Source of the DNA: Zychaea mexicana | Lineage: Eukaryota > Mucoromycota > Mucoromycetes > Mucorales > Lichtheimiaceae | DNA: 64,000 nt | Assembly: GCF_025766255.1 (NCBI RefSeq) | Contig: NW_026516727.1 | Location: 1-64,000 of the forward strand | Reading direction: 5' to 3' | Part shown: positions 1-64,000 of the stretch, piece after piece | Position numbering within the stretch: the first letter of the stretch is position 1 | How the letters are laid out: every line of letters begins with the position of its first letter | Notes under the pieces: generated by a model | Seen by the model: only the letters and a program-made list of their open reading frames with translations | Databases searched by the model: none | Told to the model about the DNA's origin: nothing | Program-made: the position numbers and the translations under genes

Positions 1-1560
1 ATTCAAACATATGGCCAAAGTAAGGAAGACCTCCAGAAACGCGTTTAACTGTAGACTGCGGCGGTGACTGTCGTTGTTTTGCAAAAAACACCTTCCATAA
101 TACGTATGAGCTAAATACCACGGTTACCGTCGTCACCGCAAGTCGCTTTCGTTCTCCTCCAGTATTAGCCGCAGTCGTGAATAGGTATCGCTGCTGTTTC
201 AATAACACTTCCGAGACGGATGTAAGGATGCCTCCTACGCCTTGGTCCCAGAGCGATAAAACGGTGCCCGTAAGATCATGATAGTTCATCGTCTCAGTAT
301 ATAGCAGCAGTTAGGACGGCGGATACAAAGAAAAGTATAATTATGACCTATTACCCCTTTATTTGTACTTATATACTGACTGCTGTGATCAGTTACCTTA
401 ATCGGCGTCGTGCTGATTAATGATGATTGTTTCTAGACTCCAGACCTTTTGTACATCGTCAAATGCTAACAAACACTATTACCCGCTTGTACGCTGCTTG
501 TACCACCTCTGTGCATAGAATGATACTCATGTATCAAATAGGTAAAAAATTCAATAACACGATATCCAATGGATAGAGAAGCGTCGAGGTTAGCATGTTA
601 AGTATATCACTCCAGCAAAGAATACATGGAGAAGAATTTAGTAACCTCGAAGATTAAAGACGAGGAATGAGCACTATCTTGTACAACTAGCAAGATGACA
701 TCTGAGAACTTTACTTGATGGTGTGCTCTTTTCTCACATGCATTTCTAATAACTATATATAACTCAGCAAATAAGTAAACATCATGTCATCAATCATATA
801 AAGAACCGTAAGCACTATAAAAAATCAACTTATACTGTCGGGGAGAGCCAGTCATCCTATACCGTCCGAACCTACCCAGGATACCTTTTGTACGTTTTTG
901 ATGCATCCTGTTAAAAGATTATCAGTACTGCCCAAAATATTTAACGAGCTATAAGTAATTCTTTGACGCACCACACTGAGAAAAAGGCAGCACGATATAA
1001 AGAGCTGCTGCATAACCTCCTGTTACCATGCATATATGCTTCGATTCGCTTGTTTTGTAAAAAAGCCTTGTCATTTACAAGGAGGAATATTGAGCAATAA
1101 GCACAACGCCAGCAATTCGGTAATGTACTTGAGTATGATTATATATGACGCAACGCTTAGTTCAACGACATCAAATCTTGTTTTCTATAACTCGCTGTTG
1201 CCATTGCAACCGCGGACTTAATCTTCTTGTAGTAGGCGCACTGACCATCAGATATGACTTTTCTGACACGGTGTCTGGAAAATTAAGCGGAGCAGCCGCA
1301 TATGTGAAACATACACGCACAACCAGACACACAAGGACGACGCACGCGCATAACGACTACAACGACCGTTTCCATAGTACTTGTACTTCTTCAGTTCCCC
1401 ATTCCTGTAATCCTTTGCTTTATTATAGCTTTTTTACGCTCAGAACAAGCAGAATAGCGACAAAAAAATTACTACGTCACGCGTCTGGCGGAAATTTAAT
1501 TTTCACTTGTTTTTTAAAAAAAAAACGACTACATTGACCACCCTTTTGTCACGTCCTGCT
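1..1560. other. Gene-free AT-rich spacer
   Basis: No open frame on either strand shows family motifs, plausible splice structure or codon bias. The short open stretches near 1036-1537 are low-quality and contain no recognisable domain. Nothing is called here. Confidence 0.6.
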
Positions 1561-1562
1561 AT

Positions 1563-2935
1563 TATAAAGCCCCTACCTTACCACTCCTTTGGGAATTGCA
1601 TCCCTATAAAACTTTTTTTATTGCCATTACCGCCGTTTTGGTGTGTATAGACTGCGTTCCATTCTGCTGGCCGGTTCGTCAAATTGTTGCCGCAGTGATC
1701 AAGTTCCTGTTCGTACTTTTCGTCAAAACAATCGTTCGTTTGGTTTTCCGCTCCTGCAGAGTACTGTTTTTTGGGCTTGCGACCTTCACTCTCGTCTCAT
1801 GCCTCTTCCTCTCGTCCCCGCCTCCATTCATCTCCGGGTTTGGGCCCTGCTGTCACTTGCTCCGGCAATGACGAAGAGCATGCTGCTGAAGCATTGGAGA
1901 GAATGCCACGCGCTGTATTGGTGTTGTTGCCGCTGTCGCCGTAGCCAAAGAGCACGTGCAAAAAGAAGACGAAGACGGAGTAGAAGAGGATCTTGAAGTC
2001 GCGTCCATTAAGCCTGCCACCGGCACCGTTCACCACCACCACCACCAACATCGCCGTCACCACAACAACGCCCGCTTCAGTGCCTACACCACCTACAACC
2101 CGCAACACCGTCGCCTCCACTCCTTCGCCCGTCACCAACCTTCTTACGATCCACCCACCACTGCCGTTCCTTTCACCATCACCGCCTTCCGCGGTCATCC
2201 TCACTTCCGCCGCCGCACCCATTTCTTTCTTTTTTGCCCTTATCCTCGCGCTCCTCGTCATTATCGTCGCCGCCGCCACTCTTCCGTGTAGCCACCGCAT
2301 TACCGCCTCCGCCGACGTTCTTCTTCCTCGACAGTCACCGCCGCCGCTCACCGTCATCGTCACCGCAGACACACCGCCAACCGTTACGCTCCTTACCCCC
2401 ATCGATTGCACCGTCATCATCGCCGCTCTTCTTCCTCCGTCCTGTCCCTCCGCTCCCTTATCGCCGATTTCAACCACCAACAGTTGTCTTTTTCTCCGCT
2501 TGCAACCACCGAGGCCACCACCACCACGGTCCCATCTTCTCCTTCCGCTTTCTTCTATTCCGTCGTCTCCTGTCACCACCGTCGCCACACCGTTTCTTGC
2601 CGAAGAAAGGACGGAAGATGATGACGTTTTGGCAATGCTCTCTAAAGAGTTAGCTTTGTCAACGTGGCATGGAGACAAGAGATCGAGGCGCTCATCTGCA
2701 CGCCCATGGACGATGATGAGTTCATGCGGCGTGCAGCGGATTTACCGCGCCGTCTTTTGGAAGAAGACGCTTGGTGGTAAGTTTAAAAAATGGTCAAGTA
2801 CCTTATCATAGCGTATTCTAACGGAAACTGTCCTTTTCTGACGCTATCCTGTAGCTGTTGTCTGTGTCGCCGTTGTCTGCTGTGGTTCGTGTCCGTCGTG
2901 GTTGCTTTTTTTTCGCGTTCGGGCAAGGTAATACC
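1563..2935 (+). other. CCN-rich low-complexity stretch, coding status uncertain
   Basis: A TATAAA box lies at 1563-1568. From about 2000 to 2600 the + strand is a dense run of CAC/CCG/ACC triplets that reads as Thr/Pro/Ser-rich sequence in one frame (open 1993-2811), His/Arg-rich in a second, and a Gly/Val-rich protein on the minus strand (2678-1797). The + frame 1993-2811 contains a hydrophobic stretch (FFFALILALLVIIVAAATL) and an acidic segment around 2605-2650. A good intron, GTAAGT at 2777 to CTGTAG at 2853 with a CTAAC/CTGAC branch site, supports transcription in the + direction. A separate acidic open run ends just before it (MDDDEFMRRAADLP in another frame). A mucin-like membrane protein is possible but the frame cannot be settled from sequence alone. 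Confidence 0.3.
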
Positions 2936-3480
2936 TTATAGTTCTTTCTTCAATCGTGCTCTTCTTTTCGCATGGTAGACTAAACACCAATTATATTCAC
3001 TCGAGAGAACGCTCTTGGGTCTTAAGTTGTCGGCGGTCTCCGCCTTCGTCAGGCGTTGGGAAGCGGTCCGGACATCTCAGTGTATAATTGTCTTTCCAGT
3101 CAGTCCCAGCTCATGTGGATGATGTTACTACAGAAGCCCTCCTTGTAACCAGAGCAATGTTGTTCTCCAACCCCCGCCCCGAAAGCTCAACCGGAGCTAT
3201 CCTCGCCCTTTCCATATCTTGAATCCCCACCGGTTGTAGTCAATGTCACAGTCACCTTTGCCTTGGGGATTCCTGAAGCTGGGGTGCCCGGGCCGGGGTG
3301 TTTGACCAGCGGTGTGAGTGGTACGCCGCAATGGAAAGTGTCAGCTTTCCAGGCTAGCCGAGTAAAAAACTCGGGGTGTTGTGAGAATCCCGTCTTTGGC
3401 TTGATCAGTCTTTTGACAACAGACTATCAGAAACAAAAACATCATTCAATTTCTGTTTGGCGGATTTTCTGACTTGACAC
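2936..3480. other. Spacer, possible element remnant
   Basis: The stretch has higher GC than its surroundings (about 3000-3400) and short open runs on the + strand broken by stops, for example around 3110-3220. It may be the remnant of a repeated element, but no domain can be named. Confidence 0.25.
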
Positions 3481-6340
3481 TCTTGCTAAACACAACAACA
3501 ACAGCGAACAAGTGCGTCGAAGGACAAGCAGCATCCATCGAAACATGGACCGAAATATTCCAGCGTGGGGAAGGAGTATATTTGTTATCTATCGGTGATG
3601 CTGTGGCGACAAGGACTCTTCAAGCTAATGCGAAAATCTACATTCAAACAAACCAACAAGGCAGAACCTTATCATGGGCAGTACATTATGCGCATAGAAC
3701 ATTTGCATAGGCGGATCAACTCCAACTCGTGGTAGGGCGGACGTTGGTATCGCTTAGTCTGGGCGGACAAAAAGGCGACATTGTTTTGTGCGAATCGACT
3801 TATTTACGACAGCAATAATTGACTTGTTGTGACATCGGCATGGAAGGAATTTTGAGCTGGTAAAAAAAATTAAAGTATGCGGCATTTTCAACATGGAAAA
3901 GTACACAAATCATACGATAGACCTTCACTAACAGCGTTAGTTTAGGGAAGGTCTCGAGTTAACGAAACAATCATCACTTTATCCTTGCTTTTGTAGAAAT
4001 CCAAAGAGGACATGGTGGCAAAAAGGGGCAGCGACGAACATCATGTCTACAGACATTATCCAACGCTATCTATGATGACAAGACGAACATTGCAGCAACG
4101 CACACGACTATTCATTTCAGTCAAGATCGTGAAAAGAGCATACCAGGTAACTGTTCAAACTAATCAACGTCAAGTCAATGGAAAGAAATAACTCTTATTC
4201 ATCTCTATTTGTGACGGGAACCCGGGGCAACAATAGCAACGCAACAGAAAGGACGGTTTTGGCATTGAGAATGTGATGGCAACACAAGGACAAAAGACAA
4301 GGGTGGTTTAAACTGGCAGCAGTGCGCGAATGTCAGCTATTCAAGCAAGCCAACATTAAATCAATGAGGTGGCTACAAGACAATGGGACTTCTTTCAATG
4401 CGCTGGCAATTGGACGCGAAGGACAAGAGCGTCAAAGTCGGCGGCAGCATTCATGACAACTATTCAGGATGTTCAACAACAATTTCTAGCAAAGTTGACA
4501 ACTCTAATTCATCACAAACAAAGGCAACAGGTATTGTACAGTGCAAAGATGTATTTATCATTCGCCTATTATGTTGTTTCAAGTGTGACGACAACCAAAC
4601 ACAATGGCGAGAGCGACAAGGAGCCACGACGTTGCGGCATTATATCGTCTGATTTGATAATATTTTGATTGAACAGAGATGTTTTTACATCATGAATACT
4701 CTAGTCTGGACATCTCTATTTATGGCATCAAAACTTTGGGCAACAACATTGGGTCAACAAAAACCATTGATCTTCAACGTGGTGGCAGCAACATTCAAGT
4801 GGCGGCAAGGGCGGAATTGGCAACAAAATACGAGAAAGCGTAATTGACTTAAAAACACGCAAACCTTTCATCAACAATCACAAGCTATAGAACCGCATAA
4901 TTGGCTATAGATCATAATTGACAACTAGAACAAATCAGCAACGCAAAGCTGTCAACTAAAACAAGTGGCAGCAATATAAAATCGACAATAAAATACAAGA
5001 GAAATTGACAACAATTCATATAACCATTCAGTGGATATGGTAGCTATAGTAATACACATTACTATTGATCAGACTAATATTAAATAAAAAGAGTATTATA
5101 CTCATGGCTATGTATATGTTCTTATGCGGCAAAGATGGCACAAAAATTGATAGTGTCTTCAAATCCATACAGAAGCTTCATTGGCATGAACGGTAAGGGG
5201 CATCACGGACAGCGATACACTACTATGCGGCATCACTTCTGGTTTAACGTCGAGGCAGTTATGTAAAGAGGCGGCGAATGGACAACAAGCAATGGAGCAA
5301 AAAGGGACAAAAGGCACAGCTATCCCAGACGTATCAAGCAAACTATTGCATTTGGAGGACACTATTGGCAAGCGGCATATTGTATTATTGTTGGATTGAC
5401 ATGACGGCATTATAATACTTTCAAAGGCGGCGCAACATCCATGTCTGACTGGGTGGCAAAAACGTGTAAAGGGCACTAAACACGCATCCGGCAAACGCGC
5501 GAAGGACTAGCCGATATCTCTTGCCCCAGAAAGGACCAATTACAAGAGATGAAGTCAAGTTTTACGAACGATGAACTTTCAAACACTCCTGTTGTTTATG
5601 CGACAGAGATTCACATCGCTTCAAAGATAGCTCAACAACAACGACGGCAACAGAACTCGTGGCAGACATATACAAAACAATCCCCAGGAACCATCAATGA
5701 GATTAGACTTATTATGTAGGAAAAGCAACCAACTCGAGGGTCAACATCTCACAGAGAAACAAATCAAGCAATTGTGGCCAACACAAGTTTTCAGTATTAA
5801 AACGAAAAGAAAACCAGGAGCAAAACATCAATTAAAATCAGCATCAAGTGTGAAAAAGGAGAGCAACATATGCCATATCTGTGTCTCGGATATCGATACT
5901 TAACATCAAGAGTTCTGTGACGTTGAACGATTTAGGTCGAAGAGAAGATGTCCAGCACCACAATAAAGGCAAAATCGGTTTTAGAAGGTAAAGGTGCGAA
6001 TAAGAGAAACTCAATTCTGTATGCGTCGAGATCGACAACATACCATCAAAATCAACTTCTGTATGATCCGGAAGAATGGAATTAAAATCATTAGTAGTTA
6101 ATAGGGTACGTTGCGTGGATCCATGTGGCAACATCGATCGGTTAAAGCAGCAAAGATCATAACGAGCAAAAAATTCAGAGAAAAGACAGCGACACGACGT
6201 ACTCTTACCATATCAATAACAAATCATGACAGAATGGACATGATCCAGCACAGTTGAAGCGCATGGATCAGAACGTAAGAATAGAAAAAGAAAGGCAAGA
6301 CCCTATCATTGGGCAAAACGTAGCAACATTTGGAGGGGTA
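3481..6340 (+). other. Long A/C-biased gene-free region
   Basis: About 2.9 kb without a convincing gene. The + strand is strongly enriched in A and C and is peppered with variants of GGCAACAA, GGCAGCAACA and TTGACAAC, for example near 4270, 4430-4530, 4735-4830 and 4960-5010. The longest open frames (about 100 codons or less) lack splice sites, start context and domains. The asymmetry suggests an old, degenerate simple-sequence expansion or a non-coding transcript. Confidence 0.4.
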
Positions 6341-7471
6341 GAATATGTATTGTTCTATAATATTCATTAAACATTACTTAGATTATACTGTATATGTATT
6401 ATAACTATACATCTGAACAAATGAGAATGCTACTCATATGCTGTTTTTTGCCACCCCAATCTTTTACCAAAGAAAGCTTTGGAAGTCAAAGTTATGTTGT
6501 AAAACATACATTGAATCACCCCGTCTTTGCCAATAAACCACCCGCGCAAAGGTAATCTAAACTTTGTTGGGATAATAAACGATCATCAAGCTATTAAATA
6601 TTAATCAGTCAAAACGTTTTTATCGCACATAAGATACATATTAGCACCTATCATGATTTAGATAGCATAATAGCAACAGTCCAGCTTAACAGCATGCTTT
6701 ATTCATTATTGTCATCAAGATATACGAAAAAATAAGAGCTTCCTCGTCTAGCGCCGACAATGAAGGTATATATATCATCAAACCCACAATATTGGCGGGA
6801 AGAAAATACCTTTCATAATGATGTTGTTAATCTTTCGGAATGGATTCCATGGTCGCTACAATGTATGATGTACTTCATATCCATGGCGGCAAACTTTTTG
6901 CTGTAGAGATATATACTCCTCAGAAAAACAGTCAATTCTCATTGAAGTTACCAGCCAAACGATTCGGATCACAAATTGAGAAAGTGTTTCTTATGATAGA
7001 ACGTGAATCATTCCCATTCAACAGTTACTATTGCCTCTTTTTTTCATACCCGAGGCTATGTGATTAAAGGGTCACCAGAAAGAGACAATGGTCATGCATG
7101 TATGGGAAAATTGGGCCAAAACCTATTCAAAAATCTTAAACTTTATCGATATAAACAATGAGGTAAAAAGTGAACAAGAAGAAGGTTCATTACTGCTGCC
7201 TTTAGTAGACAATCAACAGCTACTGTCACTAACTATTAGCAATGGCGGCAGGTAGCCAGTATTTTCGATCTTATAAATATAGGCTAAACTAATGGCAAGA
7301 GAAGTACCCATCATTGCACCCATTACTATTAGTATCATCGTCGCATTACACTCGTTATTACCTACCAGCATCCATTTATTTTTATAAAGAGCTACTTCAT
7401 ATAACCTATCAGCTTTCCCTCCTATAGTTCCTCACAACAACCGGATATAACACCCTATACTATTCAAGTTA
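6341..7471. other. Spacer upstream of the Q-rich gene
   Basis: AT-rich sequence with no gene seen. It should contain the promoter of the gene starting at 7472. The last 150 bases are pyrimidine-rich, as is common in leaders of this genome. Confidence 0.5.
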
Positions 7472-9596
7472 ATGTCACGTAGAAGTAGACGCATACGAGG
7501 ACAGATACCAGAGTTCCCCGAACTTGAACATGTCCAGCAACCTACTGCACAGGCCGAAGGACCTGAAGATCCTGAGCATCCCGAAGAACGTGAGCAACCT
7601 TGGGAAGAGGTTCAAGAGCTTGATGAACAACCTCAAGAGGAAAGTCAAGAGCCTCAACCGCAGCAAATCTCACAACAAAGCGCAAATCGTGGAGGACAAG
7701 GGCGTAGGCCGGGAAGAGGTCGACCTCGTTGGATACAATGGCCGGAAGAAGAGACGCATCAATATCAGCAACAACAGTATTATGTACCGAATTATCATCA
7801 GCAATATCTTAGACATCCCTACCATCAACAGCATCATCAACAACATCATGAACCGCCTTATCAGCATAATGGGCAGCAATATTACGAACAGCAACAACAA
7901 TATCATCATCAACAACAGCAGCAACTTTATCATGAACGAAACGAACAACGAAATAATCAGGAGCAGCAGCAGTACTTTGGACCACGACAAAATCATCAAC
8001 AACCTTTTTATTATAACCCTGTTCATCCGCAAGGACCGCACAGAATATACTCACCTGTATATGATCCCTCATCGACTGCAGATCCACTGCGAGTACATGA
8101 ACAACAGCGACGACTTGGACACCACCATCAGCAACACCGCCGGACGGAGTCACTAGCAGATGATCAAGATATAGCTCCCTTCCTTTTAGGATACCCGTTA
8201 AATCCCTATAGAACAGGTTGGCAACAGCTTCCTGCTTTGCAGAGACATGATTGGCAGCCTCGATATTATAATGGTCCACAGTACATCGCTCCTCAACCAC
8301 GTCGTCCTTTAAATTCATTTATTAATTCTCTTCAAGAATTACTGCAAGAGCAACAGCAACAACAGCCCTCTTCTTCCGTACAACCACCAAAGTCAGGATC
8401 ATCAACAGAGCTCATTGATAAGCGTCCACACCTTAAAAATATCCTAGCATCATCAACAATGGAAAGACAAGTACAGCAACAACAATCCGAAAAATCATCT
8501 TCTGCGTCTCCTCGTCTTCAGCCACAAGGAGGTGCCAGCAGCAGCAGCAGCTTCCCAGTGACGACAACAGAAGATACTTCTGCAAGCTCTGTCCTTGGTA
8601 AACGTACGCGTGAGAATTCTGGAGAAGCCGAAGCGGATAACAAAGAAGCACTGCAGGAGCGACGATCAGCACGAGAACGAGGTAAAATAAACTAGATCAG
8701 CAATAACTATGCCTTTTCAACTTTTGTGAAAGTGTTATTGATCCAGCTTTTTCTTCACGCATATAAATCTATATAGATAACCAAGAACGACTGCAACACA
8801 AAGAGAACCGGCAACAACGTATCAAGGGTATAAGCGCTCTATCCTTTCTATTGTATTGGTTTGATATTTTTACATGCTTCTACTTATTAAACAACTTTGT
8901 TATTGTGTGTATTTTAGAAATTGTTCGATTTTTGAAGGAACCTCAAAACTATCAAAGACTTCCCATCCTGGAGCAGATTAACCAAAATGTCGAGCAACAA
9001 GTGGAGGAAGCGATTTTAGAACGTATCAATTTTATTCGAGAGGATGGACAACCACGATACCAAGATCCTGAATTAAACCAGCTGTAAGTGATAACTTTTT
9101 TCTTGTCCTCGACTATATATCAGCGTATACAAAGCAGCAAAAAACAAGAACAGCAATTCAAACTTTGAACTTTTTTCTTTAAAGTCGCCGTAGCAGTCTC
9201 CTCAATGATTCTGAAAGGCGTAGTCTGGATTTCAGACTGGTACAGCTGGCGAGATGGGTTGAACAAGAACGTATCAGGGACGCCATTGAAAGGTGGAAAG
9301 GTATTCGCACGGAGGCCGAGCAACTTGAAAACATTCCTATTGATGAGAATGATACGCATGCCCGAGAACTACATGAAAACCAGCGCATGCTGCATGCCTT
9401 TGCACTTACCAATGTTCATTTCGGCGATACTACTCCAGAGATTGAGGCACGTCGCGATAAAGTGTGGAGTTATATGCCTAGTTTCGAACAAAGAGTGGAT
9501 CAGCAGATACTCGAGGCTGAGCAGCGTATTGCGGAGTCGCTCGATCGTCTTCGCCATCGAGAAGAACAGCAGCAACAACAAAATCGCAATGAGTAG
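7472..9596 (+). CDS. Gln/His/Tyr-rich protein of unknown function, 4 exons
   Basis: Predicted 612 residues from exons 7472-8681, 8777-8827, 8918-9083 and 9185-9596; all three introns are GT-AG and keep frame. The first exon gives about 400 residues of low complexity: an acidic Glu/Pro/Gln opening, a basic Gly/Arg patch near residues 75-90, then long Gln/His/Tyr-rich runs (residues 95-240), poly-Gln and Ser-rich tracts, and an LGKRTREN segment. The last three exons encode a predicted helical C-terminal part with EEAILERINFIRE and a final segment rich in Glu, Arg and Gln (IEARRDKVWSYMPSFEQRV) that looks coiled coil. I do not recognise the family. Composition resembles fungal prion-like or condensate-forming regulatory proteins, which is inference only. 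Start chosen as the first ATG, followed by a basic SRRSRRIRG opening. Confidence 0.75.
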
Positions 9597-11005
9597 TTGC
9601 TGACCACAATACCCATTTCTAAATCTATCATTGATTTGTCCCCATTATATAGGAGTAGTAATAGTAGTAGTAATAGATTAGTATACATAAGCAACTTTTC
9701 AGTATATATCTTGATAGCGACAACCATTTTAGCAGTATTAATAATATCATTACAGTGTACCCTCGCCTTTTGCAACAGTGACAGTTTTGAACGTGAGTTA
9801 GTAATAAAGTTCTAAACATAGATAAAAACAGACTAATTTATTTTGATTTCTTGCATGCATTGCTGTCATCTGATGATCGTGACTATGACAAAGTAGCAAA
9901 ATAACGATGTATATTGTATCTTCAACATAGCTGGAGGTGTCTATATAAGCAGTTAACTAGTCTTGACTTTGTCGTTCTTTTGTGTACTTATTACCGTTCC
10001 ACTTTGGATCCATCTTATTATGAGAAAAATCTTCTTTCAGAAAGCTCATAATAGCCAAGCAGGAAGATCGTGTCTGGGAGGAATATTGCCATACTAATGG
10101 TGCCAAATCGCTGGAGGGGTTAAAAACTTTTTTTAGAGCAAGTAAACATATCCTGGATTGAAAGTACTTTGATTAAGTTCCACTTTTTCTCGTCTTTGGC
10201 ATAAAGAAAGGCATCGGCCCATACTCAACCAACCAACGATCACCTTTTGGAAAGTAAAAGTTGAAAGCGGCATGAACAAGGGAAAATACTTTAATATCAA
10301 TACCATATACAATTTCAATATACCATGTACTGATTATATACAGTATACGGATTCTTTTTTGCATCTTACCTTTAATAAAATGCAATCCTACAAAGCTGAT
10401 TTTGCAAGTTGCTGATTTTTTAAGTTTGTGATATTTTAAAAACTCGTTTCAAAAAGTGTAGGGAGTTGCAAAACCTGGGCCCACTGCACATAAAATTCAG
10501 CAGTTGTAAAATCTCAAACTGTTGTAAAAGAAACAGTTTTCTTGTAGGAAGTTTAACCTCTTTTCTTTATTTGAGCCGTACTCTTCTTAAACGACCAATG
10601 TGAATCACATTAGTCGAAATAATTACACCATAAAGTCGTCAGGTGCACTTATGATTTGCTCTGATATGTTCGCTATATTGGAATAAATGACACTTATTGT
10701 TAGCTTCATGGAGCTCAAGTCTAGTAGCAGGAGTATATGCAATGATATATGCTATGACGGCTATGACGAAAGAGAAAAATCAAAAGATGAAGATTCTTTA
10801 ATAACTCGGGAAGTTGGGTTATCAAAGGATATTAGAGGTATATTATATATCTTGGTGCTTCCTGAAAATCGGGTTTGACAGGTTCGATTCCCCAGCGGCA
10901 CAAAAGTTCGAAAGTCACAGTGTCGCTCGAGCTTGCTCTGCTAAGACCAACTACAAAAAAATTTCTTCTGCCGCTATTTCCAAACGATCAGTAACTTGTT
11001 ACAAA
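9597..11005. other. Spacer with short coding-like fragments
   Basis: No complete gene. A + strand run at 10024-10161 reads like real protein (DRVWEEYCHTNGAKSLEGLK) but is bounded by stops, and a minus-strand run near 10385-10173 (YGPMPFFMPKTRKSG) is also coding-like. Both may be remnants of one decayed gene or element. The 3' end of this stretch is the promoter/leader of the eIF3g gene. Confidence 0.35.
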
Positions 11006-12452
11006 ATGGCTTCAGTGTACGTAAAAATTAAACGATTGATCCCCCCAAGCAGACGATGTTCTTCATTCAAACAATTAATGAACACTTGACGATTTTAATT
11101 TCAAATTCACTAGACAACCATCGAAGCACTCGTGGGCTGACGAAATTGAGGAAGAAGAAGGTTAGCCAGTTTCGGTGCACGCAATACTAAACACGACAAA
11201 AAAAAATAGAAACGCCACCCGATGCGACTTGACACAAATATTAACGTGATTTATAAATAGATGCCTTTCAACCAAAGGTGTTCACAGACGAAAACGGCAT
11301 CAAAACCATTGTTGAATTCCGAGAAAACGAAGATGGCAAGACTGTAAAGGTAATTAAAACTGATTTGAATTTTATACATCAGCAGCAAACATGGACCGAA
11401 GCATTCCCTACCGCAGCGGCGTGATCTCTGGCCCTCCTTTTTATTTCAACGAACATCAATTGACGCAACAATTCTTGCACAAATAACATTTCAAAAGGTC
11501 ACACGAAAGATCCGCTCGAAGCTCGTTACAGAAAACGTCAACAAGTCTGTTGCCGCGCGTAAAAAATGGGTCAAGTTTGGCGAAGAAGAAGGCAACAAGC
11601 CCGGACCCGATCTCTCTACAACCACCATTGGTGAAAATATCCCATTAAAGCTGGGCAGCACTGCCGGCAAGGTATTGCAGGAAGAGGAATTGGAAAGGTT
11701 GGGACGAAAAGAGCAAGTGTGTAAGAAGAAGGCTAAACAATCATTGCTTGGTTATAGAGCGTCGATACTGTTGCTGCTGAAGAGGCACAAGAGAAGCTCC
11801 AGCGACAGTCCAAGGCTAAGAATATCATGTGCCGTATCTGTAAAGGCGAGCATTTCACATCCAAATGTCCTTACAAGGATACGCTCCAGCCATTGGATGA
11901 GATTGCCAACTCCATTGAAAATGCTAAGAACGAACGCGGTAAGGACAAAAAAGATAGGCATGAATTGCATAAGGAGGGAATGATTGGGGTTTTCACGTGT
12001 CGATTGGGAAGTGGAGGGTTTATTGTGATGATGTATGTAACTCAACAAACGCATGTGATGATATGATTTATGTAGCCGATACCCCAGACTCTGCAGCCGC
12101 AGCTGCCGATGGACCTGGCGGTGGAAGCAAGTACATTGCACCCCATCTTCGAAAGGGCGCCGGTGCCGGAGCCGGTGAATCCATGCGCGACACCAAGCGC
12201 GATGACAGTGCTACGCTCCGTGTCACAAACTTGTCTGAAGACGTCACAGACAACGACATATACGACCTGTTCTATCGCTTTGGCCAAATCGCCCGTGTAT
12301 ATCTTGCACGCGACCGTGAAACGGGCCTGTGCAAGGGCTTTGCGTTTGTGTCATTCACCGACAAAATGGATGCCGAGCGGGCACAGCAAGCAATCAACGG
12401 CTACGGTTACGACAACCTCATTTTGCGGGTCGAGTTTGCACGCAGCTCATAA
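11006..12452 (+). CDS. TIF35: Translation initiation factor eIF3 subunit G
   Basis: Predicted 292 residues from six exons: 11006-11016, 11114-11160, 11261-11349, 11498-11671, 11758-11938 and 12076-12452. The N-terminus has the family [11 protein letters not shown] motif after a tiny first exon. It is followed by the conserved eIF3g segment ([21 protein letters not shown]), a zinc knuckle [14 protein letters not shown] encoded by exon 5, a [12 protein letters not shown] motif, and a C-terminal RRM with RNP1-like [11 protein letters not shown] and RNP2-like LRVTNLS. The length fits the family (about 270-320). eIF3g is the RNA-binding subunit of the cytoplasmic eIF3 complex and helps scanning and reinitiation. 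The intron inside the fourth codon is a usual feature of intron-rich fungi. Confidence 0.95.
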
Positions 12453-12967
12453 TTCTGTTGTTGTTTGTTGTTGATCGCCATCTTCATAACTTTTCCTCCT
12501 TTCGTACATAATATCAACATCTTTTCACGCACAAACAAAAAGAAGGAAAGTCTCTTCTGCCTCCCCAAAAGCTATCATTTGTACACTTTATGAAATACAA
12601 AAAAAAAAAAAGGTCATGTGTGTGCATGTTTTTTGCCACGAGAATACAATAAATGCGCATATGCTTTTTTCTTGATCATCAAGCGCTAGCTACTACTACT
12701 ACCCAGCCTGATGCCGTGCCACATCTTTTATGACGTAAAAATCGTAGCAACTCCGCCATATACACACATGAGTATTTCTTCTGGTGCCTGCGCCTGAACC
12801 AATCGTTCAGCCTTTTTCATTAAAGTTCATACCACTGACACACACATTTTTTTTTGTAACAAAAAAAATTATTATTATTATTATTGCCTACTTCTATTAC
12901 TACTTCTTACTATTACTATTATACTTTTTTCTGTGCTCCCTCTCTCACCCCTTCCTTTCCATATTCA
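12453..12967. other. Spacer between eIF3g and the Mga2-like gene
   Basis: Contains the 3' region of eIF3g, with an A tract near 12600 and an AATAAA-like signal near 12647. The promoter/leader of the next gene follows, with a TTA repeat (about 12869-12885) and a pyrimidine-rich leader just before the ATG at 12968. No other gene seen. Confidence 0.5.
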
Positions 12968-15900
12968 ATGGAACCACCTCAGCAAGACCCGCAGTTAGAA
13001 TCGCTCGATGGCGATGGCACAATGTCTTTGCACAGTTCAACCAATTCATCACCGCCCGAACAAACCGAAGACGCCATGGATTTGTTCTTGAACCAAGTAA
13101 CGGATTACAATTCACGACACCTTTCTTACGACAGTCACCCTAGCAACCATCGCCACCACCGTTCTGGTACGTTTCTGTATTTTGCCACCATAATGCCCAA
13201 CCCGTTTCTCCCCTCCCCCTTTTATTTTTTTGTTTCTTTCCATCACGGGAAAGGTGCCTGAATATCATTTGCTTATTATGACCTTTAAATAGTACTCGAC
13301 CCTTCTAGTGTACTAATGAGCCATGACCAACATAAAATCGACCCTACAACCTCACACAGTATGACTCAGCTACCAATGAATGACCAAGAGCTAATGGAGT
13401 TGTCAGCAACTGCAAACGACGAAACAAAGTCAATCCAACAGCAACAGGAATCAATGGCAAATACTAATGCCAAGACAACGAAAGGAAAAGAAGGCGGTTT
13501 TGTCAGTGTAAGTTTATATAACATTACATGTATTTGGGATAGAGATAGCTCAATAATAACAACAATACCGTCATCGTTCGAATAGGCGTTCGCAAACCCG
13601 CTACTGCATGCTATTCCTATCCTAGCCAGAAACTGTTTGAATTTTGAAGATTTCCTTGCACAGGCAGCCCTGCATGGGTAAGCATTCAATGTTTCCTTAT
13701 CATAAGCAGTGGTATCTTAGATTGTTGTATGACACTAACTAATGTGATGATTCGTCTGTATTAGCCAAAACGGCCTTCTCGGTCCTAAGCTTCAAAAGTC
13801 GGAGGATGGCTCGTCTTCGGATTATGCAGCTCCCGACAAACTACTCTTGGATCCTACCAAGGAATCCTCTATTATGCTGTAAGTCGTCTCACAATGTTGT
13901 TTACACTGATCGCTTACTAACAGACATGCATTTATGCACAACAGTCCTGGCAGCAAAATAGCTAGCCCATATCACATTCGCGTGCTCGGCTTGCCGGAAA
14001 CAGGTGCTAAATCTCGCGTGGAGACCCAGATCAAGGTGTGCGTTCAGCTCATCAACTCTACAACCAATGAACTTGCGACCGACTGGACTCATGTGCGCCT
14101 TCCAGAACATATGGTGGCAAAAGAGAAACTAAAACGCAAGCATCAAAAGGGTGCTACGACTACGACTACTGCTGCCGCTGCAAGTAGTGGTGACGACAAT
14201 TCAGCGCTCGATGAGTCTAAATTACTTAGACTTGAGGCTGCGGTGGTATGCGACAGTCATCCGGATAACGAGATCATCATGTGCACAAGCTGTGTTCATC
14301 GAGAGGTAACTATCGAATTTCAGCTGCTTGCCTGCTTGTTCGCTTAGCGGTTGGGTTATGCTGTGTTTTATGTATGGGGTCTACACCCATGATCACGTAT
14401 CCAGAAACACTCATCATTTAACACTTGTACTCTTGTAGCGCAAACGTTTAAAACGTAAACGAGATAACAAAGTTGCACGTGCGGCCAAGAAGGAAGCAAG
14501 TGCTGCTAAATTAGCTGCCCTTTTTGCAAACGACTTGCCAGACTTGAATGACGAAGACGTGATGGCGCAGGAACGACGAAAAATTCTCTTGTTTAACTGT
14601 AGCGAGTACGTCGAGTTTCATGATGGCGAAGCAACATTGCCAACACGTGTCACTTGTTACTGTCGACATCACAGCGAAAAGACCGGGTTCAGGTACTTTT
14701 CATCTTGTACTTGTTCAAAATTAATTTTTTGATGGATTGGATTACACACACATGCTTACGCAGATACAACAAAATCATATAGGCTTGTGTTTACTGTCAA
14801 AGACTCGCACAACCACGTTATCGCCACAGGCCGATCGCCACCCATCATGATTACCGATGATCATAAGAGCTCGAAAGTACAGCAGCAGCAACAACAACAA
14901 CAGCAATCAACTACAGCACGGAAGCGAACACGCACCGAGTTTGATAACAGCAGCAGCACTGCAGAAGCACCCTCTAACTCTAAAAAGAAAGCAAACAATG
15001 CAGCCGGAGATGGTGAAACCGACTCGGGTGTGTCAAGCCCCAGTCCGATGGTATCGACTCCTCCTACTCCAACATCTCAGACTGATGAAATACCCGCCAG
15101 CCCTAACAACTCATCCGTTTCGAAATATGCAATTACTACTGCCACTACTGCCGCCACTACCCCTGCTGCTGCTGCTGCAACCAGCACTACTCCCGCCACA
15201 CCATCAATGACAGATTCGCTTCATTTAGAACAACTGCCACCTACTACCACCACAACTGCAACTGCAACTGCAACACCTACTATAACTACATCCTCATCTA
15301 CTGGAAGCCAGAGCTTCCTGTCACATATGCACCATTACAGCGACACTGTACCTGAGATACCACAGGGCGAACTGTTTGATTTCCTTAACTCTGAAGATAT
15401 CAGCGTTGATCAGTTAATATCCTCATCGTCATCGTCTGCTATTGCGCCTACCAGCGCGACAGTCGTTCCACACAATCATCAGCGAGGACAGCAACATCAG
15501 ATACTCACAGGTCGCGCTTCTTCTGCAACGCCGTCCACTTCTACTGCCATGACAGAGCGTCCCTTGCCGCAACTTCCACCTTCTACTTCGCATCGACGAC
15601 GTACATTGGCGACGGGCATGACCTGTGCTCAGCAACAGTGGCAAGCCAGCAACATGTATGCCAAAATGCAGCAAAAGAATGCAGTAGAGCGCTCAAGGAC
15701 CAATGGTCCCAATCTGCCACGCCTTCATCGACTAATTCCCTCAGAAGGACCTGTCTACGGTGGTTCAGAGGTCACAGTGCTCGGCGCTAACTTTTACGAA
15801 GGACTCACATGCTTGTTTGGTGAGAATCCGGCCGTTCCGACGCATTGCTGGAGCTCAAATACGCTACTATGCATTCTTCCTCCAGCTGCCAGTGCTGGTC

Positions 15901-16847
15901 CTGTTGTAGTTTCGTTCAAAGAACATCCTTTGATGCTCGAAGGCCAAGACGTTGTATTATTCACATACTTTGACGAAAGCGATCGTGCTTTGATGGAGCT
16001 GGCATTACAAGTTGTCGGCTTAAAGACCATGGGCAAGGTGGAAGACGCGCGCCAGATTGCCATGCGAATTGTTCAAGGCGATAGTGCAAACAAAGACAGT
16101 TCTTCTTCTTTGACAGCATTAACAACGACCAACGGCAACCAACGAAGCGCTACATTAAAAGGATTGCGTATCGAATACCGCGACATGCTTTCACTGAAAG
16201 GCGCCATGGCCGTATACGACAATGCACGCACGCTGTGCATCGGTCGACTCGAAGAACAAGTGATATCAGCGCTTGTTGCAGCAATGCACATGAACTGCAC
16301 CGCCTACATGAACGAATTATCGCTCACGAACCGTAACCAGCACAGTCTGCTGCATCTGGCGACCATCTGCGGCTATGATCGACTCGTCAAAACCCTGGTA
16401 AAACTTGGCTGCGATGTGGATCAGTCCGATCATAACGGCTTTACTGCACTGCATTTTGCGAGCTGGACTGGCAAAGTGGACATTGTCCAAGCATTGATAG
16501 CCAAAGCCAACCTTGACGCACGTAACATCATGGGCAAGACACCTGAAAAGATGGCGTTGGAGGCAGGACACAAGCATGTCTTGGAGCTGTTCAAACGATT
16601 GCCAAACAGACGCCAGCGACGCCAAAAGAAGCGGAAACAAGGCGACGGCGATGACAAGGACGATGTACGTATACCACTGTCTGAATTCATTCCTTCCGAT
16701 GCCGTGGAGACCGCACGCGCCGTGCTGCCTACCCGGTTGAACAACATGCTTTCTACATTTTATACAATTTCTGTTAATACCGCTTGTGTCAAAAACCTTG
16801 GCGTAGCGGTTGGTCAAGTATATAACTTTATGTTGGATCCGTTCTAA
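12968..16847 (+). CDS. Mga2/Spt23-like transcription factor (IPT/TIG plus ankyrin)
   Basis: Predicted 1099 residues from seven exons: 12968-13166, 13293-13507, 13586-13677, 13765-13878, 13945-14305, 14439-14692 and 14783-16847. Order of parts: acidic, disordered N-terminus; SPT23/MGA2-type DNA-binding region (about residues 207-430, with HIRVLGLPETGAKSRVETQI and VRLPEHMVAKEKLKRK); long Gln/Thr/Ala/Ser linker; IPT/TIG domain (about 720-815, PSEGPVYGGSEVTVLG); ankyrin repeats (about 925-1015, with SLLHLATICGYDRLVKTL and GFTALHFASW). Yeast Mga2 and Spt23 are ER-anchored activators of the fatty-acid desaturase gene OLE1. Total length matches yeast Mga2, but the C-terminus here (ending NFMLDPF) shows no hydrophobic membrane segment, so proteasome-controlled release from the ER may not apply. 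Downstream sequence offers no extra exon with a membrane span. Confidence 0.88.
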
Positions 16848-18600
16848 TTCGATTCCTTACTTTTTTCCTTCCTCCTTACCCGATACACAGTCCTTTCTTT
16901 CTCTATTTCCCTTTCATTCACCCCTTCCATTTACATTTTGTTCAGATACCTCGTTACTATAATTTTAAAACAAAGTTTGATCTTTACATCATAATATATC
17001 TATATAGCATAGTCCATTCTAAACATTATATTATTTTTTAAGAAATGCAAACGAGACAACATATGCGCAATAAGATATTGTACAAGGTGGTGAAGATTGA
17101 GAGTTCTCTTCTATACAACCCCTTATATGTACAGTATACTTGGAGCATCTCCAGCAGATTCGCTAAAAGTTAATTTTGGCGAGCCAGATACAGTAACGAA
17201 TCGCCTCTACAGCAGCTTATACAACTGAATTGCTAAATTTTCATCATCTGGATTTCTTTTCTCTTTGTAATATATGTATACAAACATCAATGGAACCTAC
17301 TATCGATCATCATACAATCAAGTGTTTTATTTAGAAATGAAAAATCCTTAATAGTTAGTAAGTGCAGTGGAGAGGCTCTTTCAACCGCGCGAAACCATCC
17401 AAGTGGGTGTTGACTGAAATTATAGCAGGTAGTCAATGCTACCTCATATTCCCTGTAAAACAATGTACCCAAATCAAGCCGTAATCCCGAGCCAGTCGAT
17501 AGGTACAATGGATCCCTCGCTTTAGGCAAATGCTTGAACAGATTGGGCTAAAATCTTCAATCTTCAAAGAAGGGCGGTACATAATGTGAAGACCACAACG
17601 ATTGGTGCAAAAAGCAAAAGAAAGCCGTGTTGATATGATACCAAATGCACAAGGTCGTGATGAAACTTGGATTTTTCAAACTTTACATACAAATCCAAAG
17701 ATGAAAAATGGCCCAAGCGTATTTATAAATGTTCGGCCCTGCTAAGTACAGCTGGAAAGTTTGGAGTCCATCGGTGGAAATGGATCAGAAAGTGACTCCA
17801 TCGTCAATGTATATGTTAAAAGCTGGATGGATGTTCGACAACACATATACCCGCACTCATAGAGATTACAAGTTAAATTACTCTCATTCAAAATTTTGAC
17901 TTACGTCGGTTTAACTGACTTTCCTAAAGGAATCATACCTGTCACGCCAAACATGTACGCAACCTCCCCCGATATATATCAAGGAGAGCAATCGTATGGC
18001 TCCACCCCGAGACACAGCGTGGGTGAGATCGGTAAGAACGATAGCGACGGCGTTGAAAAAAGAGAATGTGTAGAGATACCATTGTTTCGTCCACAGAAAG
18101 CTTAAACGAGCTGGTCAATATAGCTTCATGTTTGCTATGTAATTGATATAACAACATCAACATACCATCGCTATCTCCCCAAGAAAAATTGTGATATATC
18201 GATGATGGAGGCTGTGCTTTTGGGATTAAGTCTTTCTTAGAGAGCTTGTGTACTACTACATTTGAGACCAATGTATGAGCATAGCAAGAAATTGACAATC
18301 CCACCTCTACTGCATACAGCCTCTGTGATTATATGATGTGTCCATAGTCATCATCAAGCAGAGACCTGCTGACGCTGTAATACAGTATTGAAATTTACTC
18401 CATATAGTGAAGATTAGTAAAACTCTCATTATAAACTATAAGATCTTTACACAAACATGAATATACACAAGAAGTAGATAGCTGCTAGATGAATAAATTT
18501 CTTGTTTATTTATAAGAATGAATGTAAGTTTTGAAATGCAAGTAGAAAATACAGAATGACAATGATAAGAAAAGGTTCATTTTCTCACAGCTCCCAGGAT
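16848..18600. other. Spacer with decayed open frames
   Basis: No complete gene. Minus-strand open runs at 17529-17287 and 18304-17942 contain protein-like stretches (LGWFRAVERASPLHLLTIKD; SSFKLSVDETMVSLHI). The second has a DE motif seen in DDE-type transposases, but no full domain is present. A degraded DNA transposon is a guess. Confidence 0.3.
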
Positions 18601-20557
18601 CTAATCATCCCATCCGCCAACATCCAAACCGGTGCCTGTACTCGTCTCCTTTTCTTTTTGATTCAGCAGCACATCCAGCACATCCACTTCCGACTTGGCA
18701 GCTTTCTTTTGATTCTCAGTCATTTCCACCACGCCGACAATGCCAGATCGTTCACGCAGAGCATCCGAGACCGAGCGAACTGATTCATTCTGGTTGTTAA
18801 CTTTCTTATCCTCTCCTCCGTTTTTGACAAAGAATTGATCACCGCCCTTTGCTGATCCACCAGCTTTATTCGTCTTTCGCTTCTTCTCTGTTGGCTCTTT
18901 TGTTGTTGCTTGGTTTTCGATCTTTTTGTCGGCAGATGCGTCCTTGCGCTTCTTGCTCGGTTCGTTTGTAGTAGTAGATGCCGTCTTGGTTTGCACCTGT
19001 TTCTTGCTTTCTTTTGTTGTAGGCTTGTTTGCTGTTGCCGATGGAGCTGCCTTGACATCTGCTTTTTTGGTATCCTCCTTTTTCTTCTTTTTCTTATCAT
19101 CGTTTGCAGACGCAACTGTACTCGTCGCTGCCAGAACAGGCTTCTTGACCTTGGTTTTTGGCTTGGATGTATTCTGTAGATCTTCAGGCTCGCCTTCCTC
19201 CTTGCGCTGTTGTTTCTTGGCACGGCTCGCAGCGGTTTCGTCGTCATATCGTGAGCGTTTCTTGCGTGGAGTTTCCTCTGCTTCCAGCAACATTTTCGCC
19301 TCTTCCTTTTCTTCTTTAGCACGCTTCAAACGCTGCTTTTTCTCCATCAGTTTTGGATTGGCTCGCTGTTTCTCCCTTCGTTCGAGGAACTTGGCATCAA
19401 AGCGTTCACCATCCAGAACACGCAAAGTTGGCAACAGCTGACGAATCTTTTTTTTTTTTTCAATAAAAAACATATACCGATACGATTAGTTTTTAACTCG
19501 ACGATCTTGTAAAAGCCAAACAATTTTTTTTACCTTTTGTTCATATTTTTCCTTAAGGGTAATTGGGTTTCCTTTCAGATTAAGATTGGTCAACTTCAAC
19601 AGCGAACCAAGTGCAGCAACATCCCTAAGGAAACAAGAGGGATTATTAGACCCTTTTTATTGACCAAACTGTCTGCATTTCAAGAAGAAAGCACATAGCT
19701 TACCGCCACTCAGCAAGGCCGTTGTTTCCACAGTCCAGAATCTCGAGCGAGCCACAATTTCGTAGGGTATCAGGTATCTTGCTAATTTCATTATCGTTGA
19801 CTCTGAGTTCCTTGAGGGCGGTATTGGAGGAGAAATCGGGCAAATCCTTCAGCTCATTGTGTGCTAGCGAGAGCTTGAACAGACCGGTCAATGCGGGTAA
19901 TGGTGGCATCATCTCAATAGAGTTGTGTGACAGCACTACACAATATCGCTCTTTCGGTTAGTACCGGCAAATTGGGGATATATACACACAACTAGGCTAA
20001 ATCACAGAAACACACAAAAAGCTTGCCCGTGTACCAACTGTACATTGAAAGCTTTACCTAGTGTGTTGAGGTCTGCCAACGAGGCAAATGAATCACCATC
20101 CACGGACGAAATATCGTTATTGTTGAGGATAAGTGCCTTTAGACTTTTAAAGGTCGCGATGGTTGGATCGATCGTGTTTAAGCGATTTCGGCTCACGTTG
20201 AGAACTTTTGGAAAAAAAATTCGAATTAAGTATACGATTGTGAGACACATTGGTGTAATGATCCTTTGTCTTCAAAGGAGATAGCTTTTTACCTGTGAGT
20301 TTGGGTAAGTTTTTCAGTGTTTTCAACATTGTAATGTTATTGTTTGCCAGGTTGAGCCACGTTAATGTGGTCAAGGAGTTCAATGGTGCAAGAGCGCCAC
20401 TTGATAACGTGTTATTGCTGAGATCCAGTTTTCGTAGCGAGGAGCATGCTGAGACGTCGTCGATGGCAGAGATTTCTTTCTTTGTTGCTTTGATCTCTGT
20501 GATCTCGGCCAACGGTTTGTCGTGCCACTCGGATATAGTTTCTGTTGTCAGTTGCAT
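18601..20557 (-). CDS. Leucine-rich-repeat protein with Lys-rich C-terminal tail
   Basis: Predicted 526 residues from five minus-strand exons: 20557-20293, 20204-20058, 19935-19704, 19624-19534 and 19446-18601, all in frame. The first half is SDS22-like LRRs with at least eight units (LRKLDLSNNTLS, LTWLNLANNNITML, LNVSRNRLNTI, LKALILNNNDI, LSHNSIEMMPPL, LSLAHNELKDLP, LRVNDNEISKIP, LTNLNLKGNPI). A cap-like RVLDGERFD segment closes the repeats. The second half is a highly charged Lys/Glu/Ala/Thr tail with several KKRK-type basic clusters, typical of nuclear or nucleolar targeting, and ends in a conserved-looking LDVGGWDD. The start was set at MQLTTETISEW; the frame stays open further upstream, but that stretch is not LRR-like. 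A scaffold role in the nucleus is inference. Confidence 0.82.
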
Positions 20558-20859
20558 ATTACTTTTTGGAAGTGCTGGGCTCAAAGAACTAGATAAAAAA
20601 CACACGTGGGGCTCCGATCGCATTTTTAAGAGAAATTTGGGCTGAAATGATCTACTGAAGGGGATCACATAGTACACACACACGCATTGATTGGCCAATA
20701 TGCTCCCTATGAGTCTGATGGAAGAAGATGCGAACACTATCAGACGGATAGCGGGAATTATTGATGCTGTTTCTGTAAAGCTACTGACAGCGAGTGACGT
20801 ACATGTCATTGTAACAAAAAGGCCTATATTCAGCACGAGAAAAACCGCGACTGATTGAT

Positions 20860-21030
20860 TCAGCTGCCATCGAGAAACGGAGCTCGCAGCCAGTTGCCCT
20901 CGCCACGTCGACGATACTGTAGCTCTCCAGGAAAGAAGCAAGCACGGCTCTCACTTTCGATTTCCTCAGCCTGTCTTACATCAAGCAGGTCACCAAATAG
21001 CATGGTCGCTGGCCAGCATACAAATTTCAT
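20860..21030 (-). CDS. Possible small protein, 56 residues, unidentified
   Basis: An intact minus-strand ATG frame with good amino-acid composition (DLLDVRQAEEIESES, FFPGELQYRRRGEGNWLRAP) lies in the divergent spacer between the LRR gene and the aldehyde dehydrogenase gene. It could be a complete small gene or one exon of a longer one; another open run just upstream (IATFLNRKIWVARNDY) is in a different frame. No family recognised. Confidence 0.3.
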   Translation of the reverse strand: MKFVCWPATMLFGDLLDVRQAEEIESESRACFFPGELQYRRRGEGNWLRAPFLDGS

Positions 21031-21191
21031 AATCATTACGCGCGACCCAGATTTTTCTGTTCAGGAAAGTGGCTATAATCATATCAAGTTTTACTCCTTG
21101 CTCGAACTCAAAGCACCTTCAGCCATCAGAGCGTCTCTCAAAATATAGCAGGACAACACCTCTCGAACGTGCGTTACAGTACGAAAACCGA

Positions 21192-21364
21192 ATGTTCGCC
21201 TTCGTGGTAAGCACGAGTTTTGTTATATTTTTCGGGTTCGAACTGTTACTAGGCTTCTTTTTCAGCTAGACACGGATTCAAGAAACTCGAATTCTGGCGA
21301 TGTCGTTTTAAAGCTCAGTGCACCAAGTACTAGTTATAAAGAAAAAGACACTGTAGCTTTTTGA
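21192..21364 (+). CDS. Possible small spliced protein, unidentified
   Basis: Two exons, 21192-21206 and 21266-21364, joined by a clean GTAAGC...TTTTTCAG intron (21207-21265), encode a 37-residue product ending SYKEKDTVAF. The frame stays open upstream of the ATG (LERALQYENR), so the true start may lie in an earlier exon. No family recognised. Confidence 0.3.
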
Positions 21365-21701
21365 ATATCGATTATAAATGAAAAAGAACCGAAACAGTGG
21401 CAAAAGGAATCACCACTAAATTCTTTTTCACATGCCACCACCGACACAGAGAAATGTATTGTGTGTATCATACCTACTGCATTTAGGCATTATGAGCCCG
21501 GATGAACAAGCGCCTAATCATTTGAACCAGCAACTGCTCTGGCTCCTCTGCCGCTCCGCAACTGTACACTGTAAGCGTGAATTTTCCACAAAAGGTAATC
21601 CTGAGAAATACACCCGTCAGCAGAGAGAAACAACTCACTTTTCCTCTCCTTTTATTTTCGTTCCTTTTCTCTCCATTCTTTAAGAAACATTGACCAACAT
21701 C

Positions 21702-24161
<2,460 letters not shown>

Positions 24162-25001
24162 ACGCTGTACAGCGACGAAATAAAGTATATCATTCTTAAT
24201 GTGTAATGTATAATCTTGAAAGTATCATTGGTCTCCTTTCCTTTCCACACAACCACTGCTTGATACTGTGTACATTACTGAAGGATATTATACATTAAAC
24301 CCAAGTGAGAACATGCACGCAGACATCGTATGAAACTGATGCTAAGGATAGCAAACGTAAGAGATACATATATTAAAAGTGTTGCTGCTTGCGATACTTC
24401 CACATCGCAAAGGGAAGCTGAGTTCTATTATGCGTGCGGGTTTTCCACATCCTTGGTTATGCAGCTATCGATTCAGCGATAACACGAGAGCCGCTTATTG
24501 TGTGACTTTTTACTGGACACAAAAGAGAAACTACTGAATTCGTATGCTCTATCGGCAGCAGTGAAACTGAACTATTGAACCCAAAAAAAAATGGGTGGTA
24601 GAATGACATGGTCAACTAGGGCCGGAATTGTTTTGTCATGTTAAGAAACACGAAAAAAAGAGTCAGCCGCTTTCGACAGCGAGTTTTTGATAAAGATCGG
24701 AAACTACAAGTGTGCACCGGAACATTCAAACAATTGTTGCAATGACTGCCATTTCAAGTGCTCTTTTTTCAAAGGAGTGCTTCACGTGTACGAGGTGCTT
24801 TACATATGGAACAAGGGCTGCTACAGGCAGTAATAGAGTATGATGCTATTGATAACGTCACTTCCACTCGAGCCTATTTCTAAAAGGGATATATAAGATA
24901 GCTGACGTGCTCTAGGGCCACGTCTTTTTTTCTCTCTCCTTTCTCTCACTTTTCTTTTCCTTTGCCCTTTTCAACTCCTTTTTTTTCAAAACAACAACAC
25001 G
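24162..25001. other. Spacer and arginase promoter
   Basis: No gene seen. The last 60 bases before the arginase ATG are a strong pyrimidine tract, typical of a highly expressed fungal leader. Confidence 0.5.
24890..24897 (+). promoter_or_regulatory. TATA box of arginase gene
   Basis: TATATAAG lies 105 bases upstream of the ATG and is followed by a CT-rich leader, a common core-promoter layout in this window. Confidence 0.5.
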
Positions 25002-26106
25002 ATGACGGCACAAACTCCACTGATCAAGTCTAAACAAGTATCAATCATCGGGGTCCCGTTCAACGGTGGCCAACCCCAGGCAGGCGTAGAAAAAGGGCCG
25101 CTGCGACTTGTCGAATCGGGACTGGCCGAACAGCTTGAAGAACTCGGATGGGCCGTTGAGCATGAGTCCAATGAACAAACCATCAGCGAGCTACGTCCAG
25201 CATCGGACCCAGACGTCATGAACCTAAAGCAGCCCAAGTATGTTTCTGCTGTCACACAAAATGTTGCCCAGCAGATTCATGAGCGTGCGAAACAGGGCAA
25301 GTTTGTTCTCACGCTGGGAGGAGATCATTCCGTCGCACTGGCTACTGTGTCCGGTGTCTTTGGCTCTTACCCCGATGCTTGTCTTGTCTGGGTCGACGCT
25401 CACGCGGTACGTAATGATGCATAACCCCCCCCCACACACACACCCTCCTTTGTCCTTCTTTTATCTGATTGTGGTGAGGATATTATCTTCAAACAAAGGA
25501 CCTTAATACACCGGAAGCAACCGAAAGTGGAAATGTGCATGGATGCCCTTTGAGCTTTTTGATGGGTCTGTCGACGGACCATCCGGATTTCCAATGGGTC
25601 AAGCCTGTGTTGAAGGCGAATCGTTTGGTGTATATTGGCTTGCGCGATCTTGATGGGTTCGAAAAGAAAACGATCAAGGAACTGGGCATTCCGGCGTTCA
25701 CCATGCATCATGTTGACAAGTGGGGTATCGGCACTGTCGTTGAAACGGCTCTGAACCATGTGAACCCTAAGCGAGACTTGCCTATCCATCTTTCCTTTGA
25801 TGTGGATGCTTTAGACCCTTCGGTGGCACCAAGCACGGTGAGTGCCTAAAAAATAACATGTGGAGACCTGTTTATCCTGTGCTAATTGCTGTTGTATATC
25901 ATCTCAATCAGGGCACTCCTGTCCGTGGTGGGCTGACATTCCGTGAAGGGCACTATATCTGTGAGGCTCTTGCCGAAACCGGTCTTTTGGTGGCTGCAGA
26001 TATCATGGAGGTCAACCCTACTCTTGAGGATGAACTGGCTGCGGCCCAGACGATACAAGTCGGATGCTCACTAGCACGTTGCTGCTTAGGAGAAACACTT
26101 TTATAA
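25002..26106 (+). CDS. CAR1: Arginase
   Basis: Predicted 312 residues from three exons: 25002-25406, 25499-25837 and 25912-26106. Hydrolyses L-arginine to ornithine and urea. All manganese-binding motifs are visible: [25 protein letters not shown] (the first intron falls right after DAHA), SGNVHGCPL and [19 protein letters not shown] with the second intron inside it. [15 protein letters not shown] and [11 protein letters not shown] complete the family signature. The length is usual for fungal arginase. Expected in the cytosol; the enzyme opens arginine use as a nitrogen source. The DUR3 urea transporter gene is 5 kb downstream. The 3' end converges on the NDP-kinase fusion gene with 271 bases between stop codons. 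Confidence 0.97.
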
Positions 26107-26377
26107 ACTGTAGAGCCCCAACCATGTTATTATTACGATGATCCAATACAACTACAGCAACTGCAATTATAATATGATACTATTTTTGAACATGTGTTTA
26201 GATGTGTGGGTGTGTGCTTATAGAGATGAAAAAACTGTCGATGTGTATATTCCAGCAACAAAAATAAATGGGATTAGAAGAGAAATGGGTGGTATAAGAG
26301 TGCTGGGGAGGTCTATGGCTAATAACACGCTCCCCTCGCTTGTCACAGTCCTGGACTGGTAGATTAGATATATGCCC

Positions 26378-29300
26378 TTACTGCTGCTGAGCAGTAGCAA
26401 CAGCAGGCTTGCTGCTGTCTATGTTGTTGCTCTGCGTCGTTCCTTGAGGCTGCGGCGGTGGAGGAGCAGCATGGTGGCTGTTGTTCGACACCTGGAGCCG
26501 ATCGACTTCCTTGGAGTTCACCTTTTGAGGGTGTACTGACTGCTGCTGCTGCTGGTCTCCTGCTGACTTGACAATGCGGGAACGAGCTGTTTTGATGGCA
26601 ATCGTAGCTGTTCGAGACTCACGCTTGGCTCCAACTGCAGTCGTCGCAGGCGGGTCCGCAGTTGTTGCTGTTGCCGAGGTGACGTTCTTGCGAGCGCTGG
26701 ATGCAGTAGGCGCAGTCAAACGCGCCAACATGTTACTGCGTCGGGGTGTTCCGGCGACCTTTTTCTTTGGTTTCGGGGCCTCTTCTACAGCTGCTGCTGC
26801 AGGCTGTTGTTTCTTGGTAGTGCCTAGTGCCGCCACGCGGGGTACGCGTGACCGTGTTTGGTGTTCCACAGCAGTAGTAGGTTTCTGCTTCTTGATCGGT
26901 TCAGCAACAGGTTTCTTGACGTGGGAAGGCGTAACCTTGTTGGCTGCTGTGGGAGAAGCCTTCTTGCTTACATCCTTCACAGCGCTGGACTTGGGCGATG
27001 GCTGCTTGGCAATCTTTTCCTTGGGTGACAATGGCTGCTTTGGACTGGGAAGCTTAGATCCTGTCCTGACCTTCTCCTTGTCAAGCGCTGGCTTCTGCTT
27101 TTCGGATGGTGGTGGTAGTGCGTGCTTCTTCGTCGTCGTCTGTTCAGCAGTCTTCTTTTCCTCCAAAGGCTTTTTGTCTTCCGCTGGTTTAGATTCCTCT
27201 GCAGTGGCCTTATTCTTGTCTTCAGCAACCTTCTCGTCAGCAGTCTTTTGTGTTTCAACAAGAGTAGCAGCAGACTCTGGTTGTTTCTTCTCCTCAACTG
27301 CCGTATCCTTTGCCAGCTTGTCCGAGGTAATGTCAGGTGGTGTTGCAACTGGTGCCTCAGACACATCCTTCTTGCTTACGTCTTCGGTTGCCTTCTTGGT
27401 GTCCATGACTTCGGGTTCGTCCTTTTTCTTTTCAGGAGTAGCAGGCGTCGAAGGAGGAGGAAGCTTGCTGGCTGCTGCATCGTTCTTCTTGCTGTTCATC
27501 TCTTCAGCACGCTTGACCCATGGCGGCTTCTCGTTGCTGCTAGCTTTGTTATCAGCAGCAGCAGCATTATTGTCCCTATTTTTCCAGAATGCAGCCTTGT
27601 CTGACGAGAGTGTCTTTACTGGAGGCTTGTTATCACCGGCAAAGACGTTGTTGCCGTTGTTGAACTTTGCAAGCGCTGCCTTGACACTGCCGATTTGCCG
27701 GTTGTTACCATTAGAAGGTGGCGGTGTTGACGTGGCTGACTTGGTGTCTTGGCTTGTGCTGGCAGCATCTGGCTTGACTGGAGCAGTGGCGGCGGCGGCG
27801 GCCGTGGTATATTCCTTCTTGTTGTCCGTCGTCGTAGCTGCTGCTTTTGGTGCATCAGCTGCTGGTTTGACTGGTGCTGCTTGCTCTGGTGTCGCTGCCT
27901 TTGCACCTTGCCCGATCTTGGTCGAATCGACTGCTGTCTTGATATCATTCTTTTTGGGATCGACAGGTGTTGGCTTGACATTCGAGTCCTTTTCGACTTC
28001 CGTCGCTGCTGGCTGTGTAGGAGCCATCTTCTTTGTATCAACGGCTGCTGCTGCTGATTTGTCACCGTCTTTGGATTCAGCTGGTTTGGCTTCGGCAACA
28101 GGTGATTTTTCAGCGACAACATCCTTCTTTGCATCTTGTGCTAGCTTGCTGCCATCAGCCACTGACTGCTTGTCGTCCTTTTTGATCTCAGTAGCTGCCG
28201 CAGCTGGCTTGGCATTTTCCACCGGCTTCTTTTCATCCTGCTTTGCCTCGACAGCTTGCTTGACATCGGCTGTTGGCTTTTCGCTAGCTTTATCCTTCTT
28301 CACTATTTCTGCTACGGCAGGCTTATCGTCTTTCTTTACGTCAGATGCTGGTTTGTCCCCTGGACCATCTTTCTTCGTATCAGCTCCCAACTTAATTTCG
28401 CTCGCAGGTTTGTCGCCCTTCTTGAACTCGGTTACCGGTTTAGCCTCGACTGGCGCCTTGTCATCTTTCTTTGCATCAACTGCAGGCTTAACATCTGTAA
28501 TTGGCTTATCGTCCTTCTTTGCATCGACGGCCGACTTGGCGTCTGTAGCTGGCTTGTCGTCTTTCTTCATGTCGACGGATGGTTTGGCATCTTTCTTTGC
28601 GTCGACTGCTGGCGTATCCTTTGTTTGGGCCTTCTTCGCATCGATAGCTGCTGGTTTGGCATCCTCTACAGGTTTTTCGTCCTTCTTGGCCTCAGCTGTA
28701 CCGTTTTTCTTTGCATCAACTGCCGGTAGTTTTGTTTCGACGGCAACAGGCTTTTCATCTTTCTTTGTGTCAACTACTGCTGCTGCTGCTGCTGACTTGT
28801 CGTTATCATCCTTCTTGGTGTCTGCTGCTAGAGTCTTGACATCGGTAGCAGACTTGTTGCTATCTTCCTTTTTGACTGGTGATTCTACTGCGGGCGCTGT
28901 TGTTGTTGGAGTATCCTTCTTGTTGCTTTCTGCTGTCGACGACGGCTCCGTCTTTTTCTCATCTTTTTTGATAGTCGCAGCAGTATCGGCAGCCTTGGAG
29001 TCGGTCGTTGCTGGGATAGCAGGAGCAGGGGCAGCTGCAGGCTTAGCGTCGTCTTTCTTTCCATCGTTTGGAGGTGCAGCTTGTGCCTTGGCTTCCGGCG
29101 CCTTTGCTGCCTCTGGTTCGTCTTTCTTGACAGGATCTGCTGATTTATTATCGGCCTCTTCTTTTTTGCCAGAGTCAGGTTTGTTTGCGACGGCGGCTTC
29201 CACAGCAGCAAGAGGTGCTGTCTGGCTACTGCCGCCATTTTGCGACTTGTTGCTCTTCTCGTCTGACTTCGGAGCAGCGGTTCCGTTCCTAGGGACATCA

Positions 29301-30480
29301 TCGGTGCCATTGTTCTTTTGTGTGACAAAGACTAGGTGAATCGCCTGTTCAGCTTGTGCTACGGAATCACTTCCATGTGCAGCATTGTGGAAAGAAGGTT
29401 GGGTATCGCTGCCATACAGCGCCCGAATGCTATACTCACACACACACACACATTCGTTGTTAGTCGGTGTGTTTAAAATAACAAATGAGATTGGGTGGAA
29501 TGCAAGGGGGCAAGCAAGCAGCCAGTGCCAATAGTTACCTTTTCGGGTCGGATGCCTTGGCTTTCTTGACATCATCAGGACCCATCAACTTGTGCCATGC
29601 TTGGACGGTATCACCAGAGTCCTTTTGCAAGACCATCGCATACACAGGTGCACTTTTGTTCGTGATTCAAAAAGGTTAGATTTCAGCCCCTTTCTCTTTC
29701 TCTCTTTCAGTACGTCTTGCCTCTTTCCCCGGGGAACCCGAGACTCTGAATATTTTTTCTTGTTACCTTGTCAGCCAACGCAGGCTGTCCTGAGACTCGC
29801 CCTTGAATAGCGTCTGAGCTTGGTCGTGTGAAAGTACCAGCTCACGCTCCTGCTTGATGGAGAAGCCTGACGATTTGACGAGTTGGATGATTTCTTGCTT
29901 TTTGTGAAACGCATCAGGCTTGATCAGAGCAAAAGTCATGTTGTTCTGCTGTTGCTGCTAGTTCATGTTATATCAAAGCTGCAAGTGTTGGTGAAGTAGG
30001 GTCGTAATCGTTCCTCCCCCCCCCTGGGTTGTCTTCATGTGCTTAAAGTATCACTTACCGATGGCAATGTGCCTTGTTGTGCCTGTTTTGTATCAGTGGC
30101 GGCACCCGTCACCTTCGCCGCGCCACCGCTGCCGCCTTGATCCTTCTTGTCTGGAGGCTGTTTCATCCCCTTGTCGTTGGCGTTTGTTGTTGTCGGAGCA
30201 CCAGACGTAGCAGTAGTAATAGTAGTGGGATTCCCTGGTTTCATATCTGCATCGTAGAATAAAGGGGTACGATGAACAAATAAACTTAAAAAGTTAGTCC
30301 AAAGGAACAAGCTATGACGATGCTGGTGCTGTGGTGCATGAGACTGATAACGTACCCGATGGTTGCTGTTGTTGCTGCAATCCGGGTATCTAGTAGGATG
30401 ATGGATACGTGCAGTTGCGGATGAGTGACCGGCGGGGTGGATTCAAAGAAGAAGGCACTTACATTGTTGACTGTGGACAT
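26378..30480 (-). CDS. NDP-kinase domain fused to a long Lys/Ala/Asp/Pro repeat tail
   Basis: Predicted 1198 residues from six minus-strand exons: 30480-30463, 30389-30356, 30246-30059, 29957-29767, 29652-29539 and 29429-26378. After about 85 disordered residues (Thr/Gln/Gly-rich) comes a nucleoside diphosphate kinase domain (residues 87-217): TFALIKPDA, then VYAMVLQKDSGDTVQAWHKL, LMGPDDVKKAKASD, SIRALYGSDTQ and the active-site histidine motif NAAHGSDS (His200). It resembles the divergent group II NME5/NME6-type kinases more than the canonical enzyme. The remaining 980 residues are low complexity: many imperfect KKDDKPA/DAKK units (about residues 350-660), then Ala/Pro/Lys-rich sequence with SPKEKIAKQPSPK-like motifs and a basic end. 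The repeats recall microtubule- or nucleic-acid-binding basic tails, but no known domain is seen. Whether the kinase is active is untested. Confidence 0.82.
28090..28940 (-). repeat. Degenerate coding repeat, KKDDKPA-type units
   Basis: Within the last exon of the NDP-kinase fusion gene, the protein repeats units of about 10-20 residues built on KKDDKP followed by Ala/Val/Thr, Asp and a second Lys-Pro or Ala-Lys. Unit length and sequence vary, so it is an old, drifting expansion. Confidence 0.7.
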
Positions 30481-31403
30481 GGGTAAAAGTGTGGAAAAGG
30501 AAGAAGAGAGAGCAAAAAGAAGAAAGAAAGCAATAGAAACTTTATAAATAAAGAAAGAAAGAAAAACCAGTTTTTTTTAGATGCTACGACTCTTGTGTAC
30601 GCATACACACGCACACACACACACACATCACACATGCGAAACGAATCACGTAGCACAGCAACAGCCGGCAGCATCGGCGCTCTTTCCTTGTTTGTTGCTG
30701 ATGGTTCCCCTTACACCCTGTTTTTCTTTCTTTCTTTCTTTCTTTTTGATTCACCCAAACACTCTATGCTCTCTAACACCTTCAGCCGAGATGCTCTTGC
30801 TTAACAACACCAGCAGGGAGGGGAAGGGAAGCGGGGAGGATGAAGATAAAATATAATGTCAATACAACCCTAATTCATGTACGACAACAACGACGACTCC
30901 TGCTGTTTTTGATCAGTATACACAATCAACAAGTAACTGTTTACACGATCAAAATCTCATCAGACTGCAGTATTAGTGTAGGTCTGCTGCTGCTGCTGCT
31001 GCCGCTGCTGCGGAGGCCTGCAAAACCGGGTGACATGCATAAAACGTGTAGCACGCGATGGTGAACGTACATTTAATTCCCCCTGTCACACAAAAACAAG
31101 TGCGCCCAGACAGCAAAAAATGTGTGTGTGCTTAGCAGTTTCACGTTACAGTAGTAAACAACAATAACGTTACGAGTATTTATTATAGGTATATGAAAAA
31201 ATAAACTAATTATGAAGACGCGTGCAATACAGAAGGTAAATTATATGAGATCGGTGTCAACGGGAAGGTAAAATATCAGGTGAGCGAACAGAAAGATGGG
31301 ATGTTATAATGATAGCTCATATGTACACAATGAAGGGAAGCAAAAGAGAACGAACGAAAGAAAGAAGATGGTATACAGCAAGAAAGACCCCTGACAAGGG
31401 ATT
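30481..31403. other. Spacer with microsatellites
   Basis: Divides the NDP-kinase fusion gene (start 30480, minus) from the 3' end of DUR3 (31404). It holds an AC microsatellite (about 30606-30630), a TTTC run near 30725-30745 and a CTG run near 30982-31002. No gene seen. Confidence 0.5.
30541..30546 (-). promoter_or_regulatory. TATA box of the NDP-kinase fusion gene
   Basis: TATAAA on the minus strand, 61 bases upstream of the ATG at 30480, followed by a GA-rich leader. Confidence 0.45.
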
Positions 31404-34096
31404 TTAGACCTTCTTTTCCTCGACCACCACGCTGTCGTTGCTTTCGGTGATGCCAGCCTCGGCCATCGTCTTTGGTAAGCTCACGTTGCGTCGGCCACGG
31501 ATGTCGTCCCAGATAGCCTTCAAGATAATCACAGTATCCTTGCGTGCCTCAAACAATGGATACACGCCGACCATGAACGTACTGAAGAACACCCAGATTA
31601 TGCCAACGATGACCCAGCCACGGAAGAACGGCAGCGAGAACACATACTGGGAGCCAAACATGGGCATGGGCCACAAGATAAACAGTGATAAGGCCAAGCA
31701 CACGGACGAAATCTTGGCGAAGCGGGACGACTTTTTAAGTCGCAGTTGTTCAGCTTCATCTTCCTCGATCTCTTGCTGCCGCAGATCTTGTTCGTACGCA
31801 GTAACAGGAGCAGGCACGGTGACGGTGTCCTCTTTGACCACTTGGATCTGACGGGTGCCTTCAAAGGTGTAGTTCTCGGGCCAGATGAAAGAGAGCGGCA
31901 GGATGATGAAGAGGGGAGAAAACAAGGCGACCAAGTTGCCTGCCAACATGGGATAGTTCTGGTTGGATGTAAAGACAGTGATTTCGCCGTACAGAGATTT
32001 GGTGGTGACGAGCCAGGCGGTCAGTGAGCAGCAAAGACCAAAGATTGGAGCAATGGCGGCAGCGTGTTTGTTTTGCTTACTCCAAAGCAATGTAAGTGTG
32101 ATGGGGATAACGGCCGAAGAGATCAAGACACCCATCTAATATCATTGGTAAGTAATCATGTTATATGATGATAGTATAGCATATAGCAACAATAACAAAA
32201 ATAGGTAGACTCACTAGCTTATACAAGTAGCCCAAGTTGATACCAGTGAAATTGAGCAATGTAGCCAAAACACCCATAATAACACCAAAGCTAAGAACTG
32301 AAATGTGCGAGAAGCGAATTACAGTCTTGTCCGTAGCCTAAATAATATATGTTTGTCAGTACAATTCCGTATCGCTTTTTGTACGATAAGAAAAATGTGC
32401 GGTCTACATGATAGGACAACTTACATTAGGACGAATATAAGCACGGAAAATATCATATGTGAAGATGGATGACACTGCAATCAGTTCGGCTGAGGCAGCA
32501 CTGGTGACAGCGAAAAAGACAAGGAGCAAGCAAACCCAGGCACCACCGGTTCCCAACAATGCAACACAAGCATTTGGGAGCACCAAACCAGCGGTGATCT
32601 CTTCGTCGGTGACAGAAATGCCCAAAGCCCGGCCAGTCAAGCCCATGGTTGTGGCCAAAGTGAAAGGAATAGCGTACCAACTTAAACCTAGCAATTGGAA
32701 CACACATGTTCTTTAGTTTTCCTTGACTGAGATCTCTTTTGCTTTGTTTTCATGAGGTTTAAATGAATAATGATAACACCTTACCACCAAGAAGATATGC
32801 TTTGACACAGTGACTGGGATCACTTGCAATGGCTCTCTGCCAATAAGCATTGTCGACGAAAACGGTACCAAAGTTACCAACAACGTTAACAATACCGAAA
32901 ATCAGAGCTTGCAGCGAGGACATGGTCAAGAGAGAGCCTTGGGCGTTGTCTGTAATAGGATCATTCATGCTGGCAACCGTGAGTAAGTCGTACATGCGCT
33001 CAATGGAGCCGATGTGAGGCGAGGAAGTATAGACGGTGAACACGAGGTAAAGAATGATGACCAGAATAACCGCAGTATGCCTACATTTTTTATAAAAAAT
33101 GAGTATCTTTTGTTATACCCGTACTTGGTATCAAAGCTGCTAGACTGATCAGAAAGCTGCTACTACTTACGTATAATCAGAAAGAAATGTAGCCTTGATA
33201 CCACCAAATAGAGTGTATACAATAACGCCAAGTGGAAGCAAGAAGCATGCAGCAATGACGTGCATACCTGTGAGGTACGAAACAACTGCAGAACCACCAA
33301 GCAGAAGCATGGCCGTGACAATCTATTATTGTTGGTGAATTCATTGTTAGGTGTACTGTGTATATCAAATATGATTTACACACAGGTGCATTAAGGAAAC
33401 TTTTCTTTTTCAAGCTTACAATGTTGGTAATCAAAGCAAAGACAAGGTACACGAAATGAGTGCTACGACCGTATCGTGCTCTTACAACCTATGCATACAT
33501 ATCGAATGCTTGATTAGTTTCATATGCAATTGGTTTGACCATCACACCAAGAAATTTTTTTAATTTTACTCACCTCAAGACATGTGTGGGAATTGGGAGC
33601 ACGACGCTTCAGTTCAATGGCAAGGACGGAGAAAAGCAAAACTTGAACACATGCACCAGAAGCATACCAGATTGGACCAGAGACACCATAACGATAAGCG
33701 ACCTCAGTACTTGTCAGTAAAGTAGCGGCCCAAGTCCAACTAGAGACAATGGCAGAAGCAATCAAACCAGTCTTAACGCTGCGGTTTGCTGTCGAAAACA
33801 TTTCACTTGATTGTGCTTCGTAGAGATAACGTTTAAGCATCCAGGTGAGGGCCATCATGAGAGCCGTAAAAAGGGCACCAAAGCTATATACATATGTATG
33901 TTACGCCGATTAGTAAATTTCTTCTTGTTGCATGTAACATCTGTAAGATGAATAAAAATCTGGTTACCCTATGACAACGCCATAGCCGACGCCTAATGAA
34001 CAGGTAGTAAAGAAAAAATACAGTTGAGTTCGCTGTGACTATCTATGAAAGGACAACGGGATCAGAAATGTATGTACCTTGCGATAAAACTGCCAT
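31404..34096 (-). CDS. DUR3: Urea active transporter, DUR3 type (sodium:solute symporter family)
   Basis: Predicted 662 residues from nine minus-strand exons: 34096-34078, 33992-33968, 33883-33574, 33488-33420, 33322-33171, 33080-32785, 32687-32425, 32337-32215 and 32135-31404. A plasma-membrane symporter for urea (and in yeast also polyamines). Diagnostic DUR3 stretches: [136 protein letters not shown] and [18 protein letters not shown]. Hydrophobicity gives about 14-15 membrane helices; the C-terminal tail is charged and cytosolic. Length is at the short end of the family (650-735). The first exon is only 19 nt. Confidence 0.96.
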
Positions 34097-34964
34097 TTTC
34101 GTTGTTATCGGTGACAATTGGTGAAAAAGTTTAAAGTATGAATTAAAGAATAGTAAAATTAGACAACCTGCATGATGATTCAAAAATGACGCCTCTTTAT
34201 ATACCACACCTGCAAACAAGCTGGCAGTACATGTCCACGTACAGAAAACGGGTAGATACGACAAAGTCTTGTTGATAAACAAGATCTGCTATTCCTAATT
34301 TGCACTATCTGGTTGTTCCAATAAAAAACTGATTTTGTGACACATTGACAAAGGGCTATGCTGTGATGTCGTTAATAACATCTGAAAAGATAACCCAGAG
34401 ATACCAATTGTTCGTCACTCACAGCCCATAGTTGTTGCTGCTATTTCTGTTCCTTCTATTTCTCTCCCTGTATTTACGAGTACCTACTATACAACGAGAT
34501 AATGCTTTCATTATCTAGTTATCTTGGTTATCTTTCTTTTTCGTGTTTTCCATTGTTGACTGGTTGTGCGTAAATTTTTAAAACAGTTACAACAAATAGC
34601 GGTTTTTACATGTATAACTAGTAATAGCAGTAACTAGCTATATCATCCTCAACATTATCAATGAAATCATTGGAATGTTTGTTGGTTTTCAATTTTCTTC
34701 TCAGCGTATCGTTATCAATGATAAACCCAAAAACTTCATCTGACCCACAATTTTTTATCATTATTGATCCCCATCATTTTTTTTACAAAGTGCTAATGTA
34801 TGTAAAGTGTAAAGCGGATCAACAAGGATTCTTTTTATTATCTTATCGTAAATAGCCAACTAGAGTTGCACCAAGGAAGGAAAGAAAAGAGAACGTAACT
34901 GATAGGTGTGTCCGATCCATCCACAGCTATATAACTGATAAAGGAGAAGCGGTCTTTTATTACA
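34097..34964. other. Spacer upstream of DUR3
   Basis: AT-rich, no gene recognised. It contains the DUR3 promoter (minus strand) and the 3' flank of the RNase T2 gene. Runs such as GATAA near 34355-34400 could be GATA-factor sites, which in fungi control nitrogen-regulated genes; this is inference from very short motifs. Confidence 0.4.
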
Positions 34965-36277
34965 CTATTTCTTTGGGTACCACACGGGACCTCGGCATGA
35001 TCCCTTTGCCAGTGCGTCGGTGATTTGATAACGATCTCGTCCGCTCACATAGAAATAAAGCATGATTTCGCTCAATTGGCCACGGTTGCAGTTGAGCATG
35101 ACCTTGGCGTCAAAGAACTTCTCCAACGCATCCCGCATCGATTCCGCGTTATAATAAGCTCCAGGGAAAATGCCTGCCACGCTATGATATACATAAACAT
35201 TATATGTTCAGCGGAGCAAATCTCTTATTACGCCTATCCGAAAGCAATACTCACTTGAGAACACCGTAGATATCATAATCTTCGCGCAGATACAAAACTT
35301 GCTATAATCAGACAATGTATGTCAACAGAAAAGGTTTTTGGTTTCCATCTCCCCGTTTTGCTTTCTCTTTCTCTCTCTCTCTCTCTCTTTTTTTTATTAC
35401 CTCGAAATATTCCTCCAAGTCTTGGAACTTGCGATACGTATCGCCGTAGCAAGCCGGTCGCAACGTGCTTACACATGTCCCATGTTTGGTCCATTCATGT
35501 GACCAGAACCTTAAAATAAAAGTTACGCCTATAGGTGAGTTTCCTTTTCCGACCAACTGATAGTCCATCCCTCTTTTCTCTCTCTTCTTTGCTTTTGTGC
35601 ATACCAGTTGTCATTTCCTTTGTAGCTAGGCCAATATGTACGCATACGTCGGTGGAGATCTGGATTGATCTTTTTCAGTATCGTACCGACTTGGCTACTC
35701 GAACGCGTTCTGTCGCATCCTCGCGATGGTGCTCTTGCACCGGAGCTATTTTAGTTTATTTTAGTTTGCAGTGGTTTGAAGAAAAACCATCTTTCGGATG
35801 ATTAGATGATAAGAGCCCATTTTTACCATGTGTCTGGCCAGAGTCCTATTTGTTTTTTTAGATAAATATATTAGCTCTCTCTCTCTTTTCTTCTTGTGTA
35901 TATAAAGTAACTCACCGTGAATAGTAAACTCGTCGTCAGGTCCATATCCAGGAACCCACTGTAACGCTAGTACGACCAGCCCGTATTTCGGAGAACAGCA
36001 AGAATCTACTTGGCCTTGCCAATGGCATGATAAGACAGTTCCTAATATTGCAACATGATAATTATTATAAGTTTTATTGCCGATGCGTGAGAGAATTTTC
36101 TGTTTCGCTTATCTCTCTGTCCCTCCCTCTCGATACTTTACTGTTACAAACAGGTCCTTCTCTATTGGTGAGAACTTGCTGGTGCTGGTGCTGCTGAATG
36201 CTGCTATCCAAAGCAATGACGTGTTGCTGTAACAGTAGTAAGCATAACCAGAGCACAGGCTGAAAAAGACGTTTCAT
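34965..36277 (-). CDS. Secreted ribonuclease T2
   Basis: Predicted 264 residues from seven minus-strand exons: 36277-36142, 36041-35916, 35845-35827, 35745-35605, 35509-35401, 35301-35255 and 35181-34965. A base-unspecific endoribonuclease acting through a 2',3'-cyclic phosphate. The N-terminus is a clear signal peptide ([19 protein letters not shown]). The catalytic motif CAS I is FTIHGLWPDTC, split by the introns around the 19-nt exon 3, and CAS II is [12 protein letters not shown]; both histidine pairs are present. [33 protein letters not shown] and the Cys pattern fit the family and suggest several disulphides. Mature length is normal. Expected in vacuole or secreted for RNA scavenging. 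The start is the second of two adjacent in-frame candidates; the first is GTG. Confidence 0.96.
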
Positions 36278-36480
36278 CACGATGTTTTAAAGAAAGTGTG
36301 CGTAAGAAGAAGAAAAAGAAAAGAAAAGACGAACTGTATCAGCTGGAGCAAAATAGCCGTTTCGTGACCATCATGCATGTCATGAGTGTTGCTGTTGTTG
36401 GATCTATTGATAAACACTGCTGCTGCCAAACGAAAACGCATCTGTTGCTACGGAGACAGTATCATTAGTTGTCATCGTTA

Positions 36481-36795
36481 CTAACTGATTGTATGATGAC
36501 GTGTGGGCGTATGTGGCAACAAATCGTGCGTGCTGTATATACATAAACAAAACCAAAACAAACAGAATTCTTTAGGGCAAAAATTTCTGGGAGTCGAGAG
36601 CCGCGAAGCAACTCGCCTTGAACAAAAAGATGAGGTTTCTTTATTATTATTATTATTACAAGATTTGTGCAAATCATTAATTCGAAAAGTCTTCAATGAA
36701 CCCGTAGATTTGGCCCTGTTGCAGCAAGTTTTTTTTTGCCCGCCCCAGAGACGACCGCCGCGACGCATCGACATATCTTCAGTAGTCGACGACAT
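36481..36795 (-). CDS. Short unidentified frame with promoter-like upstream
   Basis: An ATG at 36795 opens a 104-residue frame (SSTTEDMSMRRGGRLWGGQ) that becomes low-complexity (AAT repeat giving poly-Asn, about 36635-36655). A TATAATA-like element lies about 70 bases upstream, followed by a purine-rich leader. It could be a real first exon whose downstream exons I cannot place, or chance. Confidence 0.25.
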   Translation of the reverse strand: MSSTTEDMSMRRGGRLWGGQKKTCCNRAKSTGSLKTFRINDLHKSCNNNNNKETSSFCSRRVASRLSTPRNFCPKEFCLFWFCLCIYSTHDLLPHTPTRHHTIS

Positions 36796-36949
36796 GTTTC
36801 TTCTTCTTTTTCTCTCCGTTTTGGCCCTTCTACTCTTCTCTCGTCGCGGCGAATGTATTATAACCCAAATAGACGCCGAATTGAAACATTTTATTGAAAG
36901 CGAGTAAAGCGGTTGAGTGATAGGAATCGTGACGAACGAATGGCCCACA

Positions 36950-37323
36950 TCGAAAAGGGAACTCGTAGCACCGACAAGAATATAATGCATGACAACCCAG
37001 CGCGACTAGACCGCACCACCGAAAAGAAAACTCGCAACTGGCAGTAGCCGCCGGATAAAGATACTACACACAGGTCCAGTTGGAACTGCGGAACACCGAC
37101 AAGGACCATCGAAAAGGGAACTCGTAGCCCCCGGCCCGGCATTTGGTGGTGGGAATTGGGACGAGGCCCGGGGCGGATCGAAAAGGGAACTCGTAGTCCC
37201 GCCAGTCTTTGGTGATGATGGTCAAGACGGAACCGGGCGGGTCGAAAAGGGAACTCGTAGCCCCATGAGCGTTTGGTGGTGGGATTGGGACGAAGGGGAG
37301 GCCCTCGAAAAGGGAACTCGTGG
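36950..37323. repeat. Six-copy tandem repeat with a 19-nt core
   Basis: The core TCGAAAAGGGAACTCGTAG occurs exactly at 36950, 37109, 37178 and 37242, with one mismatch at 37305 and several at 37019. Spacings are 69, 90, 69, 64 and 63. Part of the spacer is also shared: TTTGGTGGTGGGAATTGGGACGA-like sequence follows the cores at 37109 and 37242, and a weaker version follows 37178. On the minus strand the core reads as LRVPFS, and five of the six copies sit in two blocks of one consistent frame separated by a single-base shift. It is therefore either a decayed protein repeat or a structured/non-coding repeat. Confidence 0.85.
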
Positions 37324-38046
37324 TTCCATTCGGCGATGGTGGAGAGACTGGGCAGGCCGGCGCGCGCATAAGATGATCAATAAAAAAAATTTAACCGAGT
37401 CCAAGCCAGGAGCAGGGAGCCCTTGCTACTTTCCTACTTTTTAAGACGGAACAAGCGTTAAAGAAAGCTTAAAAGACAAATGATGATGAGTCAAGGGAAA
37501 CCCTCGCTCCTTTAATACTTACAGTTTCAAGTCCAAAAAACCCCTCATCTGCTTTGTCGAAGGCCACATACAACCAAGAAAAAAAAAGAGCGAAAGCTGA
37601 CGGAAATATTATATTTGAGCGAGGGAGAAAAACAGAGAGCAAGATAGAGATAGCAAGGCTCTTGTTCGTGCCGGGTAATGAGGGGATGTTAAAGAAGCTT
37701 ACATCGGCGGTAAAGAAGGTAAAAGAGAAGAAAGCTGCGACCTACAGTCCAGCTCCTTGCGCGTTATACAGCACCGCTTTTCTTCACTTAAAAGCCAGCC
37801 AGCCAATCGAGTTGTATTGAACAAATTAATGATGACGTTTCTTCCTTACTTTGGCTTGGGTAACATGAATGAGGTTGGTCAAAATAATTTTTCCACAAAT
37901 GTAGACAGTGTATTAGTGATGATTTCAAATGTTTCAAAACAGTCATAGAAAATAGATTTAATACTTACTCCAGAGTCCGTGGCTTCCGCGCTGAGTAAAA
38001 GCACTGTCCTCTTGGCCCCAAGATACAATCGTAGTGGAATTTTCGA
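37324..38046. other. 3' flank of the Fanzor gene
   Basis: No confident gene. A Lys-rich + strand open run (about 37554-37820) has no domain. If this Fanzor uses a 3'-overlapping guide RNA as its bacterial TnpB relatives do, the guide would be transcribed from the minus strand across or just beyond 38047, in this stretch. Confidence 0.3.
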
Positions 38047-41000
38047 CTAATTCCTATCATTTTCTAATGCTAAAATATTGTTTTCCGGTTCCTCCGGTTC
38101 TTCTTGATCTTCTTGAAGTTGCGCTTGCTGAGGGAGCTGTCCACCTGGTGGTAGGAATGCCTCTGGTCGAAAGTCTGGATGTCCATCATTATTCATATAG
38201 GCTATGCCTATGCTTCTTATGTTCAATGCCGCATTTTTATCCCGGTCTACAATCTAGATGAGAAAACAAAACTCTTTTAGCATATGATAGGCAGAATCCT
38301 TCGTGGGTTTAAAGGGTGAAAACATACCACAGCCTTTGGATAAAGCTCTGGATGGTTATTACAAGCTTTAATCTTCCACATCACCCAATCTATTATGGTA
38401 TTCCATGCCAATTTAGTACAGCAGAACACAACTACTGATTATATACCTTATTAGTAGAAATTTGCCTTTACCTGGCGGTGGTGGGCGTGCCTGTATACAG
38501 TCACTTGCCGGATTCAGCAAATTGCCATCCTGGTCTCGACAGTACTTTATTTCCCTTCCCCTCTTTGGAATGAAGCCGCCTTGAGGTCCTTCAACCCAGT
38601 ACGTTGCACGTTCTCTTGTTTTTCTGCATGGATACATAGGTAAAAATGATCCCGTCAGTCGTTATAAGTGGGCCTCCTTAAAGCGGGAATTATGTATAGC
38701 AATCAGATATTATATTATTACGTACCTGTGTCCGCAAACCTCCCCGTCATATGGAATACTTGTTAGCCGTTGCTGACACCCTGCGTGAACTTGAGAAGTG
38801 TTGTACTCGTCCGTCAGTATCAGCAGCATGTGTGAAGCCAATTTTTTAATAAGTCCCTAAAATATACATTACTCATAAGTGTATGGCAACCTCTTTGCGC
38901 ATTCTCTCTTGTAAATATACTAACCAAATGGGGGATCGGGGCCCATCCCGGGAAATGCGGCATTCTGCTGGAGCCATAGAACACAATCGTTGGTTGTTGA
39001 TTTGGGTGCCAACGCTCGCGTTCTCGCCTCAAGCGGGCAGCTCTTTTGCGAGATCGGTGCGACGATTTGTGTATCCATTTGATAGGCTCTCCCTATGTTT
39101 CAGTTTTTCAAAAATGATCATCAGCAAAAAAAAAAAGAAAAAAGAGTATTATCAGATATCACGCGAGAAAAATGGAAAAAGGGAATCGCTTACAGCTGGG
39201 TGAGGAGGAGTGACACCTAGCAGCTCATCTTTGACAAGATCTTGTTTTCTCTGCCGGCTTGAGAATAACAAGCTCCTGATTTCTCTGTTTGCTTGTATTC
39301 TTCTGGTGGTGCATGCCTTGAAAGCAATATAACGCCTTTGCTCGACATAGCTGTTTGAACCCAGACGAGAAACGACGCATTCTATATTCTTGCCGTTATT
39401 ATATGCCCTTGTCACCAACTCGCCTAGCATTGATAAGCCCTTCTTCTCCTTCCTTCTCCTTCCTGCTACTTACCGAAGTCGAATTCGATTCAGATTAGCG
39501 ATATAGAAAAGAAAATCTTCTGAACGTGAGACATAGGGCGAGTTCTCTGCGATGGAGTCATAATCCTCTTGGATTTCGGCTTTCTGCCGATTTTTGTTTT
39601 CTAATTTATATTCCCAAAAGACACCCGTCTCCGCACTTTGCATTGATTTTTTTTAGTCAAGAGCTCAATGTAGTGTGAGGCTTATCTATTATATACTCTT
39701 TTTCAAGATAACTTACTGGTACTTTCGCGTGGTAACTTCAATTGGGTTGTGTACAGGTTCTTCAGCAGTCGATACTCCTGTGATCATCGACGATACACCT
39801 ATATCATCAATTACAAACGTAAAAATCAGTGGGAAAGAAATGATGCAACAAGCCCGCAAACTATTGTACTCTCCGTAGTACGCCATACCAGGATCGACTC
39901 CAACAATTCGACTTTCTTCGGCACGCTGCTGAGTTAGGCCATCCGGATTCAACTCGAGTCTGTATACACCATGGCTCCAATATGTTAAGTCTTGACCTTC
40001 GGGAAGGCGTCTAATTTCATCGTGTGTACTAGGAAATAATTCTTCATGGCGTGTACATAGTATTGTTTTGTCGTCAGCGTGACATTCAGCTTTAGCTTAC
40101 AAACTCCAAATTATTAAAGCAGGATTTATGCTTGCCTGGACTATTCCCGATAAACTTTTCGAACTGGACGTGTACCATACATCCATCCGTAGTCGCTGTA
40201 TGCTTGAAGCTTAGCGCGTTGTGTGCAAAGGGGTTTTGATCTATAAAAAATCGTATAAAAAGGATCAGGATGCGCATATACATAGAATGTATAATATTAT
40301 TCGCTAGCCACCACTAAAAGCACTCACAATCTTGACCGTATCGGCGGCGGTTTGGTTTTATGTGATCAATATCGAAAACCTTTTCCCATAGCTCCTGGCA
40401 CCAGAGCGGATTGCTTTCGAGTTGTCTGCATCTTGAAATCGACAACGGTGACCCGCCCTATACACACACAGAAATATAAGAGTAAGATTACAAACACTAA
40501 TGTATGGGAGAAGCAAAGATACAAAAGCTGACCAATACCTCTGCGAGCAATATGAGCGGTGCCGGATTATTTCGCTTCTCCATTCGTGCTCTTCTCACCA
40601 ACAAATACAAAGTATGAGTATCCAACCGAAAGAACCCCGTTTGATGGGAACCTAATGGCAATAGTGGCCAAGGGCGTGCTCGTGGATAAGTTCGTTCGGA
40701 ATATTGAAGCAGGTCGTACGACAAATGCAGAAGGGAGATGCATAAATCTTCTCCCATGTTGCGAGACCGCAAACGAGTTATGTCTGTGTCATGGAGCAGC
40801 TCTTGAAAGCGACCATGAATGAAGTTATCAACCAGTTCACAAGAAAGAATCAACATATATATCGCAAACTGTTATCCTGTTTAATATAAGCTTACCGATA
40901 CAGTCTTCCCAATGATTGATCATGAACTACATTGTTGGGATAGTCGGCTTCATGGTTCAAAATGTTACTTGTTAATACTCGTGCTGTTCCGACATGATAT

Positions 41001-42063
41001 TAGGACAACGAGTTTCGTAATGTATCATATTGACTAGTAAGCACAATAATATGCATATGTGGGATTCTTTCTACCTGCTCTTTCCAGTTGATTTCGGTTG
41101 TGTAGGAGTTGTTGTAAAGCACCCTTCCAAACTCGGTTCATGTAATTCTTGATATTTAGGACATGCTCTCTCATATCTGACATAAAATAAAAACGATGAG
41201 CTATCATATCTATTTTCCTTAGTTTCATAGTGCTTTTATATTCTGTACTTGAGCCATACTTTGCAGCGCCATGACAGCAAAATTGTTTGCTAGCGAATCT
41301 CTCAATGACCCAGGAGCAATATCCTCTGGCTCGAAGTATTCTAATATATCATACAGTACACATGCATCAAATAAAACAACGTTTAAACCATTGTCACTGA
41401 TATACTGCTCTGTTAGTTTTTAAATTGAAATGTTGCAATCACTTACGTTCATTATTGTGTGGGTTAGTTCTTTCTGCGACAAAGATTGCTGCCGTGCGCA
41501 TTAGGTCTTCTTTCCATGGTAGCTATTGGATTATCGGATATTAGCACGAATTTTGGAATAAATATGTAGATATATATTGAACATACAGGAGGAACTCACG
41601 TTCAAAAAGAATCCTGGTAATTCGTCGTGTAATCCGTACGAAAGCACTTTGAACGCAATGACCCAAAAGCCTTGCAAAAACAACGGAGGTGCATTATGAT
41701 AATAACCCTCAAAGTGACGCCTGAGGTGCAAAGAAACAAGATTGTAAACATCTTGTTTTCGGAAAGAAACCAGTTCTGATGTTTGTCTTAGGATCGTCTA
41801 CAAAAAAGATGTACAATCATCAGCCTCAATATTCAGGAAGGATAATAATAAGCTAAGGAAGTTAAAAGTGAACGTACTCGGAAAAAGTGGTATTCGCCAT
41901 GAAGAAATGCTCTGACCGAGCAAGGTCGAGTTACGACCCGCGTTCTCTCGCCAAAGCCGTTGAACTCTACAAACGGCTCTGGGATAGCTGGAACAGGCTC
42001 TTGGACAACGGGAGGAGGGGGTTCTTTAGGGATCTGTGGAGGCTCTTCAACAACTGATGACAT
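38047..42063 (-). CDS. Fanzor: eukaryotic TnpB-like RNA-guided nuclease
   Basis: Predicted 878 residues from 18 minus-strand exons with unbroken frame: 42063-41878, 41797-41600, 41522-41447, 41340-41260, 41176-41075, 40983-40931, 40868-40539, 40457-40328, 40240-40105, 40028-39862, 39798-39717, 39635-39474, 39407-39194, 39092-38925, 38856-38726, 38623-38472, 38389-38328 and 38253-38047. Fanzor marks: WPLLPLGSHQTGFFRLDTHTL, FKHTATTDGCMVHVQF (residues 397-412), RuvC-I VGVDPGM (Asp476), FYGSSRMPHFPGWAPIPH (677-694; Gly679 where TnpB has the RuvC-II Glu), LTDEYNTSQVHAGC (Glu712, the relocated glutamate) with a Cys736/His738 second half of the zinc finger, and RuvC-III IVDRDKNAALNI (Asp813/Asp815). 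The N-terminus is Pro/Glu-rich. Least certain junctions: exon 6/7 (GTAGTT donor), 9/10 (GTTTGT) and 10/11 (GTTTGC). Known Fanzors cut DNA guided by an RNA encoded at their 3' end; activity here is inferred. No terminal inverted repeats were seen. Confidence 0.9.
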
Positions 42064-42120
42064 GCGTATTTTAAGAATGGGAGAGATTTGGAAAGAGCCG
42101 AAAAAGAAAGAAACTGATGG

Positions 42121-42127
42121 TTTTATA
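42121..42127 (-). promoter_or_regulatory. TATA box of the Fanzor gene
   Basis: TATAAAA on the minus strand, 58 bases upstream of the chosen ATG at 42063. An in-frame ATG at 42147 lies upstream of this box, so the shorter start is preferred. Confidence 0.55.
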
Positions 42128-42630
42128 CGGTGAGGTGATGGTTTCATGCAAAGTTGTCATTCTCATGGGACCATTGTATATGTATATCATATGACGTGTT
42201 GATTTAGCTCAGAGGCATGCTTTGAATATTCATGTTATCGGCTTACCATACAGAGCAGGAAGTGCAGCGCGCATGAATGATTTGGTACATAAAGTGTCCT
42301 CATTGTCATCCACGAGGGTTCGGCTGTTAAGACAGAAAATTATCAAACAATAAAGAAATGTATCCGCACTGGAATGAGCTTCGACGAATGCGTTTTATTA
42401 TCCGTGATGGCAAATAGAATAAGAACAAGTTGTTGTTCTTTCAGTGATAAATAGGTCCACTTCAATCCGAGTTTATATCAAGTCATGCCGAGTGTTGCTC
42501 CTTCCTCTTTCCCAATCGCCCACCGCACGCCAGCTTCGTTTTGCTCAAAAAGAATGCATGGTAAGTTACAATAGAAGCAAATGAGGACTTCCCAAGTAGT
42601 AGACAGTAACCCTCTGTATTTTTTTCCCAG
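42128..42630. other. Divergent spacer between Fanzor and SANT-like gene
   Basis: AT-rich bidirectional promoter region. A likely leader exon for the + strand gene ends with a GTAAGT donor at 42561 and rejoins at 42631. No separate gene seen. Confidence 0.45.
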
Positions 42631-43468
42631 ATGACCAAGTCAACTACCAAAGATCCTTTCGCTGATCAAGAAGTGACTGCATGGAAGTCGCAAAAGGCTC
42701 GCGCCTGGGAGCAACGGCATATGGTACGAGTAAGAAAAAGGAAATCACAGAAACTTGTGCTCACTCATACATCTCTTTTAGAATGCGGAACAGTATTATC
42801 TTCACCATGTGGATCCAGGCACGATGATTAACATTGGACAATTTAATGTTGCAGAAAAGGAACAATTTCAAGAAAGGCTTCACGAATGGGAGGAGAGAAA
42901 TCTCGTCCAGAGTTCTACGTGGGGGGCATTTTCTCTTTCAATACCAGGCAGGACTGGAGTACAGTGCCGCGAACGCTACAAAAACATGGTCAAGGAAGGG
43001 TATACAAGCAGTTCAAACAAATCTTCATCCATAACTACTGCGGCACTGCCTGACACTGAATTATCCGAGTCGTGGGAAACCCAGGAAACACGACAACTCG
43101 AGAACCACATCGACTGCATTCATCAGCAATCGCATGGAAAGAGGTACTCCTTTTCTACTGTTGTTTACCGGGGGTTTCGATGAACTAAGAGTATGATAAT
43201 CTAAAACGTTCTGTCCTGGAAAACGCGAAGCCAAGTGACATCAACATCAGCGGCCAGACAAGCAGTCGAACTACAAACAAATGGCTTGCCAGTTGATTCC
43301 AAAATACCACCAGCTCCAGCCCATCGACCCATACGTCCAAAGAAAGACGTGCCCATTTTGTTAAAAAGTCTTCTGAAAAAAGCTAAAGTCGCTTCTCTTG
43401 TTTTTGAAACAGCTACCAACAAAAAGAGGAACACCCAACAAGCAAGACCAACAAGTGAAAAGAGTTAG
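42631..43468 (+). CDS. SANT/Myb-like domain protein
   Basis: Predicted 230 residues from exons 42631-42723, 42782-43143 and 43231-43468. The middle exon holds a segment common in fungal Myb-like proteins: EQYYLHHVDPGTMINIGQF followed by EKEQFQERLHEWEE and a SANT-like helix block STWGAFSLSIPGRTGVQCRE with RYKNMVKEG. The remainder is Ser/Thr-rich, ending in a Lys-rich tail (LLKSLLKKAKVASLV). Probably nuclear and DNA- or chromatin-binding, but no target can be named. The ATG at 42631 directly follows a CAG acceptor, so a 5' untranslated exon ending at 42560 (which itself ends in ATG) is likely. The last acceptor (GCGAAG at 43230) is weak; if it is not used the protein ends at 43183. Confidence 0.65.
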
Positions 43469-44094
43469 ATTAGTCCTGTCACAAAAATCTATGAATTTGG
43501 ATGAATAAAAGTCTTCTGTTATTATAGTACTGGGAGTGGGATAAAGACAAATAAGCACTTTTCAAAACTTAATGCCTGTATGTGCTTCATTGTCATTCAT
43601 TTACTGAACGAGTATCTTCGATATGTCATTGTCCCCATTAAAAAAGTATATGACATATTTGTCAAAGCTCAGCTTTATTGGATATTAAGGTCTAATTTCA
43701 TTGGCTCGCCCAGCCTCATACGTACTATTCCTGCCTTACTTTGCATGAATTTCCCAATCACACTGCGTACTGTCCAGGGAACCAACCACCTGCTGTAATG
43801 ATTATATGAGTGATGGTAAACAATACAACAAGGGTAATAGCTGCAAAGGTGCGGGAGATGATACTTATCGTCCGATGATCACTTTGCCAGGAGGAGGCGT
43901 TTATGCAACACGAAGATCACCTTTTTCCTCCTTTAGATTATCAAACGTATAAAGTTGTCAATAGCCCCTGAGGCTCATCGATGTGTACATATGTTCACAC
44001 GGTTTTTATCATATACACTATCAAAGCTGTACCAACCCATATCCTGGCATGGCCATTTTTTTACAAAATGGCAAGTAAAGGCTAATAAAGTCTT
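43469..44094. other. Spacer
   Basis: No gene seen; AT-rich sequence with short open runs only. Confidence 0.45.
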
Positions 44095-45560
44095 TTGTCC
44101 TTATCCAAAGGATATTTAAAAAAAAGTGGGAGCTTGATGATGTCAAAAATCATAGGTACTGTCAACAGCAGCAAAGGTAGCCTTGCCGAAGTTGTTACTC
44201 AAAAAGTGACGCGAGGTACTGTATATTTTGATATGTACGAGTTGCAAGACAGTAAGAAAGCACTTGTCGATCTTGAACAACAAAGGTTACCGTGTGTACA
44301 TACAGCTCGGCCTGAATCAGTGGTATCGATATGTTATGTGCTCAAACAGTTGCATCTCTGTGTGTCTACATATTGAGAAGTGCAACACAATGGATAAACA
44401 TAAAAAAGCACGCCAGATTGGTGACCCAGAAAAGGTATTAACAAAAAAAACTGAAAGAATCCATTGCTAGACTGAAGTATACTGAATCAACTCAAGACCT
44501 GTACCAGAAATGTTGAACCTGCTACAAGATCATTAGAGAAAGTAGCGCGGAAACGACGCATGAAAAGCGAGCTTCCAGATCCGCACAAGGTCGAGCATGC
44601 ATTTTGGAGTGCTACTGAAGCCACCATCGTGACAATCATCTCTCAGTACTGCAGAAAGCTTAAATACCTCAATTTCAATTTCAAAGGGTAACGTGGTAAC
44701 AGCAACAGCAGTGGTACAGTATCACCGGGATGGATAATATGATGACCATGAACATTAACGCTAATAAGGAGCACGTGTCATCATCATCACCGTCAGATTT
44801 CATAACAGCTCCCGCGACAACACTCGAAACCAACATAGAAGCACCTACCGACTTTATGGATCTCTTTGCAGAGCATTGCACAACCATTCAAAATTTACGA
44901 GCATCGATAGGCAATGTGCCTCTTAATAATTGGCGGACGCTGATCGCGATTTGCGACTTATAAAGCTTAAACACATTGGAATTGAATTATACACGCGGTT
45001 TTAACAAAGACATGAACACAATTATAGCCGATATGATTCGCCAATCAACCTAACCTGCGTCAGCTATCGTTTGAAACAGTCATATTCAAGGTCAAGAATC
45101 ATTGAAGCGATAGCAAACTTACAGTGTGTAAAGGGCTCGAGAACCATCGATTGTAACGCCTCAAACAACGGTCAAAACCTATGACCTCTGTTTCCACAAT
45201 TGGCTGTCAAGGCTGAAGGATAATTCACTTTACAAAAACTGGTCTTGTCAGAGACACTTTTCATGATTGACGAGATCATTATATGGAATGCTAACGAGGC
45301 GAGCCCGCGGTGACAGAAGAAAGCATGAATCTGTTCTCTGAAAACTTGGTTACTATCTCTCAATGCTATCATGCTGCTGCTACTCCTCGTATTCAGCAAA
45401 TCACCCCAAACGGTCTGGAGTGTATTACCGATGTTACGCTTCGTCAGTTACTGTATCCAGAATCAAAGGATTGAAACAGTTATCGTTATTCGACTTACAC
45501 AATATCACCCAAGAAGGATTTATGCGCGTTCGATCCGTCATCAGTCAAGCTTAAGGTCTT
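44095..45560 (+). pseudogene. Decayed F-box/LRR-like gene
   Basis: Coding-like fragments in changing frames with stops between them resemble an F-box/TPR/LRR protein: GTVYFDMYELQDSKKALVDL near 44210, HAFWSATEATIVTIISQYC and RKLKYLNFNF near 44600-44690, DFMDLFAEHCTTIQNLRA near 44850, and NGLECITDVTLRQLLYPES then KQLSLFDLHNITQEGFM near 45410-45530. Introns do not reconcile the frames, so this looks like a broken copy. No F-box itself can be shown. The family name is inference from LRR-type spacing and the CxxLxxLxFN pattern. Confidence 0.4.
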
Positions 45561-47787
45561 AAATTGCTGCAAAAATATTTCATGACTTGTGCCTTTGACC
45601 TCTTCATTACTTTGCATTTCTAGCTATCATAGTAAGTATTAAATAAATAAATAGTATCTTTGAGTTCCTTACCTTTCTCGAATTGTGGAAAACTCTCGGC
45701 GTGTCCACGATGGCCAGGTCATTATCTTACTGCACACAGTATCAAACTAGAATTATAATTAATACACATGGCAACGAAATGCTCTTGATAAAAATAAGCT
45801 TCTCATTCTACTGCCACTTGATGTATAAGATATATCTTTGATTCAATTAGCGCTGTTTCTTATTAATACGCGTCTTGTATTTATGATGCGGGTGGAAGAT
45901 GATCATCGCCCCTATCAATTGATATGTGCATACAGCGGAAGGAAAAAAGAAGCACATCATTTGACAATCATTTTAGTGATTCCTATATAACTATTATTAG
46001 CTACATGCTGCATTCGGATCGATATCCGCTGCAACATGTTTTGAAACGGGCTGACGACAAGCACACGCGAAAGGGCCACCCAAGCGCAACTTGCATAAAA
46101 AAAATTAGACCCTTCCGAACGGGATGGCGTGTTTATCACGAGGTAATTATGACACACAAGAGCAAGAGAAGCTGACAGAATATCTAGATTACGGAACTGC
46201 TATTGAGATCATCCGTGAAGGAAGGATGAAGAACGATCCATTTTTACATATCAGAAATACTAGCGGTGGTACTAGTAGCAGCAAACCAAGATTCCGTAAC
46301 AAGTAAAGGAAGAGCAGTTGGCGCCTTTATGGTTGATCTATTTTTTTTCTGCGTATGCAGGGCAAATCTTACAGCTTTTGTATTACGGTGCTAGCACTAA
46401 TAGTGTGTTATGCTGCCAGCAGCCATATGCTGTGTGAAGAAGATCGTAGTATGCCTGGGCAGCCAGACGGTGATTGTTGAAACTCAGAAGCACGAGCGTA
46501 ACAAAAAAAAAACACGGAAAGCGAGATTTTTTTTTTCTCTTGTGAAAATACTTTAATATTGATCTTAGGTTGAGTTCATTATTATCACGTTGCATCTGAA
46601 CTGCTTCTTGTCAATTTCGTAACATCCGAGCTGTTGGAGAGTTTGAAATTGGCGGGATGTTGTTTCTTTACTTGCAGTCAGTTGGTAATGGACGATGAGA
46701 ATAATGTACACCCATTGACACATAATATATGGAAGGTTTTATCCGGTGTACAATTGGCATTTTGGGAAAATGATGATACTTTCAGGTACTTCTGATTATA
46801 GCTTTCAAAAGGCTATATGACGAATAATTGTTATAACACACCTTGAGGATTTTTTGTTTCTGATTCCATACAACGAAATGCCAAAAGTACACGTCGTTAG
46901 TATTGCGAGCTTTGCCAAGAAAAGAAAATAAAAAAGGTTTATGAAACGCTATGTAAGGGAAACCAGAGTTCTGGGCATATGTGGGTTAATAGCTACGTGC
47001 GGCAGCAAGCAGCAGCAGCAGCGGATGCGGCGGAAGAGATAGAGAAAGAGGATGGAATGAAGCCAAAGAGAGAGACGGAGGGGGGTTGGGAGGAAAGAGA
47101 GAGAGAGAATAAGAACAATGGGATGATAAATGATGCAGCACCGTTTGCATGGTAGCCAAGTGTGACAGATGAGCTGTTGATGTTACCAAAGCGGTTGTGT
47201 TCATAATTATCTAGCATTTGAATTTGTGTTTCTTCTGCTACTGCTGCTGTTGTTGTTGTATAAACTTTCTTTTTTCTTGGCTGCTAGCTGTACGTAATGT
47301 AGTATCAACAGCAGTGGCAGTAGCTATAGTAGTAATAGCAGAAGCTGTATAATATGTGGGAACGACGAATCAAGCTTACAGCACCTCCTATTATGACCGG
47401 ACCTTCTTTTCGAAGTGCTTCACCCATTCAACCCCCCTATCGCCCACACACGCAGGTGTGCAAAAAAGAGTGTTCGCCGCTTGGCCCTCCCCGGGAATCA
47501 ACTTTTCCTTTCACAAAGTGGACATGCACAAAAAGCATGCTGCTCTTTCGAATATCTCGTGCGATGGGCCTTCTTATTATCCCACTGCTGGCTTGCTGCT
47601 GCAACCCTCATCCACCAGAAACCCAATCCTCCCCCTTTCCTTCCTTTCTCCCCTTCCCGCTTCACCATTCTTCTTTAAATAAGCCTTTGATTCTGCCCGA
47701 TTCTTCTTTCGTCCCCTTCTCCCTCTCTCTCTCTCTACTTACTCATCGCTTATTTTTACCCATTCCTTCTATATACTACTTTATATT
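45561..47787. other. Spacer and kinase promoter region
   Basis: A short open run at 46124-46306 (EKLTEYLDYGTAIEIIREGR) is protein-like but isolated. The rest is AT-rich. The last 150 bases are a strong pyrimidine-rich leader before the ATG at 47788. Confidence 0.4.
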
Positions 47788-49684
47788 ATGCAACGCTCGA
47801 AATCAGCATCAAATCGCTTATCACCACCGTCACCGTCTTACTCGCCCGACGTCTCTATACCCCAAACCACACGTCGTAAATCAGCTGGTTGTTTGAAACG
47901 TATCAACTCATATGGACAATTATCATCGTCTGCCGTCGACAGCAGTAGCAATTTGGCTGGCAAGGTAATCAAAATAAGCAACTCTCCTCTCTTCTCCCGA
48001 CGACCGGCAGCTAATGCTGACCCATTCTGATTCTTTTAGAGTGCTTGGCGGTCCCCTGGACACTGTCAAATTCCCGACGTTCTTGGTAACGCATATCTTA
48101 AACCCGAACTGCCAACCACATATGATTTACGGCGTGTAGATCATTCGAAAAGAGTTTCTAGTGTAAGCGTTATTATTCATGATGGTGGTGCTGTCGTTGT
48201 TGTGGGGAACAGTGCGGTGTGGTTACAGTAGTAGAGATGTTTTTTAATTGCTTCTGACATAAATAATGACGCTCACTGACGATGGCAATAATATTAACAG
48301 CGTCCGTGGTATCCACCCAGCCCCTATTACGAGATCCCACAGCCTCCGCCACTCACCCAAAAAACTGACAACGAGTTTGAACGTAAACTGCGCAAAATTT
48401 TGAAAAGCGTGCGTGTACGCACAGCAGACCCTCGACTACGCTACGGCCACTTTCAAGAGATCGGCACTGGTGTCAACGGTGCTGTTGTCCGCGCTCGTTA
48501 TCACCGGAAACCTGGAGTCCAAGTAGCCATCAAGCGCTGTATTCTTTACCCAGACCGCGACTACCGTCAAGCCATTGTCCGTGAACTGTGTATCATGGCC
48601 AGCAAACACCCCAACCTGATTCGACTTCGCGAAGTGTCTATCTGGCGAGATGACTTGTGGATTGCCATGGATTTGATGCGCTCGTCCGTATTCACAGTCT
48701 TGTGTCGTCGAGGCATTCCCGAGCAACACACAGTCTACATTACATGCGAAACGCTTAAAGCACTGATCTACCTGCATGCCATTGGTTATCTGCACCGAGA
48801 TATCAAATGTGAGAACATTTTACTCGGGCGGGACGGTCAAGTAAAACTGGGTAAGCAATCACGATTATTTACCATTACTACATACGCAAAAAGGGAAAGT
48901 GCCCAAACATTCAAATTCCTCTAATAATTTTGCCTTCACCTCCCCTTTCTTGCGCTCCCCTTATAGCTGATTTTGGATTATCTGCATGCACTGATCGCCA
49001 CAACCGCGATCGTCTGGGTACGAACAAGTGGTATGTATTTGTTGCAACATTCCGTTACTATTATTATTGCTGTTGTTCTTGCAGCTACAAAAAATTCATC
49101 GCAGCAAAGATCCCTATTGTTCTTGTTTCTAATAACCGTATGTGCTACCCTGCCAACTTTTCGTTTTAAAACAGGATGGCCCCAGAGCTGATTCGCCAAG
49201 AAGTCTATGATGAAAAGATTGACATGTGGTCGTTGGGTATCACCATCATTGAAATGATGGACCGTGTGCCCCCTCATTACTTGCTTAAAAACGAAGACGA
49301 GTTATTTCAAACCATCACAAGTGAACCTGGTCCAACGTTCAAGTATAGTTATCCCTCGATCTATATGCGCGGACTTGTTGCTTGGCTCCTGGATGAAGAG
49401 CCTCGATCAAGACCCGGTGCAAATGACGTGCTCATGGTAAGTTGTAGTTCCTTGTCAATTTTGACAGTTGACAAACAATAAATTGTCCTGTCTATCCAAG
49501 CATTACTGTCGACAGAAAACAACGAAAAGGAGAAAAAGTATACTCATTAGTCATCTACCAACTCTCTCTTTTTGGGTTCGCCATCTTACAGGAACTGGAC
49601 GTGCACATCAAAAGTAATCTTCTCCCTTGCAGTTCGCCATCAGAACTGGCACGTTTTCTTGGCCAAGTTTTGCCGCCTCAGTGA
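47788..49684 (+). CDS. STE20/PAK-like serine/threonine protein kinase
   Basis: Predicted 422 residues from six exons: 47788-47964, 48040-48162, 48301-48850, 48967-49030, 49175-49436 and 49592-49684. The first 120 residues are Ser/Pro-rich with no CRIB, PH or other recognised module. The kinase domain shows the glycine loop (IGTGVNGAVV), ATP lysine (VQVAIKRC), catalytic loop HRDIKCENILL, ADFG with GLSA after it, GTNKWMAPELI (the common STE20 form is GTPYWMAPE), and DMWSLGITIIEMM. The order and the HPNLIRLREV and LWIAMDLM segments fit the STE20 group. All catalytic residues are kept, so it should be active. The lack of a CRIB domain argues against direct Cdc42/Rac control. Confidence 0.9.
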
Positions 49685-52600
49685 TCCAAAAGCATCCAAT
49701 AATAAAGCATGTATTCATTGCCATCCACATCTTCAGTTGAACTTTGTTTCTTTTAGTATATTGGGTTATATAAATGCTGGAGTAGTAGCAATAGCTGCTT
49801 GCTCCTGTTTTTTGTCCTTTCTGTCTCAATTATATCTGGTCATGTCGCAGTGAACACTGTATACTACTATCATATTACTACTACTTTCGTACTTCCATTT
49901 ACAGCTTACACACAGCGAACGATCGGTAATCGAGTTCAGCATCTTGGTTGTCTTCTTCCATTCCTAACGTCAGACTTGCATGAAATAGGGCGTGATATAA
50001 CTGATTGATAGGTTGTATGCATGACTTTGACAGTGGAACTACAATTTTCATGTATACAAAGTAAAGAGCTAGAGAAAATATGTATGCAATGCGCCATGCA
50101 CTCTCCTCTTTTCGACCGTTTTTTTTTTTCGGTGGTAGCATTAAATTAGTATGTCTTTTACAGACAGCTCTTGCTTCTACTTAAGATACTACTGTATTTC
50201 TCCAATCATACGTACATACTTCACGCATATGGGCTGCATATGCTACATGATACATAATGCCAATGGATAGTGATATGTGTACTGCGGCCCATATTATGTA
50301 TTTAAAAATGGTATAGCTCACATCCAAAACCACAGTGACCGTTTGAACCTTTTGGGGCCGTACAATGCCTCGGAAAGTTGCTTTAGGTATCCCAATGGCC
50401 ACAAACGAAAAGTTGGACTTTTGGGATGGCAGTAGACGTAGAATGGTGGTCTACCGAGAAAAAACGACTGTGTGCGATTTTTGGAAACGAAGAGAAAAGG
50501 GAAAGGGGGAGAAGCAAAACATCAAGCACAGATTGTCAATAGCATTTTCATCAACTATCGTGTATATAGAGAAATGGCTTTGATATAAATGCTGTAGGCC
50601 TTTTCGTGGATGGATTGTTTGTTGCGTATATGTAATTGATCAATAACAAAGCTGTCAAAAATCAGTCACTTGGAATTTCCTTGATTACCACTCTTTTTTG
50701 CTAGGGATGATCATATTTCATATAATGATATCAGTAACTCCCAAGATAACAGCCCTGGTTGTTGTTGCTGTCTTATCCTGTGTTGGTCCGTTCTACTTTA
50801 AAGCAAGACTTGTTATTTTGACAAGCAAGATCGATGTTGCTCCCAACGATTTGTATATCTATCGTAAGCTAAAGTACATTGCTGCTACTAGTTCTATGAT
50901 AGGATATGAGAGAAGAGGGAAAACCTTTACCTTTATCAGGATTACAAGTGCTAGACTAATAAGTACCATTAGTCATTGATTTTGGAAGAAATGCTGCAAT
51001 ATAATAGTACTGTAGATGGCATTTTTCGTTTTCCTCGACATGTCAAATATAAAAAGTAATTGAGTTCGAGTCCCTTATTGGCAGGAGCTGCCACAGACAG
51101 AAAAAAGGGGACGGAGAGAATTCACAAGCACGAACACCCGTACAGAGTGAGAGACCGCTGTTCTTCTGGATCCTTTCTCTGATGGGCTATGATTATATTT
51201 TAACAGATGAACGGGGGTCCTGTATCGTAAGACAAGATTGATCGAAGGAGATACGAGACTAGTCCCTTGGCGTTGGCTCCACGGGAGAAATAGAGCTTAT
51301 GTATACATACGCCCTCTTATCCATTATATGATAACTGGGGGCAACGGACATATGGTACATAGTAAAACAAGATCTCGTTAATTTCTTTGATATTGTATGT
51401 ACATTCTTTACACAATTATATATACTACATACACGCCCCATCTTTGAAGGAGGCAACAACATGCTATAAAAAAAGGGAACAAAAATCATATTTTGTACCA
51501 ATTACATTTATTATAGTCACGCCCTTATTATCTACCACGGGCAATACATCTCATCCATCTTTTTGAAAATGATGAGATAATGATGATGGTCGAAAATGCT
51601 AATATGACTTAAACGTGTGTGATGGTGTATGTGCACGCACAGATGAGTTACCCAGGCTGTCAGGCATTAAGGGGTTATGTGCGGGTACTATAAATGATGT
51701 TATGCACGTACAACTGAACTGGAGATCGAGCAGTCGCACCACTTTTACTGGCCTCTGCAGTATGATACGTACTCTCTCTTAGTTACTATTCGACATTAAA
51801 ATGCAGCAAAAAGTTCCCGTATGCATATACACTAAATTCATATTCTCACTCTGTTATGCAAAACTTCACATTTTGCAATAAACTTCGGATCGATTGTGAA
51901 ATGTGAAGTCTAACTGATAATAACCGATGTATCATAATCCTAAAATGAGTGGGAAATAAAAATAAAGTGCAGTTATTCTTTTTTCAACAAAGATTTTAAA
52001 GGGGTGCAGTTAATCCTCAGTGATAGCTTTCCAGAGTATTATTTTCTTGTACACAAAGATAGCATGCTTGATAAAATTTGAAGGTATGATATGCACGGAT
52101 AGGTTTAGTAAAAAGACAGTATATGATATCTATCTAGGGGTTTTTTTTACTGAGCTTTTATAGCGGTGTAAAACTCGTGTCTTTAACCGAAGATTGCGAC
52201 AAATGCATGGACCTTGATTTATCGTTTAATGGCCTAGGAACTGACAAGGATGTTGCTAACTAATAAACCGCGATATGCAGCACGAATACTGTATAAATTG
52301 TCATCACGCATGATCATGATGGTGTGCGGAAGTCGACAGGCCTTTTGTTCTAGAAGACACCAAACTATAAAAAGATGAACAGGCTTGCCAAATGCTGTAG
52401 AAAAGTATCAACGTAATTCGTTTTTTTGAATAATTTAATCAGTAAATCACAAATGTTTAAAGCATCTTTACCCAATTGCGGTATGATGTACAGTGCTACC
52501 CCTTCTGGTAGCAGCCCTTCAAACATTCGACTCATCCGTGCCGATTGAATACAGTATGCTACAATGCTCCCAGATTTGCTATACATAAAACTTGAGTATA

Positions 52601-53097
52601 AGCAGGAAGTGCTTATATATATGATGCATTTGCTATCAGGCGTCATTAGTACATGCCAGAACACGCATGATTGTAACATTGAGAAGTTTTCGCTGTAAGT
52701 TTATGTATTAACTTCTTATGTATTAACTTACGATGTGGCTCGCAGTAGTCTCCCATCGTCGTGCCATGTTGTACCATTTTCTTCCTTTTGTTAAATGAGC
52801 TCAGAGGGATTCTTGAAGTACTACCACTTGTTTTAATCCGTTGTCTCAATCCGAACAAGTACCTAATCATCAACATGGAAATTTCTTGGCTAAAAGCAGT
52901 AATAGAAGCAAAAAAAAAGTGGTCAGCTGTTCCTTAATTTCCAAAAATGGGCAAACGTCATTGTTTAGCTCTCCGACAGCATAATAGACAGCTGCGTCCT
53001 GCCGCCCTTTTTTTTGACACGTTCTGGGAAAAAAAGGCATAGAGTAATACATAGGCTCTCTCGTTTCCTCTCTTCCCTCCCCCAAATCTCAAGCGGA
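49685..53097. other. Long spacer
   Basis: 3.4 kb, AT-rich, with no complete gene. A minus-strand run at about 52679-52400 (MSRMFEGLLPEGVALYIIPQ) and another at 52876-52700 (RYLFGLRQRIKTSGSTSRIP) could be two exons of a small minus-strand gene or a remnant; no family is recognised. Confidence 0.4.
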
Positions 53098-56000
53098 ATG
53101 GTGAATTGTAATTGTGGCAACGATGCACGCCACTGTGCAATTATTCAGCCTGGTACTGAATTGGGTCGTTGGTATTATAAGGCAAGTCTTGTATATTTCT
53201 CCATTTCGAAACAGGGCTACTGGGAAGTTTGAAAGTGTTGGCTATTGTGTTGTCGTCCATTGCTCGCGCAGTAGTTGCAAGAAAAAGAAAAAGGCGATTC
53301 AACAAATTGCATTGCATTCATTGCGCCCGTGATCCGATTGCACGTTCTCCGTTACTTACCTTACTCGTTCCCCCCCTTTTTATATTGTGTTCTTTTTTGT
53401 TGGCACTCTCAAATAACATAGTGCCCAAGCAGCAGCTGCACTTTTTTCCAATGGGATGATGCGACACCACGTCAAAAGTTTACAGCATCTTCCGTCGCCT
53501 CTTTTCCCGGAAATGGGCAGTCGCAATACGGCCAACAAGTTGGAAATGGCAGCAACGATGCTAGTCGTAACCGCCAATCACAACGTCTACGTATCAATCG
53601 TTCCTTTACACCCACTGAAGTCACCTTCCAAGTGCAGTCAGTTACCCAAATCCGCCTCCACATGCGTAATAATCAACACTTGACTGAGCTTTTACGGGGA
53701 ATTTCTACCTACAAAGACGACTGCTGGATGATCCCTGCGACAAAGCAAGCCTATGATCGAGCAGTGAGAACATTGATCAGTGATACCTCAGACACCATTA
53801 CAAGAATCAATCCCTTGCCATCATATATCGTGAAACTCCTTCCTACTGAAGAAGAAGAAGAAGAGGACAAAGACAATGCAGAAGATGGCGGCGAGCTTGA
53901 TGCTGATTCTGATGCTACAACCGACGACGGTCAAGACGAGGAAGGAAGTTTAGCAAATCACGATCAACAGAATCTTGACAACGACAAGTCCGAATCAGCT
54001 ATCTCAACTGACGAACAAGAAGGTAACGGTGATGATGAAACTAAAGAAGTCGGCAGCAACAGCAGCAATATCGGGTCGCTCAAGCAAAAGAGCAAGGGAA
54101 AAGGTCGAGCCACACATGTACATGACGATGATGAAGACTATCAAGAAGAGGCAGAGGAAGACGATGAGGATGAAGAAGATGATGAATCGGTTCAGCTTAG
54201 CGCACACGGCCGCCGCACGGAAAACACAGAGTTCGAAGAGCAAAGAAGCCAGAAAAAACGTTTACGGGACATTCAAGGTACTGATCTCTGGCGCGTACTC
54301 AAGGACTTTCAACGCAAAGGCGTAGTTGAAGGCATCAAGAGGGACGGCCGCATGCTTCTTGGTGACGATATGGGCCTCGGAAAAACAATACAAGCCATTG
54401 CTATTGCGTATGCGTACTCAGACAGCTGGCCCGTACTTATCCTCTGCCCATCCTCGCTTCGCTTCACCTGGAAAAACGAGATCACGCGCTGGATTGAAAG
54501 CGTCGATGGGGATGATATACGTGTGATTACCAAAGGACCCCAAATGGTCGAACTTGCAAAGCCTGTCGTCGACGATGAGGGTGATAATGAGCAAGAAGAG
54601 GATGTGGCGGAAGACACGAAAGCATCGTCATCTAGCTCAACCGCATCAGTACTTCAACGACGAACAACAAGAGATCGTAGGTGCAAGCAGAAACTGCCGG
54701 CTAAACGCCGCAAGGTACAAAAGACCAAGTTCTGGATCGTAAGCTATGACATTGCCACCAAGCAGATAGACTATATCAGCCAGGCAAAGTTCAACTTTAT
54801 CATATGTGATGAGAGCCACTACTTGAAGGGTTTAAAGGTATGTACCCGATACAACAATTATTATTAACTTATGATGTATGTGATCAACGTGTCGCTGTTG
54901 CTGATAGTTTTGATATTTTTTTATTTGCCTTTTACAGACACAGAGAACCAAGTCTATTGTTCCTGTTCTTCAAAAGAGCAAACATGTTCTACTATTGTCC
55001 GGAACTCCCGCTTTCTCAAAGCCGTTAGAGCTTTTCTCTCAATGCAATGCGCTACGCCCGGATATTTTCTCTTCTCTGTACGAATTTGGTGCGCGGTACT
55101 GTGCTGGTTCGAGTGGACGGAGCTACGGAAGAAACTCGGTATTCAAAGGCACGTATATGAATACTGTAGAAGCATTTCATGATCTAAAGTAACAGCACTT
55201 TTAACCGACACATCCCTTTTCCCACCCAGAAGAAAATAACAAACTCAAATAAGTACTAAAACCACCGTTGAAATATATTAGGCGCCAGCAACTTGCAAGA
55301 GCTAAACTTGCTTCTGACCCAAACTGTACTGGTGCGACGTCTCAAGGATGATGTTGGCATCGAACTCCCTCCAAAGACAAGACAAACCGTGTTCATGGAT
55401 GTTGCTGCTTCGGTGAAGCGAGCGATGAAGAAGAACAATGAGTACATGCAAAAGACTTTGCGCGCAATGGATAAGCCTGACAATAGTGGAGGCGGTAGGA
55501 GCAGCAAGAGTGACGAGCCGAATAAGCGAAAGTTGATGTTACAATTGGTGAGTTAACACCAATTCCATATCGATTGAAATCATTCCTTAGGACGAGACAC
55601 TGCTGTTTATTGTCGAAACTAACTACTAAGGATCATTGTATGACTATGATCAATCTCGGTATCATATTGCTTCTTCATTGATGTGTAGTATACGGACACT
55701 GCTGCTGCCAAAATCCCAGTCGTAAAAGAATATCTCGAGCATGTATTTGGCACCACTGATCAAAAGATGATCATCTTCGCTCACCATCGTTCAATGCTTA
55801 ATGCCATTGAGGAATGTGCTATCAGTTGCAACGTATGTATATCAGTAATATCTTGCTTCTTACTGAGATTCTAATGTGGCCTTTTTCCTTTTGCTCTTCT
55901 ACCACCATTACATTAAATGTATATACGATAGATCGGCTATATCCGCATTGATGGCTCAACTCACCCCGATGTGCGTCAGCAAATGTGCGACCGTTATCAA

Positions 56001-56884
56001 GCGAAGGGATCGAGTGTTCAAGTCGCTATCTTGAGCCTTTCCATTGGTGTTGGATTAACACTTAGTGCTGCTGATTTGGGTATGTTACCATTGTTGTTAT
56101 TTGATATGAACATTAAATATCTATTTGAAGCCGACATACGGATCTACATCTGCTGCTTAACCTACTCAAACTACTGAAATGTAGTCCTATTTGCCGAAAT
56201 ACATTGGACACCTTCCACTCTGTTGCAAGCGGAGGACCGAGCTCACGTAAATATACTTGTATTTTTTCCCATCCTCTTTCCAAACAATCTCACAGTTAAT
56301 CACATACACTTACCTTTAAATATTACTGGATATATTTGAATGATAATATCCTTATCAAAAAAACGCCATTCTTATTTCATTGCTTTATTTTCTCTTACCG
56401 ATTTTTTAGCGAATTGGAAGAAGGGGACCGGTAAACATTGTCTACATCTTAGCACCCGATACCCTTGGTTCGTGAATAGTACTTATTTAAGAGGAGAACC
56501 ATGTACTGCCCATTCATATGTTAACAATATCTTCTTTGTTTATACAATCATCAGATGGGTATTTGTGGAAACTCGTGAAGAAGAAGCTGAGTATTGTCGG
56601 AGCAGCCATCGGTAAGATGACTTAGGAATAGTTGTATATTTAAATTTGAGCTTTTTCTCTTTTTTTTTTTGGATCACCTGTGTGAAGGGAGGGGAGAAGT
56701 AACTATTAATGTATACTTTTCTGTTGCTTGTTTATGTTTAGATGGTACCATTAGTAAGGTCACCATCAATGAAGCATCATCTTCAGGATTTGACTGGCTT
56801 GGTGACGACGAGCAATCGGATTTCGAGCGACCTGCACAAGAAGACGACAAGGACGATGGTCAATCAGATGGTGACGTTGAATGA
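53098..56884 (+). CDS. SMARCAL1/ZRANB3-like SNF2 helicase with N-terminal GRF zinc finger
   Basis: Predicted 862 residues from ten exons: 53098-53181, 53422-54837, 54938-55148, 55282-55547, 55689-55832, 55932-56079, 56185-56246, 56410-56467, 56555-56611 and 56742-56884. The N-terminus is a GRF zinc finger (CNCG... then GRWYYKCPSSSCTFFQWDD) created by joining exons 1 and 2 across a GC-AG intron (GCAAGT donor at 53182). Next come a HARP-like segment, a long acidic region, and the SNF2 ATPase: GDDMGLGKTIQA (Walker A), LILCP, FIICDESHYLKG (DESH box), LLLSGTPAFSKP, NLQELNLLLTQTVLVRRLKD, MIIFAHHRSMLNAIE, IRIDGSTHPDVRQQM, SLSIGVGLTLSAAD, and HWTPSTLLQAEDRAH followed by RIGRRGPVNIVYILA. This group reanneals DNA and remodels stalled forks. 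An acidic/Ser insert separates motifs Ia and II. The exon 3/4 junction could instead be GTATAT (55153) to CAG (55288); both keep frame. Confidence 0.92.
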
Positions 56885-59127
56885 GGAGACATAGACGAAG
56901 GCGATGATGCCTAACCAGCGAAATTATACATTACCCACTCTAAAACTATATCTGTCTGTTACATAGCATTAGAAACACACTAGCACATACACACAAACAA
57001 AAACCATGTACATCTCTTTTATAATACCTTTGCACATAATATGTACTATATAGCACACAACACATACAAAGTTATCCTTGCATATAAATCACTGATAAAA
57101 ATGACAAAATTCAATGTTACATATTGCTACCATTACAATTACAGTCGCTAACAAGCTCTAAAAGTGGATATGTACTAATCACATCTGCTGATGGTTGCCA
57201 TATTTTTTTTTGTTTAGGATGCGCCCATGTTATTCTGAGCTTTTCAACCAGTCAAAAAAGCATTTTACTATAAAGCTGATCAATATCGAATTGCTTTCAC
57301 GTTCTTGAACTGCACTGTATCATCAGCATAAGGCGGAAGGAAAGTTCACCAGTGTTAGTAATGGTGCCCTTGCTACCGATATACATGTACGGCCTTTCAA
57401 GTCAGCGAAGTTTGTTCTAGAATCACTGTATTGAAACACAACATGATGCTTGACCACTTCATCAACAAGATTACAGTTAATCTTCATTAAAGATAATCGA
57501 TAATAGCAGATATTTTTTTTCTTCTTCGAAGGTACAATTGATATTATAGTTAGGAAAAAGCCATATAATTTTGATCGGCTGTTTCTCCGTAAGTCTTAAA
57601 ACATATTACATCTTACGTGTGACAGAGTCAAGACCGCTATAGCTGCTATGAGTGGATCCGTCAATTATTCAGGAGGTGGTAGACTCAGCGATAATCCGAA
57701 AAAAAATATAATATAGAAGCTGTAACAATTGTTTCTTCCACAGTTTTAGTAACACTCACAGTTACAGGACAAAACATCTTATCGACTACTATCCGATGAC
57801 TCGTAAGAGAAAATTATAAAGCGATCAAAATTTGATTTGATCGAGCAGTTGATAGACCGACGTACAATCACGATCTTCAAATACCTGCTTGTATATAGTG
57901 TATATGGAGATTATTTGTAGAAGTCAAATGAGGCTCGTCAAGGTCCACCTCAACAAGAATGATCGGAAATAAGGTATAGTCACAATCTGAACGAGAAGAC
58001 ATCTTTGAGCTGTTAATAAACCACCAACACCCGGGGCATTCGAAACTGATTATTATTGCCTCTCCAAGACCCACCACCCTACATTTCAAGCTAGCAAACG
58101 GACGTTATGTTTCATGTTTTGTAATAGATGCCGACAACACGAAAGGGGTACTGATGTCGTGAATGTATTAGCTATCTCTTCTTTCAAGACTGTATTAATC
58201 AACTCGAAACACTAAATTACTGTAATAAGTGCAGATAACAAGGTTAAACTCGTAAAAAAAAACCAACCTGTTGTTATTGGTAAACCCGCATTGGTCAGGT
58301 GGGTTGGGGTGGTTGAGCAGTATTTAAAGTATGTACTGTGGAGGTCATGTGTGTGTATCTGATTGCTGTGAAGCGGGTTATATAATAAATTTTCAGGAGA
58401 GATGCAGCACATTAATACGCTAGCCAGCATACATAGCATCCATATTTTGTACATATCTAGGACGAGCAGACCCTCTCTCGGTCCGCTCAACGGAATAATA
58501 ATCAATCCATTTTCTCACAAAGGAACCGTTCGTCCCTCTCCTCCCCCCCCCCACCTCCCGTGGTGGTGGCCGTGGTTGGTATTAACATTATCCATTATGA
58601 AATGGTACAACCTGCCAAGTTGAAGCTTTGACGTATTATTAACTACAGGGCCTTGTTTGTAAGAGTAAAGCACTATTACTGATGCACATATGACAAAGAA
58701 AAAAAACGTGTCTTTGTGAAATGTGTGTAACATTGGACGAACAAAAAAAAAGACCCGCGTCTCTCTTTTTGGCCCTGTTGCCTCTTGCTGCTTGTGTTTT
58801 GTGATGTCGTTGAGACAGAGACCGGAAAGTTCACCCGTGCATATTTCATAGTTGTTTTTTTTCCCACTCAACCATAACCTACACACCTTTTTCCCCCTTT
58901 TATATATCCACACCCCCAAAACATACACTTTTTTATTATTCAAAAGGTAAACCTCTACAGAAAGCACTTTAAAAGAAAAGACAGAGAGAAAGAGAGAGAG
59001 GGAAGGGTGAGGATGTATAGTACGTGTATATTTACTGAAACGCTTCAGTTTACATATACCCCCCATACCAACAATAACCAACAACAGCAAAAAGCGAACT
59101 CTATAATACAACAACGAAAACCATACG

Positions 59128-59164
<37 letters not shown>

Positions 59165-59209
59165 TCACTCATCACATCGCAACATAACCACAACATACCG
59201 CACATTTCT
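56885..59209. other. Long spacer with CT/AT microsatellite
   Basis: No complete gene. A minus-strand run at 58089-57877 (SSRSDCDYTLFPIILVEVDL) is protein-like but isolated. A CT run followed by a TA run (about 59128-59163) lies 47 bases before the next gene's ATG and forms part of its leader or core promoter. Confidence 0.45.
59128..59163 (+). repeat. CT/TA microsatellite
   Basis: About eight CT units run directly into about ten TA units, just upstream of the GAS2-like gene. The position suggests a polymorphic promoter or leader element. Confidence 0.8.
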
Positions 59210-62183
59210 ATGACCGCAATGGCAACGGCTCCTGCACCATCCACGAGCATGCAGCAGGAAAGGCAGCAGCAGGAGGAGGGGGAGGAGGAGCAAAAGAATC
59301 TTGTCTTTCACAGTCTGTGCACTACCCCATTGCCACAAAAGGAGTTAGAAGAACTTCAAGCCATGCGCAATAACGAAGACGATGACGACCATCAAGAAAT
59401 AATGGCTCAAGTCAACATAATCTCAACAAAATTAACACAATGGCTCAGTGTGGCGCACATGACGGTATTTACACTGGAACAAAGTGTCAAAGATGACCCC
59501 GCCGTCACCTTGGATACGCGACCGCTCGACGCTGCTATGCAACAAGCCCAGCCGGTAATAAATGCATTTGTCGAGTTGAGCAACGAGTATGACGACGACG
59601 ACTTGTTACCCAGCATGATGAAGATGACGGTTGCCAAGATACAGAGCGAGTGGTCTGGTTTGCAGCATTTTGCATCCTCCGTCACAAAGACCGTCAATGC
59701 GTTGGTTGAGGAGCGGCAGCTGGTGGCTACCATGGATTACGTCTTGCTGCAGCTGGACGATATTTCGTTGATGATTTTCCAGTACCATGAGAAAAAGGCC
59801 ATGGTGACGCCGTCCACGTCGTTTGGCACACAAATGTCTTCGTCGACTAGCAGTTCAACTTCAAATAACACAACAGCAACAAACACCAAGGATGATGGAA
59901 TTTTGGTCGCAATTGACGAACGGGTCGAGCCAGTGTTTCGCGAGGTAGAACGTGTCTATGCCCGTATGACATCTACATCTGATGCTCCTGCGGACAAGTC
60001 TGGTATGCTTGCACGGAAACATGCCATGGTTCAGGAACGGTGGGAGAATTTGCGATCGGAAATCGATGATCTCAAGTATGGACTCAAGGAGGATCGCTGG
60101 TTGACGGTGTTCCGACAAGTCGCTGACCAGGTCGATGTCATGATTGATGGGCTGGAAAAGACCACGGCTCAGTGCTATGTCATGATACAACAAGTGCGAG
60201 ACAGAGCCGCCACCGCCGTTGGTGGTGTTCCCCGGCCGCATGGATCTACCACGTCGATATCATCCTCATCCTCGTCTGGATCCAGCCATAGCCACCATCA
60301 CCACCCTCCAGTCGTTGTCGATCAACACAAGTTTCGGTCGGCGGAAAAGAACTTTGAGGCCAAGTACAAGTACTATACGCCATCGATTGATCGTATGCTC
60401 GCCATGCTTGGAAACGGGATAGCGTCACGTGTGGGCCAGGACTTGCAGACTACCCGACGGCACCAAACCATGTTGCAGAAATGGACACAATTGAAAGGCG
60501 AGATGGACGATTTGCGAATGCGCGATTTGCCAGAGACGGAACGGTTATTGATGGCCGACAGACCTATCAGTCCTGCCTGGTCACGTATGAGCGATCGGAG
60601 CGACAGAAGCTGGAAGGGGTATAGGAGTCCAGAGCCACCGGCCGTGTACGATCGTTCACGAAGTCCTTATTCACGATCCACTTTGTCGCGCACTGGGAGT
60701 CCGTTGTATGATGATCGACAGCAACATGGACGCAGTGCAACGCCAAGCAGTGGCATGCGAAGCCATAGTAGTATTGGCAGCGGCGGAGGCAGCAGCGCTT
60801 ATAATCGAACCATGAGCCCACCGGTTGTGTATGGTCGTCAGCGTACTGTTAGCCCTCTTTCGTTTGGCAGCTTATTGCGGCCCAGTACGTCTGATTCGTC
60901 GTCCGTGTCTTCATCGTCACAGCGCACAGACGATGAACTACGGAAAAAGAGTCGGGTACCTACGGAGTCATTTATGAAGCCAACCAAAAGCAGCACATTA
61001 CGCAAGCAGAAAGCGGCTGCAACTGCAGCAGTAACAACAGCAACAGCAGCAGCAGCATCCAGACAACGTGAAGCCAGTGTACGGTCAGCAACACCCAATA
61101 GCAGCGCCCATCGCTACCACAACATCAATAGTCACACACTTCCCAAACGTCCCATGAGCAGTATGGATCGGGTAGGATCGCCCACGCGGCTACCTGTTCC
61201 TTATTCTGAGCGCGAACGAGCCATGTCTCCTGTCCGCCGCTCAGGCACTCCATCCCTTATCCCTCGACCTAAGACACCCTCACGGGCAGCATCACCCACT
61301 CCACCACGACCTCGCTCCTCCATGGCACGTATGTTCACTTTGTCATGAATTGTCTTCACCTTCAATAAAGACTATCAATCGCTCCCACCCACCAACCCAA
61401 GAAACGGTTTATTAAAGATGGCTAACTTTTGGGTTTTTTTTTCAATCAGACAACTCACCAGTACCACCGGTCCCTAAGCAACAGCCACAGCAGCCATCTG
61501 CTGAGCACCAACGGAGGATATTACGAAAGAAGCAATCCATGCCGGCCTTGATGCATCGGTCCGGCTCACCTGCCGCAGCAAGACTCCTCAATGCACGTAC
61601 ACCATCACCCCAATACGGCTACCGTCGTAGTAGCGACTATACAACATTCAGCGATGATGAGGAAGAAGAAGAAGGCCAAGACGACTATTACTATCGGAGG
61701 AGGACGGACAACAACTATAACGACTACGATGATGAAGACGACGACGAAGAATATTTCAGTAATACTAAAAACGATAATGATAATGACTTGTTAACACCCT
61801 CATGGCGAAAGCAACAACAACGACAACGACAGCTGCAGCAAAGACTAGAAGAACATCCAGCGTATCGACCGGACCGCAAGGATCCACTGGACGTGGAGGT
61901 GGCCAACATTGTGAACGCCAGTCCGATTGCGATCAAATGCCAAAAGGGGCCCAACGGATCAGGGCGATACTACTTTGGCAGCGAGTTGAGTCCGTCGGTT
62001 GGAGGAGGCAAGAAGCTTTACACGTGCAAACTGATGAGCTATACAGGAGGAAGACGGAGGCATAACACGTCGAATACCGACAGGGCAGCAGCAGCAGCGC
62101 CGCGCAACAAGGTGCTTGTGCGTGTTGGAGGTGGATGGCAGGATTTGGAATTGTTTCTACTTCACTATGGGATCCTCCACTAA
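59210..62183 (+). CDS. Kar9/GAS2-like microtubule-binding protein
   Basis: Predicted 950 residues from exons 59210-61328 and 61450-62183. The N-terminal 400 residues are helical and Kar9/spectrin-like (WLSVAHMTVFTLEQSV, TVAKIQSEWSGLQHFASSV, KHAMVQERWENLRSEIDDLK, RRHQTMLQKWTQLKGEMDDL). Then follows a long Ser/Arg/Pro-rich stretch with many SP sites (RSPEPPAVYDRSRSP, RTGSPLYDD), a basic-acidic linker, and a C-terminal GAR (Gas2-related) domain: DPLDVEVANIVNASPIAIKC, SGRYYFGSEL, KLYTCKLMSYTGG, KVLVRVGGGWQDLELFLLHY. GAR domains bind microtubules; Kar9-type proteins link microtubule plus ends to actin for nuclear and spindle positioning. The many SP sites suggest CDK/MAPK control, which is inference. 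An internal acidic Asp/Tyr run sits near 61660-61790. Confidence 0.88.
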
Positions 62184-63276
62184 TAAATAATAATAAATAA
62201 ATAAACTGAATAAAACAATAGCCGGCTGTTAAGCACACATTGGGGTTGATGGGGTAGAGATAACCGTTTATTATCTCTTTTTTTGTGTGTGTGATCCACT
62301 ATGCTATTCGGCTCGGTTCTTCACGTTAAGCCCGGCAAAACGTTAAGGAAAACCCGAAAATTGAATGTCCGGCTGGGTAAACCACTCATTGAACTAATAG
62401 AATCGGCGACCTACCAGATAAAGCAGGCAAGACAATCACTGCTCACTGATTAGCAGCTGGTTTTCAATGGCGCTGTAGCATTTTATCTCTTTCTCTCTCT
62501 CTCTCTCTCGCGCACCACCAACCACCAACCAAGGACCACAAAGCAACCAAAAGAGGAGCAGTGACGATTTTCATGTGGCCATGCTTGATATTCACGCGAT
62601 CGACAACAAACAAAAAGTCAAAAAAGGTTTAAGGTTGCATGAACCGAGGGGAGGGCTCTCTGTCTCTTTCTGTTATCACCATCTTGGCCCTGTTATCTCT
62701 CCCTTTGCTTCTCCCATCAATGCCGCAAATGTGGGGAAAACAAGCGGATTTCGTTGGGAATGTGCGGGAATATGATTAGGAAAGTAGGCGGGAAATATTT
62801 GGTTTGATCTATTGGATGACCTTTTTTTTTTTTTTTTTTTTTTTTGGGGGGGGGGTGTGTGTGTGATGGAATTTCCAGTGAGTAAGGATGAGAGAGGCGG
62901 TGGCAGTGATGTTACCGAACCCGGGAATTTATTCCCACTTCTTTGCTCTCTTTTTCTCCTTCCTCTCTACTTGATTTTTTTTTACAAGGTACGTTTGTGA
63001 CGGGTATGCTTTCTTCTCCGGGGCTTGTTCTTAGACGTCAGAGAGAGCGAGTGAGAGAGAGAGAAAGAAAGAGGCAAAAGAGAAGGTGGGGGTGCATATG
63101 TCATCATATGAATCTTTCCGGGACCTTCCACTTGGGACGCTTTATAAGCGTGTTTGATCGTCCATCGTCGTATTCACCTACTTTTCTTTTTCTTTTTCTT
63201 TCTTCCGTCTGCCCTTTCGCCTCCACAACCAGCCCCCTTCTCTCTTTCCCAACCCTCCATATCGTAACAACAAATC
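62184..63276. other. Spacer with homopolymer tract and PYC promoter
   Basis: Contains a CT microsatellite (about 62486-62509), a T24 tract followed by G10 and a TG run (62822-62868), GA-rich runs, and the CT-rich leader before 63277. No gene seen. Confidence 0.5.
63143..63148 (+). promoter_or_regulatory. TATA box of pyruvate carboxylase gene
   Basis: TATAAG 129 bases upstream of the ATG, followed by a long pyrimidine-rich leader. Confidence 0.45.
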
Positions 63277-64000
63277 ATGCCTCACCGCGAGCACTCCGTC
63301 GAAACAATTCGCAGAAACAGCGAGGTCATGGGCAGCCTGCGCAAACTTATGGTGGTCAACCGTGGTGTAAGTAGTACTACAATCTTGTTCATTGTGGTGA
63401 CGCACCGGGACTCTTGCTGATTGTTCTCTCCCCCCCGTGCGTATGTGACAAACAAACCAGGAAATTGCCATTCGTGTCTGCCGCACAGCCCACGAACTCT
63501 CGATGCGAACCGTCGCCATCTTCTCGTATGAAGACCGACTTTCCATGCACAGATATAAGGTAATAGCACTCTATTCTTGTTCGCATAAGATGGAAGGATG
63601 GACGGATGGAGTGGTAGGAGAGGAGGACGACCAAGAAGTTAATGGACGAGGATGTATCCATCTACTACTAGGCCGATGAATCATATCAAATCGGCGAGGT
63701 CGGTAAGTTCACACCCGTTGGCGCCTACTTGGCCCAAGACGAGATTGTGCGCATTGCCAAAGAACGAGGCGTGTCAATGATCCATCCTGGCTATGGCTTC
63801 TTGTCTGAAAACGCCGAGTTTGCTCGCAAGGTGGAGGCAGCAGGCATCACATTCATTGGCCCGTCTCCTGGAGTCATTGATAGCCTGGGTGATAAGACCA
63901 AAGCCCGTCAAATCGGTGAGTTTTTCATTATGATTGGGTCTGCTTGCGTGTGTCACACCATCATTGTTTGTGTATGTGAAAAACTGAACTCTAATTAACG
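63277..64000 (+). CDS. PYC: Pyruvate carboxylase, N-terminal part (runs off the window)
   Basis: The first three exons are 63277-63366, 63461-63559 and 63672-63915; the last base of the window lies inside the next intron (GTGAGT at 63916). The visible 144 residues are the start of the biotin-carboxylase domain: LRKLMVVNRGEIAIRVCRTA, MRTVAIFSYEDRLSMHRYKA, DESYQIGEVGKFTPVGAYL, RIAKERGVSMIHPGYGFLSE, NAEFARKVEAAGITFIGPSP and GDKTKARQI. The enzyme carboxylates pyruvate to oxaloacetate. The short N-terminus (about 20 residues before LRKLMVVNRG) has no mitochondrial presequence, matching the cytosolic fungal form. Confidence 0.93.

Follow-up and report, generated by a model that had tools for sequence, protein, structure and literature searches.

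A Probable Degenerate Copy of a Fanzor1-like DNA Transposon in the Genome of the Fungus Zychaea mexicana

Introduction

Fanzors cut DNA under the direction of a guide RNA, the 3′ flank of the element serving as the guide, according to PMC10432273. The Fanzor fingerprint, as given in PMC10711439, combines a DPG motif with a glutamate placed six residues before a zinc finger. That source also predicts that, in Fanzor1s from insect viruses, the scaffold of the guide RNA includes the target duplication. Fanzor1 DNA transposons published for Mucorales-type fungi feature inverted ends of MuDR-like appearance and 9-bp target duplications, and carry no transposase of their own. The MCi-2 Fanzor elements of Mucor circinelloides have no inverted ends, generate duplications of 11–12 bp in which variable bases come after a fixed 5′ portion, ATAATTNNNN(N), and in some cases contain a partial Crypton transposase.

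The locus described here lies in a 64,000-nucleotide stretch of the genome of Zychaea mexicana (contig NW_026516727.1, positions 1 to 64000), referred to as the window. It is very probably a decayed member of a family of Fanzor1-like DNA transposons, its Fanzor gene being disrupted at the acceptor of intron 6 and in exon 13. The family to which it belongs is new in detail and known in kind, and is Fanzor1-like. The published transposons of Mucorales-type fungi resemble it in their inverted ends and in the lack of their own transposase, whereas the present family differs in the 8-bp duplication starting with CAA and in the presence of a Myb-like gene. Unlike MCi-2 in its ends, duplication length and Crypton content, it can be compared with those elements in the layout of the duplication, which is CAAANNNN in the window family.

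The Element and Its Copies

A comparison of the window with 13 other loci of the same genome (50.3 Mb, 305 contigs) using blastn revealed one unit common to them. The limits of this 5.9-kb transposon, established with blastn, ends and flanks, are positions 37854 to 43735 on the minus strand, with the left end GGCAGGAATAG at 43735 and the right end TTACCCAAGC at 37854. The left (43706–43735) and right (37854–37883) inverted ends, both given for the minus strand, are imperfect inverted repeats agreeing at 19 of 30 positions. No transposase was recognised in the element. Diverged direct repeats with CTACGAGTTCCCTTTTCGA and self-matches of 72–80% are found just outside the element, at 36950–37352.

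The element belongs to a small family, some members of which are derivatives with internal deletions. According to blastn, loci L026, L027 and L028 are end-to-end copies, L025 comprises the 3′ part and L037 the 5′ part, and L033–L036 are partial. The four loci L029–L032 have the same internal deletion, in which position 43374 is joined to 39646, with a second deletion in L032; since one deletion is common to all four, the derivative seems to have been mobilised. Genome matches numbered at least 12 for the right end and at least 11, at 10 sites, for the left end; the right end at L047, missed by the first pattern, was added to the later count. At L058 (C2) and L032 (C305), the left end seems to give way to other sequence after its initial 11 bases and then to continue with its remaining part.

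Four long copies are 97.2–98.6% identical, differing by 1.4–2.8%, and the family was therefore mobile recently. The sites variable among them amount to 36/829 at first, 20/830 at second and 39/830 at third codon positions of the Fanzor gene, and to 68/1368 in introns. These proportions hint weakly that the source genes were under constraint before they decayed.

Structure of the Fanzor-Type Gene

The Fanzor1-like gene occupies positions 42063 to 38047 on the minus strand and, as an earlier note on this DNA had stated, is a multi-exon gene with 18 exons. The model is based on exon modelling, sibling copies and the homolog P0001 described below. Exons 1–6 were placed at 42063–41878, 41797–41600, 41522–41447, 41340–41260, 41176–41075 and 40983–40896; exons 7–12 at 40824–40539 (starting from the acceptor used by the siblings), 40457–40328, 40240–40136, 40095–39889, 39798–39717 and 39635–39474; and exons 13–18 at 39384–39194 (sibling acceptor, with an insert inside), 39092–38925, 38856–38726, 38623–38472, 38389–38328 and 38253–38047. 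The gene thus has 17 introns and is located beside a Myb-like partner in the same element. The introns are of the GT-AG type, save intron 9, which is GC-AG in 5/5 copies compared, and intron 6, the acceptor of which is lost in the window. The exon 7 start set by the sibling acceptor yields FIHGRFQELLH, which aligns with P0001; a start at 40801 was dropped, as stops result. A multi-exon gene assembled by chance is excluded because P0001 aligns over 92% of the protein (E = 8.1e-145).

The sibling-type exon set comprises 2550 coding bases including the stop, and reading through the window gene gives 859 residues, foreign insert included, instead of the 878 codons reported earlier. All residue numbers below refer to this 859-residue reading with the insert. 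The motifs TTDGCMVHV, DEYNTSQVHAGC and DRDKNAALNI are present as previously claimed; in the motif given as VGVDPGM, the methionine falls in intron 10, and the spliced form is VGVDPGVSSMI (VGVDPGLSSMI in P0001).

Protein Motifs and Homologs

The protein possesses the DPG feature of RuvC-I (D485-P-G; codons at 39889–39895, minus strand, with the glycine codon split by intron 10). It also has the glutamate in the alternative RuvC-II position at the start of the zinc finger (E693-YNTSQV-H700AGC703; EYNTSQVHAGC at 38776–38808, minus strand), and this arrangement is kept in P0001, P0003 and P0004. After the finger follows the RD feature of RuvC-III (RDKNAALN, D796; aspartate codon at 38239–38241, minus strand). 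Carriage by a eukaryotic transposable element, another Fanzor feature, is likewise found at this locus. The finger starts with H-A-G-C instead of the C-x-x-C of a C4 finger, and the protein is for this reason labelled Fanzor1-like with a variant finger.

SpuFz1, GtFz1 and PpFz1, as presented in PMC10432273 and PMC11423790, have a D-E-D triad layout like that of the window protein, judged by motif. A PDB sequence search with the window protein gave no match to any chain. With the PF07282 profile it scores 11.7 bits against a curated cut-off of 26.3 (P0001: 14.3), and a search of the NCBIfam profiles with it gave no match. Since curated profiles miss the protein, surveys based on profiles may undercount Fanzor-type proteins of fungi.

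A near full-length homolog, P0001, is present in Fennellomyces sp. T-0311 (Mucorales, Lichtheimiaceae) and has 38% identity to the window protein, or 38–40% depending on the alignment. A protein search with alignment A1 gave no match and missed even P0001, possibly owing to proline-rich words that took up the list of candidates. AlphaFold2 modelling of P0001 from a 14-row alignment resulted in a mean pLDDT of 38.2. A region search with P0001 uncovered five more relatives (P0002–P0006) in Fennellomyces sp. T-0311. Compared with the window protein, 5/6 of the Fennellomyces proteins share the H-x-x-C finger start, the exception being the poorly aligned P0005. DPG occurs in 4/6, the others being without the stretch or reading otherwise, and the alternative glutamate in 3/6 gene models, several of which are partial.

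The Zychaea genome also harbors a larger sister Fanzor family, L066, located on at least 11 contigs (reference L066 1-4501 = C117:44900-49400), the copies of which are mostly 88–100% identical per matched segment. L066 and the window protein share five matching segments in collinear order (E = 1e-10, 3e-7, 5e-4, 0.007 and 0.05), within which their identity is about 22–37%. The two have DPG, the alternative glutamate and RD in common (DPG, E-x6-CSAC and RDNNAARN in L066), whereas the canonical C-x-x-C finger is found in L066 only and is replaced by H-x-x-C in the window protein. The PF07282 score of L066 (E = 1.5e-4, 22.3 bits) is also under the curated value of 26.3. Four compact Fanzor/TnpB-like genes, L001–L004 (C57, C246, C79 and C295), exceed the PF07282 cut-off and contain DPG and E-x6-CxxC; L003 matches PDB entry 9b0l, “TnpB-like protein L79” (E = 3.9e-12). 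Profile-profile comparison of the window family with these four loci gave E = 0.45, against 0.091 for the reversed control and 0.51 for the mariner control; the alignments were too thin for a signal above the controls.

It can be asked whether the protein is a RuvC-type nuclease from outside the Fanzor clade that is alike by motif only. The lack of any significant match to curated profiles or PDB sequences, or in profile-profile comparison, speaks for such an origin. However, the DPG motif and the E-x6-[HC]xxC spacing agree with the published fingerprint. The L066 family, collinear with the window protein at a best E of 1e-10, contains the canonical cysteines and matches PF07282 at E = 1.5e-4. 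We regard a non-Fanzor origin as improbable. The attribution to a Fanzor-type protein in a fungal genome, put forward in the earlier note, is thus upheld by DPG with the alternative glutamate, by RuvC-III and by the sister family.

Disruptions of the Gene

The gene had previously been described as intact, and functional or recently functional, with one clean frame. This is unsupported for the present copy, which has lost a splice acceptor and gained a 64-bp foreign insert, and no clean frame is obtained with the splice sites kept by the siblings. The claim of an intact gene is accordingly corrected: this Fanzor copy is broken at two sites.

The first lesion is located at 40825–40826 (minus strand), where the acceptor of intron 6 reads AA at 40826-40825; it is AG in 5/5 siblings (L025, L026, L027, L028 and L037). 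The exon 6/7 junction, at which the loss was found, had been named beforehand as a possible weak spot. An enumeration of alternatives for intron 6 with lengths of 40–250 bases yielded seven GT/GC-AG pairs with which exon 7 stays in frame with exon 6; the GTAAGC donor of the siblings is used by 0/7.

The second lesion is a 64-bp insert in exon 13, at 39289–39352 (minus strand), recognised from sibling comparison and genome matches. It is missing from 4/4 long siblings (L025–L028), and the blastn alignments of the deletion copies L029–L032 break at the same site; these eight loci made up the comparison, the remaining ones being without coverage of the site. The siblings read RMRRFSSGFKHREIRS at this place, with one change in L027, and P0004 reads RMRFFNAHFKHREIRA. 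The insert lies within a 65-base stretch that recurs at 100% identity in L062 and L063 and at 97% in L061, inside ORFs read by eye rather than by a profile as a Tc1/mariner-type transposase; it looks like templated filler DNA from break repair. With the siblings’ acceptor, the insert puts exon 13 of the window gene out of frame, and a stop is reached. To stay in frame, exon 13 needs a second cryptic acceptor, an AG at 39352-39351 that the alignment places within the insert. An exon 13 start at 39350, with the 64-bp stretch being ancestral and deleted in the siblings, was considered and then reversed on account of P0004 and the mariner match.

Both lesions could in principle be bypassed by cryptic splice sites, leaving this copy functional with a nearly full-length Fanzor, given the seven frame-preserving pairs around intron 6 and the AG in the insert that preserves the frame of exon 13. 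However, none of the seven pairs has the donor common to the siblings, each of them changes or loses the conserved stretch VVHDQSLGRLYR, and the second cryptic acceptor would swap about 10 conserved residues for 22 foreign ones. Function of this copy is therefore hardly credible, and a degenerate copy is the preferred reading.

The other four long copies are damaged as well. Exon 16 contains a stop in L027 and also in L025, which in addition is missing the 5′ part. Exon 6 of L026 carries a large insertion, and there are more indels elsewhere in that copy; L028 has several indels.

Myb-like Gene and Candidate Helper Element

The second gene of the element, divergent from the Fanzor gene, encodes a Myb/SANT-like protein of 230 residues (42631–43468, plus strand; exons 42631-42723, 42782-43143 and 43231-43468), with a further 5′ exon being possible. 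Its assignment derives from PF00249 (E = 3.5e-4; 21.1 bits, under the cut-off of 24.4) and from the frame in four copies: the three-exon reading stays open in the window copy and in L027 but is interrupted in L026 and L028. Strong genome matches of the protein occur only in copies of this element, with weak ones (31–34%) on C113 and at a separate place on C2.

An element on contig C102 (L064, C102:23900-30300) has a left end in common with the Fanzor transposon, its first 54 bases being 81% identical and preceded by CAATCTCT. The first 401 bases of this element are single-copy in the genome. The ORFs following the left end match DUF6729 (E = 1.4e-7), a 3′-5′ exonuclease (E = 1.6e-8) and a PIF1 helicase (E = 7.9e-40). 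A genome search for a right end with GCYCAATCTCT gave 35 matches, 0 of them on C102, and because the right end was not found, the element is only a candidate helper. Sequences related to the left end were also noticed at C212:1363-1384 and C258:86640-86661. A literature search on DUF6729 and transposons returned nothing informative among the matches listed, one on Fanzor transposons in Mucoromycota gave no match, and one combining Fanzor, Fennellomyces, Lichtheimia, Myb and introns gave nothing relevant among the matches listed.

The 3′ Non-Coding Region

The expected place for a guide RNA is the 3′ non-coding stretch of the element (37854–38046, minus strand). Folding of 255 bases at the 3′ end was no better than that of shuffled sequences (z = 0.26), folding of five pieces showed no excess (z from −0.06 to 2.37), and an Rfam search of the window gave no match at gathering scores. 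Within four copies, 4/197 sites of the stretch are variable versus 68/1368 in introns. In a count using 11 of 12 copies (L032 left out), the figures are 25/197 and 40/233, and conservation of the stretch does not significantly exceed that of introns (p = 0.22). Exon 18 in 11 copies has 15/207 variable sites, distributed as 6, 4 and 5 over the codon positions, numbers too few to argue from. RNA-guided cutting by the window family is putative.

Target Sites and Possible Mode of Transposition

The window copy is flanked by the target duplication CAAAGTAA, present on the right side at 37846–37853 and on the left side at 43736–43743 (minus strand). Perfect 8-bp duplications were found in 6/9 copies with both ends read, and not the 9-bp duplications of the MuDR type. 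Besides CAAAGTAA in the window, they are CAATAAAA at C13, CAAATCAG at C112, CAAAAACC at C270, CAAATTTA at C258 and CAAACACG at C2. The three imperfect duplications agree at 7/8 positions (C255) and at 6/8 (C81 and C305). The duplication starts with CAA at 13/13 insertion sites of the family and with CAAA at 12/13. The base ahead of it is G in 8/10 left flanks (T at C81, A at C273), and the right end of the element places a C at the base position before the duplication.

This asymmetric CAA(A) motif is a possible TAM side, with little support. The CAAA preference could belong to the transposase alone and be uninformative on the TAM of the Fanzor, a view to which we give about even weight. The motif sits within the target duplication, as a transposase predicts, and the C102 element with the same left end, carrying DUF6729 and exonuclease ORFs downstream, is preceded by CAATCTCT; a tblastn search of 6.4 kb at that locus, using the beginning of the window protein as query, detected no Fanzor. 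On the other side stands the difference between the G before the duplication in 8/10 left flanks and the C at the element’s right end. In addition, TAM and transposase motifs can coincide, because the duplication of insect-virus Fanzor1s is predicted to belong to the guide scaffold (PMC10711439).

On the preferred reading, the Fanzor protein, when whole, would have been guided by RNA from the right end of the element and the adjoining flank to chromosomal DNA of matching sequence, cutting it beside (G)CAAA, and repair after the cut would have favoured keeping or copying the element. Excision and insertion would come from a transposase supplied in trans, and the Myb-like protein would bind the element ends or regulate the element. 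If the duplication belongs to the RNA scaffold in this family too, CAA(A), being constant, could be scaffold or TAM, with the guide beginning after it, and the G ahead of CAAA at target sites as opposed to the C at the right junction could spare the element from cutting. A bolder and rather unlikely scheme sees the element as a new type of Mucorales Fanzor1 transposon with two genes, for a Fanzor with an H-x-x-C finger and for a Myb-like DNA-binding protein. It would be moved in trans by a DUF6729/exonuclease transposase that shares its left end, with (G)CAAA acting as the TAM and the right-end C letting the element's own junction escape the cut. The series of 13 insertion sites offers a basis for predicting a TAM that is testable on undamaged relatives.

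Single-base irregularities were noted at two of the termini: the left end at C270 is one G short, and the right end in the window is one C short.
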